Source: Labrys monachus (GTDB lineage: Bacteria > Pseudomonadota > Alphaproteobacteria > Rhizobiales > Labraceae). Taken from it: DNA of 64,000 bases. Shown piece after piece: positions 1 to 64,000 of the stretch. Below the pieces are notes generated by a model, which was not told the origin of the DNA, ran no database searches, and saw nothing but the letters and a program-made list of their open reading frames with translations. Made by a program: the position numbers and the translations under genes. Location: assembly GCF_030814655.1 (NCBI RefSeq), contig NZ_JAUSVK010000001.1, positions 5,339,001 through 5,403,000 of the forward strand, given 5' to 3'. The first letter of the stretch is position 1. Every line of letters begins with the position of its first letter.

Positions 1-358
1 CGAAGATCAGCACGGTGATCGTCGCCATCAAGGCATATTGCCGTCCGAAGATCTCCGGCTTGAAGACCAGGATGGCGAAGTGGGCGCCCGCCGCGATCAG
101 CCAGATGACCCCGCCCCAGGCCGATGCCATCCACAGGCCGACGGCCGCGACGAGATCGAACACGGCGAAGAAGATGACGGCGCTCTGCGTCAGCACCGGC
201 AATTCGAGGAAGCGCGCGGGATCGGCATGGCCGATGCCGAGAATGAGGCACCAATGGATGATGCCCTTGGCGAGCCAGATCACGCCGACGCCGCGCATGA
301 ACCACAGGAGATAGATTCCATAGGGCTGGCCCTCACGATCGATCTCGATGTCGCTCAT
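1..358 (-). CDS. DUF6163 family membrane protein (partial, runs off left edge)
   Basis: The reading frame starts with an ATG at 358 (MSDIEIDREGQ) and stays open to the window edge for about 119 residues, so the C-terminus is missing. It has several hydrophobic segments, for example IYLLWFMRGVGVIWLAKG near residues 14-32 and a VIFFAVFDLVAAVGLW stretch further on, so it is a small integral membrane protein. The sequence resembles the DUF6163 family, which I know as a conserved short protein next to hemB in Hyphomicrobiales. It is transcribed divergently from hemB across a 226-base gap in which I see no clear site. The function is unknown. Confidence 0.75.
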   Translation of the reverse strand, partial: MSDIEIDREGQPYGIYLLWFMRGVGVIWLAKGIIHWCLILGIGHADPARFLELPVLTQSAVIFFAVFDLVAAVGLWMASAWGGVIWLIAAGAHFAILVFKPEIFGRQYALMATITVLIF

Positions 359-551
359 GCCCTGCCCGTTCCTCTCGCTCGCGGGTCCCCGCCCGCGGGA
401 GCCCGTGGCCTTTTACCCGCCGATCGCCGCAAGGGCAAAGATTCTCGATCGGGTCCCCTCGCCCGCCGCCGTTCTCCCCTGTCCGACCCATGCGCGGCGG
501 GCCGCACGGGTGTGACACCGGGGCATGTTCGCGGCCGGACGGATGTGATAA

Positions 552-1628
<1,077 letters not shown>

Positions 1629-1655
1629 GCCGTCGCCCTTTCCCGCGCCGCCGCC

Positions 1656-1955
1656 TCACCGATCGATATGGCCGAGGTTCCGGCCGGGATCGAGCCTGTC
1701 GCGCACCAGCTGCTTGAGGGTCTTCACGTCCGGGAATCCGCCGTCGCGCTTGCGCTCCCAGATTTCCTCGCCGTCATACTCGATCCGGAAGGCACCGCCC
1801 GTCGCCGGAACCAGCGTGACGGAACCGATATCCTCGGCAAAGGTGGACAGCAATTCCTGCGCCATCCACGCCGCGCGCAGCAGCCACTGGCATTGACGGC
1901 AATAGACGATGGTGATGCGGGGCGGGGCTGCCCCTTCGGGTCCGGCTTGCGGCAT
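1656..1955 (-). CDS. Rdx / SelT-SelW-SelH family thioredoxin-like protein
   Basis: A 99-residue protein with a CxxC redox motif (YCRQCQWLLRAAW) soon after the first beta strand, followed by EYDGEEIWERKRDGGFPD and a C-terminal LVRDRLDPGRNLGH, the layout of the bacterial Rdx (SelW-like) family. Cysteine replaces the selenocysteine found in animal homologues. A redox role is inferred from the fold; the substrate is unknown. I chose the ATG at 1955 (MPQAGPEG); the frame is open further upstream to 2042, but that would overlap the region just before the divergent lipoprotein-permease gene. Confidence 0.8.
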   Translation of the reverse strand: MPQAGPEGAAPPRITIVYCRQCQWLLRAAWMAQELLSTFAEDIGSVTLVPATGGAFRIEYDGEEIWERKRDGGFPDVKTLKQLVRDRLDPGRNLGHIDR

Positions 1956-2052
1956 GGTTGTTCCGAGATTCGCGGGTTGTAGCTCTTGCGTGTCGTCCGG
2001 GGAAAGTGCATCGAACGAGTGTCGCTCTGCACACTGCGCCATAGAAGCTGCC

Positions 2053-3393
2053 TTGATTCAACGCATCGCCGTTCTGCTCCTCCTGGCCCTCGGCCTCGCC
2101 GGCTGCGGCGATGCGCTCGATCCGGACCAGGTTCGGGCGTGCCGGCAGACCTTGCCCGCCGTCAGCCTCGACGCCACCAGCATCACGGTCACGCACGTCG
2201 CGCCTGCCGGTCCGCCCGGCATGATCCGCATCGACTATCGCACCATCGAGGCAGGACGGGAACACCACCATCTCGTCATCTGCGGCTTCGGCCCGAGTCC
2301 CGAGGACAGGGACGGCACCGAATTGAACCGTCTCTCGACGGAGGATCGCGCCTATTCGCCGATCGGCCTGCATATCCTCAAACGGTATTGGCTGGACCGG
2401 CACGAGGATTCCTCCCTCGCCGATCCCGGCCCGGGCGACACGCAGGCCGACGTCCCGGAAATCGCCTCCTCCCTCGCCTATTTCATGCAGTCCTTCTGCA
2501 ACGGCGTGCCGAACACGGCGATAACCATGCTCATCGCCGTCGCCTATGCGCTGATCTACGGGCTCGTCGGCCGGATCAACTTCACCTTCGGCGATTTTGC
2601 CGCGCTCGGCAGCTTCGCCACCGTCTCCGTCCTGTTGTTCGCGGCTGCGACGTCGCCGACGGCATCGGTCCTGGTCGTCCTCGTCGGTCTCTGCCTCGCC
2701 ATCGGCCTCGCCGTCTTCTGGGGCAACGTGGTCGAGCGCCTCGTCTTCGCGCCGCTCGCCTTCCGGCGGGGACAATCCGTCCTCATCGCCACCGTCGCGG
2801 TCTCGCTGATCATGCAGGAGGTGATGCGCATGGCGACGAGATCCAGGAACCCCTGGGCCCATCCCCTTCTCAACGATCCCATCCCCCTCGCCCGCGCCGG
2901 CGAATTCATCGTCGACGTCACGCCGATGCAGATCCTCATCGGCGCGATGGTGCCGGTGCTGTCCCTGACGGTGGTCGGCCTGATGCGTCGCAGCGATTTC
3001 GGCCGGCGCTGGCGGGCGACCGCCGACGATCCCGTGATGGCCAATCTCATGGGCATTTCGAGCCGGGCCATGCTGGCGCAGACATTCGCCCTCGCCACGG
3101 CCCTGGCCGGCCTCGGCGGCTTCATCATGACGGTGTATTACGGCGGAGCGGATTATTCGATCGGCACCATGCTCGGCCTCAAGGGCCTGGTCGCGGCCGT
3201 GGTCGGCGGGATCGGCTCGATCGAGGGCGCGCTTCTCGGCGGCTTCGCCCTCGGCCTTTTCGAAGTGGCCTGGTCCGCCTATCTGCCGATCGACTATCGT
3301 GACATCGCCGTCATGATTCTGCTGGTGGCGACGCTGGTTTTCCGGCCGGGAGGGCTGCTCGGCCTCGCCGAAGCGCGTCCGAGGCAGGTTTGA
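2053..3393 (+). CDS. LivH-type ABC permease with an N-terminal lipoprotein-like domain
   Basis: The C-terminal part, from about residue 140 to 446, is a branched-chain amino acid ABC permease of the LivH family: ALIYGLVGRINFTFGDFAAL at the start, then repeated hydrophobic segments, GLKGLVAAVVGGIGSIEGA and a final FRPGGLLG. It is preceded by a signal peptide with a lipobox (LGLAGC, Cys18) and about 120 hydrophilic residues not found in ordinary LivH. I placed the start at the TTG at 2053 because the only in-frame ATG (1909) lies inside the divergent Rdx gene and would put hydrophilic sequence before the signal peptide. No LivM, ATPase or binding protein is nearby, so the partner subunits are unknown. 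Confidence 0.8.
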   Translation: MIQRIAVLLLLALGLAGCGDALDPDQVRACRQTLPAVSLDATSITVTHVAPAGPPGMIRIDYRTIEAGREHHHLVICGFGPSPEDRDGTELNRLSTEDRAYSPIGLHILKRYWLDRHEDSSLADPGPGDTQADVPEIASSLAYFMQSFCNGVPNTAITMLIAVAYALIYGLVGRINFTFGDFAALGSFATVSVLLFAAATSPTASVLVVLVGLCLAIGLAVFWGNVVERLVFAPLAFRRGQSVLIATVAVSLIMQEVMRMATRSRNPWAHPLLNDPIPLARAGEFIVDVTPMQILIGAMVPVLSLTVVGLMRRSDFGRRWRATADDPVMANLMGISSRAMLAQTFALATALAGLGGFIMTVYYGGADYSIGTMLGLKGLVAAVVGGIGSIEGALLGGFALGLFEVAWSAYLPIDYRDIAVMILLVATLVFRPGGLLGLAEARPRQV

Positions 3394-3469
3394 GCCGCAA
3401 CGCACAGGATTTGCAACAGGACAGCCGAGGCCGGCGGCGCGGGGGAATCGGCGGGATGCTCGTTCTTTC

Positions 3470-3483
3470 TTGATCGATATCAA
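3470..3483. promoter_or_regulatory. Candidate FNR/FixK-type binding site
   Basis: The sequence TTGATCGATATCAA matches the FNR/FixK pattern TTGAT-N4-ATCAA with both half-sites perfect. It lies in the 194-base gap between the permease fusion and bpt, centred about 111 bases before the bpt start, and bpt is the only gene it could serve downstream. Binding is inferred from the motif alone. Confidence 0.5.
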
Positions 3484-3587
3484 TTTATTGAACGCGCATC
3501 TTCAACAAGTGTTCAGCCTCGCCGTCTAGAGTGCGCCACTAGCCTCACGCCGATCCCGGTGATAGATTTACATGATGCGCAAGGAGA

Positions 3588-4343
3588 ATGGCGTTGAGCA
3601 TAGAAATACGCGATTCACCGCAGTTCTATCTGACGGCGCCCTCGCCGTGCCCTTATCTGCAAGGCAAGCAGGAGCGCAAGGTTTTCACGCACCTGATCGG
3701 CGAACGGGCGACGCGCCTCAATGACGTGCTGAGCCATGGCGGCTTCCGCCGCTCGCAGACCATCGCCTATCGCCCCGCCTGCGAAAGCTGCAAGGCGTGC
3801 GTCTCGGTGCGCGTGCCGGTCGCCGATTTCGTCTGGAACAAGTCCTTCCGCCGCACTCTTCGCGCCAATCAGGATGTGATCTCCGACATGCGGGCGGCAA
3901 CGCCGACGTCGGAGCAATATTCGACCTTCCGCGCCTATCTCGACGAGCGCCACGCCGATGGCGGCATGGCCGACATGACGGTGCTCGACTATGCGATGAT
4001 GGTCGAGGACAGCCACGTCAACACCAAGCTCGTCGAATACCGTCTCCGGGGCGACAACCTGCCGCTCAACCGCCATGGCGAGGGACCGCTGATCGGCGTG
4101 TCGCTCACCGACGTCCTCGCCGACGGCCTTTCGATGGTCTATTCGTTCTATGAACCGGAAATGACCGATCGCAGCATCGGCACCCTGATGATCCTCGACC
4201 ATATCCACCGGACGCAGGAACTCGGCCTGCCCTATCTCTATCTCGGCTATTGGGTCGAAGGCTCGCGCAAGATGGCCTATAAGGGCCGCTTCCTGCCGCA
4301 GGAGCGCCTCGGCCCCAATGGCTGGGACCGAGTGGAGAAATGA
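3588..4343 (+). CDS. bpt: Aspartate/glutamate leucyltransferase (bacterial arginyltransferase-like, Bpt)
   Basis: The protein transfers leucine from Leu-tRNA to N-terminal Asp or Glu residues, marking proteins for ClpS/ClpAP (EC 2.3.2.29 family). Visible features are the N-terminal [20 protein letters not shown] block, the cysteine cluster [16 protein letters not shown] (Cys65, Cys68, Cys71), FRRTLRAN, and the C-terminal [20 protein letters not shown] typical of the family. Length (251) is normal. The ATG at 3588 is only one base from a perfect AAGGAG (3581-3586); the in-frame TTG at 3594 has ideal 7-base spacing and may be the real start, giving 249 residues. clpS and clpA lie about 44 kb away in the same window. 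Confidence 0.95.
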
Positions 4344-4388
4344 GAGTGTCCGGCGCCCGCCTCGGGCGACTTCGAAAGCGGTCAGCCT

Positions 4389-4622
4389 TCAGAAGTTGAA
4401 GAACTTCTCGCGCAGCGCGTCTTCATAGTCCTTCTTGGCCGCCAGGACCTTGCCACGGATTTCGTCTTCGCGGAAATGGGCCTGTTCCCATTCGTCGACC
4501 TCGGCCACCGAATGATTGACGGAGGCCAGCGCCTCTTCCTGCCGGATGGCGGCGATCCATTCCTCGACGGCGGCCTTGTAGGCAGCCTGCAGTTGATCGA
4601 GTTCCAACGTATTGTCTTCCAT
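4389..4622 (-). CDS. Small acidic protein of unknown function
   Basis: A 77-residue protein, MEDNTLELDQLQAAYKAA to the C-terminal EDALREKFFNF, rich in Glu, Ala, Lys and Asp and without membrane segments; it looks all-helical, with hydrophobic residues at helical spacing. Codon use matches its neighbours, and this frame is far more protein-like than the overlapping alternatives on the same strand. It is convergent with bpt. The start codon lies in one arm of an inverted repeat with a G6 run (see that entry). I do not recognise a function. Confidence 0.65.
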   Translation of the reverse strand: MEDNTLELDQLQAAYKAAVEEWIAAIRQEEALASVNHSVAEVDEWEQAHFREDEIRGKVLAAKKDYEDALREKFFNF

Positions 4623-4662
4623 GATGCACCCCCCAATGAGCGCCTCTATAGGGGGGCATCAT
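4621..4662. repeat. Inverted repeat over the start of the small acidic ORF
   Basis: ATGATGCACCCCCC (4621-4634) is followed after 16 bases by GGGGGGCATCAT (4651-4662), a near-perfect inverted repeat with one extra base in the left arm. In the transcript of the minus-strand ORF, one arm includes most of the start codon and its upstream G-rich stretch, so a hairpin could mask the ribosome-binding region. The regulatory role is inferred. Confidence 0.45.
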
Positions 4663-4751
4663 GAAGGTAAGACGACGGCTGCGGGAGGTTCACCAGCCTC
4701 CCCTCGGCCGCGCCGTTCCGGCTGTCCGCCGATCGTCCCGGGCGCAGCGCA

Positions 4752-5765
4752 TCATTGCCCGGTGACGGGCGCGCAGCTCTCCCCCAGCACCATGGCCGGC
4801 TGGAAAACGACGTTGCGCGGCGGCGAATCCGCGCCCCGGCTGATGCGGTCGATGAGGAGGCGGAGCGCCTCGTTGGTCATCTCGGCGACGGGGTGCTCCG
4901 TCCGGGTCAGCCGCGGGCGCAGCCCGCCGATGCCCGGAATGGTATCGGTGGACGCGATCGAGATGTCTTCCGGGCAGCGCAGGCCGAGATCGGCGACGGC
5001 CCGCATCACACCGAGCGCCATGACGCCGTTGGCGACATAGAGCGCGCTGGGACGGTCCGGCCGATCGAGGAGCTCGCGCGAGACTGAATAGGCGACGTCC
5101 TCGCGGAACTCGCCGGCGCGGATGTGGCCCGGCTGGGGAGCGAGGCCCCTCTCCTGCATCGCCTGGAGCATGCCCTCCAGACGGCCGCGCCCCGTCGTCA
5201 GATGCATCATGCCGGTGATCGTGCCGATCCGCCGGTGCCCGAGATCGAGGAGATAGTTCGTCACCTGCCGGGCCGCCGAGACGTTGTCGATCGTCACGGT
5301 GTCGGAGCGGCTGTCGTCGACGATGCGCCCGAACAGCACCATCGGCATCGGGCTGCCGTCGAAGTCGCGCTGGTCATGCGTCAGCGATTCGCCGACGGGC
5401 ACCAGCACGACGCCGTCGCAGGAGAGCGTCCTTATGCGGGCCAGGATGCGCTTCTCGTTGTCGGGCTTCTCGTCGCTGTTGAAGACGACGAGGGAGTAGC
5501 CCCAGGCCGCGACCGCGGCTTCCGCCGCGCAGACGATGCGGGCGAAGAACGGATTGGCGAGGTCGGCCACCACGATGGCGATCAGCTGGCTTCGCCCGCG
5601 CTTGAGGTTGCGCGCCGCCAGCATGGGGGCATAGTTCAGCCGGGCGACCGCCGCCTGGACGCGCGCCCGCAGCTCCGGGCTGACATAGGCACTGTCATTG
5701 ATGACGGCCGAGACCGTCGCCGTCGATACGCCTGCCGCTTGCGCGACGTCTCTGATGGTTGCCAC
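4752..5765 (-). CDS. LacI-family transcriptional regulator
   Basis: A 337-residue repressor-type protein with the N-terminal LacI helix-turn-helix (TIRDVAQAAGVSTATVSAV), the hinge helix region (LAARNLKRGRSQLIAIVV) and a periplasmic-binding-protein-like sugar-sensing domain ending in LGESCAPVTGQ. I chose the GTG at 5765 because it puts the helix-turn-helix at residue 3, as is normal; the open frame upstream runs through the promoter region. It is divergent from a ribose-type ABC transporter and probably controls it in response to the transported sugar, through the inverted repeats between the two genes. Confidence 0.92.
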   Translation of the reverse strand: MATIRDVAQAAGVSTATVSAVINDSAYVSPELRARVQAAVARLNYAPMLAARNLKRGRSQLIAIVVADLANPFFARIVCAAEAAVAAWGYSLVVFNSDEKPDNEKRILARIRTLSCDGVVLVPVGESLTHDQRDFDGSPMPMVLFGRIVDDSRSDTVTIDNVSAARQVTNYLLDLGHRRIGTITGMMHLTTGRGRLEGMLQAMQERGLAPQPGHIRAGEFREDVAYSVSRELLDRPDRPSALYVANGVMALGVMRAVADLGLRCPEDISIASTDTIPGIGGLRPRLTRTEHPVAEMTNEALRLLIDRISRGADSPPRNVVFQPAMVLGESCAPVTGQ

Positions 5766-5773
5766 CGAACACC

Positions 5774-5897
5774 CAGCTAATCGTTTCGTCAAATCTGGGT
5801 GACCATGACCGGCAAGTCCAGAAGAAACTGGCGCATAATCGCACTTTTTTCTTGCCTCTTCCGTCCCGATCGTCAAATCTGACGAAACGATTAGCTG
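5774..5897. promoter_or_regulatory. Divergent control region with two inverted 18-bp operator candidates
   Basis: CAGCTAATCGTTTCGTCA at 5774-5791 is repeated as a perfect reverse complement at 5880-5897. The CGTCAAATCT that ends or adjoins each site (5787-5796 and 5871-5880) is also a direct repeat. One copy lies 9 bases from the regulator start and the other about 54 bases before the transporter start. This arrangement suits a LacI-type repressor acting on both promoters, possibly by looping; binding is inferred. Confidence 0.55.
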
Positions 5898-5950
5898 ACG
5901 TTCGCCAGGCAAATGCGCGCCAGAACGCGATCGCACGGGGAGAGGAAAAA

Positions 5951-6892
5951 ATGAGAAACTGGACGATGGGACTTGCGGCTGCCGGCCTCGCGCTCGCAGC
6001 GGGCGCCGCTCAGGCGGATGAGAAGCTGCTGGGCATCGTGTCGATCGCGGCGACCGAGGCCAACAATGTCCGCTACATCGCCGGCGCCACCGCCGCGGCC
6101 AAGGAAGACGGCTGGACGGTTTCGGTGATCGACGCCGCCGGCAGCGCCGACCAGGCCAATTCGGCGATCCAGAACTTCGCCGAGCGCGGCGCCGGTGCCG
6201 TGATCGACATGGTGTTCCCCTATTCCTCGATCGGCGCCGGCCTCGCCGCGGCGAAGGGCGCCAACATCCCGGTCGTCACCTGGGGCGGCGGCCTCGGCGG
6301 CACCGTCGCCGCCACCAACGGCTCGGGCGCCGCGATCGCCGAGCCCGTGCTGAAGAAGATGCTGGCCGATTTCGGCGACAAGGGCAGCCTGCTCGCCCTC
6401 ACCTACCGGACCGGCGAAGTCTGCCGCAACCGCGAAGTGCTGATGGACCAGATCCTGGCGAAGAGCCCCGGCATCACCGTCACCAAGAACGAGGTCCGCA
6501 TTCCCGGCTATTTCGAGGACGGGGCGCAATATGCCAATGCGTGGCTGGCCTCCCATCCGGGCGGCGACGAGAAGCTCGCCATCTGGGGCTGCTGGGACGA
6601 CCCGGCGATCGGCGCCATCGGGGCGCTGCGCCAGCAGGGCCGCGACGACGTCAAGGTCTATGGCGTGAACGGCAATGCGCAGGCGATCGAGAACATCCAG
6701 AACGGCCATATGACGGCGACCGCCTGGGAAGACAGCTACACCGAAGGCTACAAGATGGTTAAGCTGCTCAAGGACATCAAAGCCGCCGGCGCCGGCTGGA
6801 CGCCGAAGGCCGTCGAGGTCCCGGCCGTGCTCGTCACGCAGGACACCGTCGCCCAGTTCGTCAAGGACCATCCGGACGCCACCGGCCAATAG
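5951..6892 (+). CDS. Sugar ABC transporter substrate-binding protein (ribose type)
   Basis: A 313-residue periplasmic protein with a clear signal peptide (MRNWTMGLAAAGLALAAGAAQA, cleavage before DEK) followed by a type-I periplasmic binding fold (Peripla_BP_4/RbsB-like): LGIVSIAATEANNVRYIAG, a middle KNEVRIPGYFEDGAQ and a C-terminal GHMTATAWEDSYTEGYKM. The start at 5951 is preceded by GGGGAGAGG, a strong ribosome-binding site; the open frame upstream (to 5759) lacks one and runs through the operator. It delivers a sugar to the permease and ATPase downstream. Which sugar cannot be read from the sequence. Confidence 0.93.
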   Translation: MRNWTMGLAAAGLALAAGAAQADEKLLGIVSIAATEANNVRYIAGATAAAKEDGWTVSVIDAAGSADQANSAIQNFAERGAGAVIDMVFPYSSIGAGLAAAKGANIPVVTWGGGLGGTVAATNGSGAAIAEPVLKKMLADFGDKGSLLALTYRTGEVCRNREVLMDQILAKSPGITVTKNEVRIPGYFEDGAQYANAWLASHPGGDEKLAIWGCWDDPAIGAIGALRQQGRDDVKVYGVNGNAQAIENIQNGHMTATAWEDSYTEGYKMVKLLKDIKAAGAGWTPKAVEVPAVLVTQDTVAQFVKDHPDATGQ

Positions 6893-6911
6893 GCGGATCA
6901 GGCCCAGTTTC

Positions 6912-8471
6912 ATGCTTGCCCAAGAAGCCCTGCCGGTCGCGGAACCGCTGCCGGCAACCCCGTTCCTGGCCGCAGAGAACGTCGCCAAGTCCTTCGGCGG
7001 CGTTCATGCCCTCAGGGATGTCTCCCTGTCCCTGAATGCCGGCGAGGTGCACGGCCTCGTCGGCGCCAACGGGGCCGGCAAATCCACGTTGATCCGCATC
7101 CTCGCCGGGCTGACGCAGCCCGATCGCGGCCGGATCCTTCTCGACGGCACGCCGGTGGGGATCGCCACGCCCCAGCGCGCCACCCATCTCGGCATGAACT
7201 TCATCCACCAGGAACTCGCCTTCGTTCCCGGCATGACGGTGCTGCAGAACATCATGCTCGGCCTGCCCAAAAAGACGCGTCTGGGCATGATCGACTGGAA
7301 GGCGATCGCGCGCGACGTCGAGCCGGTCGCCCGGCGCGTCGGCATCACGGCGCCGCTCTTCGCCAATGTGAAGGGGCTTTCCACCGCCGAGAACTGGCTG
7401 ATCAACATCGCCCGCGCCCTCATCCAGAAGGCCCGTCTCATCGTGATGGACGAGCCGACGGCATCGCTTTCGGCCAAGGAGAGCGAAAAGCTCTTCTCCA
7501 TCATCGAGGATCTCTCGAAATCCGGCGTCGCCGTGCTCTATGTTTCCCACCGGCTCGACGAGGTGCTGCGGCTGTGCGCCAATGTCACGGCCTTCCGCGA
7601 CGGCCGCTCCGTCGCCCGCATCGAGAAGAAGGACCTGACGCGCGCAGCCCTCGTCGAGGCCATCGTCGGCCGGGGCGTCGAGCGCCTCGCCAAGACGCAG
7701 GCGCCGGCGCGTCGACAGGACGTCGCCCTCCAGGTCCGCGCCATCGCCCGACCGCCCCGGGTTAAGGAGGTCAGCTTCGATCTCCACCACGGCGAGGTGC
7801 TCGGCATCGGCGGCCTCGTCGGCGCAGGCCGCAGCGAGCTCGCGCGCCTCCTGTTCGGCGCCGACAGGCCGGCGGCCGGCACCATGACGCTCGGCGGCCG
7901 GCCCTATGCGCCGCGCAATCCCGCCCAGGCCGTCAGGGCCGGGCTCGGCCTCGTGCCGGAGGAGCGCCGGACCGAGGGCCTCGTCCTCACCAAGGGCGTC
8001 GCCTTCAACCTCCAGATCGCCAATCTCTCCAGGATCGTCCGCAGCCCCATGCTGCCGCTGATCGACTACCGCAAGCGCAGGACGGCCTCGATCGAGACGA
8101 TACGCGACCTTGCGATCAAGACCGCCAGCATCGAGACGCCGGTCGGCCGCCTCAGCGGCGGCAACCAGCAGAAGGTCGTCATCGGGCGCTGGCTGCTGCG
8201 CGCGCCCCAGGTGCTCATCCTCGACGAGCCGACGCGCGGCGTCGACATCGGCGCCCGCGGCGAGATCCACCGCCTGATCCGCGACCTCGCCGCCAAGGGC
8301 ATGGCGGTCGTCGTCATCTCTTCCGAGCCGGACGAACTGCCGGACCTGTGCGACCGGGTCCTCGTCATGGCGGAGGGCCGGATCGTCCGCGAACTGCAGG
8401 GAGATGCCCTCTCCCGCAACGCCATCATCGAAGCAAGCTACGCCGAAGCGGCCCCCGCCGGGAGACTCTGA
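6912..8471 (+). CDS. Sugar ABC transporter ATP-binding protein (RbsA/MglA type, double ATPase)
   Basis: A 519-residue protein with two ABC domains. The first has an intact Walker A (GANGAGKST, residues 51-59) and Walker B (LIVMDEPTASLS) with a degenerate signature (LSTAENWLIN). The second has the degenerate Walker A (GGLVGAGRSEL) that is normal for this family, and a standard signature and Walker B (LSGGNQQKVV, VLILDEPTRGVD). It powers import of the sugar bound by the upstream protein. The gene is 19 bases after the binding-protein gene and 2 bases before the permease gene, so the three form an operon. Confidence 0.95.
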   Translation: MLAQEALPVAEPLPATPFLAAENVAKSFGGVHALRDVSLSLNAGEVHGLVGANGAGKSTLIRILAGLTQPDRGRILLDGTPVGIATPQRATHLGMNFIHQELAFVPGMTVLQNIMLGLPKKTRLGMIDWKAIARDVEPVARRVGITAPLFANVKGLSTAENWLINIARALIQKARLIVMDEPTASLSAKESEKLFSIIEDLSKSGVAVLYVSHRLDEVLRLCANVTAFRDGRSVARIEKKDLTRAALVEAIVGRGVERLAKTQAPARRQDVALQVRAIARPPRVKEVSFDLHHGEVLGIGGLVGAGRSELARLLFGADRPAAGTMTLGGRPYAPRNPAQAVRAGLGLVPEERRTEGLVLTKGVAFNLQIANLSRIVRSPMLPLIDYRKRRTASIETIRDLAIKTASIETPVGRLSGGNQQKVVIGRWLLRAPQVLILDEPTRGVDIGARGEIHRLIRDLAAKGMAVVVISSEPDELPDLCDRVLVMAEGRIVRELQGDALSRNAIIEASYAEAAPAGRL

Positions 8472-8473
8472 CC

Positions 8474-9469
8474 ATGACACGGACCGCAACGGCCCCTCGC
8501 AGCCTTTCGCCGCGCGCCAAGGAATTTCTCGGCTTCTTTTCGCGCTATGCCACGATCATCGGCCTGGTGGCGATGGTCGTCGCCTTCTCCCTGCTGTCGC
8601 CGCGCGCCTTCCCGACCGTCAACAATTTCACCAACGTCCTCAACCAGGCGTCGCTGACGATGATCATCGCCGCCGGCCTGACGCTGGCGGTGATCGTCGG
8701 CGAACTCGACCTGTCGATCGGCTTTGCGGCCAGCCTGCACGGCGTCCTCGTCACCGGCCTCATCGTCAGCAACAAGCTGCCGATCCCGGTCGCGATCCTG
8801 ATCGTCCTGGCGGCCGGCGCCCTGATCGGACTCATCAACGGGTTGATCGTCACCAAGATACGCGTCAATTCCGTCATCGCCACGCTGGGGGTCGGCACCA
8901 TCCTCACCGGCCTCTCCTTCGCCTATTCGGCCGGCGTGCCGATCGTGGCGGGCGTCCCCGAAGCCTTCCTGCAGCTTTCGCTCGGACGATGGCTCTTCGG
9001 CATCCCCAACAACATCCTGATCATGGTCGCGGTGCTCGGCGGGCTCTGGCTGCTGGTCGAGCGGACCTCGCTCGGGCAGGAGATCCAGGCCGTCGGCGGC
9101 AATCCGGCGGCGGCACGCCTGGCCGGCATCGACGTCGACCGCATCAAGATCCTCGGCTTCGTGATTTCCGGGGTCTGCGCCGCGCTGACGGGCATCCTGC
9201 TCGCCTCCCGCCTCGGCAGCGGCACGACGAGCGCCGCCGACAGCTACCTGCTCACCGCCTTCGCCGCCGTCTTCCTCGGCTCCGCCACGCTGCGCGACGG
9301 CGAGTTCCATGTCTTCGGCACGCTGGTCGGCGCCCTCATCATCGCCTTCGGCTTCAACGGCCTGAACATCTTCGGGGCACCCACCTATTCGCAATATGTG
9401 CTCCAGGGTGCCATCCTGATCATCGCCGTCGGGCTCTCCAGCCTCGGACGCTTCATCGCCGAAAGCTAA
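8474..9469 (+). CDS. Sugar ABC transporter permease (RbsC type)
   Basis: A 331-residue inner-membrane protein with about ten hydrophobic segments. It has the RbsC-family patterns ASLTMIIAAGLTLAVIVGELDLSI (shown only in part here), INGLIVTKIRVNSVIATLG, EIQAVGGNPAAARLAGI and a C-terminal FGFNGLNIFGAPTYSQYVLQG. The start at 8474 lies 2 bases after the ATPase stop codon. It forms the transport channel of the operon. The frame is intact and codon use is the same as in its neighbours. Confidence 0.94.
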   Translation: MTRTATAPRSLSPRAKEFLGFFSRYATIIGLVAMVVAFSLLSPRAFPTVNNFTNVLNQASLTMIIAAGLTLAVIVGELDLSIGFAASLHGVLVTGLIVSNKLPIPVAILIVLAAGALIGLINGLIVTKIRVNSVIATLGVGTILTGLSFAYSAGVPIVAGVPEAFLQLSLGRWLFGIPNNILIMVAVLGGLWLLVERTSLGQEIQAVGGNPAAARLAGIDVDRIKILGFVISGVCAALTGILLASRLGSGTTSAADSYLLTAFAAVFLGSATLRDGEFHVFGTLVGALIIAFGFNGLNIFGAPTYSQYVLQGAILIIAVGLSSLGRFIAES

Positions 9470-9479
9470 GGTTCCAACC

Positions 9480-9584
9480 ATGCCAACGACGAGCCACACC
9501 GACTGGGACGTTCACGTCATCGAGTTCGCCCGTTCGAAGGACCAGCCCCTCGCCAGCCTCGTGCATGGCGCCCATGCAAGCTGA
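9480..9584 (+). pseudogene. Remnant of a lactonase-like metallohydrolase gene
   Basis: Ten bases after the permease stop, an ATG opens a 34-residue frame, MPTTSHTDWDVHVIEFARSK and then DQPLASLVHGAH, before a TGA. This resembles the N-terminus of N-acyl-homoserine-lactonase-family metallo-beta-lactamase-fold proteins (HVIEFARSKDQPxASLxHGA), but the metal-binding HxHxDH region that should follow is missing. A second protein-like stretch in another frame, KNLSVVKEIEGFRIVKAA, ends at 9666 and may be the tail of the same gene or of a lost neighbour. The best reading is the last gene of the sugar operon, destroyed by a large internal deletion. From 9667 to 9834 I see nothing. Confidence 0.5.
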
Positions 9585-9834
9585 TCTCCTGCACGACAGC
9601 GACCGCCGGAAGAACCTGTCGGTCGTCAAGGAGATCGAGGGCTTCCGGATCGTGAAGGCGGCCTGATCCGCGCGTTTCCCGGCTGCGGCGACGTCTTGTC
9701 CGCTCCGGGAAACAGCGTGCTTCGCGAGTTGAAACGTCTCGCCAGCCGGTTGGACAAGGGCGGACGGGACGTCCGTGCACCCGGAGATCAGGGTCCCGCT
9801 CCAGTCGCCGGCCCTCAGGACAGGCGCGCCGGCG

Positions 9835-10635
9835 TCACAGCACCACGACATGCGCGCCGACGTCCACGCGGTTGTAGAGGTCGATGATGTCGGGATTGGC
9901 CATGCGGATGCAGCCCGACGACACCGCCTTGCCGATCGAATCGGGTTCGTTGGTGCCGTGGATGCGGTACAGCGTCGAGCCGAGATAGAGCGCGCGGGCG
10001 CCGAGCGGGTTGTTCAGGCCGCCATCCATGTGGCCGGGCAGATTGGGACGGCGGGCGATCATTTCCTTCGGCGGCGTCCAGTCCGGCCATTCGCGCTTGC
10101 GGCTGATGGCCTCCTCGCCCTTCCAGGCAAAACCCTCCTTACCGACGCCGATGCCGTAGCGCACGGCGGAACTGTCGTCGAGCATCAGGTAGAGCCGGCG
10201 CTCCCGCGTCGAGATGATGATCGTGCCGGGGGCGTAGCCCGAAAAAGGCACGATCTCGCGCGGAATCGGCGAAACCGCCATCACGGCGCGCGTATCGTCC
10301 TTCGCGCCCGCATCGCCCTCCGCACGCGGCGCGATGCGCCGCTGCGGCTGGCTGCCCTGCCAGTTGCCGGGGGCGCCGTCGTCCTGGCCCGGATCATAAT
10401 ATCCGGGATCCTCCTGGCCGGGGTCGTATTGGCCGGGATCGGCGTCCCCGGAATCGTAGCGGTAATCCGTCTCCGGCGGAGCCCACCTGGCTCCTCTCTG
10501 CCCGGCATAGCCCTGGCCGTCATCCTGTCCGTAGAACGGCGCGTAGCGCGATCCGTCATCGAGTTCCTGGGCACGGGCCGTTCCGCCCAGCACAATCACC
10601 GCGAGGATCGGGAGAAAAATCGTCTTCTTGATCAT
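9835..10635 (-). CDS. L,D-transpeptidase (YkuD domain)
   Basis: A 266-residue exported protein: signal peptide (MIKKTIFLPILAVIVLGGTARA), then a low-complexity region with repeated DPGQ units (residues about 66-84), then the YkuD catalytic domain from about residue 135. The active-site signature is present as YRIHGTNE (His226) and SSGCIRM (Cys242), in a normal spacing. Such enzymes form or modify 3-3 peptidoglycan cross-links or anchor proteins in the periplasm. The Asp/Tyr/Gly/Pro-rich linker is probably flexible. It is downstream of parC on the same strand with a 159-base gap, so it probably has its own promoter. Confidence 0.93.
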   Translation of the reverse strand: MIKKTIFLPILAVIVLGGTARAQELDDGSRYAPFYGQDDGQGYAGQRGARWAPPETDYRYDSGDADPGQYDPGQEDPGYYDPGQDDGAPGNWQGSQPQRRIAPRAEGDAGAKDDTRAVMAVSPIPREIVPFSGYAPGTIIISTRERRLYLMLDDSSAVRYGIGVGKEGFAWKGEEAISRKREWPDWTPPKEMIARRPNLPGHMDGGLNNPLGARALYLGSTLYRIHGTNEPDSIGKAVSSGCIRMANPDIIDLYNRVDVGAHVVVL

Positions 10636-10794
10636 GAACCCTGTAAACCATGCGTCCCGGCCTCGGCAGCCGGGGTGAGGCCCTGCATCGGCAGGCCTGT
10701 TCGACAGGGACGATCCCGGGCCGCACCGGCTTAATTGTGGCCGGAGGGCGCGGCAGAACGCCGCTGTTAACCATGCTGCACGGTCAAGCCCGTC

Positions 10795-13044
10795 CTACCG
10801 CCCGGTGAATTTGTTGTTCTTCGGAAAGCCCTTGGGCGGCAGGCGCCCGGCGTCGGCGCGGTTGCCGATCCATTGCACGAGATCCGTCACCGTCCAGGTC
10901 CGCCCCGAGGAATCGGTCCAGGTCAGCCCCTGCGCCTTGTCGAAGACGCGCAGATCCGACAGGCCGCCGTCGCGGTATTTCTGCAGGCGGACGCCGCGCC
11001 CCCGCGACATCTCCACCATCTGGTGCAGCGGGAAGACCAGCATCTTGCGGTTCTCGCCGATCACCGCGACCATGTCGCCGGTCACCGGCACGATGCAGCG
11101 CGCCTCCGCCGGCGTCTCGACATTGAGCACCGACTTGCCCTTGCGCGTATTGGCGAGGATGTCGTCCTCCGCCACCACGAAGCCGCGCCCGTCCGTCGCC
11201 GCGACGACGAGCTTGCGCCCGCCCTGATAGGCGAAGACGTCGACGATGTCGGCGCCCTCGTCGAGATCGACCATCAGGCGAATCGGCTCGCCGGCGCTGC
11301 GCCCCCCCGGCAGCTTGGACGCTTCGAGCGTATAGACCTTGCCATTGGTGGCGAAGGCCAGGAGCCTGGCCGTCGTCTCGGTCTGGAAGGAGAGCTTCAG
11401 GCGGTCGTCGGCCTTGAAGGTGAGCGCGGAGACATCCGACAAATGCCCCTTCAGGGCGCGGATCCAGCCCTTTTCCGACACCACGACAGTGATCGGCTCG
11501 CGCTCCACCATCGCCTCCGTCACGACGGAAAGGTCGATCGTGCCGGCCTTGGAGGCGTCGATATCGGTGCGGCGCTTGCCGAGCGGCGTATCGGGGCCGA
11601 AGATCCTGGCGGTCTCGCCGACCTGCCAGGCCACCGTCTTCCACTGCCGCGCCTCGGAGGCCAGCAGCTTCTCGATGTTGTTCTTTTCCTTGCCGAGTTC
11701 GTCGTGCTCGCGCCGGAGTTCCATTTCCTCGAGCTTGCGCAGGTTGCGCAGGCGCATGTTGAGGATGGCTTCGGCCTGCACGTCGCTGAGCGAGAAGGCT
11801 GCGATCAGTTCCGCCTTGGGCTCGTCCTCGTAGCGGATGATGCGGATGACCTCGTCGAGGTTGAGATAGGCGATGATATAGCCGGCCAGCACCTCCATGC
11901 GCCGCTCCACCGCGGCGAGGCGATGCTTCGAGCGGCGCACCAGCACGGTGCGCCGATGGTCGAGCCATTGCCGCAGGGCCTCGCCGAGCGAGAGAACGCG
12001 CGGCACCTGCCCGTCGACCAGCACATTCATGTTGAGCGGAATGCGGCTCTCGAGCTCGGAGAGCTTGAACAGCGATTCCATCATTACGGCGTCGTCGACA
12101 TTGCGCGACTTCGGCTCGATGACGACGCGCACGTCCTCCGCCGATTCGTCGCGGACATCGCCGACGAGGGGCAATTTGCGCTCCTCCAGCAATTCGGCGA
12201 GCTTCTCGATGAGCCGGCTCTTCTGCACCAGCCAGGGTATCTCGGTGATCACCACCGCCCAGGTGCCGCGCCCGAGATCCTCCCGGTGCCAGCGGGCCCG
12301 GACGCGGAAGCCGCCGCGCCCGGTGGAATAGCTTTCCAGGATCGAGGCGGGACTTTCCGTGACGATGCCGCCGGTCGGAAAGTCCGGACCTTTGACGAAT
12401 TGCAGGAGATCGGCCGTGGAGGCGCCGGGATTCTCGATCAGGTGCAGCGCAGCCTGGCAGAGCTCATAGGCGTTGTGCGGGGGAATCGAGGTCGCCATGC
12501 CCACGGCGATGCCCTGCGCGCCGTTGGCGAGCAGGTTCGGAAAGGCGCCGGGCATGACCACCGGCTCCTCGTCCTCATTGTTGTAGGTGGGGCGGAAATC
12601 GACCGCATCCTCGTCGATGCCCTCGAGAATGAGCATGGCGACAGGGGTCAGCCGCGCCTCGGTGTACCGATAGGCTGCGGCATTGTCGCCGTCGATATTG
12701 CCGAAATTGCCCTGGCCGTCGATCAGCGGATAGCGCTGGGCGAAGTCCTGGGCGAGGCGCACCAGCGCGTCGTAGACGGCCTGGTCGCCATGGGGGTGAT
12801 ACTTGCCGATGACGTCGCCGACGACGCGGGCGCATTTCTTGAAGGCCTGGTCCGGGTCGAGCCTGAGCAGGCGCATCGCATGCAGGATGCGCCGATGCAC
12901 CGGCTTGAGGCCGTCGCGTGCGTCGGGCAAGGCGCGGCCCATGATGGTCGACAAGGCGTAGGCGAGATAGCGCTCTTCCAACGCCTCGCGCAGGTTGACG
13001 GGCTCGATGCCGTCGCCGGCCGGCGGTTGTTCAATTTCGTCCAT
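10795..13044 (-). CDS. parC: DNA topoisomerase IV subunit A
   Basis: A 749-residue type IIA topoisomerase subunit that, with ParE, decatenates chromosomes. The N-terminal breakage-rejoining domain has [16 protein letters not shown], the [14 protein letters not shown] region and the catalytic tyrosine in AYRYTEARL (Tyr127). A coiled region and a beta-pinwheel C-terminal domain follow. The length fits ParC rather than GyrA, and the C-terminus has no clear GyrA box. I chose the ATG at 13044 ([12 protein letters not shown]); the longer open frame is unlike the family. At the quinolone-interacting serine of E. coli ParC the residue is Gln88, and Asp92 replaces the nearby Glu. Confidence 0.95.
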
Positions 13045-13303
13045 GCCCTTGACATACAAAATATCTATGAGTCGAGGCAAGCAATCGCCGGAAACCCACA
13101 GCCATCCGGCCGAACGGCCCGCGTTCGGGACTGCGGCTCCATCCTCGACATTCGGTCCCCAACGCCACCGAGGCGCCTCCGCTCTCCAAACCAAGGAAAG
13201 CCGTGCTTCGGACGCTCCAGCTTTTGACAAGCCGCCCGCGCTGCACGATTCTTGCCGGATCGGCGGCGCTCGTTCCCCGCTTTTGTTCAACCAGGATTTC
13301 GCG

Positions 13304-14326
13304 ATGTTTCAGACACTGCCGCGGCGTGGCGAGGGAAGCGAGCCGGCGCTGACGCCGCCCGCCGCGGACGAACCGGCAAGGCCGCCGCGTCCCGTCGTCG
13401 GCCTGGCTCTCGGCGGCGGCGCGGCACGCGGTTTCGCCCATATCGGCGTGCTGCGCGTGCTCGACGCGGCCGGCTACGATGTCGACGTCATTGCCGGCAC
13501 CTCGATCGGCGCCGTCGTCGGCGGATGCTATATCGCAGGCAAGCTCGACCAATTCGAGGAATGGGCGCGCAGCCTGACCAAGCGGCGCGTCCTCAGCCTG
13601 CTCGACTTCAATCTCGGCGGCAGCGGCCTGATCGCCGGCACCAAGCTCGCGCGCTCGCTGCATGACGAATTGGAAGGGCTGATGATCGAGGACCTGCGCA
13701 TCCCCTTCCTGGCCGTCGCCACCGAGATCGGCCCCGGCCACGAAATCTGGCTCACCAAGGGCAATCTCGTCACCGCCCTGCGCGCCTCCTACGCCCTGCC
13801 CGGCATTTTCGAGCCCGTCCGCATCAACGGACGCTGGCTGATGGACGGGGCCCTGGTCAATCCCGTGCCCGTCTCCGCGGCCCGCGCGCTCGGCGCCCGC
13901 GCCGTGATCGCCGTCAACCTCAACGGCGAACTGACGGGCCGCGGCGCCGTCATCCACGCCGTCGGTGCGGTCGCCGAAGCGGACGATCCGCCGATTCCGC
14001 GGCGGCGCATCCGCGGCAGCCGGGCGCTCGGGGCAGCGACCTCGCTGGTGCGGCGCCGCTTCGGCTTCGCCACGCCGCCGGCGGAACGGCGGGCGATGCG
14101 CTCGCCCGGCATCCATACGGTGATGATGGAGGCCTTCAACATCACGCAGGACCGCATCTCGCGCTCCCGCCTCGCCGGCGACCCGCCCGACGTCTCGATC
14201 GGTCCGCGCCTCGGGCGCATCACGCCGTTCGATTTCCACAAGGCGGCCGAGAGCATCGAACTGGGCGCCGACGCCGCAGTCAAATCGCTCGACGCGATCA
14301 AGGAGACGCTGGAAGCGCTGGCGTGA
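13304..14326 (+). CDS. Patatin-like phospholipase family protein (RssA type)
   Basis: A 340-residue protein with the patatin Ser-Asp dyad fold: oxyanion loop [18 protein letters not shown], nucleophile elbow GTSIGAVVG and the aspartate motif [11 protein letters not shown]. The C-terminal third contains an Arg-rich insert and the [14 protein letters not shown] region seen in the bacterial RssA/YchK group. It has no signal peptide, so it probably acts in the cytosol or on the inner membrane as a lipid acyl hydrolase; the substrate is unknown. The ATG at 13304 ([11 protein letters not shown]) places the domain about 30 residues in. It is divergent from parC over a 259-base gap. Confidence 0.9.
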
Positions 14327-14636
14327 CGAGTTCTCCACCCTCTGCGCAGGTTTCGTCCTGCTTTATGGCCTGGGCAGCGGCGCTTTCGCCGTTGCCCGGG
14401 CGACCATGCCTCTCGTGTTCTACGACAAGGAGGCTTATGCGAAGGCGGCGTCTCACATCGCCTTGCCGCTCAACCTCATCTCCGCGTTGTCCCCGCCGGT
14501 CCTGGTGGCCTTGCTGACCCACTTCGGGACCAATGCCCTTCTCGGCTTCTGCATGCTGTGTTCGGGGACCGCCTTTGCCATCCTATTGCGGCTCAGCCGT
14601 CGCCGTCCCCAGGTCAGGCCGATAGCAGCCATCTGA
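14327..14636 (+). pseudogene. C-terminal fragment of an MFS transporter
   Basis: From the patatin stop codon onward, one frame encodes about 100 residues of membrane protein: EFSTLCAGFVLLYGLGSGAF, TMPLVFYDKEAYAKAASHIA, then HFGTNALLGFCMLCSGTAFA and a basic tail ending at 14636. This looks like the last three or four helices of a major facilitator protein. There is no upstream part, and the only ATG (14406) is inside a helix-coding region, so the gene is 5'-truncated. Its end overlaps the convergent DUF4865 gene by 54 bases. It is probably a decayed gene; function as a short peptide is unlikely. Confidence 0.6.
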
Positions 14637-15269
14637 CAGGTTGCGGCTGGTCTCCGGCCCGCCTTGCACCGAGACTTTCCCGGGACCAGCCATCCCGCCC
14701 ATTCCGGGAACCGAGAGATGCAGCACGTTGTAGCGGACAGCGGCGTCCTGCGCCGATTCGCGGTCCCAGAGCGTGAAGCGGACCATCTGCCAGGATTGCG
14801 GATCGACGGCCAGGGCCGTCATGCAGACACCCTGCAAGGCCGCGTGGCAGGCAAGGGCGTTCAGCGCAGAATCCACCCCGGCCCCCGGATCGGCATCGGG
14901 AGCCATCGGCCAGGTTTCACGCGTGGCTGTCTGCGCCTCGGAAAGCGCGGCATCCCCGCGTAGGCACGCCACGCCCGTCCAATGCCGCACGGGCGGACGC
15001 CCGAACGAGGAAACGATGGCGCCGAAGCCGCCGCCGCCCCACAGGAACCGTCCCATGCCACCCGTGTCCGCCCACAAATAGAAGGGCGCATATTGGTTGA
15101 CGGGCGAGCCGTCGACGCCGCGCTCGCGGATCAGATAGGCCTTGAGGCCGAGGCCGGGGAGATCGTCGAGCAGCGGGCCCTTCTCGGCGACGCGCCGCCG
15201 GATGACGGTCATGTCGTAATCGGCCGGCAGGCCGATTTCGTACTGCATGGCATACATGGCTTGCCTCAT
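14583..15269 (-). CDS. DUF4865 family protein
   Basis: A 228-residue protein beginning MRQAMYAMQYEIGLPADYDM and containing GPLLDDLPGLGLKAYLIRER, NQYAPFYLWADTGGMGRFLW and a Trp/Arg-containing second half, as in the DUF4865 family. The family's function is unknown to me. I chose the ATG at 15269 because it overlaps the stop of the upstream cupin gene as ATGA, which suggests translational coupling; an ATG four codons later is also possible. It is the last gene of the cupin/tautomerase cluster that diverges from a LysR regulator. Confidence 0.85.
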   Translation of the reverse strand: MRQAMYAMQYEIGLPADYDMTVIRRRVAEKGPLLDDLPGLGLKAYLIRERGVDGSPVNQYAPFYLWADTGGMGRFLWGGGGFGAIVSSFGRPPVRHWTGVACLRGDAALSEAQTATRETWPMAPDADPGAGVDSALNALACHAALQGVCMTALAVDPQSWQMVRFTLWDRESAQDAAVRYNVLHLSVPGMGGMAGPGKVSVQGGPETSRNLSDGCYRPDLGTATAEPQ

Positions 15270-15691
15270 GCGCCGACGGCACCGAGCCAATGGACGGCCG
15301 TCCCGTGCTCGATCGCCTGGATGCTGAGATAGCTGAAAGGACTGTCCGCCGCGGCACCGTGCCAATGCGCTTCGTTCGGCGGGAACCAGACGGTATCGCC
15401 TGCCCGCAATTCGACGACGTCGCCGCCGCGCCGCTGCGCGAGGCCGGCGCCCGACAGCGCGAACAGCATCTGGCCCCGGGGATGGCTGTGCCAATGCGTC
15501 CGGACACCCGGATCGAATGTCGCGCGCAGCGCTGTCGGCTCGCCGTCCTTCGTCCCCGACAGCAGCGTTTCGACGCGGAAGGTGCCGGACGCGATGCCGT
15601 CCGGCGACCGGGCCACGCTCCGGCCGGCGCGCAGGACGGTCATTTCGACCGGCAGGCCGGGAGGGACCGGCATGATGGCGGGATCGGTCAT
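15266..15691 (-). CDS. Cupin domain-containing protein
   Basis: A 141-residue single-domain cupin. Motif 1 is visible as THWHSHPRGQMLFALSGAG, with the His and Gln ligands, and motif 2 as PPNEAHWHG. Such proteins bind a divalent metal and include isomerases, dioxygenases and small-molecule sensors; the substrate is unknown. It sits between the tautomerase (13-base gap) and DUF4865 (4-base overlap) in one transcription unit. Confidence 0.9.
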   Translation of the reverse strand: MTDPAIMPVPPGLPVEMTVLRAGRSVARSPDGIASGTFRVETLLSGTKDGEPTALRATFDPGVRTHWHSHPRGQMLFALSGAGLAQRRGGDVVELRAGDTVWFPPNEAHWHGAAADSPFSYLSIQAIEHGTAVHWLGAVGA

Positions 15692-15704
15692 CGCCTTGCC
15701 CCGG

Positions 15705-16097
15705 TCACGCGGCCGGCTCGATCATCGAGGCGACGCCGTTGCCGAACGACCAGTCCTCGGGCGCCGTGGTGGTGATGACGACCATGACGTCCTCCGGCCT
15801 CAGGCCGGGCGCCTGTGCGAGGCCGTCGACCAGGCGCCGGTAGAACGCCTGCTTGACCTGCCTGGACCGGGGCCGGCCGGCCGTGACGGCGATCAGCACG
15901 AAATCGTCCGAGCGCGGGCCGCCGAGATAATGGCGGTCGAACACCAGTTCGCCCGCCTCGTGCTGATGGATGGCCTGGAAGCGATCGTCGGCAGGCACGT
16001 CGAAGGCCTCGACGAGCGCCCCATGGACGGTATCGGAGAGAGAGCGGAGATAGTCGGGCGATTTTCCCTTCAGGAGGGACAGGCGCACGAAGGGCAT
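15705..16097 (-). CDS. Tautomerase family protein
   Basis: A 130-residue protein beginning MPFVRLSLLKGKS. The proline exposed after removal of Met1 is the general base of the tautomerase superfamily, which is why I chose the ATG at 16097 over upstream starts (one of them, MPIMPFVR at 16106, also has a second-position proline). Other features are FQAIHQHEAGELVFDRHYLG and PEDVMVVITTTAPEDWSFG, typical of the larger tautomerase_2 proteins. It is the first gene of the cluster with the cupin and DUF4865 genes and is divergent from the LysR gene over 120 bases. Confidence 0.88.
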   Translation of the reverse strand: MPFVRLSLLKGKSPDYLRSLSDTVHGALVEAFDVPADDRFQAIHQHEAGELVFDRHYLGGPRSDDFVLIAVTAGRPRSRQVKQAFYRRLVDGLAQAPGLRPEDVMVVITTTAPEDWSFGNGVASMIEPAA

Positions 16098-16217
16098 GAT
16101 CGGCATCCCGTGAAAGCAAGGTTCCATTGCCTTGATCTCTCGATCATGCGCCGGCATCATGATTCATAAAATCGGGAAATTTCGAACGAACAATCCCTGA
16201 AAACAGGACGGTTTCAC

Positions 16218-17129
16218 ATGCGCCGCGTCATCCTCGATCTCGATGTGCTCGCCAGCTTCGTTGCCGGTGTCGAGCTCGGCAGCTTCGCCCGGGCGGCCGA
16301 GCGGCTCGGACGGTCGACCTCGGCCGTCAGCGCGCAGCTGAAGAAGCTCGAGGACCAGGCGGGGACGGCGATCTTGCGAAAATCCGGGAGAGGCCTCGCC
16401 CTCACCGAGGCGGGCGAGACCATGCTCGCCCATGCCCGCCGCCTCCTGGAGCTCAACGACGAGGCGGTGGCGGCCGTCCGCGGCATCGACCTCGAAGGCA
16501 CCGTGAGGTTCGGCGTGCAGGAGGACCTGGGAGAAACCGTGCTGCCGGCCATCCTCGGCCGTTTCGCACGGGCGCATCCAAAGGTGAGGATCGAGGCAAG
16601 GGTCGCCCGCAACGCCGAACTGCTCGACCGCATCGCCGCCGGGCAGCTCGACCTCGCCATCGCCTGGGGCGACGGCTCCCGGGACGATGCCGCGTCCCTC
16701 GCCGGGGAAGCCCTGGCCGAGATGCCGATGCGCTGGATCGGACCGGCGGGAGAAGGCGCGGTCTTTGCCTTCCCGCCCGGAGATCCGCTCCCGCTCGTGA
16801 TGTTCGAGGCGCCCTGCCTGTTCCGCACGGCGGCCACCGAGGCCCTGGACAGGGCCGGCATAGCCTGGCGGATCGCCTTCACCGGCGCCAGCCTGACGGG
16901 GCTGTGGGCGGCGGTGGCGGCGGGCCTCGGCATCACCCTGCGCACCGCAATCGGGCTTCCCGCCGGGCTGGCGCCGATCGAGCCCGGCGGAGCCCTGCCC
17001 GCGGGGTTCCGCTCCCTGCCGCTGCGCCTCTATCGCGGGCACGCGGCACGCGATCCGGTCGTCGAAAGGCTGGCCGACATCATGCGCGACAGCCTGCGCG
17101 AACTGCCGCCGTCCCGCACTGCCGCCTGA
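16218..17129 (+). CDS. LysR-family transcriptional regulator
   Basis: A 303-residue regulator with the LysR N-terminal winged helix-turn-helix (SFARAAERLGRSTSAVSAQL, LTEAGETMLAHARRLL) and a C-terminal effector-binding domain (GTVRFGVQEDLGETVLP onward). It is divergent from the tautomerase-cupin-DUF4865 genes, which it probably controls; the 120-base gap between them would hold the operator. The effector is unknown. Confidence 0.93.
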   Translation: MRRVILDLDVLASFVAGVELGSFARAAERLGRSTSAVSAQLKKLEDQAGTAILRKSGRGLALTEAGETMLAHARRLLELNDEAVAAVRGIDLEGTVRFGVQEDLGETVLPAILGRFARAHPKVRIEARVARNAELLDRIAAGQLDLAIAWGDGSRDDAASLAGEALAEMPMRWIGPAGEGAVFAFPPGDPLPLVMFEAPCLFRTAATEALDRAGIAWRIAFTGASLTGLWAAVAAGLGITLRTAIGLPAGLAPIEPGGALPAGFRSLPLRLYRGHAARDPVVERLADIMRDSLRELPPSRTAA

Positions 17130-17144
17130 GCATGGCGAGGGTGT

Positions 17145-17573
17145 TCAGGCGGTGATGTATTCCCGCATGGCCTGCGTCTCGGCTTCCATCTCGGCGAGGC
17201 GATACTTCACGACGTCTCCGATCGAGACGATGCCGACGATGCGCCCGCTCTCGACCACCGGCATGTGGCGGAATTTTCCGGTCGTCATCTTTTCCATGAT
17301 GGCGGGAATCGTGTCGCTTTCACGCGCGGTCTCGACCTTCGCCGTCATGTGATGCGAGATCGGATGCTCCAGGCCGCCGGCGCCGCTCGTCGCCAGCGCC
17401 CGCACCACGTCGCGTTCCGACAGGATGCCGGCAATCGCCCCATCCCCGCCGGTGACGAGAACGGCGCCGATGCGCCGCTCGGCGAGCATGCGCGCCGCTT
17501 CGGCAATGGTGTGTTCCGGCGACAGGGAGATGATGTCCCTGCCCTTGCCGTTCAAAATCAGTGTGACAGACAT
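17145..17573 (-). CDS. CBS domain-containing protein
   Basis: A 142-residue protein made of two CBS domains: [20 protein letters not shown] with GILSERDVVRAL, then DTIPAIMEKMTTGKFRHMPV with IVGIVSIGDVVKYRL. Paired CBS domains bind adenine nucleotides and act as energy or redox sensors; no effector domain is attached here. I chose the ATG at 17573 because GGAGGA lies 8 bases upstream; the longer open frame begins with a sequence unlike the family. Confidence 0.9.
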   Translation of the reverse strand: MSVTLILNGKGRDIISLSPEHTIAEAARMLAERRIGAVLVTGGDGAIAGILSERDVVRALATSGAGGLEHPISHHMTAKVETARESDTIPAIMEKMTTGKFRHMPVVESGRIVGIVSIGDVVKYRLAEMEAETQAMREYITA

Positions 17574-17739
17574 GGGGCGTTCCTCCAACGAAACCCGCGC
17601 CGCAGGCGCTCGGTCTTTCGGGGAGCTCCCAGAAAAAGGGATTGTCATCCCCGAAAGAAGGATAGTGGCGATTGCGGCGCTCGCGCGCAAGGGTTGCCTG
17701 CGGCGCAATTCGCGCTCGAATCGCTTTTGCGTCCTGCGC

Positions 17740-18174
17740 TTACAGTGCGGCGTTCGTCCGGGCGATGAAGGCGACCAGCGCCTGCCGGCGCGTGGGGTCG
17801 TCGATGCCGGCGAAGATCATGCGCGTTCCCGGCACGAGCGCCTGGGGCGCGGCGATGAACCGGTCCAGCGTGGCGGCGTCCCATGTCGCCCCGCTGGCGC
17901 GCATCGCCGCCGAGAACGGGTAGCCTGCCAACGTGCCCGCCTTGCGTCCGATCACGCCCTGGAGGGACGGTCCCGTCATGCTGCGGGCCCCCGGTCCGAT
18001 CTGGTGGCAATGGGCGCAGGGCTCGAACACCGGATCGAAGGTCGCGTCGGGCGGGCGCATGTCGGCCGTGGCCCGCGCCGGTTCGGGTTCCGGCGCGTGC
18101 AGGGCGACCATGGCGATCCCCGCGGTTGCCCCGCCGAGCACGGCCGCGAGCGGAATCCACAGGACCCGCCTCAC
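17740..18174 (-). CDS. Class I cytochrome c family protein
   Basis: A 144-residue protein with an N-terminal hydrophobic segment (signal peptide or anchor) and one haem-binding motif, CAHCH (Cys53, Cys56, His57). The likely sixth ligand is Met119 in GTRMIF, and GPSLQGVIGRKAGT matches the class I cytochrome c fold. It would carry electrons in the periplasm. Its ATG overlaps the stop of the SCO gene as ATGA, so it is translated from the same message as the copper-delivery genes upstream. Confidence 0.93.
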   Translation of the reverse strand: MRRVLWIPLAAVLGGATAGIAMVALHAPEPEPARATADMRPPDATFDPVFEPCAHCHQIGPGARSMTGPSLQGVIGRKAGTLAGYPFSAAMRASGATWDAATLDRFIAAPQALVPGTRMIFAGIDDPTRRQALVAFIARTNAAL

Positions 18175-18776
18175 GAGGTCAGGGCCCGGCGCATCTTGGC
18201 GAGGGCTTCGTCGCGGGGCTCCTGATAATCGATCAGCGTCACCAATTCGCCCCGCGCATCCATCAGATAGACCGCCGTCGAGTGATCGAAGGTGTAGTTG
18301 TCGCCGTCGCCGACCTTCTTGGCGTAGACGCGGAATTTCTTGATCACGTCGGCGATCTCAGCCGGCGTTCCGGTTGCGGCGGTGATGCGCGGATCGAAGC
18401 TCTCCAGATAGGTCTTGAGCAGTTGGGGCGTGTCGCGCGCCGGGTCCACGGTGATGAACACGACGTTGAACTTGTCGCCGTCGGGCCCCAGCGCCTTGAG
18501 CCGGTCGGTCATGTCGGTGAGCGTCGTCGGGCAGGCATCCGGACAATTGGTGTAGCCGAAGAAATAGGCCGTGGGCTTGCCCAGGAAATCGGCCTGCGTG
18601 ATCGGCTTGCCGTCCTGATTGACGAGGGTGAATTCGCCGCCGATGAGGCTCGTCTGCGGCGATCCCCTGCCGCCGCTCCCCATGGACTGCCAGAGCAGCA
18701 CGCCGATGGCGCAAAGAATGCCCACCAGGACGGTGACGGCGATCACCTGCAGCCGATTTGCTTGAACGGTCATCAT
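18171..18776 (-). CDS. SCO family copper chaperone
   Basis: A 201-residue membrane-anchored protein with one N-terminal transmembrane helix and a thioredoxin-like domain. The copper ligands of the SCO family are present: NCPDACPTT (Cys78, Cys82) and DHSTAVYL (His165). SCO proteins help load the CuA centre of cytochrome c oxidase. The start is one of two adjacent ATGs (18776 or 18773) after a GGAGAG. The upstream PCuAC gene and downstream cytochrome c gene support a role in oxidase assembly. Confidence 0.95.
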   Translation of the reverse strand: MMTVQANRLQVIAVTVLVGILCAIGVLLWQSMGSGGRGSPQTSLIGGEFTLVNQDGKPITQADFLGKPTAYFFGYTNCPDACPTTLTDMTDRLKALGPDGDKFNVVFITVDPARDTPQLLKTYLESFDPRITAATGTPAEIADVIKKFRVYAKKVGDGDNYTFDHSTAVYLMDARGELVTLIDYQEPRDEALAKMRRALTS

Positions 18777-18892
18777 TCTCTCCTGCAGCGGACGCGAAGC
18801 CGCGGCGAACCGGTCCGCCGCAGCCATTCGCGCCGCCGGATCCTGTTGTCGACTGGGACGATCGGAGCGGCCGGCGCCGCTTCGGTTGGCCG

Positions 18893-19369
18893 TCAGTGGC
18901 CGGAATGCTCGGGCCCGCGAGCGCCGATGCTCCCGACCGCATAGTCGACGCTGACCGTGCCCGCATTCTTGAAGACGAGCGTGCCGCCGACTGTTTCGTG
19001 GCGCTTCAGCTGCCGCGTCAATCCCGTGAACATCAGGTGGAAGCCGCTCGGGTCGAGCTTCACCGAGCCATGGGCCGGGATTTCGAGGCCGCCCTCGACC
19101 GGGCCCATCGACATCACCCCGTCCTTCATCGTCATCTGGTGGATCGAGAAGCCCGATGAAGCGGAGAACGAGCCGCCGGTGAGGCTGTCGGGCTGGTCGC
19201 CCGTGTTCTCTATGACGGCGTAGCCGCCGGCGACAGGCGCTCCGCGCGGTGTCGCCCGCGTCCACGGATCATGGATGACGAGATTGCCGGCCTTGAAGTC
19301 GGCGGCCAGGGCCGAACCGGCGAGCGTCGCTGTGAGCGCGGCTGCGCCGAGGAGAGAGGGGATATGCAT
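18893..19369 (-). CDS. Copper chaperone PCu(A)C
   Basis: A 158-residue periplasmic protein with a signal peptide (cleavage near LAGSALA|A) and the PCu(A)C copper site: His77 and nearby methionines in SIHQMTMKDGVMSM, then FHLMF (His111, Met113). The fold is marked by DPWTRATPRGAPVAGGYAVI. It passes copper to SCO or directly to the oxidase. I chose the ATG at 19369 because it starts a normal signal peptide; the longer frame upstream belongs to the opposite reading of the DUF2946-like gene. Confidence 0.94.
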   Translation of the reverse strand: MHIPSLLGAAALTATLAGSALAADFKAGNLVIHDPWTRATPRGAPVAGGYAVIENTGDQPDSLTGGSFSASSGFSIHQMTMKDGVMSMGPVEGGLEIPAHGSVKLDPSGFHLMFTGLTRQLKRHETVGGTLVFKNAGTVSVDYAVGSIGARGPEHSGH

Positions 19370-19445
19370 GATGGATCCTGAACAGGCTTGGCGGCCGGCT
19401 GGCGGTCGCGCCGGGCTGATGATGGGCAAGAGATGTCGCAGCTGT

Positions 19446-19796
19446 TCAGGCGGCGGGCGGACCACGCGGCCAGGAAGCCCGCCAGCGGGACGGCCCGGGT
19501 CTCGCGCGCATCGGCGCTGGACGGAGCGCCATGGCGCGGACGGGCCGCTCGATCGCGCCATCGGGAGCGTCGGCCGCCAGCCAGGGCGCGGCGCAGAGGG
19601 CGCACCGGTCGCAGTCATGCAGGATGAGGGGGGCGCCCTTGCCGCCGTCGGCGCCGGCATATTGGCACAGCGTGACGGCGATGCCGGCGATCTCGACGAA
19701 TCCGGCGCCGGGCGCGAGTCGGCCGGCCGACGCCGCAACGCCCATGCCGTTCAGCATGAGGGCGAACGCGATGAGGGCGGCGAAGAAACACCGCAT
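19446..19796 (-). CDS. DUF2946-like secreted protein
   Basis: About 116 residues from the ATG at 19796 (MRCFFAALIAFALMLNGMG, a signal-peptide-like start), followed by a short hydrophobic region and a cysteine-bearing segment, LILHDCDRCALCAAPW, then a Pro/Arg-rich tail. The CxxC-type cluster and position beside copper genes fit the poorly characterised DUF2946 family, often found with copper-handling proteins. The start is uncertain (19814 is possible). It is upstream of the PCu(A)C gene in the same direction with a 76-base gap. Confidence 0.6.
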   Translation of the reverse strand: MRCFFAALIAFALMLNGMGVAASAGRLAPGAGFVEIAGIAVTLCQYAGADGGKGAPLILHDCDRCALCAAPWLAADAPDGAIERPVRAMALRPAPMRARPGPSRWRASWPRGPPAA

Positions 19797-19913
19797 CGGC
19801 GAGGTCCGGCACATCCCAACCATGCCGGCATAAGCAGCGGAGCCGCCGCCGAATGTCAAGGCCGGGCGCACCATGCCGCAGGCCGGGCGGAGCCGGCCCG
19901 CGGTCTCGCCGCG

Positions 19914-20333
19914 TCAATCGTCGCGATAGACGCGCTCGCGACGCTCATGCCGCTCCTGCGCTTCGAGCGACAGGGTGGCGATCGGCCTGGCATCGAGGCG
20001 CTTGAGCGAGATGGGCTCGCCCGTCTCCTCGCAGAAGCCATAGGAACCATCGTCCAGCCGGGACAGCGCCGCGTCGATCTTCGAAATCAGCTTGCGCTGG
20101 CGATCACGCGCGCGCAGCTCGATGGCGCGGTCGGTTTCCGAAGAAGCCCTGTCGGCCAGATCGGGATGGTTTTCGTTTTCAGCCTGCAGGTTGGCGATGG
20201 TGTCCTGCGCTTCCCGCAGGATCTCCAGCTTCCAGGCATTGAGCTTGCGCCGGAAATAATCCCGCTGGCGCTCGTTCATGAACGGCTCGTCGTCGGTCGG
20301 CCGATAATTGGTATCTACAGTCATTGAAGGCAT
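19914..20333 (-). CDS. dksA: RNA polymerase-binding protein DksA
   Basis: A 139-residue secondary-channel transcription factor that works with ppGpp in the stringent response. The N-terminal PFMNERQRDYFRRKLNAWK, the coiled-coil and the C-terminal DGSYGFCEETGEPISLKRLD are typical. Only the first zinc-finger cysteine is present (CEETG where E. coli has CxxC, and no cysteines in the ATLSLEAQ return strand), so the finger is probably zinc-free, as in other alphaproteobacterial DksA proteins. I chose the ATG at 20333 because a promoter overlaps the longer reading frame; 20324 is also possible. Confidence 0.93.
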   Translation of the reverse strand: MPSMTVDTNYRPTDDEPFMNERQRDYFRRKLNAWKLEILREAQDTIANLQAENENHPDLADRASSETDRAIELRARDRQRKLISKIDAALSRLDDGSYGFCEETGEPISLKRLDARPIATLSLEAQERHERRERVYRDD

Positions 20334-20370
20334 GTAAGAATCCCAACGCTCCGCTACTCGGGGCGACAGG

Positions 20371-20399
20371 TCTATAGTCGCAGTGGTGCTCCGCCACAA
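20371..20399 (-). promoter_or_regulatory. Sigma-70-type promoter of dksA
   Basis: On the minus strand, TTGTGG (20399-20394) and TATAGA (20376-20371) are separated by exactly 17 bases, a good housekeeping promoter with transcription starting near 20364, about 30 bases before the chosen dksA start. It lies inside the longer open frame and so argues against that longer start. Confidence 0.55.
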
Positions 20400-20491
20400 T
20401 GCCCATGCTCGTCACCTTTTCGTCGAAAAACACAAAATGGCACAGGCCACCGCCGTTCTGCCGTGCCGACGGACGGTGCCGCGGGCGGTGA

Positions 20492-21541
20492 TCAGGGCTC
20501 GGACGCAGGGGCCTGCCGGGTCTCCGCAGGCCGGGCGCGATCCCTGACGATCAGCCCGCCGGCGACATCGGTCACGCCCGGACGGGGCAGGACGTCGAAA
20601 GGCAGCGGCCTCGTCGCCAGCATGGCGGCGAGGCCGAGGCGCGCGAGCAGGATGCCGTTCAGGACCCCCTCGCCGAGCTTGGCCGAGATCCGCGAGGCCA
20701 GCCCATGGCCCAGGGCCTGGCTGAGGATCGAATCGCCTGCCGCCATGCCGCCGGTGACGGCGAGGTTGCCGAGGGCATGCCTGAGGAGCCGCAGCATGCC
20801 GAGGCCGCCCGGGCGCCCGCCATAGAGCGTGGCGAGGCGGCGGATGACGCGGAGCGTCTCCGCACCGACGAAGAACATGTCGACCAGCGCGCGCGGGCTG
20901 ACCGCGGTCACCAGCGATACGCGCTTGGCGGCGTCGGCGATGATGCGCCGCGCTTCGGCATCGAGCGGCCCCATGAGCTCGCGCTCGGCGACGCGGATGA
21001 GGTCGGCGCCGTCGACGATCTCGCCGGCAGCCGCCTCGACATTGGCCCGGGCCCGCGCCATGCGGGGATTGGCGGCATAGAGCCGGACGAGGTCGCGCGC
21101 CAGGCTGCGCGCCGCATCCCTGTCGTCGCGCGCGGTCGCCGTCACCGCCCGGTCGTGCAGGTGCTCGATCCGCGACAGCCGCATCAGCCCGCCGATCTCG
21201 CGCAGGGCGATGACCAGGAAGGCGAGCACCGCGACGCCGGCGAGGACGGCTCCCACCCAGCCCAGCCAGTCGGCATAGGAGAACAGGTCGTCGATCAGCT
21301 TCGTCACCGACAGGCCGATGGCGAGGGAGACCAGACCGCCCACCGCCGACCAGAACAGCGTGCCCCAGCGCGACCGGCGCGGTCGCGGCACGATCGGGGC
21401 GGGCTCCTCGTCGAAGATCTCCGGCTCGGGCGTCACCACCACATGGCCCCGTGCCGCGGTGCCGGCGGCCGGCGTGTCCGCCAGCACCACCCTCGGATCG
21501 TCGAGACGGAAGGCGCGCGGCTTGCGCGGGTCCACACTCAT
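20492..21541 (-). CDS. YcjF/TIGR01620 family membrane protein
   Basis: A 349-residue inner-membrane protein with two N-terminal transmembrane helices (LFWSAVGGLVSLAIGLSV and GAVLAGVAVLAFLVIALREI) and a cytosolic domain (ALVDMFFVGAETLRVIRRLA, GGMAAGDSILSQALGHGL) of the YcjF/TIGR01620 type. It follows the YcjX gene on the same strand with a 51-base gap. The pair is widely conserved and has been linked to envelope stress and phage-shock regulons, but the molecular role is unknown. ATG at 21541 (MSVDPRKPRAF) is preferred; an ATG five codons upstream is possible. Confidence 0.9.
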   Translation of the reverse strand: MSVDPRKPRAFRLDDPRVVLADTPAAGTAARGHVVVTPEPEIFDEEPAPIVPRPRRSRWGTLFWSAVGGLVSLAIGLSVTKLIDDLFSYADWLGWVGAVLAGVAVLAFLVIALREIGGLMRLSRIEHLHDRAVTATARDDRDAARSLARDLVRLYAANPRMARARANVEAAAGEIVDGADLIRVAERELMGPLDAEARRIIADAAKRVSLVTAVSPRALVDMFFVGAETLRVIRRLATLYGGRPGGLGMLRLLRHALGNLAVTGGMAAGDSILSQALGHGLASRISAKLGEGVLNGILLARLGLAAMLATRPLPFDVLPRPGVTDVAGGLIVRDRARPAETRQAPASEP

Positions 21542-21592
21542 CTTCGGTCCCTGCATTGACGGGAGGGGGAGAGGCTCGCGCGGTTCGTCACG

Positions 21593-23068
21593 TCAGGCCA
21601 GCTTGTCGCCGATCAGGAATTGGAGCGTCCGATCGAGGCGGATATGGGGAAGGATCTGCCCCTTTTCCAGCTTGGGGGGGCGGAAGCGGATGAAGCGGTA
21701 GTCGACGCCGTCGCGCTGCGCATTTTCGAGGCCGGAAAACACCCCGCCTGCGAAGACCGCCTGCGGATCAGCCGGCAGTTCGCCCGGAAAGACCGCGATT
21801 TCGGCTTCGCCGTCGAAGGTCTCATGGGCCGAATGCTCGCCGGCAAGCGGGGTGCCGATGATGCAGGGCAGCGTCTCGCGGCCCTGCTTCACGCTCGCCT
21901 CGCGCGTCGCCCGCACCGAGGCGAGCGCCACGACGTCGACCGCCGCGCCCGAAAAGGCCGCACGCGAAATCGCCCCTTCCGCCATCTTGCGCAGGATCGC
22001 CTCCAGCCTGTCATGGCTGGTGTGGTGAAGATGGTCGGCCTTGGTGGCGGCGAACAGGATCTTCTGGATGCGCGGCCGGAACATGGCCGACAGCCAGCTG
22101 TTGGAGCCGACCCTGAAGGCCGACAGCACCGACGTCAGCGCCGTCTCGAGATCCAGCACCGCCTGCGGCCCGGCATTGAGCGCGGAAAGCGCGTCGACCA
22201 GCACGATCTGCCGGTCGAGCCTTGCGAAATGCTGCGTGAAGAAGGGGCGGACGACCTTCTGCTTGTAGGATTCGTAGCGGCGCTCCATCATGGCGCGGAG
22301 CGAGCCCGCCGCGCTTGTCCCGGAGGCGGCGAGGTCGAGCGGCGCGAAGGTCAGGGCCGGCGAGCCTTCGAGGTCGCCGGGCATCAGGAAGCGGCCGGGC
22401 GGCAGGGTCGACAGGGCGAAGCGCTCGTCGCGGCCGGCCTTGAGATAGGCGGTGAACAGGCTCGCCGCCTGCCTCGCGACAGCCTCGTTTTCGGGGGCGT
22501 CCGGATCGAGCCCCGCCAGGAATGCGTGCCACGGCCCGGCGATGGCGAGGCGCGACCCGGCGCGGCTGGCCTCCAGCGTCTGCGCCGACCATTCCGCATA
22601 GCTCATGGTCAGCAGGGGCAGGTCGAGCAGCCATTCGCCGGGATAGTCGATGATATCGAGCGTCAGTCGCGACATGGCCGAGCCGAACCGGCGCGTGGAC
22701 TGGAAATCGATGTTGAGGCGAAGCTCCGAGATCTGGCGGGTCGATTCCGGCCAGTGCCGGTCCGCGCCGAAGAAGTCGGCCAGATGCGTCTCGTAGTCGA
22801 AGCGCGGCACGGTATCGTCCGGCTGCGGTGACAGAGCGGCGGCCGCGATGCGCCCTTCGGCCTGCGCCCGGAACACCGGCAGCCGCCCGCCTTCCACCAA
22901 GGCCTGCACGAGCGCCGTGATGAAGACGGTCTTACCGGCACGCGAGAGGCCGGTCACGCCGAGGCGGAGCGTCGGGTTGAACGTCGAGGACGCATAGCCG
23001 ACCAGGCTCCTGGCGGCGATCAGCGCTTCGTCGAAGACGGATGTCCGGGGAGGATCACGTGGAAGCAT
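21593..23068 (-). CDS. YcjX family P-loop protein
   Basis: A 491-residue GTPase-like protein with Walker A GLSRAGKT (residues 40-47), LDIIDYPGEWLLDLPLLTMSY in the middle and FAATKADHLHHTSHDRLE near the nucleotide-base-binding region, all typical of the YcjX family. It is followed by the YcjF-type gene, its usual partner. I chose the ATG at 23068 (MLPRDPPRTSVFDEA), which puts the P-loop at the family's normal place; the longer upstream frame is Arg/Pro-rich and not protein-like. Confidence 0.92.
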   Translation of the reverse strand: MLPRDPPRTSVFDEALIAARSLVGYASSTFNPTLRLGVTGLSRAGKTVFITALVQALVEGGRLPVFRAQAEGRIAAAALSPQPDDTVPRFDYETHLADFFGADRHWPESTRQISELRLNIDFQSTRRFGSAMSRLTLDIIDYPGEWLLDLPLLTMSYAEWSAQTLEASRAGSRLAIAGPWHAFLAGLDPDAPENEAVARQAASLFTAYLKAGRDERFALSTLPPGRFLMPGDLEGSPALTFAPLDLAASGTSAAGSLRAMMERRYESYKQKVVRPFFTQHFARLDRQIVLVDALSALNAGPQAVLDLETALTSVLSAFRVGSNSWLSAMFRPRIQKILFAATKADHLHHTSHDRLEAILRKMAEGAISRAAFSGAAVDVVALASVRATREASVKQGRETLPCIIGTPLAGEHSAHETFDGEAEIAVFPGELPADPQAVFAGGVFSGLENAQRDGVDYRFIRFRPPKLEKGQILPHIRLDRTLQFLIGDKLA

Positions 23069-23244
23069 GCCCGATGACTTAAGGCGGGCCGCCGGAAATT
23101 GCGAGCCCGGAACGGCGGCGCGGCGTCCCCTTCTTCCGGGGCCGCCGGTTGCATGAAGCGATGCCGGCGCTCCCCGCGGCACATTGACGGCGAGGTCGGA
23201 AATCCCGATTCTGATCCCGTCAGCCCCCCGCAGAGGAAACAGCC

Positions 23245-25206
23245 ATGAAGGCCCGGCCCCATCTTCCCCGATCGACCGGACCGAGGCCCGGGCTGCGCCG
23301 CCGGGCGGCGGCCGTCTTGCTGGCGGCAGGCCTGTCCGGCGTCGCGCTGCAGCCAGCCGCTGCGTTCGACGGCAGCGCCCCGGCGGTGACGATCGCGACC
23401 GGCACGGACACCGTCGCCGGCGATACACGCGTCCTCACCGACGTCAGGATCGCCTATCCCGGCGCGGGCGCCCCGGCGATCACCATCGGCAAGCTGACGG
23501 CCAAGGGCCTGAAGCAGCGCGGCGAGGGCTTCCAGGCCGGCGAAGTGACCGTCGAGAAGGTCCTCGTCCAGGGCGGCCCCGAAGGCATGGCGGTGGAAAT
23601 TCCGGCCGCCACGCTGCGCGACGTCGCCGGCCCGGCCCTCGGCGCGGCCTCTCTTTCGACGCAGGCATCGCCCGGCCACCTGCCGCCGATCGCGATCCTG
23701 CTGCTCCAGGCCACATGCGGTGCCGCCGATATCCCGCAGGTGGTCGTGCATTCTCTCGCGCCTTCCGCGCCGCCCCTCGCGACCTACACCCATGTCGCCC
23801 TCGATCGGCTCGAGAGCGGCAAGGCCGCCCGCCTCGGCTTCGACGGCCTCGACAGCAAGTCGGCCGATGGCGCCCATCTCACGGCCGGACAGGCAGAGAT
23901 CGACAATCTCGATTTCGGCGCCCTCGCCGCATGGCTCGACGACGCGCTCGCCGCCGCCGCCGCACCGCAGATGAAGCCGGTCTATTCAAGCTTCGAGCTT
24001 AACGACGTCACCTTCGCCGACGCGGCCGGCAGCGGCTCCGTCAACCGGATCTCCGGGCGGGATTTCGAACTGGGGCCGCCCGGCATCAAGCCCTCGCAGC
24101 TGGTCGACCTCCTCGGCCATCTCGGCACCGGCGGGGACGATGCCTCCGCCCACCCCGCCGACACGGTCAGGCTGGTCCGCACGCTGCTTTCGGCCTTCAG
24201 CCTCGGCAATCTGCGGATGGACGGCCTCGTGGTCGACGAAGACGGCAAGCCTCCCCTCGGCATCGGCCTGATCCGCGCCGAAGCCCTCTCCGGCTCCGGC
24301 ATCGGCGAACTCCGTTTCGGCGACATCTCCGGCACCACCCGCGACGAGAACGCGCCGTTCACTTTGGGATCGATGGCGCTGCGCGATCTCAGCGTGACCG
24401 ACCTCGATCCCCTGCTCGACAGAGTGGCAGCCGGCGGCCAGCCTTCCGATCTCGGCGAAGACCAATATCCCAAGGTGCGCGCCTCGGGCTTCGCGATGGC
24501 CGATTTCGTCGCGCAGATACCCGACAAGGGCGAGGTCCGGGTCGGCGGCTTCACCATCGACGCGCCGGACTGGGTCGGCCTCCTGCCGTCGACGCTGTCC
24601 ATCCATCTGGGCGGGCTGAGTTCGCCGCTCGCCACTATCGACGATCCGGAATCGCGGGCCGTCTTCGAAAGGCTGGGGCTGAAGCTCGTCGAGATCAATG
24701 CGGACATCGATCTGGCCTGGAAGGAAGCCGAGCAGACGCTGACCATCGGCCCCGCTTCCCTCGACATCGGCGATTTCGCCAGGTTCGAGGTCGGCGCCAC
24801 CTTCGGCAACGTGCCCCGGAGCGTATTCGTCAGCCCCGCCACATCGATCGTCTCGCTGCTCGGCGCCGACTTTCGGGGGGCGAGCCTGCATGTCGTGGAC
24901 GGCGGCGGCCTCGGCAAGCTCATCGCCCTCAGCGCGAGCGACCAGAAGGTCACCGTCCAGCAGCTCGCGCTCGGCTCGACCCTGCTGGCCCAGTCGGAGC
25001 TCGGCGCCCTGCTCGGCGACGCCAATGCCCGGACCATCGGCGAGGCGATACAGGCCTTCATCGTCAGGCCGGATGCGCTCACCATCGACGTCCACACCCG
25101 CCGGCCGCTGCCGATCGCCCCGCTGCTCGGGGGCGCCGAGACGCTCGGCGACAGCGATCGCCGGACCATCCGCGACAGCGTGACGATCGACACCAAGCCG
25201 GAGTGA
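23245..25206 (+). CDS. Large exported protein of unknown function
   Basis: A 653-residue protein with a long twin-Arg-containing N-terminus and signal peptide (PGLRRRAAAVLLAAGLSGVA, cleavage after about residue 40). The mature part is rich in Gly, Asp, Leu and Ala with no further membrane segments and only one cysteine. It consists of many short segments such as LSGSGIGELRFGDISGTTRD, LGSMALRDLSVTDLDPLLD and SLDIGDFARFEVGATFGNV, consistent with a repetitive beta-rich fold like those of lipid- or envelope-associated proteins. I do not recognise the family. It is divergent from ycjX over 176 bases. Confidence 0.8.
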   Translation: MKARPHLPRSTGPRPGLRRRAAAVLLAAGLSGVALQPAAAFDGSAPAVTIATGTDTVAGDTRVLTDVRIAYPGAGAPAITIGKLTAKGLKQRGEGFQAGEVTVEKVLVQGGPEGMAVEIPAATLRDVAGPALGAASLSTQASPGHLPPIAILLLQATCGAADIPQVVVHSLAPSAPPLATYTHVALDRLESGKAARLGFDGLDSKSADGAHLTAGQAEIDNLDFGALAAWLDDALAAAAAPQMKPVYSSFELNDVTFADAAGSGSVNRISGRDFELGPPGIKPSQLVDLLGHLGTGGDDASAHPADTVRLVRTLLSAFSLGNLRMDGLVVDEDGKPPLGIGLIRAEALSGSGIGELRFGDISGTTRDENAPFTLGSMALRDLSVTDLDPLLDRVAAGGQPSDLGEDQYPKVRASGFAMADFVAQIPDKGEVRVGGFTIDAPDWVGLLPSTLSIHLGGLSSPLATIDDPESRAVFERLGLKLVEINADIDLAWKEAEQTLTIGPASLDIGDFARFEVGATFGNVPRSVFVSPATSIVSLLGADFRGASLHVVDGGGLGKLIALSASDQKVTVQQLALGSTLLAQSELGALLGDANARTIGEAIQAFIVRPDALTIDVHTRRPLPIAPLLGGAETLGDSDRRTIRDSVTIDTKPE

Positions 25207-25256
25207 CCGGCCCGGCATATCGCGGATGAAGGACCGACGATGCGGGGCGGGAGGCT

Positions 25257-27569
25257 TCACACCGCGGTGGCCTGCGCCTCCGCGACCGCCACGGCCGTCA
25301 TGTTGACGACGCCGCGCACCGTCACCGAGCGCGTGAGGATATGGGCCGGCTTGGCCGCACCGATGAGGATCGGGCCGACGGGAAGCGCGTCCGCCAGCAT
25401 GCGCGTGAGCTGGAAGGCGATGTTCGCCGCATCGAGATTGGGCATCACCAGCACATTGGCCTCGCCCCGCAGGCGCGAGGAGGCGAGCTTGATCTCGCGC
25501 AGGCTCTCCGACAGCGCGGTATCGGCCTGCATCTCGCCGTCGGCCTCGAGATCGGGCCGCAACTGGGCGAGGATTTCGAGGGCACGGCTCATCTTGCGCG
25601 CCGAATCGGTATCGTTGCTGCCGAAATCCGAATGCGAGAGCAGCGCGATCTTCGGATCGATGCCGAAGCGCCGGACATGCTCAGCCGCAAGGATGGCCAT
25701 CTCGGCGATCTCCTCGGCGCAGGGATCGGGCTTGACCTCGGTGTCGCAGATGAAGAAGGCCCCCTTCCCGGTCAGCACCAGCGAGAGCGCCGAATAGTCG
25801 CGCACGCCCGGGGCGAGGCCGATGATCTGCCGGACATTGCGCAGATGGCGCATATAGGCGCCCTCCAGGCCGCAGATCATGGCATCGGCATCGCCGCGCT
25901 GGAGCGCCAGCGCCGCGATGACGGTGGTATTGGAGCGGACGATGGTGCGCGCCGTATCCTGGGTGATGCCCTTGCGGCCGGCGAGCTGGTGATACAGCGA
26001 CCAGTAATCCTTGTAGCGCGGATCGTCGGCGGGATCGATGACCTCGAAATCCCGCCCGGCGCGGATCGTCAGGCCGAAGCGCTGCACGCGGCTCTCGATC
26101 ACCGAGGGGCGGCCGATCAGGATGGGCTTGGCCAGTCCCTCTTCGAGCACGACCTGCGCCGCCCGCAGTACCCTCTCATCCTCGCCCTCCGCATAGACCA
26201 CGCGCTTGGGGGCCGCCTTGGCGGCGGTGAACAGCGGCTTCATCACGAAGCCCGAGCGGAAGACGAAACGGGTCAGGCTTTCGGCATAGGCGGCGAGATC
26301 CTCGATCGGACGGGTGGCGACGCCGGTCTCATGCGCGGCCCTCGCCACGGCCGGCGCGATGCGCAGGATCAGCCGGGGATCGAAGGGCGAGGGAATGAGC
26401 GAATCGGCACCGAAGCCCCGGCTCTCGCCGCCATAGGCCCGCGCCACGATGTCGGAGGGCGTTTCCCGGGCAAGCGCAGCGATCGCCTCGACGGCGGCGT
26501 GCTTCATCTCCTCGTTGATCGTGGTGGCGCCGCAATCGAGCGCGCCGCGAAAAATGTAGGGAAAGCACAGGACGTTGTTGACCTGGTTCGGGAAATCCGA
26601 GCGGCCGGTGCAGATCATCGCGTCCGGGCGCACCTGCTTGGCGAGTTCGGGCATGATCTCGGGGAACGGATTGGCGAGCGCCATGATCAGCGGGCGCGGC
26701 GCCATGCGCTCGACCATGTCTGCCGTCAGCACGCCGCCGGCGGAAAGGCCGAGGAACACATCGGCGCCGTCGATGATCTCGCCGAGCGTGCGCGCGGTCG
26801 TCTCCTGCGCATAGGGCTCCTTCCACGGATCCATCAATTCGTTGCGGCCCTTGTAGACCACGCCCTTGATGTCGGAGACGAAGATGTTCTCGCGCCTGGC
26901 GCCGAGCGACACGAGGAGGTTGAGGCAGGCCAAAGCCGCCGCGCCGGCGCCGGAGGTGACGATCTTGACCTGGTCCATCGCCTTGCCGGCCAGTTCGAGC
27001 CCGTTGCGGACCGCCGCGCCGACGATGATCGCCGTGCCGTGCTGGTCGTCGTGGAAGACCGGAATGGCCATGCGCTCGCGCAGCAGCCGCTCCACCTCGA
27101 AACATTCGGGCGCCTTGATGTCTTCGAGGTTGATGCCGCCGAATGTCGGCTCGAGCGCCGCGACCACCGTCACGATCTCCTCGACATTCTTCGGCGAAAT
27201 CTCGATGTCGAACACGTCGATGCCGGCGAACTTCTTGAACAGGACCGCCTTGCCCTCCATCACCGGCTTGGAGGCGAGCGGCCCGATGTCGCCGAGGCCG
27301 AGCACGGCGGTGCCGTTGGAGATCACGGCGACAAGATTGGCGCGGGTCGTCAGGTTCGCCGCCTCCGCCGGATCGGCATGGATGGCCTCGCAGGCCGCGG
27401 CCACGCCCGGCGAATAGGCGAGCGCGAGGTCGCGCTGGTTGCCGAGCGGCTTGGTCGGCTGGATCTCCAGCTTTCCGGGCTTGGGAAGGCGATGATAGAT
27501 CAGCGCACCCGTGCGCAGGTCTTCGGACATGGTCGAGGAAGGCGTCGGCGCCGGCTTATCGACAGGCAT
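25257..27569 (-). CDS. maeB: NADP-dependent malic enzyme with C-terminal phosphotransacetylase-like domain
   Basis: A 770-residue cytosolic enzyme that oxidatively decarboxylates malate to pyruvate. The malic domain (to about residue 430) shows [56 protein letters not shown] and the nucleotide-binding [17 protein letters not shown]. The C-terminal 330 residues are a phosphotransacetylase-like domain ([42 protein letters not shown]), which in rhizobial enzymes is thought to be regulatory. Whether this is the NAD- or NADP-type enzyme cannot be settled from the sequence alone. The start at 27569 is preferred; MSEDLRTG at 27530 is an alternative. Confidence 0.93.
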
Positions 27570-27679
27570 TGCAGTTTCTCGTCCTGTGGCAGGACCGGCC
27601 CCCGATCAGGGCAATCGGCCCGGCCCGCCTTGTTTCGATTTGTGCGACATCGCCCCCGCCGCCCCCACGTGGCCGATTG

Positions 27680-29503
27680 TCACGCACCTTTTTCCGGCAG
27701 GTTGAGGCGGACGCCGAGCTCGCGCAATTGCTTCGTCGTGACCTCGGAAGGGGCGCCCATCAGGATGTCCTCGGCGCGCTGGTTCATCGGGAACAGCGCG
27801 ACCTCCCGCAGGTTCTGCTCGCCCGCCAGCAGCATGACGATGCGGTCGACGCCCGCCGCCATGCCGCCATGCGGCGGCGCCCCGTACTGGAAGGCGCGAT
27901 ACATGCCGCCGAAGCGCTCGATCACCGTCTGCTCGCCATAGCCGGCGATCTCGAAGGCCTTGACCATCGCATCGGGCCGGTGGTTGCGGATGCCGCCCGA
28001 GGCGATCTCGAAGCCGTTGCAGGCGATGTCGTATTGGAACGCCTTCAGCGACAGCGGATCCTGCGACTGCAGCGCCTCCAGGCCGCCCTGGGGCATCGAG
28101 AACGGATTGTGCGAGAAGTCGACCTTCTTCTCGTCCTCGTTCCACTCATACATCGGGAAGTCGACGATCCAGGCGAGCGCGATGCGGTTCTCGTCGACGA
28201 GCTTGAGATCGACGCCGACCTTGGTGCGCGCCGCACCGGCGAACTTGTAGAATTTGGCGGGGTCGCCGGCGACGAAGAAGGCGGCATCCCCGGCGCCGAG
28301 GCCGAGCTGCTGGCGAATCGCCTCGGCGCGCTCCTGGCCGATATTGTTGGCGATCGGCCCGCGGGCGCCGACGCCGGTGGCGTTGGGATCCGTCTGCCGC
28401 GTGGTCTCGTCGGTGGCGCGATCGAAATAGAGGATATAGCCGAGCCCCGGCTGCCCCTCGCCTTGCGCCCAGGCATTCATGCGGTCGCAGAAGGTGCGCT
28501 GGCCGCCGGTCGGGCCGGGGATCGCCCAGATGCGGTTGGCCGGATCTTCGAGAAGCCTTGCGAAGACCTTGAAGTTCGAGCCGCGGAAATGCTCGGAGAC
28601 GTCCTGCATCACCAGCGGGTTGCGCAGGTCCGGCTTGTCGGAACCGTATTTGCTGATCGCCTCGGCATAGGGAATGCGCGGCCAGCCCTTCGTCACCGCC
28701 CTGCCCCCGCCGAATTCCTCGAAGATGCCGGTGAGGATCGGCTCCATCGTCTCGAAGACGTCCTCCTGGGTCACGAAGCTCATTTCGAGGTCGAGCTGGT
28801 AGAATTCGCCCGGCAGGCGGTCGGCGCGCGGGTCCTCGTCGCGGAAGCAGGGCGCGATCTGGAAGTAGCGGTCGAAGCCGGCCATCATCAGGAGCTGCTT
28901 GTATTGCTGCGGGGCCTGCGGCAGCGCGTAGAACTTGCCGGGATGGATGCGCGAGGGCACCAGGAAGTCGCGGGCGCCTTCCGGCGAGGAGGCCGTGAGG
29001 ATCGGCGTCTGGAACTCGTTGAAGCCCGCCGCCTTCATGCGCATGCGCATCGAATCCACCACCTTGCCGCGCAGCATGATGTTGCGGTGGAGCCGCTCGC
29101 GCCTGAGGTCGAGGAAGCGGTATTTGAGGCGGGTTTCCTCGGGATAGTCGATGTCGCCGAAGACCGGGAGAGGCAGTTCGGCCGCCGGCCCCAATACCTC
29201 GATGTCGGTGACGTAGACCTCGACCAGCCCGGTCGGCATGTCGGGATTCTCGGTGCCGGCCGGGCGCAGGCGCGCCTCGCCGTCGACCTTCACCACCCAT
29301 TCCGACCGCAGCGTCTCGGCCAGCGCGAAGGCGGGCGAATCGGGGTCGACCACGCATTGCGTCAGGCCGTAATGGTCCCGGAGGTCGATGAACAACAGTC
29401 CGCCATGATCCCTGATGCGATGGCACCAGCCCGAGAGCCGCACGTTGCGGCCGACATGCTCGGTACGAAGGCCTGCGCAGGTATGGGAGCGATAACGATG
29501 CAT
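27680..29503 (-). CDS. aspS: Aspartyl-tRNA synthetase
   Basis: A 607-residue class II synthetase of the bacterial type: N-terminal OB fold ([20 protein letters not shown]), motif 2 ([19 protein letters not shown]), the GAD insert ([13 protein letters not shown] to about [11 protein letters not shown]) and motif 3 near [20 protein letters not shown]. It charges tRNA-Asp; many alphaproteobacterial forms also charge tRNA-Asn, which cannot be decided here. I chose the ATG at 29503 ([18 protein letters not shown]), which matches the family start; the longer frame is not conserved-looking. Confidence 0.97.
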
Positions 29504-29645
29504 GGCGGACGTCTTTCCGGGATGGATTATTGCGGCCATAGACCCCAAGCCCGCCGTCGCCGTCAAGTTTCACAACGTCATCCCGGCAAAAGAACCCCGC
29601 CGGCCGCGGCAAAACTTGCCTTGCGGCGGTTGCTGACGGATAAGC

Positions 29646-30824
29646 ATGAATATGCCACAATTCACGCCTCCGACGACAGCCACCATCACCAGGACCGAAG
29701 ACCTCGCCGCGGCATGCGCCCGATTTGCGACGCATGAATTCGTGACCGTCGATACCGAATTCCTGCGGGAGACGACATTCTGGCCGAAGCTCTGCGTCGT
29801 CCAAGTGGCGAGCCCGGACGAAGCCGTCGTCGTCGACGCCCTCGCCGACGACATCGACCTGGCTCCGCTTTTCGACCTCCTGCGCAACGAAAAGGTGCTG
29901 AAGGTCTTCCACGCCGCCCGCCAGGACATCGAGATCGTCTGGCATCTGGCCAAATTCATCCCGGCGCCCATCTTCGATACCCAGGTGGCGGCGATGGTGC
30001 TGGGTTACGGCGATTCGATCGCCTACGACCAGCTGGTGCACCGCATCACCGGCGCCCCCATCGACAAGTCCTCCCGCTTCACCGACTGGTCGCGCCGTCC
30101 GCTGACCCCGGCGCAGGTCAATTACGCGGTGTCGGACGTCACCCATCTAAGGGACGTCTATGTCAGGCTGGCCGCGTCCCTGCGCAAGCGCGGGCGGACG
30201 CATTGGGTGCTCGACGAGATGTCCGTCCTGACCTCGCCCGACACCTATCGCCAGGCGCCCGAGGACGCCTGGCGGCGCATCGGCGGACGCATGCGCAAGC
30301 CGCGCGACCTCGCCGTGCTGATCGAGGTCGCCGCCTGGCGTGAACGGGAGGCGCAGTCCAAGAACGTGCCGCGCTCGCGCGTGCTGAAGGACGACGCCCT
30401 CACCGAGATCGCCCTCCAGGCCCCCGACACCGCGGAAAAGCTCGGCGCGATCCGCATGATCCCCAAGGGCTGGGAGCGGTCACGCACGGGCCTCGACCTC
30501 GTCGAGGCGGTAAAGCTCGGCCTCGCCCGCGATCAGGCGAGCCTGCCGCGCATGTCGCCGCAACGCGCTGCCGGCAACAGCGCGGGAGCGACGGTGGAGC
30601 TGCTCAAGGTGCTGCTCAAGATGGTGGCCGAGAGCCAGGGCGTGGCCGCCAAGGTCATCGCCACCACCGACGATCTCGACCTCATCGCCGACAGCGACGA
30701 GGCGGACGTGCCTGCGCTGCACGGCTGGCGGCGCGAATTGTTCGGCGAAAAGGCGCTGGCTCTCAAGAAGGGCCAGCTGGCTCTCGCCATCGACAAGGGC
30801 AAGGTGACGGCGATCCCGCGATAG
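29646..30824 (+). CDS. rnd: Ribonuclease D
   Basis: A 392-residue 3'-5' exoribonuclease active in tRNA and small RNA 3'-end trimming. The DEDDy catalytic residues are visible: Asp36 and Glu38 in [10 protein letters not shown], the Asp in [10 protein letters not shown], and [14 protein letters not shown] with the Tyr and Asp. One HRDC domain follows (AWRREREAQ-like region from about residue 230). It is divergent from aspS over 142 bases, an arrangement I know from other Hyphomicrobiales. Confidence 0.95.
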
Positions 30825-30834
30825 GCCCGCGGGC

Positions 30835-32031
30835 TCACTCCGTCGCGAAGCAGAGCAGCGCCGCCACCGGAAGCGCCAGCCCGATCCAGGACGCCAGCGC
30901 CCAGCCGCCCTGCGCGTAGGCCCAGCCGCCCACCGCCGAGCCGACCGCGCCGCCGCCGAAGAAGATCGCCATGTAGAGCCCGTTGAGGCGGCTCCGGAAT
31001 TCGGCGCCCAAGGCGTAGATGGCGCGCTGTCCGAGCACGAGGTTCGACGACACGCCGAAATCGAGGAGGTTGGCCGCCACCACGAGCAGGCCGAGCGCGA
31101 GCGGCGAGCCCGGCGGGGCGAGATGCGTGACGAGGAAGGCTGCGGCCGCCGACATCATGGCCAACGCCGTCGCGGGCCGGCTCCAGCCCCGATCGGCGAC
31201 GCGCCCGGCGATCGGCGCCGCCACGGCTCCGGCGACGCCGGCAAGCGCGAAGAGCGCGATGCCGCCCTGCGACAGGCGGAAGGCCGGTCCCGCCAGCAGC
31301 AGCGGCGTCGTCGTCCAGAACAGGCTGAAGGCACCGAAGAGGCAGACATGGTAGAGGGTGCGCCGCTGCAGGATCGGCGTCGTCAGCAGCAGCCGCCCCA
31401 TCGAGGCGAGCAATGCCCCATAGCTCAGCCGGGAGGCCGGCACCCGCTTCGGCAGGCCGAATCCCAGCACCAGGGCCAGCGCGACCATGGCGCCCGCCGA
31501 CAGGAAGAACACGACGTGCCAGGAGGACAGCTCGGCAACGAGGCTCGAGATCGGCCGCGCCAGCATGATGCCGAGCATCAGCCCGCTCATGACGTTGCCG
31601 ACCACCCTTCCCCGCACCGCCTCCGGCGCCAGATGCGCAGCATAGGGCACCAGCACCTGCACCGCGACGGAGCCGAGGCCGATGAAGAAGGCGGAAGCGA
31701 GGAACGCCGCCGGCTGCGTCGACAGCGCGGCACCGAGGAGGGCGAGCGTGGCGAGGCCGACCAGCGCCAGCACCAGCTTGCGGTTCTCGACGAGATCGCC
31801 GAGCGGCACCACCAGGAGCAGGCCGGTGCCGTAGCCGAGCTGGGTGAGCGTGACGATCAGCCCGGTGGCGTGCGGCGACAGGCCGAGCGCCGCTCCGATC
31901 GGCCCGGCGAGCGGCTGCGGATAATAGACATTGGCCGCGAGCAGGCCGCAGGACGCCGCCAGCAGAAATATCAGCCAGGCCGACACCTTGGGCTGGCCGG
32001 CCGCTTCCTCAGTGACCGCCGCCACGCTCAC
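30835..32031 (-). CDS. MFS transporter
   Basis: A membrane protein of about 398 residues with 12 predicted helices: it begins near AWLIFLLAASCGLLAANVYY, has the helix 2-3 loop GDLVENRKLVLALVGL, and ends YAQGGWALASWIGLALPVAAL. It resembles drug/sugar efflux permeases of the YnfM/AraJ-like group (NVYYPQPLAGPIGAAL); the substrate is unknown. No ATG suits the start; I placed it at the GTG at 32031 (VSVAAVTEE), with the GTG at 32025 as an alternative. It follows ppx by 35 bases on the same strand and is convergent with rnd. Confidence 0.88.
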   Translation of the reverse strand: MSVAAVTEEAAGQPKVSAWLIFLLAASCGLLAANVYYPQPLAGPIGAALGLSPHATGLIVTLTQLGYGTGLLLVVPLGDLVENRKLVLALVGLATLALLGAALSTQPAAFLASAFFIGLGSVAVQVLVPYAAHLAPEAVRGRVVGNVMSGLMLGIMLARPISSLVAELSSWHVVFFLSAGAMVALALVLGFGLPKRVPASRLSYGALLASMGRLLLTTPILQRRTLYHVCLFGAFSLFWTTTPLLLAGPAFRLSQGGIALFALAGVAGAVAAPIAGRVADRGWSRPATALAMMSAAAAFLVTHLAPPGSPLALGLLVVAANLLDFGVSSNLVLGQRAIYALGAEFRSRLNGLYMAIFFGGGAVGSAVGGWAYAQGGWALASWIGLALPVAALLCFATE

Positions 32032-32066
32032 CGCAGGCCCCGGCGGATGCTGGCTTGCGGCACGCC

Positions 32067-33704
32067 TCACTCCGCCGCGGCTTCGACGCGATCGACGATG
32101 CGCAGGAAGGGTTCGCGCCCGATGAGGCGGGCCAGGGCCTTCATGCGTCCCGCGAGCCTTTCGCCGACCAGTCCCTCGAGATCGCGCGGCACGTCCAGCA
32201 TCAGCTTGCCATGGCTGACATAGAGGGGGCAGCGCGGCAGGACCTGGGGCATCGAGGCGGACAGCACGTAGCCCACGCGCATGAGGCCGCCGAGGATGCG
32301 GGCGCGGTCGAGGATGCGCGTGGTCGCGATCTCGCGGATGCGCGGCGACAATTCCTCGTCGTTCAGGCCGACATGGCGGAAAAAGTTCGCCACCGCCATG
32401 AAGACACGACCGCGATGGTCGATGCCGACGAAGGCCGCGTTGGCGATGACGTTGAGGCTCTGTTCGCCGCGATAATCGGGATGGGCGCGCCAGCCGGTAT
32501 CGGCCAGCAGGCAGGCGGCATGGCGCTGGCGCCGCTCGTCCGAGGTCTCGTCGATACCGGAGGTCGACATGAAGCGGTCGCTCCACCGCAGGAGATCCTC
32601 GCCATGCTGCGGCGAGCGCGAGCGAAGGACGTTGAGCTCGCGTGCCGCCGCGATCAGGGGGTCGAGCTTGCGCGTCTCCTCGTCGAGCAGCGAATAGAGC
32701 AGCCCTTCGCGGACGCCGAGGGCCGAAATCACCACGTCGGCAGGCTTGCCCACCTTGATGATCTCGCTCATCACCGCCGCGCCATAGGCCAGCAGCGGCA
32801 GGCGGCCGGCCGACACCGTTTCGTTGCCGATCAGGGTCGTGTTGTCGACGCGCATGATCAGCCGGCAGAAATCGAGCATTTCGCGCGCCGGCATGCTGTA
32901 GCCGTGCATGATGTGCAGGGGATAGCCCATCTGCATCATGTGCAGCTTGGCGAGGGAGCGCCATGTGCCGCCGACGGCATAGAAGGTGCGGTTCTTGAGG
33001 CCCTTCAGCGGCTCCGCCTTTTCGAGCTTGGCCTGCGCGAGCTTGGCCGCCTTGCGCACCGACAGGCCCGAAGCGTCCTGCAGGGCCAGCCCGCCGAGCG
33101 GCGTCGTCACGCCCGAACCGGCCCGGTGGCCGTGGACGTCGATGAGCTCCAGCGATCCGCCGCCCATGTCGCCGACGACGCCGTCGGGCATGTGGAAGCC
33201 CGAGATCACGCCATAGGCGGAAAGGCGGGCCTCCCGCTTGCCGGACAGCAATTCGATATCGTTGCGGCAGATCTCCCGCGCCCTGGCGATGAAGGCGTCG
33301 CCGTCCTCGGCGTCGCGCGCGGCGGCGGTCGCGAGCACGTAGAGCTCCTTCACGCCCATGGTGTCGCACAGCGCGCGAAAGCGCTGGAGCGCCGCATAGG
33401 CCTTGGCGACGGCCTCCGGGTCCAGCCTCCGGGTCACGGCGACGCCGCGCCCGAGCCCGCACAGGACCTTCTCGTTGAAGATCGGCGTCGGGCTGCGCGT
33501 CAGGCCCTCATAGACGACGAGGCGAACCGAGTTGGAGCCGATGTCGATCGTCGCGATCGGCGGTCCCTGGCAGATGCGGCCCTGCGCGAAGTCCGCGCCG
33601 CCCGGCATCGGCCCGCACGCCTTCGATATTTCGGCCTTGGACGCTTCGGCCTTGGGCGCTTCAGCGCCGGCGGCTGAGGAGCGTGCGGGGGGAACTGTGC
33701 TCAA
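32067..33704 (-). CDS. ppx: Exopolyphosphatase (Ppx/GppA family)
   Basis: A 545-residue member of the actin-like ASKHA family that removes terminal phosphates from polyphosphate and may hydrolyse pppGpp. Phosphate-loop motifs are present: [47 protein letters not shown] and [15 protein letters not shown], followed by a C-terminal HD-like region ([20 protein letters not shown]). The N-terminal 45 residues are an Ala/Lys-rich extension that may be artefactual or disordered. Its start overlaps the ppk stop by 44 bases, so synthesis and breakdown enzymes share a transcript. Confidence 0.94.
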
Positions 33705-35874
33705 GCGATTTGCCTCGACCCGAAAGACTGGGGTTGGTCATGAAGTATTTGTGCGCGTTGAACGGCTCTTCGTCGGCGCGTGGGACTATGCGTTCTGCCG
33801 AGCCGTCCGGCAAGATGCGCCAGCTCTGCTGATTGTCGATGAGATTGGCGATCATGATCTGGTCGAGCACCTGCTCGTGCACCGTCGGATTGGAGATCGG
33901 GCACAGCGCCTCGACGCGGCGGTCGAGATTGCGCTCCATCATGTCCGCCGACGAAATATAGACGGCGGCCTTCTGGTGCGGCAGGCCGTGGCCGTTGCCG
34001 AAGGCGTAGATGCGGCCATGCTCGAGGAAGCGCCCGACGATGGACTTGATGCGGATATTGTCGGACAGGCCGGGCACGCCCGGGCGCAGGCAGCATATGC
34101 CGCGGACGACGAAGTCGATCTGCACCCCCGCACGGCTCGCCGCGTAGAGCGCGTCGATGATCATCGGATCGACCAGCGAGTTGCACTTGCCCCATATGGC
34201 CGCGGGGCGGCCGGCCTTGGCATGCTCGATCTCCGCCGCGATATGGTCGAGGATGCGCTGCTTCAGCGAGACGGGGGAGACGGCCATCCGCTCCAGCGCC
34301 GCCGGCTCGGCATAGCCGGTGATGAAGTTGAAGATGCGGGCGACGTCGCGGGCGATCACGGGATCGGCGGTGAAGAAGGACAGGTCGGTATAGATACGGG
34401 CGGTGATGGGGTGATAATTGCCGGTGCCGACATGGCAATAGGAGACGAGCTGGCCCATTTCCCGCCGCACCACCAAGGAAAGCTTGGCGTGCGTCTTCAG
34501 CTCGATGAAGCCGAACACGACCTGCACGCCGGCGCGTTCGAGATCGCGCGCCCAGCGGATATTGGCCTCCTCGTCGAAACGGGCCTTGAGCTCGACCAGC
34601 GCGGTCACCGACTTGCCCGCTTCCGCCGCCTCGGCGAGCGCCTTGACGATCGGGCTGTCGGAGGAGGTGCGGTAGAGCGTCTGCTTGATGGCGACGACAT
34701 TGGGATCGCGGGCCGCCTGGTTGAGGAACTGCACCACCACGTCGAAGGATTCGTAGGGGTGGTGGACCAGGATGTCCTTCTGGCGGATCGCCGCGAAGGC
34801 GTCCGAGCCGTGGTCGCGGATGCGCTCGGGCGAGCGCGGCGCATAAGGCACGAATTTGAGGTCGGGCCGATCAAGGCCGACGAGCTGCGACAATTCGTTG
34901 AGCGCCAGCATGCCCTCGACCCGGAACACCGCGTCGTCGGTGACGTCCAGCTCCTCGGTGACGAAATTGCGGATCGCGTCGGGCATGCCGGCTTCGATCT
35001 CCAGCCGGATGACGACGCCGCGGCGGCGCTGCTTCAAGGCGGTCTCGAACAGCAGCACGAGGTCTTCCGCCTCTTCCTCCACTTCCAGATCGGAATCGCG
35101 GATGACGCGGAAGGACCCCTGCCCCTGCACCGTGTAGCCGGGGAAGAGCTTGCCGATGAACAGCACGGCGAGATTTTCGAGGGCGATGTAGCGCGCGGCG
35201 CCGGTCTCGGCGAAGTCCGGCAGGCGGATGAAACGCTCGACCTTGTTGGGGGCCCTGATCAGCGCGTTGAGGGCCCGCCCGTCGCTCATGCGCTTGAGCT
35301 GGAGCGCGATCGTGAAGCCGAGATTCGGGATGAACGGAAAGGGATGGGCCGGATCCACCGCAAGCGGCGTCAGGATCGGGAAGATGTGCCCGAGGAAATA
35401 TTCGTCGAGCCAGGCGCGCTCGGCCTTGGAGAGGTCGCGCGGCTCGGCGATGACGATGCCTTCGAGCAGCAGGTCGTCACGAAGCTCCGTCCAGCGCTTC
35501 TGCTGGTCGGAGGCGAGCTTCGACACCGCCTCGCCGATCTTGACGAGCTGCTCGGCCGGCGAGAGCCCGTCGGGACTGCGCGCCGTCACGCCCTCCCGCA
35601 CCTGGCCGATCAGGCCGGCGACGCGGACCATGAAGAATTCGTCGAGATTGCTGGCCGAGATCGACAGGAAGCGGAGCTGCTCCAGCAGCGGATGGCTGCG
35701 GTTGGACGCCTCCTCCAGCACGCGGCGGTTGAACTGGAGCCAGGACAATTCCCGATTGATGAACCGGTCGGGGCTCGATCGCAGCGCGGCGGCGGCATCC
35801 TCCTCGGCAGCGGTGTGACCGGGCGGACCGCCCGTCTGCGGCTCGACGACCTTCATCGCGGTATTGTCGCTCAT
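33661..35874 (-). CDS. ppk1: Polyphosphate kinase 1
   Basis: A 737-residue enzyme that reversibly polymerises ATP gamma-phosphate into polyphosphate. Family landmarks are [42 protein letters not shown], the region with the phospho-accepting histidine [34 protein letters not shown] and a C-terminal [10 protein letters not shown]-like end. I chose the ATG at 35874 ([11 protein letters not shown]), preceded by GGAGAA at good spacing; the longer frame upstream is basic and unlike the family. It sits between hdaA (upstream, 49-base gap) and ppx. Confidence 0.96.
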
Positions 35875-35923
35875 TGTCGTTCTCCGCTTCCTCGAAACCC
35901 TCTTTAGGACGGAATTGTAACGT

Positions 35924-36646
35924 TCATTTATAGCCATCCGGGCTTTCTGCGCCCGGACCGGGCGTCGCCGCAAGCACTTCCGCGAGAAGTTCACCGGCAA
36001 GAGCCCGTGTGATGCGCCGCCCGCGCGACAAACCTTCGCGATCGAGCACCTCCACCACCTGCCGCGCCGCGTCGAAGGACCTCTCGATGCGACGGACCAG
36101 GAAATCGACGACGCTGGTATCGACGATGAGCTGGCGATCGAGGAACAGCTTCACCAGGAGCAGGCGAAACAGATCGTCGTCGGGCCTGCCGATCGCGATG
36201 ACGTCGGTGGCGCGCAGCCGCGAGACGAGGTCCGGAAGGGCCAGCGCCCAGGCCGCGGGCCTGTCGCGCGCAGTCATCAGCAGCGAGGCGCCGGTCTCGC
36301 CCGCCAGATTGAGGAGATGAAACAGAGCGGTCTCGCTCACCCCTGGACCCATGTCCTCGAGCGCCACGGCGCCCCGGGCGACGAGCTCGGGCACGGCGCC
36401 TTCGTCGAGCGCATGGGCCGGAACGACCGCGGCTCCCGCCATCTCCGCCCAGATCGCGGCCAGATGGCTCTTGCCCGACCCGCTCGGCCCGATCAGCAGC
36501 GCCCGCCGTCCCGGCCAGTCGGGCCATCGCTCGACGAGCGCATAGGCCGCCTCGTTGGAGGGCGAGACAAGGAAGTCCTCGCGGCTGAACGACGTCCTCG
36601 CCGGCAGGTTCAGCGCGAGCTGCCGGGGGATGGATGCGCCGTTCAT
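35924..36646 (-). CDS. hdaA: DnaA regulatory inactivator HdaA
   Basis: A 240-residue DnaA-related AAA+ protein. The N-terminus has a beta-clamp-binding motif (QLALNLP, residues 9-15), followed by Walker A (GPSGSGKS, residues 53-60), a Walker B-like ALEDMGPG and the DnaA-type lid region ([17 protein letters not shown]). It promotes hydrolysis of DnaA-bound ATP when docked on the sliding clamp, limiting re-initiation. Its ATG overlaps the stop of the upstream permease gene as ATGA, so the two are probably translationally coupled. Confidence 0.93.
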
Positions 36647-37773
36647 TTGTTAAGGCTCCGCCGCACCGGCGGTTCGACATTGCCGGTGTAGAGGGAGCTC
36701 GACAGATATTGGCGCAGCCCGAACCGCACGAGCACGCCGATGGCCGCCGCCACGGGCACCGCGACCAGAAGGCCGATGAACCCGAACAGCGATCCTGCGA
36801 CCAGCAGCGAGAACATGAGCCAGACCGGATGCAGGCCGACCGAGCCGCCGACGAGCCGCGGCGACAGCACATAGCCTTCCAGCAGCTGGCCGACGGCGAA
36901 GATGGCGACGACGTAGATCGGCAGGTGCCAGTCGGGCCATGCCTGCACGATCGACACGCTGATGGCGACGATGAAGCCGAGGATCGACCCGACATAGGGG
37001 ATGAAGGAGGCCAGACCGGTGCACAGCCCGATGAGAAAGCCGAAGCTGATGCCGGCGAAAGTGAGCGTCGAGCCGTAGAACAGGCCGAGCAGCACCGAGA
37101 CCGTCGCCTGCCCCCGCACGAAGCCGGCGATGGCGCCGTCGATGTCGCGGAAGATGTCGCGGATCGAATCGACATGGTCGCGCGGCAGCCAGCTGTCGAC
37201 CCGCGCCACCATGCGATCCCAGTCGAGCAGGATGTAGAAGGCGACGACCGGCGTGACGATGAGGGCGCTGACCACCCCGATCACCGCCTGTCCCCCCGAC
37301 CAGAGCGAGGAGATGAAGCTCCCGAGCAGAGCGGCGCCCTGCCCCACATAGTCCCCGAGCGATTTCTGGATGTCCTGCAGGCGATCACCGACGAGGCTGC
37401 CGAGCCAACCCTGGTTGAGTTCGGCCAGGATGCGCTGCAGCGCCGAGACATAGCTCGGAAGGCGGTTGCGGAAGCCGCTGATCTGGTCGCCGAGAAGCGG
37501 CAGCAGCAGCAGGAGAGCGAGGGCGATGATGACGAGGAAGCCGAGCAGGATCATCGAGGCGGCGGCCCAGCGCGGCAGGCCGAGCCGTTCAAGCCTGTCC
37601 GCCACCGGATCGAGGAAATAGGCGATGGCCAGCCCGCCGACGAAGGGCAGCAGCACGCCTTGCAGAAGCCAGACCAGCGCCACGAGCAGGGCGAGCGCGC
37701 CGAGCCAGAATATCACCTGCTTGTGAAAGCTCATCTGATCGGCGTCCTGCTGGCTGAGCCCTTGCCGCATCAT
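36643..37773 (-). CDS. AI-2E family transporter (PerM/YdiK type)
   Basis: A 376-residue membrane protein with seven or eight predicted helices. Family features are WLLQGVLLPFVGGLAIAYFL, IVTPVVAFYILLDWDRMV, FIPYVGSILGFIVAISVSI and a C-terminal GLHPVWLMFSLLVAGSLFGF. Members include autoinducer-2 and Na+/H+ exporters, but the substrate here is unknown. The ATG at 37773 overlaps the stop of the upstream CDP-alcohol phosphatidyltransferase as ATGA, and its own stop overlaps hdaA, giving a tightly packed operon. Confidence 0.92.
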   Translation of the reverse strand: MMRQGLSQQDADQMSFHKQVIFWLGALALLVALVWLLQGVLLPFVGGLAIAYFLDPVADRLERLGLPRWAAASMILLGFLVIIALALLLLLPLLGDQISGFRNRLPSYVSALQRILAELNQGWLGSLVGDRLQDIQKSLGDYVGQGAALLGSFISSLWSGGQAVIGVVSALIVTPVVAFYILLDWDRMVARVDSWLPRDHVDSIRDIFRDIDGAIAGFVRGQATVSVLLGLFYGSTLTFAGISFGFLIGLCTGLASFIPYVGSILGFIVAISVSIVQAWPDWHLPIYVVAIFAVGQLLEGYVLSPRLVGGSVGLHPVWLMFSLLVAGSLFGFIGLLVAVPVAAAIGVLVRFGLRQYLSSSLYTGNVEPPVRRSLNK

Positions 37774-38300
37774 GCGGCCATGTGGTTGAGCCACTGCCGC
37801 AGATAGGCAGCAGCGGAGAGGACGGTCAGGCCGGCGACGGCGGCGCTGCCGACCTCCACCAGAAGCGGAAGGGGCCAGCCCGTGCCCTTCGAGAAGAGGA
37901 CGAGCGCGACGAAGGCGATCTGCACCCCGGTATTGAGCTTGGACAGCGGCAGCGGCGCGATCTTCATCGGCGTTCCCATCACCCACGACACCAGGACGGC
38001 GCCGATGATCATGAGGTCGCGGAAGACGACGAGGATCACCAGCCAGGCCGGAACCGCCCCGACGACACCCAGCGTCACGAAGATCGACACCAGCAGCGCC
38101 TTGTCGGCGAGCGGATCCAGCAGGGCGCCCAGTTCGCTGCGCATGTCGAAGCGCTTGGCGACAAAGCCGTCGACCCCGTCGGACACCCCGGCGACGACGA
38201 AGGCCACGAACGCCCAGTTCCAGGCGTCCGACCCGATGCACCACACGGAAAGCGGCACCAGGCAGAACCTGAAGATGGTGATCAGATTGGGTATCGTCAT
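37770..38300 (-). CDS. CDP-alcohol phosphatidyltransferase family protein
   Basis: A 176-residue inner-membrane enzyme with about five helices and the complete CDP-alcohol signature: SDGVDGFVAKRF then SELGALLDPLADK, with the four conserved aspartates. It resembles PgsA (phosphatidylglycerophosphate synthase) in length and motif, but other alcohol acceptors are possible, so I give no symbol. It is the first gene of the block that continues with the PerM-type permease, hdaA, ppk and ppx. Confidence 0.9.
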   Translation of the reverse strand: MTIPNLITIFRFCLVPLSVWCIGSDAWNWAFVAFVVAGVSDGVDGFVAKRFDMRSELGALLDPLADKALLVSIFVTLGVVGAVPAWLVILVVFRDLMIIGAVLVSWVMGTPMKIAPLPLSKLNTGVQIAFVALVLFSKGTGWPLPLLVEVGSAAVAGLTVLSAAAYLRQWLNHMAA

Positions 38301-38423
38301 GGTCTACGCAGCGCCGCACCAGCCCTTGTCGCCCTGGATATGGGCGGCAGACTACGCCTTTTCAGCGGCACCGCATGTTTTCTGTCGCCATGGCCGCAAA
38401 ACGGGGAAATGCGGGCTTCGCCG

Positions 38424-40200
<1,777 letters not shown>

Positions 40201-40407
40201 GATTCTTCCCAGCGTTGTGACCCGTCGGACGGCGGGCGGCGGCGGCGGACGCGACCTCGAAGGTGCGACGAAAACGAAGCCGCTGTAAAGACCCGCGACA
40301 AGGCCGCAGGCGGCGCCGGCCCGCCGCGGCCGGCGCCGATGGCTGTTGACGGCCTGCCGGGAGAAGCCGATGGTTCGGCCGGTATCGGAAAATGCATCGA
40401 TTCATTG

Positions 40408-41598
40408 ATGAAGAAAATTAACAAGAACGAGATCGCCACCTTCGGCGAGAACACGCGCCTCGTCATCGGCGGGCGCGAGCCCGACGACTATCACGGCTTC
40501 GTCAACCCACCCGTCTATCACGGCTCGACGGTGCTCGCGCCGACGACGAGAGACCTGCTCGACCACACCCAGCGCTATGCCTATGGGCGGCGGGGCACGC
40601 CGACCACGGACGCGCTCGAACAGGCGCTGAGGGCGATCGACGGCAGTGCCGGCGTCGTGCTGTGCCCCTCGGGGCTCGCCGCGGTCTCGACCGCCCTGCT
40701 CTCCTGCCTGTCGGCAGGCGATCACCTGCTGATGGTCGACAGCGCCTACGGGCCGACCCGCCACTTCTGCGACGGCCAGCTGGCGCGCTTCGGCATCGAG
40801 ACGACCTATTACGATCCGCTGATCGGCGAAGGGATCGAAGCCCTGCTGCGCCCGAACACCAAGGCGGTCTATCTGGAGACGCCGGGTTCGCAGAGCTTCG
40901 AGATGCAGGACGTGCCCTTGATCGCCGGCATCGCCCATCGCCACGGCGCCACCGTGCTGCTCGACAACACCTGGGCGACGCCGCTGTTCTTCGATGCCTT
41001 CGGCCATGGCGTGGACCTCATGATCCAGGCCGGCACCAAATACATCGTCGGCCATTCCGACGCGATGTTCGGCGCCGTCTCCGCCAATCGCAAGGCCTGG
41101 CCCGCGCTGAAGGGCTTTTACGGCGACGCCGGGCTCTGCGCCGGGCCGGACGACGTCTATCTGGCGATGCGGGGCCTGCGCACGCTGGGCGTGCGCCTGA
41201 GGCAGCATCAGGAAAGCGCCCTCCGCGTCGCCAAATGGCTGGCGAAGCGGCCCGAGGTCCTTCGCGTGCTGCATCCGGCTCTCGACGGTGATCCCGGCCA
41301 CGCCATCTGGAAGCGCGACTTCAAGGGATCGTCCGGATTGTTCTCGATCGTGCTGCAGCCTGCGCCCGAGGCAGCCGTGGAGGCGTTTCTCGACGGCCTG
41401 AAATTCTTCGGCCTCGGCTATTCGTGGGGCGGCTTCGAAAGCCTCGCCATTCCCTTCGACTGCAGCCATTACCGCACGGCGACGACCTGGAATCCGGGCG
41501 GCCCGGGCGTGCGGCTCCATATCGGGCTCGAGGATGTCGAGGACCTGATCGCCGACCTCGATGCCGGGCTGGCGCGGTTCCGGGCGGCGCGGGGGTGA
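40408..41598 (+). CDS. metC: Cystathionine beta-lyase
   Basis: A 396-residue PLP enzyme of the Cys/Met metabolism family. It cleaves cystathionine to homocysteine, pyruvate and ammonia in methionine synthesis. Visible are YAYGRRGTPTTDALEQAL, the cofactor region LLDNTWATPLFFDAF and the PLP lysine in IQAGTKYIVGHSD (Lys211), with the MetC-like C-terminus YSWGGFESLAIP. I chose the ATG at 40408 (MKKINKNEIATFGENT), which matches the family; the upstream open frame is unlike it. It is divergent from aapP. Confidence 0.94.
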   Translation: MKKINKNEIATFGENTRLVIGGREPDDYHGFVNPPVYHGSTVLAPTTRDLLDHTQRYAYGRRGTPTTDALEQALRAIDGSAGVVLCPSGLAAVSTALLSCLSAGDHLLMVDSAYGPTRHFCDGQLARFGIETTYYDPLIGEGIEALLRPNTKAVYLETPGSQSFEMQDVPLIAGIAHRHGATVLLDNTWATPLFFDAFGHGVDLMIQAGTKYIVGHSDAMFGAVSANRKAWPALKGFYGDAGLCAGPDDVYLAMRGLRTLGVRLRQHQESALRVAKWLAKRPEVLRVLHPALDGDPGHAIWKRDFKGSSGLFSIVLQPAPEAAVEAFLDGLKFFGLGYSWGGFESLAIPFDCSHYRTATTWNPGGPGVRLHIGLEDVEDLIADLDAGLARFRAARG

Positions 41599-41694
41599 AC
41601 GCCCCGCGCAGGCGGCGCGATTCCCATGCGGCAGGATGGAGACGGGATCCGCGACGGGTCGCCCGCCCTGTCGGCACGGAGGATCCGTCGGGGC

Positions 41695-42039
41695 CTATTT
41701 CGCCGCCTCGGCCTTCGCCTTCTCCGCGGCGCGCTCCTTCAGCACGAAGGAGACGTTGCGGAAATAGATGAGCAGGCCGGAACCCTGGCCGATGATGTAG
41801 ACGAGATCGGCCCGTACCAGGGCGTAGAGAAACAGCAGGGCGCCTCCGCCGATCGACAGCACCCAGAAGCTGAAGGGGATGACGCTCTTGCCTGCTCTTT
41901 CGCTGGCGAACCACTGCACCACGAAGCGCAGCGTGAAGAGCGTCTGCGCGAACAGGCCGAGCGCCAGCCACGCATCGAACTTGTTGTAGAACACGTTGTG
42001 GAAATAGCCCCCGAGGGCGTTCGACAATTCAACGAGCAT
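41695..42039 (-). CDS. Lipid-A-disaccharide synthase N-terminal domain-like membrane protein (LAB_N)
   Basis: A 114-residue membrane protein with three or four helices, containing the LAB_N landmarks FDAWLALGLFAQTLFTLRFV, VQWFASERAGKSVIPFSFW and DLVYIIGQGSGLLIYFRNV. Despite the family name, these proteins are small transmembrane partners of lipid-linked glycosyltransferases. It overlaps the upstream GT2 gene by 11 bases and is probably translationally coupled to it. The Lys/Ala-rich tail is cytosolic. Confidence 0.9.
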   Translation of the reverse strand: MLVELSNALGGYFHNVFYNKFDAWLALGLFAQTLFTLRFVVQWFASERAGKSVIPFSFWVLSIGGGALLFLYALVRADLVYIIGQGSGLLIYFRNVSFVLKERAAEKAKAEAAK

Positions 42040-42778
42040 CGGCCGTCCCTCCGATAACGACAGGCACGCGCCGACGGCGGCGGATCAGCCACCACACGCC
42101 GATGAGATCGAGAATGCCGACCCATAGCCGGTCCAAGAAGCCATAATTGGATGTTCCGCTCAGCCGCGGCCGGTCGACCACGTCGACATGGCCGACATCG
42201 AAGCCCTCCCGCTTGACCAGCGCCGGCATGAACCGGTGCAGCGCGTCGAAATAAGGCAGCGCGAGATAGACGTCGCGGCGGATCGCCTTGAGACCGCACC
42301 CGGTATCGCGCGTGCCGTCGCGCAGCACCCAGCCGCGCACCCGGTTGGCCGTCCTGGACTGCCAGCGCTTGAAGCCGGTATCCTTGCGGCCGAGGCGCTG
42401 GCCGGCGATCATGCCCATCGCCTCGCCGCCCGCGACGAGCGCATCGACCAGCGCCGGCATATAGGCCGGGTCGTTCTGGCCGTCGCCGTCGATCGTGACG
42501 ATCAGCGCCCCCCGGGCGGCCCGCACGCCGGTGCGCACGGCGCAGGACTGGCCGCACGACGTCGCATGCCGCAAGGTCCTCAGGAACGGCATGGCGGCTG
42601 CGAGCCGGGCCAGTTCCGCCGGCGTCCCGTCGCTCGACCCGTCGTCGACATAGACGATCTCGAAGCTGCGTCCGGCAAGGGCCCTTTCGATCTCCCGGAT
42701 CAGCGGCTCGATGTTCCCGGCCTCGTTGCGGACCGGAACGATGACGCTGATGTCAGGCGCCGTCGGAAAGGGTGTCAT
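42029..42778 (-). CDS. Family 2 glycosyltransferase (polyprenyl-phosphate sugar transferase type)
   Basis: A 249-residue GT-A enzyme: SVIVPVRNEAGNIEPLIREI, FEIVYVDDGSSDGT, and the metal-binding TIDGDGQNDP. It resembles dolichol/undecaprenyl-phosphate sugar transferases, and its C-terminus (FLDRLWVGILDLIGVWWL) is hydrophobic enough to sit on the membrane. It probably transfers a sugar from a nucleotide to a lipid phosphate, feeding an envelope modification pathway with the PAP2 phosphatase and LAB_N protein that overlap it on either side. Confidence 0.92.
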   Translation of the reverse strand: MTPFPTAPDISVIVPVRNEAGNIEPLIREIERALAGRSFEIVYVDDGSSDGTPAELARLAAAMPFLRTLRHATSCGQSCAVRTGVRAARGALIVTIDGDGQNDPAYMPALVDALVAGGEAMGMIAGQRLGRKDTGFKRWQSRTANRVRGWVLRDGTRDTGCGLKAIRRDVYLALPYFDALHRFMPALVKREGFDVGHVDVVDRPRLSGTSNYGFLDRLWVGILDLIGVWWLIRRRRRVPVVIGGTADAR

Positions 42779-43601
42779 CTGCTATCGGATCCTTGCGGCG
42801 CGCTCGCCACGCCAGCAGCGTCTTTGCCGCGTCTTGCCCCCGCAAGGCAAGAGCGCCATCGGGCTTTTGCCGGAAAACGAGACCGCGGCGCGCCAGAAAT
42901 TGCGCGAACCACAGCGTGGCGAACCAGCCCAGCAGCGCGCCGGCCACGACGTCGGAGACGAAATGCGCCCCGAGCACCACCCGGCTGACGCAGACCAGCG
43001 TGGCGAAAGCGAAGGCATAGGGCCTCACCCGCGGGCCCGCCAGCAGCACGAGGCACGCGGCCACGCTCCAGGCCGTCGTGGCGTGGCCGGAAGGCATGCT
43101 GGCCGCGGTCGCATGCCAGGCGAAGGGGTCGAAGGTCAGATAGGCGCCGGGATCGACATGGAGCGGCCGCACGCGTCCGATCGCCCGCTTGACGAGGTTC
43201 ACCGCAAGACCCGTCACGGCGATGACGGTGAAGCAGAAGGCGAGCCGCAGCCAGACCTGCCGGAGGGCGGCGTCCGCCCGCCGGGGCAGGACGGGATCGA
43301 CCAGAGCGAGGCCGATCAGCGCGATGCCGAGCGGCACCAGATAGAGGCCGGAATCGCCGAGATTGGTGACGATCGCCGCCACGCGGATCAGCGAATGCGG
43401 CCATTCATGCAGGATGCGAAGGTCCGCCGGATCCGCCGTGACCATCAGCGCGACCGTGAGCAGCAGGCCGAAGAGGACGGCCGCCGGTGGCGGGATGCGG
43501 CCGAACAGCGGGCGGCCCGCGAAGCGAGGCGGCTCGCGCAAGCGCCGCCCGAGTTCCCGCCACGTCGCCGTATGCGCCCATTGCCGTATGGCGTTCCTCA
43601 C
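42753..43601 (-). CDS. PAP2 family phosphatase
   Basis: A 282-residue membrane phosphatase with the three PAP2 motifs: KRAIGRVRP, ASMPSGHATT and SRVVLGAHFVSDV, set among six helices. It would dephosphorylate a lipid or lipid-linked phosphate at the periplasmic face. I placed the start at the GTG at 43601 (VRNAIRQWAHTAT), which follows GGAAGG; the longer open frame is not protein-like. Its 3' end overlaps the GT2 gene by 26 bases, and it follows eipB by 34 bases. Confidence 0.9.
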   Translation of the reverse strand: MRNAIRQWAHTATWRELGRRLREPPRFAGRPLFGRIPPPAAVLFGLLLTVALMVTADPADLRILHEWPHSLIRVAAIVTNLGDSGLYLVPLGIALIGLALVDPVLPRRADAALRQVWLRLAFCFTVIAVTGLAVNLVKRAIGRVRPLHVDPGAYLTFDPFAWHATAASMPSGHATTAWSVAACLVLLAGPRVRPYAFAFATLVCVSRVVLGAHFVSDVVAGALLGWFATLWFAQFLARRGLVFRQKPDGALALRGQDAAKTLLAWRARRKDPIADDTLSDGA

Positions 43602-43635
43602 GACGGGCGACCTTCCGCCGGGCACGCCCGCCGCC

Positions 43636-44532
43636 TCAGTTGCATTTGGTCTGCGGCAGGAAGTCGAGCGAGGCCATGGTTCCCTTGAGGCTGAAATCCC
43701 CGTAATCCAGGCTGATATTGCCGGAAATGCCATTGGCATAGAGATCGAAGGACATGGTGTAGACCGGCGTCTGCTCGCCGACCGTCTGCTTGGTCGAATC
43801 GAAATAGGAAATGGTGATCGGCCAGCGGTCGACACCGTCCAGCTGCTTGGCGCCGGTGGCGGCGCCTTCTCGCGGCTGGTCCGGCGCGATCCGGGCGCCG
43901 ATCACCGCGAGGGTGTCGTAGATCTTCTCGCCGCCGTCCGAGCCGTCATAGACCTGGGATTCGAAGACATGGTCGCCCGCCTCGGCCACGGCCACGATCG
44001 CCTTCATCTGGCCGGTCGGGAACAGGACGTCCTTGGTCAGGTCGAACTTGGCCGGCTTCGGCTTCTTCAGGGCCACGGCGACCGCACCGTCATCGGCGCG
44101 GTTGGCCTGTCCGTCGACGAGGCCGTCGACCTTGTCGTTGGTGTAGTTCTGCGAGCTGAAGCGGAAATTCCGGCCCTTGTCGTCCTCGAAGGTGGCGGAG
44201 CGCAGATCGGAGGTGTTGGTGCCGCCGCCGCTGAGGCCGATCTCGGTCACCTGCCGAAAGTTGAGCACGTAGCCGCTGCATTCATTGCCGGAGAATTCAT
44301 AGACGATGCGCCCGCGCATGCTGTCGACGCTGGTCGAATTCTTGCGCCTGTCAAGCTGGAGATCATAGACGGCGCGGTGCGCCACGAAGCTGATCGGATG
44401 CGCAACGGCAATCGGCGCCGTGGCCGCCACCGGCTGCGGCCGTGCCGTCTCGGCAGCCTGCACCTCCGCAGCGGCGCCCGTGAGGGCAAGAAAGGCCAAA
44501 AGCCCGAGAGCACCCGGAATCATCGTCCGCAT
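43636..44532 (-). CDS. Cell envelope integrity protein EipB-like (DUF1849)
   Basis: A 298-residue exported protein with a signal peptide (MRTMIPGALGLLAFLALTGA, cleavage after about residue 27). It has the EipB landmarks SFVAHRAVYDLQLDRRK, RIVYEFSGNECSGYVLNFRQ and a C-terminal cysteine (TKCN); Cys85 and Cys297 correspond to the conserved disulphide of the Brucella protein. EipB is a periplasmic beta-spiral protein needed for envelope integrity; its biochemical role is not settled. It heads the operon with the PAP2, GT2 and LAB_N genes. Confidence 0.88.
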   Translation of the reverse strand: MRTMIPGALGLLAFLALTGAAAEVQAAETARPQPVAATAPIAVAHPISFVAHRAVYDLQLDRRKNSTSVDSMRGRIVYEFSGNECSGYVLNFRQVTEIGLSGGGTNTSDLRSATFEDDKGRNFRFSSQNYTNDKVDGLVDGQANRADDGAVAVALKKPKPAKFDLTKDVLFPTGQMKAIVAVAEAGDHVFESQVYDGSDGGEKIYDTLAVIGARIAPDQPREGAATGAKQLDGVDRWPITISYFDSTKQTVGEQTPVYTMSFDLYANGISGNISLDYGDFSLKGTMASLDFLPQTKCN

Positions 44533-44743
44533 AAAGCAAATTTCCGTTCTTATTTCGACCGGCACCATAGCAGGCACCTGCCTCGCCGCAACGCAGAAGA
44601 GCACGCGAATCGTGACGGAATTAGGCCATCCGGGCATGCCGCACCGTCCCGGCCGGTAAGGCTGTTTATGATCCGTTCGCACTGGCGCTGCGGAAATGCA
44701 ATAATGGCGCCTCATCGAATCGCTGATGCGAGATTCCAACCGA

Positions 44744-46807
44744 ATGCCCGTTTCCGACGATCTGTTTGGCGCCGACGAGCCGGCGCCGGCAAAAGCCAAG
44801 CCCGAGAAGGCGGCGCCGCGGCGCACCGCCCCGCCCGCCCCCGGCAAATCCGCGACCGCGGATGAGGACGCCTACGGCGCCTCTTCCATCCGGGTGCTGG
44901 AAGGCCTGGAAGCGATCCGCATGCGTCCGGGCATGTATATCGGCTCGACCGGCCCGGAAGGCGACGGCCTGCACCACCTCTTCGCCGAGGTGATCGACAA
45001 TGCGATGGACGAAGCCGTCGCGGGACACGCCAGCTTCATCGAGGTCGATGTAGGCGCCGACGGCTTCGTGTCCGTCACCGACAATGGCCGCGGCATTCCC
45101 GTCGACCCCCATCCCCAATATCCCGGCAAGTCCGCGCTCGAAGTGATCATGACGATGATCCATTCGGGCGGCAAGTTCAATTCCGACGTCTACGAGACCT
45201 CGGGCGGCCTGCATGGCGTCGGCGTTTCCGCCGTCAACGCCCTTTCCGAGGAGGTCGAGGTCGAGGTGGCGCGCGGGCGCGAGCTCTACCGCCAGCGCTT
45301 CCGGCGCGGCGTGCCCGAGGGCCCCGTCCAGCATGTCGGCCCGGCCCCGAACCGGCGCGGCACCAAGGTCCGCTTCAAGCCGGACAGCGACATCTTCCGG
45401 CACGGCATCGCCTTCGACCCCAAGCGCCTGTTCAAGATGTCGCGCTCGAAAGCCTATCTGTTCCGAGGCGTGGAGATCCGCTGGAAATGCGCGCCGCAAC
45501 TGCTTGCGGGTATCACCGGCGTGCCCGCCGAGGATGTCTTCAAGTTTCCGCGCGGCCTGGAGGACTATCTGCGCTCGGCCAGCGAGGGGCTGGAACTCGT
45601 CACCGACCAGATGTTTTCCGGCAAGGTCGATCGCGCGGGCGGCCACGGGTCGGTCGAGTGGGCTGTCGCCTGGTTCACCGAGAACGAGGGCTATGTCTCG
45701 TCCTACTGCAACACGATCCCGACGCGCGAAGGCGGCACGCATGAGCAGGGACTGCGCATCGCGTTGCTGCGCAGCCTGAAGGACCACGCCGAGCGCATCG
45801 GCAACAAGCGCGCCGGGCAGGTCACCACCGAGGACCTGATGGCCTGCACGGCCGCCATGCTCTCGGTGTTCATCCGCGAGCCGGAGTTTTCCTCCCAGAC
45901 CAAGGCCAAGCTCGTCACCACCGAGGCGAGCCGCATCGTCGAGCAGGCGATCAAGGATTCGCTCGACCAATGGCTCGCCAACAGCCCGTCGCAGGCGCTC
46001 AAGCTGGTCGATTTCGTGGTGGAGCGCGCCGAAGAGCGCCTGCGCCGCCGCGCCGAAAGGGACGTCGCCCGCAAATCGGCGACGCGCAAGCTGCGCCTGC
46101 CCGGCAAGTTGGCCGACTGCTCCAACAACGCCGCGCAGGGATCCGAACTCTTCATCGTCGAGGGCGATTCGGCCGGCGGCTCGGCCAAGCAGGCGCGCGA
46201 CCGCGCCAGCCAGGCCGTCCTGCCGTTGCGCGGCAAGATCCTCAATGTCGCCGCCGCCGGGCGTGACAAGCTGGCCCAGAACCAGCAATTGCAGGATCTC
46301 GGCCAGGCGCTCGGCTGCGGCATGGGCGCCCACTATCGGGATGACGATCTTCGCTATGAGAAGATCATCATCATGACCGACGCCGATGTCGACGGAGCCC
46401 ACATCGCCTCGCTGCTGATCACCTTCTTCTGGCGCCAGATGCCGCGGCTGATCGAGCGGGGCCACCTCTACCTGGCGGCACCGCCGCTCTATCGCCTGAC
46501 GCAGGGTACCAAATCCTTCTACGCCCGCGACGACGCGCACAAGGACGAATTGCTCGCCTCCGTATTCAAGGGCAACCAGAAGGTCGAGATCGGCCGCTTC
46601 AAGGGCCTGGGAGAGATGATGCCGGCCCAGTTGAAGGAAACCACGATGGACCGCAAGAAGCGCGTCCTTCTCAAGGTCACCGTCGCCGACGAGGAACGCG
46701 CCGACACCTCAGGCTCCGTGGAAAGGCTGATGGGCAACAAGCCCGAAGCCCGCTTCGCCTTCATCCAGGAACGCGCAGCCTTCGCCAGCGAGCTGGTGGA
46801 TATCTGA
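44744..46807 (+). CDS. parE: DNA topoisomerase IV subunit B
   Basis: The ATPase subunit of topoisomerase IV, about 687 residues from the ATG at 44744 (MPVSDDLFGADEP); the ATG at 44726 is an alternative. GHKL ATPase motifs are clear: AEVIDNAMDEAV, SVTDNGRGIPV and YETSGGLHGVGVSAVN. The TOPRIM domain shows LFIVEGDSAGGSAKQARDR and IIMTDADVDGAHI. The length is that of ParE rather than GyrB. It is divergent from eipB. Its partner parC is at 10.8-13.0 kb on the other strand. Confidence 0.96.
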   Translation: MPVSDDLFGADEPAPAKAKPEKAAPRRTAPPAPGKSATADEDAYGASSIRVLEGLEAIRMRPGMYIGSTGPEGDGLHHLFAEVIDNAMDEAVAGHASFIEVDVGADGFVSVTDNGRGIPVDPHPQYPGKSALEVIMTMIHSGGKFNSDVYETSGGLHGVGVSAVNALSEEVEVEVARGRELYRQRFRRGVPEGPVQHVGPAPNRRGTKVRFKPDSDIFRHGIAFDPKRLFKMSRSKAYLFRGVEIRWKCAPQLLAGITGVPAEDVFKFPRGLEDYLRSASEGLELVTDQMFSGKVDRAGGHGSVEWAVAWFTENEGYVSSYCNTIPTREGGTHEQGLRIALLRSLKDHAERIGNKRAGQVTTEDLMACTAAMLSVFIREPEFSSQTKAKLVTTEASRIVEQAIKDSLDQWLANSPSQALKLVDFVVERAEERLRRRAERDVARKSATRKLRLPGKLADCSNNAAQGSELFIVEGDSAGGSAKQARDRASQAVLPLRGKILNVAAAGRDKLAQNQQLQDLGQALGCGMGAHYRDDDLRYEKIIIMTDADVDGAHIASLLITFFWRQMPRLIERGHLYLAAPPLYRLTQGTKSFYARDDAHKDELLASVFKGNQKVEIGRFKGLGEMMPAQLKETTMDRKKRVLLKVTVADEERADTSGSVERLMGNKPEARFAFIQERAAFASELVDI

Positions 46808-46819
46808 GGCATGCGCACC

Positions 46820-47188
46820 TCATTCGACTGACATGTCATAGATGATCTTCGAACAGCCGCTTCCCGCCGTGCTCCTGCCGCAAACGCTGACGCTATAGAT
46901 GTCGCTTCCTTTGAAGCCCTTGTTCGCTGAGTAGTGGAAGGAAAAGGGGCCGATCTGTTTGAGCTTGCCGTTGCGGGGAAGGTCAACGATCGAGGCCGAA
47001 GTGAATTCCAAACGTCCCCCCGCACTGTATTGATGACGGCAATTTCCCGTCGTCGTCATCAGGTGGGCAGTTACACTGCCGTTCAATGCAGGATTGAAAC
47101 TGTAAGGAGCGGCTATACAGACGCCCGCCATTGCGGCGGACGAAATACTGCAACAGGCCAGCACGGCTGAGATGAGAAGTACTTTCAT
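46820..47188 (-). CDS. Small secreted cysteine-containing protein of unknown function
   Basis: A 122-residue protein from the ATG at 47188 with a signal peptide (MKVLLISAVLACCSISSAAM, cleavage near MAG|VC). The mature part has four cysteines that could form two disulphides (VCIA, GNCRHQ, VCGRS, GCSKI) and an Ig-like end, YSANKGFKGSDIYSVSVCGR. Its codon use is less GC-rich than its neighbours and the upstream DNA is A+T-rich, so it may be a recent acquisition. It is convergent with parE (12-base gap). I do not recognise a function. Confidence 0.7.
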   Translation of the reverse strand: MKVLLISAVLACCSISSAAMAGVCIAAPYSFNPALNGSVTAHLMTTTGNCRHQYSAGGRLEFTSASIVDLPRNGKLKQIGPFSFHYSANKGFKGSDIYSVSVCGRSTAGSGCSKIIYDMSVE

Positions 47189-47239
47189 GATTTTCCCCTG
47201 CTTGAGATCGGCCTCTCTTCGAGCCAATTTTACTCAGAA

Positions 47240-47255
47240 GACCATCTCGATGGTC
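47240..47255. promoter_or_regulatory. Palindrome upstream of the small secreted gene
   Basis: GACCATC and GATGGTC are perfect inverted halves separated by two bases, about 50 bases before the ATG of the small secreted protein and within the A+T-rich gap (47189-47370). The geometry fits a dimeric repressor site. No regulator is adjacent, so this is only a candidate. Confidence 0.35.
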
Positions 47256-47371
47256 AAATCTCAATATGAAAAATCAAGAACAAAATAATCTTTATACGAC
47301 ATAAACACAAAATACTAAACCATAGGTTGCATAGATACATCTACTTTTATTAATGCTGAATATGTTCAGGA

Positions 47372-47404
47372 CAGAAAAAAGCCGGTCTCTCGACCGGCTT
47401 TCTC
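47372..47404 (-). terminator. Rho-independent terminator of clpA
   Basis: AAGCCGGTC (47379-47387) and GACCGGCTT (47392-47400) form a perfect 9-base stem with a 4-base loop. Read on the minus strand, the stem is followed by a run of T residues (from the A6 at 47375-47380), a textbook terminator 28 bases after the clpA stop. The stem reads the same in both directions, but the other strand lacks the T run. Confidence 0.85.
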
Positions 47405-47427
47405 GCTTCATTCGGTTTCGTCTCGCA

Positions 47428-49848
47428 TCATTCCGTTTCGAGCGGCTTTTCGGGCTCGTGATAGCTCGCGCCATTCGCCTTGCCGCCGTTCCTCTTGGCG
47501 GCCTGTTCGCCGGGGCCGGCGAGCAGCGGTTCCTGCTTGGGCTCGACCGGGCCTTCGGGATATTCGAAGCCGAGCACGTTCTTGCCGTTCTCGTCCTTGA
47601 CGACGTTGACGCGTACCGCGCCACCCGATTTGAGCCGTCCGAACAGCACCTCGTCGGCAAGCGGCGTCTTGATCGCCTGCTGGATCAGACGGCCCATCGG
47701 CCTCGCGCCCATGAACTCGTCATAGCCGTTGGCGACCAGCCAGGTGCGCGCGTCGTTGCTGAGCTCGATCGTGACATGCCGGTCGGCCAGCTGCACTTCG
47801 AGCTGGGCGATGAACTTGTCGACGACCTGCGCGACGATCTCCTGCGACAGATGCGCGAAGGGAATCGTCGCATCGAGCCGGTTGCGGAACTCCGGCGTGA
47901 AGAGCCGGTTGATCGCCTCGGTGTCGTCGCCCTCCCGCTTGTTCTGCGTGAAGCCGTAGGCCGACTTGGCCATGTCCGCCGCACCTGCATTGGTGGTCAT
48001 GATCAGGATGACGTTCCGGAAATCGACGCTCTTGCCGTTGTGATCGGTAAGCTTGCCGTGGTCCATCACCTGCAGGAGGATGTTGAAAAGGTCGGGATGG
48101 GCCTTCTCGATCTCGTCCAGCAGCAGCACGCAATAGGGCGTCTGGTCGATGCCGTCGGTCAGTAGCCCGCCCTGGTCGAAGCCGACATAGCCAGGCGGCG
48201 CGCCGATCAGGCGCGACACGGTATGCCGCTCCATATATTCGGACATGTCGAAGCGCAGCAGCTTGATGCCGAGCACGGACGCGAGCTGCTTGGCGACCTC
48301 GGTCTTGCCGACGCCGGTCGGGCCCGAGAACAGGTAGTTGCCGATCGGCTTCTCCGGATCGCGCAAGCCGGCGCGGGCGAGCTTGATCGACGCCGCCAAG
48401 AGGCCGATCGCCTTGTCCTGGCCGTAGACGACGCGCTTGAGATTGAGCTCCAGATTCTTGAGCGTCTCGGTGTCGTCCTTGGATACGGTCTTGGGCGGAA
48501 TCCGCGCCATCGTCGCGACCGTCGCTTCGATGTCCTTCACGTCGATCGTCTTCTTGCGCTGATCCTCGGGCACCAGCATCTGCGACGCACCGGTCTCGTC
48601 GATGACATCGATCGCCTTGTCGGGCAGCTTGCGGTCGTTGATGTATTTGACCGAGAGTTCCACCGCCGCCCGGATCGCGTCATTGGTGTAGCGCAGCTTA
48701 TGATACTCCTCGTAATAGGGCTTGAGGCCCTTGAGGATCTCGATCGTGTCGGGAATGGTCGGCTCGGCGACGTCGATCTTCTGGAAGCGGCGGACGAGAG
48801 CGCGGTCCTTCTCGAAATATTGACGGTATTCCTTGTAGGTGGTGGACCCGATGCAGCGCAGCGCCCCGGCGGCAAGGGCCGGCTTCAGCAGGTTGGAGGC
48901 ATCCATCGCGCCGCCCGAGGTGGCGCCGGCGCCGATCACCGTATGGATCTCGTCGATGAACAGGATCGCGCCCGGATAGGCCTCGATCTCCTTGACGACC
49001 TGCTTGAGGCGTTCCTCGAAATCGCCGCGATAGCGCGTTCCCGCCAGCAGCGTGCCCATGTCGAGCGCGAACACCGTGGCGTTCTGCAGCACCTCGGGAA
49101 CGTCGCCCTCCACGATGCGGCGCGCGAGGCCCTCGGCGATCGCCGTCTTGCCCACGCCGGGATCGCCGACGAAGAGCGGGTTGTTCTTCTGGCGCCGGCA
49201 CAGGACCTGGATCGTGCGGGTGATCTCGCTGTCGCGCCCGATCAGCGGATCGATCTTGCCGTCCCGCGCCTTCTTGTTGAGGTTGACGCAGTAGGAATCG
49301 ATCGCATCCTGCTTCTTCTTCGACGAATCATCGCCGCTGGGCGGCGACTTGGCGCTTTCGCCCTCGCTTTCGTCCGCACCCCGGGGCGCCTTCGCCTCCG
49401 AGAGGCCGGCCCGCTTGGCGATGCCGTGCGAGATGTAATTGACGGCGTCATACCGCGTCATGTCCTGCTCCTGCAGGAAATAGGCGGCATGGCTTTCGCG
49501 TTCGGCAAAGATGGCGACGAGGACGTTGGCGCCCGTGACCTCCTCGCGGCCCGACGATTGCACATGGATGACCGCCCGCTGGATGACACGCTGGAACCCA
49601 GCCGTCGGCTTGGCGTCGTCACGGCCGTCCGAGACGAGGTTTTCGAGCTCGGTGTCGATATATTCGACCAGGTTGCGCTTGAGGATGTCCAGATCGACGT
49701 TGCATGCGCGCATGACCGCCGCTGCATCCTGGTCTTCGATCAGCGAAAGCAGCAGATGTTCGAGCGTGGCGTATTCATGCCGACGCTGATTGGCAGTAGC
49801 GAGAGCGCGGTGGAGGGACTGTTCGAGATGTCTTGAAAAGGATGGCAC
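47428..49848 (-). CDS. clpA: ATP-dependent Clp protease ATP-binding subunit ClpA
   Basis: An 806-residue AAA+ unfoldase that feeds substrates to ClpP. It has the Clp-N domain ([18 protein letters not shown]), first Walker [16 protein letters not shown] with [20 protein letters not shown], and second Walker [16 protein letters not shown] with [20 protein letters not shown]. The lack of a ClpB-type middle coiled coil and the IGL/V loop region ([13 protein letters not shown]) identify it as ClpA. clpS lies 10 bases upstream on the same strand, and a terminator follows. The C-terminal tail is Glu/Lys/Gly-rich. Confidence 0.97.
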
Positions 49849-49858
49849 GATCAGTTCC

Positions 49859-50257
49859 TCACTTTTCTTCCATGACGCATTGCAGCGGATGCTGGTGCTT
49901 GCGCGCGAAATCCATAACTTGTGTCACTTTGGTCTCTGCGACCTCATAGGTGTATATGCCGCACTCTCCCACGCCATTGTGATGAACGTGCAGCATGATG
50001 TGGGTGGCACCGTCGCGATCCTTGTTGAAGAAGCGCTCGAGCACCTCGATGACGAACTCCATCGGCGTGTAATCGTCGTTCAGCAGCAGGACGCGATAGA
50101 GCTTCGGCCGCTTCGTCGTCGTCCGCGTCTTGGTGATCACCGCGGCGCCGGTGCCGTCGCCTCCGGCCGGATTGCGCGGTTCGCGCGCCATGGTGATGAA
50201 CGCTGTCCGGCCCCGCGCGGGCTCTGCACGAAATTCAGGAATGGTGCTCTCTGCCAT
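49859..50257 (-). CDS. clpS: ATP-dependent Clp protease adaptor ClpS
   Basis: A 132-residue adaptor that binds N-degron substrates and delivers them to ClpA. The core has [20 protein letters not shown], the substrate pocket region [20 protein letters not shown] and the terminal [11 protein letters not shown] chose the ATG at 50257 (MAESTIPEF), which gives a 45-residue flexible N-terminus; a later ATG (MAREPRNP) is possible. It is 10 bases upstream of clpA, so both are co-transcribed. Leucylated substrates would come from Bpt, encoded at 3.6 kb. Confidence 0.95.
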
Positions 50258-50471
50258 TTCTACAAACCGCAATCGACTGCAGCCTAACACGATATCAGCG
50301 AGGGAAAAGAACTTCCGTCTCCCCCAATTTAAGAGCGGCACGCGCCTTTCGCTAGTGCATGGCGCCGCCGATCGTTCACAGAGGGCGTCGTTTCCCCCGT
50401 CGCGATCATTCCATCGGCTTCCCGTCATGAATGGCGCAGCTCGGAAAGAGTTTCCTGCCTATCGCCATCCT

Positions 50472-51002
50472 TCAGGGAACCGTGTGATCGGGCGGGTTCC
50501 GGAGCTGTTTCGGCGTCAGGAACATAGCGAGCGTACCGAGATGAGGGCCGACATCCTTCCATTGCGGGACGTCGAGATCGATCACCGCGAGCGCTGCGGT
50601 CGGGAATTTGTCCTCGAGCGGGCTCGCGGCCGTTCCGCCTCCGCGGACCAGATGGCTGGCCGTCCGCTCGAGCCCGGGATTATGCCCGATGATCATGAGG
50701 CTGGCGACTTCGGGACCGATGGCACGGATCACCCGCAGGATCGCATCGATCGGCGCCTCGTAGACGGCGCGCTCGTAATGCGCGGTATGCTGGCCGAGAA
50801 AAGGCTCGACCAGATTGAAGGTTTCGCGGGTGCGCCGCGCGGTGGAGATGACGACATGGTCCGGCGAGAGTCCCCGCCGCGCCATTTCCTTACCTATCAC
50901 GGGCGCATCACGCTGGCCGCGCGCCGCCAGCGGCCGTTCATGGTCCGTAACGCCGTCCGGATAGGCCGATTTGGCATGGCGCAGCAGGATAAGTCGGCGC
51001 AT
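50472..51002 (-). CDS. Histidine phosphatase family protein (SixA type)
   Basis: A 176-residue protein with the N-terminal phosphatase signature LILLRHAKS (His9), ERPLAARGQRDAP, VISTARRTRETF and the second histidine in LMIIGHNPGLE. This is the short SixA layout, whose E. coli member dephosphorylates a phosphohistidine on signalling or transfer proteins. The substrate here is unknown. Its ATG overlaps the stop of the upstream M15 peptidase by one base (TAATG), so it belongs to the caspase-M15 operon. Confidence 0.92.
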   Translation of the reverse strand: MRRLILLRHAKSAYPDGVTDHERPLAARGQRDAPVIGKEMARRGLSPDHVVISTARRTRETFNLVEPFLGQHTAHYERAVYEAPIDAILRVIRAIGPEVASLMIIGHNPGLERTASHLVRGGGTAASPLEDKFPTAALAVIDLDVPQWKDVGPHLGTLAMFLTPKQLRNPPDHTVP

Positions 51003-51793
51003 TATCGTCCTTCTTCGGGTGTCCTGGCCAAGGAAATGATTTCCGGCCGATATTCAAAATGCATGGTATCATAATGATACCATTTTCCGCCCCAGATGAA
51101 CCCGTGTTTTTCGAACACCGAAACGATCTCGGCGGGAATACGGTTCCTGTAGGTGGCGTCGTCGGTCTCCCGCGTCGCTCCGCTCCAGCGCCAATAGTCG
51201 GCGAACCTGACATTGATGTCGATCGCCGCCGCATAGGCATGCATGCTCCGGCGCCGGGTGCCGGCCACGGGCCGGCAATTATAGGTGCCGGCCGAGGGTA
51301 TGAGGTAGGCGCGAAACCTGGCCGGCAAAGCCTCGAGATCACGGGATACCGCCTCCAAATGTGCGGCGACGCCGTTGGTGGGCGTGACCCGCAGCGTACC
51401 GCCGCCGAGCCCGGGAAGCCACCGGACCGTCTCGAGCCGGACCTCGCCCCTTGAGCAATCGCCATACATCGCGTCGAACAGCGCCTGGTTGCGGGCACGG
51501 CCGGGGTCGTCGGCCTGGTCCGACGGCGCTCTCTCGACGGCCCCGAGCGGATAGGGCACGGCGAACATGTCACGAATGTCGGCATCGGCCACCCGCTGCT
51601 CCGGCGTCTTGCCGGCGATGCCGTCGGAGAGGGGGAGATGCCGGCCGTTCTTCAGGATGAGATCCCTCGCGTCATAGCCGGCGATGAAGTCGGGGTAGGC
51701 CGCCACCAAGGCATCGAGCGCCGCGTCGGCACGCGCCCCTGTCGGAGCCGCCGCCAATGCCGCAACCGCGAGGAAGGCGCATGCGCCCCTCAC
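51002..51793 (-). CDS. M15 family peptidase (D-Ala-D-Ala carboxypeptidase/endopeptidase-like)
   Basis: A 263-residue exported peptidase starting with the GTG at 51793, which overlaps the caspase-gene stop as GTGA. The signal peptide is GACAFLAVAALAAAPTGARA. The zinc site is clear: SMHAYAAAIDIN gives the His and Asp ligands, and KWYHYDTMHFEYRPEI gives the catalytic and third-ligand region, as in the VanY/L-alanyl-D-glutamate peptidase superfamily (M15_4-like). It should cleave peptidoglycan stem peptides in the periplasm. The start is chosen by overlap; an in-frame upstream extension would run through the caspase gene. Confidence 0.88.
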   Translation of the reverse strand: MRGACAFLAVAALAAAPTGARADAALDALVAAYPDFIAGYDARDLILKNGRHLPLSDGIAGKTPEQRVADADIRDMFAVPYPLGAVERAPSDQADDPGRARNQALFDAMYGDCSRGEVRLETVRWLPGLGGGTLRVTPTNGVAAHLEAVSRDLEALPARFRAYLIPSAGTYNCRPVAGTRRRSMHAYAAAIDINVRFADYWRWSGATRETDDATYRNRIPAEIVSVFEKHGFIWGGKWYHYDTMHFEYRPEIISLARTPEEGR

Positions 51794-52929
51794 GGTGCGG
51801 ACTCGGCCCGCTGAATCAGGGCGAGGTTGGCTTTCTCCACCGGGTTGAGAGTCACGTTCCATGTGAAGGGCCGGTACCAGTAGAACTGCGAGAAATAGGC
51901 CCGCAGCTGCGCATCCTTCATGAAGCGCCCACGCCGCGCGAAGATCTCGTTGCGCGCGACCCTCAGCTGCACGGGCGAAAGGGCAGCGACCTCGTCCCAG
52001 CCGAGTTGCCGGTCTCCGGACTCGGGCAGGATGAAGCCGGGCTGGACGTTGCGGGGCGCCTCTGCGGGCACGTCGGGAAGCGGCACGGCTGAAGCTTCCT
52101 TCCGCGTCGGCTGGACGGCGGCGGCATTGTCCTGGGCGGGCTGGAGGACCTTCACCGGCTGCGGATCGGCGACGCTGCCGGCTATGGCGAAGGAGCCGAT
52201 GATCGCCTCGTTGACCCAGGGCGTCTGCGCGCCCTGCGTCGCCTGGTCGACATCCGCCCGGACCTGGCCGAACATCTGGCGGATGTCGAGCCCGGGCGTG
52301 CCCATATGCGCCAGCAGCGCCTGCGTGAACGGCGAGTTGCGCCCCGTGCCGTCCTGCGCCACCGAGCCGGGCGCCGTCGAGAAGGCGATCAGCGTGCCCT
52401 TGGCCTCGGACGCGTCGAGATCGACCCGCGCCAGCCCCCGCGTCCCCGCCCCGCGCACCAGAGCATGCGCCAGCGGATTGTCCCGGCACGAATCCAGGAT
52501 CACGATCTTCACCTTCGCCGACGCCCCGTCCACCAGGTCCAGCAGCTTGTCCAGCGACAGCGCCTGGGTGTCGAGGTCGAGTTCGTCCGCGATCTTCGCC
52601 GACACCGGGATCAGGTAGTTGCGCCCCTTCACCTGCACGCCATGGCCCGAATAGAACACCACCACGCTGTCCGCATGGTCGGCATCGCGCAGGAACGCGC
52701 GTACCCCGTCATTCATCGCCTGCAGGTCGCCGTCCCTGACCAGCGTCACCCGGTAGCCCAGCCGCCCCAGGCTCGCCGCCATGTCCGACGCATCGTTCGC
52801 CGGATTGGACAGAGGCGTCACCGACCGGTACGCCCCGTTCCCGATCACCAGCGCCGCCTTCGGCGCGGCATGGGCCCAGGACGCAGCCATTGCGACCACC
52901 ACGAAAATGCTCCAGAAGACGCTTCGCAT
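51790..52929 (-). CDS. Secreted caspase family protein with C-terminal YARHG domain
   Basis: A 379-residue protein with a signal peptide (MRSVFWSIFVVVAMAASWAHA). The caspase-like C14 domain covers about residues 23-255: ALVIGNGAYRSVTPLSNPAN, the catalytic histidine in VVFYSGHGVQ (His96) and the catalytic cysteine in IVILDSCRDNP (Cys148). A Pro-rich linker leads to a YARHG-type domain (QLRVARNEIFARRGRFMKDA, AYFSQFYWYRPFTW). The dyad is intact, so it is probably an active periplasmic or secreted cysteine peptidase. It is the first gene of an operon with the M15 peptidase and SixA-like phosphatase, and is divergent from a ClpP-fold protein. Confidence 0.92.
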   Translation of the reverse strand: MRSVFWSIFVVVAMAASWAHAAPKAALVIGNGAYRSVTPLSNPANDASDMAASLGRLGYRVTLVRDGDLQAMNDGVRAFLRDADHADSVVVFYSGHGVQVKGRNYLIPVSAKIADELDLDTQALSLDKLLDLVDGASAKVKIVILDSCRDNPLAHALVRGAGTRGLARVDLDASEAKGTLIAFSTAPGSVAQDGTGRNSPFTQALLAHMGTPGLDIRQMFGQVRADVDQATQGAQTPWVNEAIIGSFAIAGSVADPQPVKVLQPAQDNAAAVQPTRKEASAVPLPDVPAEAPRNVQPGFILPESGDRQLGWDEVAALSPVQLRVARNEIFARRGRFMKDAQLRAYFSQFYWYRPFTWNVTLNPVEKANLALIQRAESAP

Positions 52930-53153
52930 CGCCGACAGCCCGCTGTGAAATCCCCTTCAGGATACATCGTTTGCCCCGGCACGGATGCGTGAAAATGCAC
53001 GCGCATCGCCGCGGCCTGTGGCATGTTTGCCACGCTTGCCGATTGTCTGGCCGGGAGAATCGCCGCGGGCCATTTCATGCTTGCAACGACGTAACACTTC
53101 GGCCCAGAAATGCCGGCTCCTCGTACCGGTGCGTATGCAACCCCGGCGAAGCG

Positions 53154-54473
53154 ATGTGGCAGAAGGACAAAGGTTTGAAGGCTGGTCCGAAGCGCGGTCC
53201 ACGGTTCGCAGCATCCCTCGCGGGAGTCGTTCTGGCGCTGGCGGCGGTCCTGCCCGCGCAATGCGCTCCCAGCCGGACGCCGCCGGCGAAGCCGAGACCT
53301 GACGACGACACATTGCCGATGCATTTCAGCATCGCCGCCTCGGGCAAGGACTGTCCGGGATGCGTGATCGTCAATGCATCCGGCGAGATCGTCGACGACA
53401 CGTCCCGCGACTTCGCGGATTTCGTCTCCCAGAATCGTCTCGACGGCGTGCTTCCGCCCGAGCCGGCCGCCTCAGGCGCGCCCAAAGTGATCATCGCCTT
53501 CGAATCGGTCGGCGGCAAGGTCCAGTCCGCCCTGATCATCGGCCGGCGTATCCGCAAGGCCGGATGGATCACCGTCGTCGGGCAGGCCTATGTGACCCGC
53601 GAGGGCACGTTCCTCACCGATGCCGGCTGCTATTCGGCCTGCACGATGGTGATGCTCGGCGGCGTCGATCGTCTGGCCGTCCCCGGCTCGAAAATCGGCG
53701 TCCATCAGTTTTCGCCGCAATTCGGCGACGGCGAGACATTCGACGCGCAGGAGATGAGCCAGATCGTGCGCGATTACGGCCGCGAGGTGGTGAGCGTCTA
53801 CGACTTCGTCCGCACCATGGGCGTGGACCAGGATTTCTTCCTGGCGACCTTGCGCACCCCCTTCAACAGCCTCGACGTGCTGCCGGAGTCCCAGTGGGTC
53901 TCGACGGGAATCGCGACCGCCGTGCTGCCGCGGACCAGCGGCGACGTGCCGGTCGGCGCCGTTCTCGATGCCGCCGCCCATGCCGGCAGCCCCGCCCTGA
54001 CCGTCACCGCCACACCGGCCGTCGCGCGGCCTCCCCTGGCTCCCGACCGGGTGTCCACCGGCGCGTGGACGGTCAGCCGGGCCGAAGGCAAAGCCGCCTC
54101 GGCGCAATTCACCAGCGATGACCTGCGCCTCTCGCTGGCCTGCACGGATAAGACGACGGCCCGGCTGGACCTCTCCTTCAAGGACCTCGCACCGCTGGAC
54201 CTCGAGCGCCTGCGCGCCGCCGCCTTCTCCGCGAAGACGCTGAAATTCGCGGATCGGCGCCTGTCCATCGACGATATCGGCGCGCCGGCGCATGGTGAGC
54301 AGAGCCTCGCGGCCCAGGTCGACATCAGGGATGTGGAAGCGATACCGGCGAGCGACGCCTTCACGCTCGCCGTGCTCAACAAGGCGGGAGAGCCGGTCGG
54401 GCGCGCCACCACCGTCCCGACCGCCGGCATCGGCAAGGCGATCCTCGACGCGATGTCGGCCTGCGGCGCATAG
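53154..54473 (+). CDS. Exported ClpP-fold protein (COG3904-like)
   Basis: A 439-residue protein with a signal peptide (PRFAASLAGVVLALAAVLPA) after a basic start. Residues about 110-220 show a ClpP/crotonase-type fold: VIIAFESVGGKVQSALIIGR, then GCYSACTMVMLGGVDRLAVP with a candidate nucleophile Ser161, and IGVHQFSP with His184, as in the COG3904 predicted periplasmic proteins. The C-terminal half (Asp/Leu/Ala-rich, from about residue 300) is separate and unrecognised. ATG at 53154 is preferred because the longer frame covers the divergent promoter. It is divergent from the caspase operon over 224 bases. Confidence 0.85.
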   Translation: MWQKDKGLKAGPKRGPRFAASLAGVVLALAAVLPAQCAPSRTPPAKPRPDDDTLPMHFSIAASGKDCPGCVIVNASGEIVDDTSRDFADFVSQNRLDGVLPPEPAASGAPKVIIAFESVGGKVQSALIIGRRIRKAGWITVVGQAYVTREGTFLTDAGCYSACTMVMLGGVDRLAVPGSKIGVHQFSPQFGDGETFDAQEMSQIVRDYGREVVSVYDFVRTMGVDQDFFLATLRTPFNSLDVLPESQWVSTGIATAVLPRTSGDVPVGAVLDAAAHAGSPALTVTATPAVARPPLAPDRVSTGAWTVSRAEGKAASAQFTSDDLRLSLACTDKTTARLDLSFKDLAPLDLERLRAAAFSAKTLKFADRRLSIDDIGAPAHGEQSLAAQVDIRDVEAIPASDAFTLAVLNKAGEPVGRATTVPTAGIGKAILDAMSACGA

Positions 54474-54507
54474 GCCGCGCCGCGGACGCGGCGGCGTTCT
54501 TCGCCCC

Positions 54508-55011
54508 TTATTGCATCGGCCGCGCTGCGCGCGCCTGCGCCGCGTCGTTGTCGGCCCGCAGAGACGCCCCCAGCGCCGGCTGCCGCTCCTCGCGGACGAC
54601 CATGATCGAGCAGGGAGCGTGCCGCACGATCGCGCTGGCATTCGAGCCGAGAAGATAGGTGGCGACGCTCGGCTGATGCGAGCCGACGACGATGAGGTCG
54701 GCGCGCTGCTCTTCCGCGATCGCCAGCACCTCATGATAGACGCCGCCGATCCTCACCACGGTCGAAACGCTACCGCCCGGAAGGTCGATCGCGCGCCCGA
54801 GATCGGCCAGGGTCGACTTGGCCTTTTCGGCGACTTCCCCCTCGAAACTCACCGGCACGGTATCGAGCATCATCAGCGGCATGATGGGCACGACGTGAAC
54901 CAAGGTCAGGCTCGCCCCGATCGGGTCGGCCAGCTTGACGGCGCTGTGGATCGCCAGGTGGGCCACCTTGAGATCGGAGACATCGACGGGAACGACGATC
55001 GACTTGAACAT
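54508..55011 (-). CDS. Universal stress protein family protein
   Basis: A 167-residue UspA-fold protein: MFKSIVVPVDVSDLKVAHLA, then LIVVGSHQPSVATYLLGSNA and SAIVRHAPCSIMVVRE. The nucleotide-binding G-x2-G-x9-G(S/T) pattern is partly kept (GSHQ...LLGSNAS), with the second glycine replaced, so ATP binding is uncertain. The C-terminal 25 residues are an Ala/Arg-rich tail. It is convergent with the ClpP-fold gene. The 244-base gap upstream (55012-55255) holds no feature I can identify. Confidence 0.9.
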   Translation of the reverse strand: MFKSIVVPVDVSDLKVAHLAIHSAVKLADPIGASLTLVHVVPIMPLMMLDTVPVSFEGEVAEKAKSTLADLGRAIDLPGGSVSTVVRIGGVYHEVLAIAEEQRADLIVVGSHQPSVATYLLGSNASAIVRHAPCSIMVVREERQPALGASLRADNDAAQARAARPMQ

Positions 55012-55255
55012 GGGTCCGCTCCTGAACAGCCGGGGTGGAGGGGCCAGCATACTACAAAATCGCCCGGCGGCATCCCGTTTCAGCCCGGGATCGCTGGCGA
55101 TGGAAGCGGACGCCGCAACCGCCGGGAGGGTTCGAGGCCGCCGCCGACACCCTCGGCGGGGAATCGGCACCATGACCGGCGGAAAAAGGCGTTCGAGGAC
55201 CCGAACGGCGACGATCGCGCAGGTGCCTGCCCGGCGGCCCCTTCGAGGACCGTCC

Positions 55256-56392
<1,137 letters not shown>

Positions 56393-56432
56393 TCACCCGC
56401 CGGGAATGCCGGGACGGCGCCGAGGCCGCCCC

Positions 56433-57437
56433 TCAGAACAGCGCCTTCACCCGCTTCACGATCTCGGCGACGCCGAAGCGCACGGGATCGGTGGTGGGCA
56501 GGCCCTCGGCCGCGGCGATCTCCTCCAGGCAGGCGCGGGCGGCGGCTTCGTCGAGCGCCTGCGTGTTGACGGCGATGCCGACGCATTGGATGCGCGGATT
56601 GGTGAGCCTTCCGCTGGCGATGGTGGCGTCGATCACCTGCCGGATCGTCGGCAGGGCGGCGGGCACGCCGCGCATGGTCTTCCGCGTCGGCTCGTGGCAG
56701 ACGACGAAGGCATCGGGCTGCGATCCGTGCAGCAGGCCGAGCGTCACGCCGGCGAAGGAGGGATGAAACAGGCTGCCCTGCCCTTCCACCACGTCCCAAT
56801 GGCTCGGATCGGCAGCCGGGCTGATCCACTCGGCGGCGCCGGAGATGAAGTCGGCGACGACGGCGTCCACGGCGACGCCGCGGCCGGAAATGAAGATGCC
56901 GGTCTGCCCCGTCGCCCGGAAATCGGCGTCGAGCCCCTGCTCCCGCATTTCCCGCTCAAGGGCGAGGGCTGTGTATTTCTTGCCGACGGAACAGTCGGTG
57001 CCGACGGTGATCAGCCGCAGGCCCGTCCGCTTCGTGCCCTTGCCCGTGGCGAAATTGATGGAGGGGATGCGCACATTGAACAATTGCCGCCCGTTCCGTG
57101 ACGCGGCCTCGGCGATCTGCGGCACGTCCTCCAGCCTGGTGTGCAGGCCCGAAGCCACATCGAGCCCGGCGTCGAGCGCCTCCACGATCGAGCGGATCCA
57201 GTGCTCCGGCAGGACGCCGCCGGCATTGACCACGCCGATGACCATGGTCTTCGCCCCGCGCCGGCCGGCCTCGGCGATGCCGACATCATCGATGCCGAGA
57301 TCCGCCTTGCATCCAGGCAGGCGCAATTGCCCCACGCACCAATCGCGGCGCCAGTCGACGATGCCCGCCGCGGTCTTGGCGGCGAGCTGGTCGGCGACAT
57401 CGCCGATGAACATCAAATAGGGCTTCTCAATCTGCAT
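56433..57437 (-). CDS. dgcN: N-acetyltransferase DgcN (DUF1611, D-glutamate catabolism)
   Basis: A 334-residue protein of the DUF1611 family: an N-terminal Rossmann-like domain (YLMFIGDVADQLAAKTAAGI, KTMVIGVVNAGGVLPEHW) and a P-loop-type domain (VGTDCSVGKKYTALALEREM, DVVEGQGSLFHPSFAGVTLG). In published work on bacterial D-glutamate use, DgcN acetylates D-glutamate and DgcA epimerises the product. Here dgcA lies 6 kb away at the right edge, beyond the mla operon, instead of next to dgcN. It is divergent from mlaE over 197 bases; the gap holds a short CTCCT/AGGAG hairpin (near 57531-57545) but no clear operator. Confidence 0.85.
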   Translation of the reverse strand: MQIEKPYLMFIGDVADQLAAKTAAGIVDWRRDWCVGQLRLPGCKADLGIDDVGIAEAGRRGAKTMVIGVVNAGGVLPEHWIRSIVEALDAGLDVASGLHTRLEDVPQIAEAASRNGRQLFNVRIPSINFATGKGTKRTGLRLITVGTDCSVGKKYTALALEREMREQGLDADFRATGQTGIFISGRGVAVDAVVADFISGAAEWISPAADPSHWDVVEGQGSLFHPSFAGVTLGLLHGSQPDAFVVCHEPTRKTMRGVPAALPTIRQVIDATIASGRLTNPRIQCVGIAVNTQALDEAAARACLEEIAAAEGLPTTDPVRFGVAEIVKRVKALF

Positions 57438-57634
57438 GGCGTCGTAGCATCCTTGGGTCGTGTGGGCACGAAACGGGACCCGTCATGCGCGACGAGAAGG
57501 CCCCTCGATCCATCGTATGGCGGTTGCACGATCTCCTGCAAAGGAGTGTGCCATATTTTTTGCACATCATGTTGCGGCGCCTGGTGTAGGATGACGAGTG
57601 ATGAGTCTCCTGCAACAGCCAGTTACGGCACGCC

Positions 57635-58774
57635 ATGCCTGAGTTCGGGACCGGCAATGACGGCGCCGCTTCGGACCGAGCGACCAGGATAGCCCCGATG
57701 GGAGCCTGGGTTGCGCGCAATTCACGCCGCCTGGAGCGCCTCGCGCAGGCGATGGCGGAGCGCGCGCCCGCCGACGCCACCGTCGAGTTCGACCTTGCGA
57801 AGGTCTCGCAGCTCGATACGCTCGGCGCCGTGGTGATCGAAAACATCCGCCAGGCGCTCGGCGCCAAGAATTCGACGCTCGCGATCCGCAATGCGAGCAC
57901 GGCGCAGGAAATGCTGCTGGCGGAAATCGCCACCCACAACATAACGGCTCCGCCACCGCCGCCCGAGACGCATCACCTCATCGACCTCCTCGCCGATTTC
58001 GGCCTGTCGATCCGCAGGATGGCGCACGACGCCTTCAACATGAATGTGTTCCTCGGCGAGACCGTGCGCGCCCTCGGGCGGCTGATCACCGGGCGCAGCC
58101 GCTTTCGCATGCCCGCCGTGGTCAACCAGATCGAGCTGATCGGCATGCGCGGGGTGCCGATCATCATGCTCATCTCCTTTCTGGTCGGGGCGATCCTGTC
58201 GCAGCAGATGATTCTGCAGCTGAGCAATTACGGGGCGACGCTTCTGGTCGTCTACACCCTCGCCGTGCTGATGTTCCGTGAAGTCGGCCTGCTCCTCGCG
58301 GCCATCATGGTGGCCGGCCGGTCGGGCTCGGCGATCACCGCCGAACTCGGCTCGATGAAGATGCGCGAGGAGATCGACGCCATGCACGTCATGGGCCTCG
58401 ATCCGATGGAGGTGCTGATCATTCCGCGCATCCTGGCGATGATCATCTCCCTGCCCCTGCTGACCTTCCTGGCCGCGATGGCCGGCATGTTCGGCGGCGC
58501 CCTCGTCGCCTGGGGCTATGGCGGCATCACGCCGACCACCTTTTTGCAGAATCTGCGCGATTCCGTAACGATGCATACATTCCTTGCTGGCCTGATCAAG
58601 GCTCCGGTGATGGCGCTGATGATCGGCACCACCGCCTGTATCGAGGGAATGAAGGTGGAAGGTTCGGCAGAATCCCTGGGGCGCCAGACGACGACCTCCG
58701 TGGTCAAGTCGATGTTCATCGTCATCGTCGTCGACGGCATTTTCGCCATGTTCTTTGCGTCGATCAATTTCTGA
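57635..58774 (+). CDS. mlaE: MlaE-type lipid ABC transporter permease with N-terminal STAS-like domain
   Basis: A 379-residue protein. The first 110 residues are STAS-like (VEFDLAKVSQLDTLGAVVIE), as in fused MlaB-MlaE permeases of alphaproteobacteria. The permease part shows GMRGVPIIMLISFLVGAILS, MVAGRSGSAITAELGSMKMR, EIDAMHVMGLDPMEVLIIPR and a GTTACIEGMKVEGSAESLGR end, all MlaE signatures. It works with the ATPase, MCE protein and lipoprotein encoded directly downstream in phospholipid transport between the membranes. Starts at 57635 and 57698 are both possible. Confidence 0.93.
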   Translation: MPEFGTGNDGAASDRATRIAPMGAWVARNSRRLERLAQAMAERAPADATVEFDLAKVSQLDTLGAVVIENIRQALGAKNSTLAIRNASTAQEMLLAEIATHNITAPPPPPETHHLIDLLADFGLSIRRMAHDAFNMNVFLGETVRALGRLITGRSRFRMPAVVNQIELIGMRGVPIIMLISFLVGAILSQQMILQLSNYGATLLVVYTLAVLMFREVGLLLAAIMVAGRSGSAITAELGSMKMREEIDAMHVMGLDPMEVLIIPRILAMIISLPLLTFLAAMAGMFGGALVAWGYGGITPTTFLQNLRDSVTMHTFLAGLIKAPVMALMIGTTACIEGMKVEGSAESLGRQTTTSVVKSMFIVIVVDGIFAMFFASINF

Positions 58775-58776
58775 GC

Positions 58777-59562
58777 ATGGCGGAATCCCCTCCCCCCGAA
58801 ACCATCATCTCGACCCGCGGCGTCAGGGTGACGTTCGGGAAGCGCTTCATTCTCGACGGGCTCGATCTCGATGTCTATCGCGGGGAGATCCTCGGGGTGG
58901 TCGGTGCGTCCGGTACCGGAAAATCGGTGCTCATGCGCACCATCATCGGGCTCGCGCCGCTTTATTCCGGGGACATCAAGATTTTCGGACAGGACTATGT
59001 GGCCCTGCATCCGCGGGAGAAGCAGAAGATGGCGCGCCGCTGGGGCGTCCTGTTCCAGCAAGGCGCCCTGTTCTCGTCGCTGACGGTCAAGCAGAACATA
59101 CAGGTGCCGATGCGGGAATATCTCACGCTCTCGCCCAGGCTTCTCGACGAACTCGCGATGCTGAAGATCGCGTTGGTCGGCCTCAAGCCGGATGCGGCGG
59201 AAAAGAGACCCTCCGAACTTTCAGGCGGCATGATCAAGCGCGCCGCCCTCGCCCGCGCTCTGGCGCTCGACCCCGATCTGGTCTTCCTCGACGAGCCGAC
59301 GTCGGGCCTCGACCCGATCGGTGCAGGGGAATTCGACGAACTCATCGCAACGCTGCGGCAGACTCTCGGTCTCACCGTCTATATGGTGACCCACGACCTC
59401 GACAGCCTTCACTCCATCTGCGATCGCATTGCCGCGGTTGGCGAAGGCCATATTCTGGCTGAAGGACCGATGGCGACCATGCTTGCTTCCGACCATCCCT
59501 GGCTGCGCGCCTACTTCCACGGCCCCCGGGCCCGCGCAGCCCTGGCATCCGCCAAGGCCTGA
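58777..59562 (+). CDS. mlaF: MlaF-type lipid ABC transporter ATP-binding protein
   Basis: A 261-residue ATPase with Walker A GASGTGKS, a Q-loop in WGVLFQQGALFSSLTVKQNI, signature LSGGMIKRAALARAL and Walker B LVFLDEPTSGLDP, followed by YMVTHDLDSLHSICDRI. These match MlaF. It lies 2 bases after mlaE and 2 bases before mlaD, so the genes are tightly coupled. Confidence 0.95.
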   Translation: MAESPPPETIISTRGVRVTFGKRFILDGLDLDVYRGEILGVVGASGTGKSVLMRTIIGLAPLYSGDIKIFGQDYVALHPREKQKMARRWGVLFQQGALFSSLTVKQNIQVPMREYLTLSPRLLDELAMLKIALVGLKPDAAEKRPSELSGGMIKRAALARALALDPDLVFLDEPTSGLDPIGAGEFDELIATLRQTLGLTVYMVTHDLDSLHSICDRIAAVGEGHILAEGPMATMLASDHPWLRAYFHGPRARAALASAKA

Positions 59563-59564
59563 CC

Positions 59565-61142
59565 ATGGAAACACGCGCGCATAATGCCCTGATCGGATTG
59601 TTCACTCTGGCCGTGGTGGCGGCGGCGCTCGGCTTCGTGGTGTGGTTCGCCCGCATTTCCGACAGCCAGGCGGTCAAGCATTTCGAGATCGACTTCGTCG
59701 GATCGATCAGCGGCCTTACCGTGGGATCCAGCGTCACCTTCAACGGCCTGCGGGTCGGCCAGGTCGACACGCTCGACCTCAATCCCCAGGATCCCTCGCG
59801 CGTCATCGCCATCATCAGCGTCAGGGATACAACGCCGGTGAAGGTCGATACCTCCGCCCGGCTCGAATTCACCGGCATCACCGGCGGGGCCAACATCCAG
59901 CTCTACGGCGGCAAGCCCAATACGGCGGACCTGGAGCCCCAGGCGGGGCAGAAATATGCGATCATCGTGGCGCAGCGCTCCGAACTGCAGAATCTCGTGG
60001 ACGGCGCTCGCGATACCGTCAACCAGGCCGCGCAGACGATGAACCACGTCGATACCTGGCTCAACGAAAACGAGTCGAGCATCACCGCGACGGTTCACAA
60101 CATCCAGACCTTCACCAAGGCATTGGCCGACAATTCGGGCAATGTCTCCGACTTCCTGCAGACCACCGGCGACGCCGCCAAGAGCATTTCGCGGCTCGCC
60201 GACAACCTCAACGGCATGTCCGGCGATCTCCAGTCGCTGCTGCAGGCGGTCTCGCCGGCCAAGGTCAATCATATCGTCGACAACGTCTCCACTGCCTCGG
60301 ATCAGCTGGTGTCGTTCGCCAAGGCCTTCGACAGCGGCAAGGCGCAGGCTGCGGTCGACAATATCGAGGCCTTCAGCAAGACGCTGGCCGACGCGCGCCA
60401 GCCGCTCTCCACTTTCGCCACCAACGCCTCTTCGCTGGCCGACCGCCTCAACACGATGGCGCCGAAGCTCGATGCCACGCTGGACAGCATCCGGCAGATT
60501 ACCGCGGCCGTCGACAGCACCAAGATCGGCGATGTCGTCGACAACGTCACCAACTTCACCGCGGCCCTCGGCAACAATGCCGACGAACTGACGGGATTCA
60601 TCAAGGATGCCCGCAAGGTTTCCGGCGATCTCGCTGCGATGACGCCGAAGGTCGGCGGCGCCTTCGACAATTTCAACAAGGTTGCGAGCGCCATCGACTC
60701 CAGCAAGATCAACGACATCGTCGACAATTTCAATCGATTTTCGAAGACGCTGGGCGACTCCTCGGCGCAGGTCAAGCAGGTCGTCGCCGATGCCGGCGAC
60801 ATTTCCCGCAAGCTCAACAATGCGGCGGACCAGCTCGACGGCATCATGAAGAACATCACGACGATGACGTCCAACCCGAACAGCCAGGGCATGTTCGCGG
60901 AAATCACCGAGACGGCGAAATCGATCCGCATCCTCGCCAACAATCTCGACGCGCGCACGGCGGTGCTCGCCAAGAACCTGACGCAGTTCAGCGGGTCCGG
61001 CCTGCGCGACTATCAGCAGATCGCCATCGACGGACAGCGAACGCTGCAGAACATCCAGCGCACCCTCAACAGCCTCCAACGGAATCCGCAGCAGCTGATC
61101 TTCGGGCCGAAATCGTCGATCCCCGACTATAAGGGCAAATAG
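59565..61142 (+). CDS. mlaD: MlaD family protein with long repeat-containing C-terminal region
   Basis: A 525-residue protein with an N-terminal transmembrane helix (IGLFTLAVVAAALGFVVWFA) and an MCE domain (residues about 38-117, EIDFVGSISGLTVGSSVTFN to ITGGANIQLYGGK). The rest, far longer than E. coli MlaD, is a mostly helical periplasmic region. Three similar blocks begin near residues 260, 321 and 382 (AAVDNIEAFSKTLAD, DVVDNVTNFTAALGN, DIVDNFNRFSKTLGD), 61 residues apart, with a related fourth near 234. Such regions could form a long helical channel that spans the periplasm. The end is SSIPDYKGK. Confidence 0.93.
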   Translation: METRAHNALIGLFTLAVVAAALGFVVWFARISDSQAVKHFEIDFVGSISGLTVGSSVTFNGLRVGQVDTLDLNPQDPSRVIAIISVRDTTPVKVDTSARLEFTGITGGANIQLYGGKPNTADLEPQAGQKYAIIVAQRSELQNLVDGARDTVNQAAQTMNHVDTWLNENESSITATVHNIQTFTKALADNSGNVSDFLQTTGDAAKSISRLADNLNGMSGDLQSLLQAVSPAKVNHIVDNVSTASDQLVSFAKAFDSGKAQAAVDNIEAFSKTLADARQPLSTFATNASSLADRLNTMAPKLDATLDSIRQITAAVDSTKIGDVVDNVTNFTAALGNNADELTGFIKDARKVSGDLAAMTPKVGGAFDNFNKVASAIDSSKINDIVDNFNRFSKTLGDSSAQVKQVVADAGDISRKLNNAADQLDGIMKNITTMTSNPNSQGMFAEITETAKSIRILANNLDARTAVLAKNLTQFSGSGLRDYQQIAIDGQRTLQNIQRTLNSLQRNPQQLIFGPKSSIPDYKGK

Positions 61143-61143
61143 A

Positions 61144-61752
61144 ATGCGTGGTGTCAGTGTGCGTCTTCGTCCCTTCCGGCCGGGCCTCGTCCTGCTCGGC
61201 GCCTCGCTTCTCTGCGGCTGTTCGATCCTCAGCGCCCCCGCGCCGGATACCTTCGACCTGACGGCGCCGAAACACGCCGCGGTGAAGGGAAACGGCCGTG
61301 CCCAGATCCTCATCGCCGAGCCCACCGCCCTTCAGGCGATCGACAGCGACCGCATCCTGATCCGTCCCGGCGACGGCAAGGTGACCTACCTGCCCGGTGC
61401 GCAATGGGCCGATCGCCTTCCCCGCCTCGTGCAGGCGCGCCTGATACAGACATTCGAGAACGCCCACCGGACCGGCATGGTCGGCAGGCCCGAGGACAAG
61501 TTCACCCCGGATGCCTCATTGGTGACCGAGATCCGCGACTTCCAGATCCAGGCGGCTTCCGGTCCGGTCGCGGTGGTGACGATCGCGGCGCGCATCGTCA
61601 GCCAGACCAGCGGCCGGATCATCGCCGCCAATCTGTTCACGGCAAGCGTTCCAGCGGCCGGGCTCAGCGGCCAGCAGGCGAGCGCAGCGCTCGACCAGGC
61701 TCTCGACCAGGTGCTCGTCGGCGTGATGACCTGGACCGTGGGCAAAGTCTGA
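61144..61752 (+). CDS. ABC-type transport auxiliary lipoprotein
   Basis: A 202-residue lipoprotein with a lipobox ending at Cys26 (LLCGCSIL) after a basic signal peptide. The mature part shows DTFDLTAPKHAAVKGNGRAQ, LIAEPTALQAIDSDRILIRP, ADRLPRLVQARLIQTFENAH and VTEIRDFQIQA, the pattern of the ABC transport auxiliary component (PqiC-like) family. It probably sits in the outer membrane as part of the Mla-type complex. It starts one base after the mlaD stop and is the last gene of the operon. Confidence 0.9.
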   Translation: MRGVSVRLRPFRPGLVLLGASLLCGCSILSAPAPDTFDLTAPKHAAVKGNGRAQILIAEPTALQAIDSDRILIRPGDGKVTYLPGAQWADRLPRLVQARLIQTFENAHRTGMVGRPEDKFTPDASLVTEIRDFQIQAASGPVAVVTIAARIVSQTSGRIIAANLFTASVPAAGLSGQQASAALDQALDQVLVGVMTWTVGKV

Positions 61753-61870
61753 AACCGAGTACGCCGCCTGGCGGCCGTCCGCGGGGGTAAGGCGCCACAA
61801 TCCAGCGGATCATCATTTTGTCGGGGCCGCCCGGCGCGGATATGCGCTCACTCAGGCCTGCGTTTGGAGA

Positions 61871-61941
61871 GTCGATCACCGATCGACCTCTTCCTCTCCG
61901 GCGGGTTCGGTGTTTCAAAGAAGGGCGATCGGTGATCGCCC
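61871..61941. repeat. Paired palindromes in the convergent intergenic gap
   Basis: GTCGATC-ACC-GATCGAC (61871-61887) and GGGCGATC-GGT-GATCGCCC (61923-61941) are each inverted repeats. The 13-base core CGATCACCGATCG (61873-61885) is also the exact reverse complement of CGATCGGTGATCG (61926-61938), so the whole region can fold either as two hairpins or as one. It lies between the lipoprotein gene and the convergent 378-residue gene; a role in transcription termination is possible but there is no T run. Confidence 0.5.
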
Positions 61942-62003
61942 CTCCATCCCACGCCTTGCCAGTTGACGCATAGGGGCGAGCCGCCCGTGCGTGCCGTCGG
62001 CGC

Positions 62004-63140
62004 TCAGCTGAACAGCGCCGCCCTCTTCTTGAAGGGCATGGCTTCGATTTCGGCGACCGTCATCCGGGGCGCCGTGGGAAGACGCGACCAGGATGACGAA
62101 CGGACCAGCGCCTGAGGTTCGGCCTCTTTGGCCGGCGGTTCCTCGGGCTCCAGCCTGAGCGGCGCCGAGAAGACCGATTCCGCGTTCTCGGCCGGCTCTT
62201 CGTCGACGAAGGTCACCAGCCCGCTGCGAACCTGCTTCGGCGGTGCCTCGCGGGGCACGGCCAGCAGCGTCGCCATATCGAGCCGGCTGCGCCGTGACGC
62301 AGCCAGGTGATTGACGGGCAGCTTCAATTCCGGGCGCTGCGCATCGCGTGCCAGAAGCGCGTCGGCAGCCTCTTCGTCCAGTTCGAGGATCGGAAAAGGC
62401 TCCGAGGCGCTGCTTGTCGCAGGCGCCGCGCCCTCGGCGTCCGCGCCGGCTTCGACCGGTGCCGGCGCGCCCCGCACCGGAGGCTCAGACTCGGCCGGCG
62501 GTTCCTCGCTCGGGCCGGACGCGACATCCGGATCCGGCTGAGCCGCGGCAACGGCTTCCGGCTGCGTGGCCGCTACGGGTTCGGCCCCCGCTTCCGCGAC
62601 TGCATCCTGCTGCGCCTCGGCGACCGGCTCGTCCGCAACGGGTTCCGCCTGCGCCTGTGCGGCGATGGCCGGCGGCTCTGCGCCAATCTCGGTGTCGGAT
62701 TGAGCTGCGGGAGCCGGCTCGGGCAATCCTGCGGCAACCGTCTCGGCCGGCTGCCCGGCGACCGGCTCTTCGGCGGGCCCCGGTTCGCGCGGTTCGATAT
62801 CCGCCTCGATGCGGATGGCCTGGGAAGCCGACGCCGACATGCGCCGGATCGCCGCACCCGCGGTATCGGCCGAAAGCGGTATTTCCGCCTCGGCGATTGC
62901 CCGGGCGATATTCGCCATTCCCTTGGCGACCTCGCTGCGGGCATCCGTCGAAGCGGCGCTTTCGACCAGACGCTCCAGTCGGTGTATGGCGGCAAGCACC
63001 GCCGCCGTGTCGGCATTGCGATTCCGGCGGGCATATTCGGCCAGGAACCAGCGACCGCGCGCCGTTTCCATGACTGCCGCCTCGATGGCACCATAATCCT
63101 CTTCGCTCAGGAGAGGCTGCGGCGGAACCGGTTGCATCAA
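62004..63140 (-). CDS. Protein of unknown function with disordered Ala/Pro/Glu-rich middle
   Basis: A 378-residue protein with three parts. The first 115 residues look folded and helical (EEDYGAIEAAVMETARGRWF, LAEYARRNRNADTAAVLAAI), a pattern I have seen in uncharacterised Hyphomicrobiales proteins. Residues about 120-245 are low complexity (Ala, Glu, Pro, Val, Gln), so probably disordered. The C-terminal part ends with RMTVAEIEAMPFKKRAALFS, a short conserved-looking motif. No signal peptide or membrane segment is present. It is convergent with the mla operon. The role is unknown. Confidence 0.8.
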   Translation of the reverse strand: MMQPVPPQPLLSEEDYGAIEAAVMETARGRWFLAEYARRNRNADTAAVLAAIHRLERLVESAASTDARSEVAKGMANIARAIAEAEIPLSADTAGAAIRRMSASASQAIRIEADIEPREPGPAEEPVAGQPAETVAAGLPEPAPAAQSDTEIGAEPPAIAAQAQAEPVADEPVAEAQQDAVAEAGAEPVAATQPEAVAAAQPDPDVASGPSEEPPAESEPPVRGAPAPVEAGADAEGAAPATSSASEPFPILELDEEAADALLARDAQRPELKLPVNHLAASRRSRLDMATLLAVPREAPPKQVRSGLVTFVDEEPAENAESVFSAPLRLEPEEPPAKEAEPQALVRSSSWSRLPTAPRMTVAEIEAMPFKKRAALFS

Positions 63141-63187
63141 ATGGCGCTCGTCAATTTAAGAACACGGGCATGAAAATATTAACGAAT

Positions 63188-63203
63188 CACTCGAAGGCGA
63201 GTG
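63188..63203. repeat. Short inverted repeat in the dgcA-hypothetical gene gap
   Basis: CACTCG and CGAGTG are separated by AAGG in an A+T-richer stretch (63150-63205) just upstream of the 378-residue gene's start. It may be part of that gene's promoter region or a weak hairpin. The rest of the 63141-63341 gap shows nothing further. Confidence 0.3.
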
Positions 63204-63341
63204 TTACCTCTCTATAAGGCATACGGCCGGGGAGAGCTAACGCCCCGCCGAGTTTTCCCCGATGCCGTTGTTTCGTTCAAGGACCGCACCGGCCGCGACG
63301 CCCGTCCGTCGCCGCGCCCTGCCGAACCGCCGTCTCCGGGG

Positions 63342-64000
63342 TCAGCCCCAGAGGGCAGGATCGGGCGGATGGACAGTGCTGCCTTCATAGAGCAGGCCGG
63401 CTTGGCGGTCCTTCGCCAGCAGGAGCGGCCCGTCGAGGTCGACGACACGGGCCTGGCCGGCCAGGAGCAGCGCCGGCGCCATCGCCAGCGAGGTTCCGAC
63501 CATGCATCCGATCATCAGGTCGAAGCCGAGAGCGGAGGCGTCGCGGGCCAGCGCGATCGCTTCGGTCAGGCCGCCGGCCTTGTCGAGCTTGATGTTGATC
63601 GCGTCGTAACGCCCCGCCAGTCCGGGTAGGGAGGCCCGGTCATGCAGCGATTCGTCGGCGCAGACCGGGACGATGCGCTCGATTTCGGCAAGGGCGGCGT
63701 CCTCCGAGGCCGGCAGGGGCTGCTCGATCAGCACGACGCCGGCCTGTGCGCAGGCGGCGAAGTTGCGGGCGAGGTCGTCCGCCCGCCATCCCTCATTGGC
63801 ATCGACGATCAGGCTCGAATGCGGTGCGTTGCGCCGCACCGCCGCGATGCGCGCGGCATCGTCGGGCCTGCCGAGCTTCACCTTCAGCAGGGGCCGGTGC
63901 GCCGCGGCGGCGGCCGCCTCGCCCATGGCGTCGGCATCTCCGAGGGAGAGCGTATAGGCCGTCGTCACCGGGCGAGGCTGCGGCAGCCCGGCCAACTGCC
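63342..64000 (-). CDS. dgcA: N-acetyl-D-glutamate racemase DgcA (partial, runs off right edge)
   Basis: The visible 219 residues are the C-terminal two thirds of an enolase-superfamily dipeptide-epimerase-like enzyme: LLKVKLGRPDDAARIA (KxK acid/base), LIVDANEGW, VVLIEQPLPAS, VPVCADESLHD and INIKLDKAGGLTEAI, with the metal ligands in place. About 100 N-terminal residues should lie beyond the window. The annotation as DgcA rather than L-Ala-D/L-Glu epimerase rests on the presence of dgcN in the same window and remains an inference. Confidence 0.85.
   Translation of the reverse strand, partial: QLAGLPQPRPVTTAYTLSLGDADAMGEAAAAAAHRPLLKVKLGRPDDAARIAAVRRNAPHSSLIVDANEGWRADDLARNFAACAQAGVVLIEQPLPASEDAALAEIERIVPVCADESLHDRASLPGLAGRYDAINIKLDKAGGLTEAIALARDASALGFDLMIGCMVGTSLAMAPALLLAGQARVVDLDGPLLLAKDRQAGLLYEGSTVHPPDPALWG

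What the first reader, a model, noticed from the sequence alone, without database searches (positions are those of the whole stretch)
50472..54473. Secreted caspase, M15 peptidase and SixA-like phosphatase in one overlapped operon, divergent from a secreted ClpP-fold protein
The caspase gene (intact His96/Cys148 dyad, signal peptide, C-terminal YARHG-type domain) overlaps the M15 peptidase by GTGA, which overlaps the SixA-like gene by TAATG. A second exported, probably hydrolytic protein (COG3904-like, candidate Ser161/His184) is divergent over 224 bases. Three exported hydrolase folds and a phosphohistidine-type phosphatase in 4 kb suggest a single envelope process, for example regulated wall cleavage or processing of a surface protein. 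The families are known; the combined system is, as far as I know, undescribed. Functional linkage is inferred from gene order only.
Basis: partly seen in the sequence, partly recalled or inferred. Interest (0 to 1): 0.6.

Follow-up and report, generated by a model that had tools for sequence, protein, structure and literature searches.

The report
Wall peptidase paired with YARHG-tailed caspase
In one order of bacteria, a predicted cell-wall-cutting enzyme often has a small wall-directed protein (YARHG) as its gene neighbour, and in several lineages that neighbour also carries a caspase or, in two genomes, a TIR domain, parts best known from cell death and immunity.

Summary
The window is from a Labrys genome (Hyphomicrobiales). 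What recurs is the M15 peptidase with the caspase's C-terminal YARHG domain. In 80 named M15 loci a caspase is adjacent in 27, and all 27 carry YARHG. In an even sample of 397 genomes of the order, 75 have this M15 and 24 of the 75 have YARHG within 1.5 kb (about 0.06 expected). In those 24, YARHG is carried by a caspase (10), a membrane-spanning TIR protein (1) or neither (13); a second TIR case came from a further search. Against: 51 of 75 lack an adjacent YARHG, and YARHG-tailed caspases also occur away from M15 (9 of 10 in one family). Best reading, partly inferred: an envelope module in which YARHG works at the wall where the M15 enzyme cuts peptidoglycan, with an exchangeable attached effector domain. 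Biochemistry is untested.

The parts
51790..52929 (-). Exported caspase (Peptidase_C14) with C-terminal YARHG domain; His96/Cys148 dyad; low-confidence linker about residues 267-296
51802..52038 (-). YARHG domain of the caspase (Pfam match residues 298-376, coordinates converted from residue numbers)
   Evidence: Pfam; in-house profile; helical C-terminal domain in the model
51002..51793 (-). M15/LAS-type metallopeptidase with signal-peptide-like N-terminus; His185, Asp192, His245 invariant in 51 aligned proteins; GTGA overlap with the caspase stop
50472..51002 (-). SixA-like histidine phosphatase (RHA and GHNP motifs); found beside M15 only in Labrys
53154..54473 (+). Exported ClpP-like protein, Ser161/His184 conserved; divergent neighbour in Labrys only, not part of the recurring unit
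52104..52875 (-). Tract of the caspase gene 98.3% identical over 772 bases to an LprI-tailed caspase elsewhere in the same genome (pattern of gene conversion)

Best explanation
The caspase and M15 genes form a two-gene envelope module whose recurring parts are the YARHG domain and the M15 peptidase. Shown by sequence: YARHG and M15 genes are adjacent far more often than chance; in the loci examined, wherever a caspase is adjacent it carries YARHG; the linked caspases do not form one clade; in two genomes a TIR-TM-YARHG protein sits in the caspase's place. Inferred: the M15 enzyme cuts peptidoglycan stem peptides in the periplasm; YARHG binds the wall or something close to it and brings its attached domain to the site of M15 action, or reads its products; the attached domain is the variable output: an exported caspase that cleaves envelope proteins (Labrys, Bradyrhizobium, Aestuariivirga/Rhizobiaceae groups), a cytoplasmic TIR domain coupled across the inner membrane (two genomes), or nothing. 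In Labrys the SixA-like gene overlaps M15 but is a lineage-specific addition; co-transcription was not tested.
For: Adjacency: YARHG within 1.5 kb of M15 in 24 of 75 M15-bearing genomes out of 397, 23 of them within 170 bases and one at 779; about 0.06 expected from density with an assumed 4.5 Mb genome. In 80 named loci 27 have an adjacent caspase, 26 in the same direction within 120 bases and one divergent at 644; the other 53 have none detectable in the flanks held, which run from 58 bases to 10 kb a side. In 95 M15 loci scanned with an in-house YARHG profile (80 named plus 15 unnamed, overlapping samples) every adjacent caspase (32 of 32) has YARHG, 8 more loci have YARHG without caspase right beside M15, and no YARHG lies elsewhere in the flanks. 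Outer neighbours differ between groups, and order flips in 5 Bradyrhizobium loci. Caspase tree without the Labrys LprI-tailed paralogues: the linked label needs 4 changes, all 4 forced by starred branches; M15 tree: 7 changes for caspase linkage, at least 3 forced. TIR_2 plus YARHG by Pfam in both TIR cases, with a hydrophobic segment from about residue 169-174 between them. M15 model resembles LdcB/VanY/VanXY/Ply500. YARHG was proposed to bind peptidoglycan (PMC3355149, abstract and passages) or a moiety near it and to anchor peptidases (PMC3848476, passages).
Against: No biochemical evidence in any of these organisms. 51 of 75 M15 genomes have no YARHG within 1.5 kb (30 of the 51 have one elsewhere), so M15 does not need the partner in cis. 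YARHG-tailed caspases also occur without M15 beside them: G015, G129, G156 and G050, and in the family of G199 nine of ten (G256, G273, G405, G418, G419, G421, G422, G423, G424, within the 4.5-9.5 kb held; only G425 has M15, divergent). In that family only 5 of 41 YARHG-bearing genomes have YARHG beside M15. G050 has no M15 hit at all. 70 of 322 genomes lacking M15 have YARHG. YARHG ligand binding is a hypothesis in the papers seen. The TIR version rests on two genomes of one genus. The best structural match of M15 is only Z 8.0. The samples contain related genomes, so counts are not independent events.
Confidence: 0.45

Rival explanations
1. Proteolytic switch: the exported caspase cleaves the M15 enzyme (or its inhibitor) and turns wall cleavage on or off; the pair is a protease-hydrolase cascade.
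For: Tight co-directional pairing in 26 of 80 named loci; both look exported; caspase dyad invariant in 22. A protease paired with a proenzyme that it activates exists in another bacterial system (PMC12799240, start of abstract seen in a search listing).
Against: M15 genes also sit beside YARHG without caspase, or beside TIR-YARHG, or alone, so M15 does not need a caspase. Most matched LAS folds start at model residues 82-133 of 263 (two pneumococcal LD-carboxypeptidases at 29-31), leaving no long propeptide after the signal peptide. No cleavage site was tested.
Confidence: 0.2
2. A cell-death or defence module: caspase or TIR are the killing effectors and YARHG-M15 the envelope sensor.
For: Interchange of caspase and TIR beside one recurring pair; the TIR segments weakly match the ThsB model of PADLOC and the three caspases scanned match its caspase model.
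Against: PADLOC hits are at domain level only. The caspase looks exported, so it should not reach cytoplasmic targets of its own cell without lysis. 13 of 24 YARHG-M15 pairs have neither domain.
Confidence: 0.12
3. One reading: caspase, M15, SixA-like and ClpP-like act as one envelope process.
For: Gene overlaps; SixA-like follows M15 in all 5 Labrys genomes and the ClpP-like gene is divergent from the caspase in 3 of 4 resolvable ones.
Against: Neither gene's homologue was detected beside M15 outside Labrys; ClpP-like lies 3.8 kb from the caspase in G004; SixA-like is predicted cytoplasmic.
Confidence: 0.08
4. Linked inheritance without joint function: M15 and YARHG genes stay together as a small block in some lineages and do not act together.
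For: Linkage is clustered on both trees, most M15 genes lack an adjacent YARHG, and most YARHG-tailed caspases of one family are elsewhere.
Against: Order and strand change (upstream, downstream, divergent, convergent), the attached domain changes, and outer neighbours change while the two remain adjacent.
Confidence: 0.13

Closest known systems
Caspase with C-terminal YARHG domains, UniProt A5ECX2 of Bradyrhizobium (PMC3355149)
   Same: Signal peptide, Peptidase_C14 domain, C-terminal YARHG (two copies there; the caspase-first Bradyrhizobium loci found here also have two, the window protein and the M15-first Bradyrhizobium loci one).
   Different: The paper treats it as a single protein; the terms M15, carboxypeptidase and TIR do not occur in its text. 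The M15 neighbour is added here.
LAS/M15 peptidoglycan peptidases (LdcB, VanY, VanXY, Ply500)
   Same: Pfam Peptidase_M15_4, His185/Asp192/His245, best structural matches.
   Different: Extra conserved N-terminal part (about residues 24-80) not covered by most matches; no solved relative found by sequence; specificity unknown.
DUF4424-YARHG proteins such as lpg2210 (PMC3848476)
   Same: YARHG at the C-terminus, proposed to anchor partners at the surface; one DUF4424-YARHG protein seen here in G005.
   Different: Different N-terminal domain; that paper reports no clearly recurrent genomic associations (passage), whereas M15 recurs here.
Surveyed metacaspase operons (PMC3501461)
   Same: Caspase homologues in operons with proteolysis or cell-surface genes, including an amidase domain in a Geobacter operon (passages).
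   Different: M15 and VanY do not occur in the text, nor YARHG.

Membership tests
Caspase/metacaspase-like peptidases (C14) | Peptidase_C14 domain above Pfam cut-off | tested here: met
   150.5 bits, cut-off 21.4
Caspase/metacaspase-like peptidases (C14) | Catalytic His/Cys dyad | tested here: met
   His96, Cys148 invariant in 22 proteins
Caspase/metacaspase-like peptidases (C14) | Proteolytic activity and cleavage specificity | not testable with these tools
   needs purified enzyme
YARHG domain proteins | PF13308 above cut-off, exported | tested here: met
   55.6 bits, cut-off 27; signal-peptide-like N-terminus by eye with hydrophobic segment; no signal-peptide program was run
YARHG domain proteins | Binding to peptidoglycan or a nearby ligand (hypothesis in the literature) | not testable with these tools
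   proposed in PMC3355149 and PMC3848476
M15/LAS metallopeptidases | M15 profile and zinc-site residues | tested here: met
   PF13539 77.3 bits, cut-off 25; His185, Asp192, His245 invariant in 51; the assignment of these three as zinc ligands is recalled
M15/LAS metallopeptidases | LAS fold | tested here: inconclusive
   Top rows are LdcB, VanY, VanXY, Ply500, Z 8.0 to 6.4, then Hedgehog N-domains; Z near or under 8 is not decisive
SixA phosphohistidine phosphatase | NCBIfam TIGR00249 equivalog cut-off | tested here: not met
   40.5 bits against 74.5
ClpP-fold (COG3904-like) proteins | Homology to ClpP | tested here: inconclusive
Known anti-phage defence systems | A complete set of system proteins in PADLOC | tested here: inconclusive
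   Only domain-level caspase and ThsB-like/TIR hits among 8 proteins scanned

The most novel reading that the evidence does not exclude
The YARHG-M15 pair is a peptidoglycan-state sensor of Hyphomicrobiales with exchangeable output domains: an exported caspase that acts on the envelope, or a TIR domain that signals into the cytoplasm through a membrane-spanning YARHG receptor. Caspase and TIR, two hallmark immune and death domains, were grafted more than once onto the same wall-reading unit.
Probability: 0.15. Interest if true: 0.85.

Novelty: new variant of a known kind. Interest (0 to 1): 0.6.

Why it matters
Caspase homologues are numerous in rhizobia and relatives (PMC3501461, passages) and, to my knowledge, mostly without known substrates; this ties one class, YARHG-tailed exported caspases, to a specific partner gene with a predictable substrate (peptidoglycan). 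It also supplies genomic-context evidence, reported as lacking in PMC3848476, for the proposal that YARHG works at or near the wall. The exchange of caspase for TIR beside one enzyme would be a natural experiment in how effector domains are wired to envelope state.

Tried and rejected
Four-gene operon as a conserved system: rejected, because homologues of SixA-like and ClpP-like were detected next to M15 only in Labrys.

Extension of the operon to clpS-clpA: the called clpS start lies 280 bases after the SixA-like stop, and in the related Labrys loci L042-L044 the gene after SixA-like is another family; not pursued.

A T6SS link, suspected from ClpA-like genes of 879 residues near the M15-first Bradyrhizobium loci: the neighbours of L045 read by eye as ABC transporters, a MOSC-like protein and an alpha/beta hydrolase; rejected by eye only.

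'All YARHG-tailed caspases are paired with M15': rejected. What lies beside the unpaired ones was looked at by eye in six or more loci and no wall enzyme was recognised; not scanned with Pfam.

Number of caspase-tree changes: the first tree gave 9 changes for the linked label, but that count is inflated by gene conversion between linked and LprI-tailed caspases in Labrys.

M15 as a zymogen with a long propeptide: not favoured.

Sequence search of PDB with the M15 profile gave nothing at E 0.1. Paper searches: caspase, M15, peptidase, Bradyrhizobium: 0 papers; 'prokaryotic caspase homologs' or YARHG: 31, of which 20 listed; metacaspase, peptidoglycan, carboxypeptidase, operon: 2, neither about this by title and start of abstract; caspase, 'M15 family', gene cluster, bacteria: 0; at least two of YARHG, TIR domain, M15, caspase: 2,614, the 10 listed hold no YARHG; YARHG with peptidoglycan: 3; orthocaspase, cell wall, Alphaproteobacteria: 1 review, listing only; 'bacterial TIR' with YARHG: 0. 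The library is open-licence PMC only, so absence from print is not shown.

Rows and samples: 150 YARHG rows (124 genomes, the tally) and 75 M15 rows were copied by hand as coordinates. In the M15 tree 7 of 96 loci were left out beforehand as duplicates, partial or without M15 (L026-L028, L030, L039-L041). In the caspase trees the truncated L126 and L156 were left out. Unlinked caspases in those trees are the best matches to the window caspase in each relative plus the window genome's paralogues, not a full sample. For 5 of the 13 adjacent YARHG genes without caspase or TIR (G068, G140, G226, G262, G293) the architecture rests on open-frame length alone (114-142 residues).
Full report
What is there. 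The four genes are at the stated places with the stated overlaps. The caspase is a Peptidase_C14 protein with a signal-peptide-like N-terminus and a C-terminal YARHG domain, joined by a stretch of very low model confidence at residues 267-296. The M15 protein has His185, Asp192 and His245 invariant in 51 aligned proteins, a confident model (mean pLDDT 90.5), and structural matches headed by LdcB, VanY, VanXY and Ply500, Z 8.0 to 6.4, then Hedgehog N-domains (Foldseek's own best is Ply500 at E 0.0074, none under 0.001). The SixA-like protein is a branch-1 histidine phosphatase below the sixA cut-off. The ClpP-like protein has no Pfam family; Ser161 and His184 are invariant in eight aligned proteins and its profile finds ClpP weakly (E 0.041). 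The genome is one 6.92 Mb contig of the genus Labrys, judged by the nearest named relatives Labrys sp. KNU-23, Labrys sp. WJW and L. okinawensis.

Is the gene order conserved? Within Labrys, caspase, M15 and SixA-like are together in all five genomes, and the ClpP-like gene is divergent beside the caspase in three of four resolvable genomes; in G004 it is 3.8 kb away, and in G002 a contig ends inside the caspase. Outside Labrys no homologue of the SixA-like or ClpP-like protein was detected beside M15. The caspase was: of the 80 best named loci that encode this M15, 27 have a caspase adjacent, 26 in the same direction within 120 bases (21 with the caspase upstream, 5 Bradyrhizobium loci with it downstream) and one divergent at 644 bases; the other 53 have none detectable in the flanks held, which run from 58 bases to 10 kb a side. 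These 80 were the best matches to an alignment led by the window protein, so 27 of 80 is not a population frequency. Outer neighbours differ between groups: clpS-clpA or other genes in Labrys, a LepA-like gene in caspase-first Bradyrhizobium, MoaE/MoaD-like and Ndk-like genes in Rhizobiaceae, a MOSC-like and a ClpB-like gene in M15-first Bradyrhizobium (names read by eye from the translations).

The shared part is YARHG. Pfam found YARHG in 8 of 8 M15-linked caspases scanned outside the window (seven, one of them the divergent L099, and the convergent one of G169), while the Labrys paralogues carry an LprI-like tail (G000 and G004; G001 and G003) and the caspase of G039, which groups with Bradyrhizobium ones on the tree, a DUF4189 tail. 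With a profile built here from 28 YARHG sequences, all 32 caspase-linked loci among 95 scanned had YARHG in the caspase, 8 of the 63 others had a separate YARHG ORF beside M15, and no YARHG was found elsewhere in the flanks. The 95 comprise the 80 named and 15 unnamed loci and overlap in content (for example L042-L044 and G001-G003).

Even sample of the order. In 397 genomes the M15 profile found 75 genomes, one copy each at E 1e-20, and PF13308 found 124 genomes. YARHG lies within 1.5 kb of M15 in 24 of the 75, 23 of them within 170 bases; about 0.06 would be expected from density with an assumed 4.5 Mb genome. Genome co-occurrence is 54 of 75 with M15 against 70 of 322 without (Fisher p 4e-16, not corrected for phylogeny). 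Of the 24, ten are YARHG-tailed caspases (five Labrys, G040, G115, G246, G169, and G215, where the caspase is split into two ORFs), one is a TIR protein (G199), and 13 have neither (nine from genus code g20, two from g31, G110, and G044, where YARHG is followed by a PG_binding_1 domain in a 1,436-residue frame). In a sample of 289 genomes of the class (the window's and some of its order included) the M15 profile found 4 besides the window's own, none with YARHG within 1.5 kb.

Results against. 51 of 75 M15 genomes have no adjacent YARHG, and 30 of these have one elsewhere. YARHG-tailed caspases stand without M15 beside them in G015, G129, G156 and G050. In the family of G199 (103 genomes, 41 with YARHG, 51 YARHG rows) I looked at all rows: YARHG is beside M15 in only five genomes (G199, G413, G415, G467, G425), and of ten YARHG-tailed caspases only that of G425 is beside M15. 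So the YARHG tail does not by itself mark an M15 neighbour; rather, in the loci examined, a caspase beside M15 has the YARHG tail.

TIR in the caspase's place. In G199 the gene just upstream of M15 (its end overlaps the called M15 start) encodes TIR_2, a hydrophobic segment at about residue 169, a long charged stretch, and YARHG. The scan of its family turned up a second, G413, with the same architecture, a TIR region 38% identical to the first, and M15 about 100 bases downstream. In the same family G415 and G467 have YARHG without TIR or caspase upstream of M15. The topology (TIR inside, YARHG outside) is inferred from one hydrophobic segment and is not tested.

How often was the pair assembled? 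On a quick tree of 63 caspase domains the linked label needs 9 changes, but part of that comes from gene conversion in Labrys. Without the four Labrys LprI-tailed paralogues the tree of 59 needs 4 changes, all 4 forced by starred branches. M15-first Bradyrhizobium, caspase-first Bradyrhizobium and the long-branched L099 lie apart from the remaining linked caspases (Labrys, G040 with L112, Aestuariivirga with Rhizobiaceae). On the M15 tree of 90 rows caspase linkage needs 7 changes, at least 3 forced. Changes may be gains or losses, so more than one assembly is likely but not proved.

Side finding. In three of four Labrys genomes compared (G002 was not), the catalytic domain of the YARHG-tailed caspase is nearly identical to that of an LprI-tailed caspase elsewhere in the same genome: 98.3% over 772 bases in the window genome, 98.0% over 751 in G001, 99.4% over 722 in G003, but 79% in G004; between species the caspase-M15 stretch of the window genome is about 76% identical to G001 and G003 (G001 against G003 89.5%). 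The tract covers the catalytic domain and stops short of the tail. This is the pattern of gene conversion and implies that one catalytic domain is kept alike under two different C-terminal domains.

Mechanism. Shown: adjacency, architecture, conserved catalytic residues, secretion-like N-termini (by eye and hydropathy). Inferred: M15 cuts peptidoglycan (family knowledge); YARHG works at or near the wall (hypothesis of PMC3355149 and PMC3848476); the caspase acts in the periplasm at the place set by YARHG. Which enzyme acts first, and on what, is open. I prefer a module with a common wall-directed part and a variable attached domain over a caspase-to-M15 cascade because 13 of the 24 YARHG-M15 pairs in the even sample have neither caspase nor TIR.

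What is known. Caspase-YARHG is a described architecture (A5ECX2, PMC3355149: abstract, passages and the Peptidases section seen); that paper does not hold the terms M15, carboxypeptidase or TIR. PMC3848476 (passages seen) states that no clearly recurrent genomic association was found. PMC3501461 (passages seen) surveyed metacaspase operons; M15, VanY and YARHG do not occur in its text. Searches showed no paper on the pairing in the held library, which is open-licence only; for only 10 of 2,614 papers were listed.

Verdict. Interest 0.6.

Noticed in passing
window 52104-52875 and G000:C1:1696056-1696916 (L152): The caspase catalytic domain is 98.3% identical at DNA level to that of an LprI-tailed paralogue 3.7 Mb away on the contig; the same pattern in G001 (98.0%) and G003 (99.4%), not in G004 (79%): likely gene conversion between differently tailed caspases.
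   Followed up: partly
L219 3179-4531 and L274 460-1740: TIR-TM-YARHG proteins directly upstream of M15 in two genomes of one genus; a possible transmembrane wall-to-cytoplasm signalling protein.
   Followed up: partly
L229 899-5206: A 1,436-residue open frame with N-terminal YARHG and a PG_binding_1 domain directly after M15 in G044.
   Followed up: no
L218 5112-6456: In G215 the YARHG-tailed caspase beside M15 is split into two overlapping ORFs (frameshift or sequencing error).
   Followed up: no
G000-G004: Labrys genomes carry many caspases: 8 Peptidase_C14 matches in the window genome and 15 to 22 matches to the window caspase in the four other Labrys genomes.
   Followed up: no
L140 1036-2382: A caspase that groups with the caspase-first Bradyrhizobium ones has a DUF4189 tail, in a genome (G039) with no M15 hit.
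   Followed up: no
L278, L279, L281, L293, L298, L300, L303, L227, L228: Nine YARHG-tailed caspases of one family without M15 beside them; their partners, if any, are unknown.
   Followed up: partly
L286-L289: Four genomes of the class outside the order carry this M15 without YARHG within 1.5 kb.
   Followed up: no
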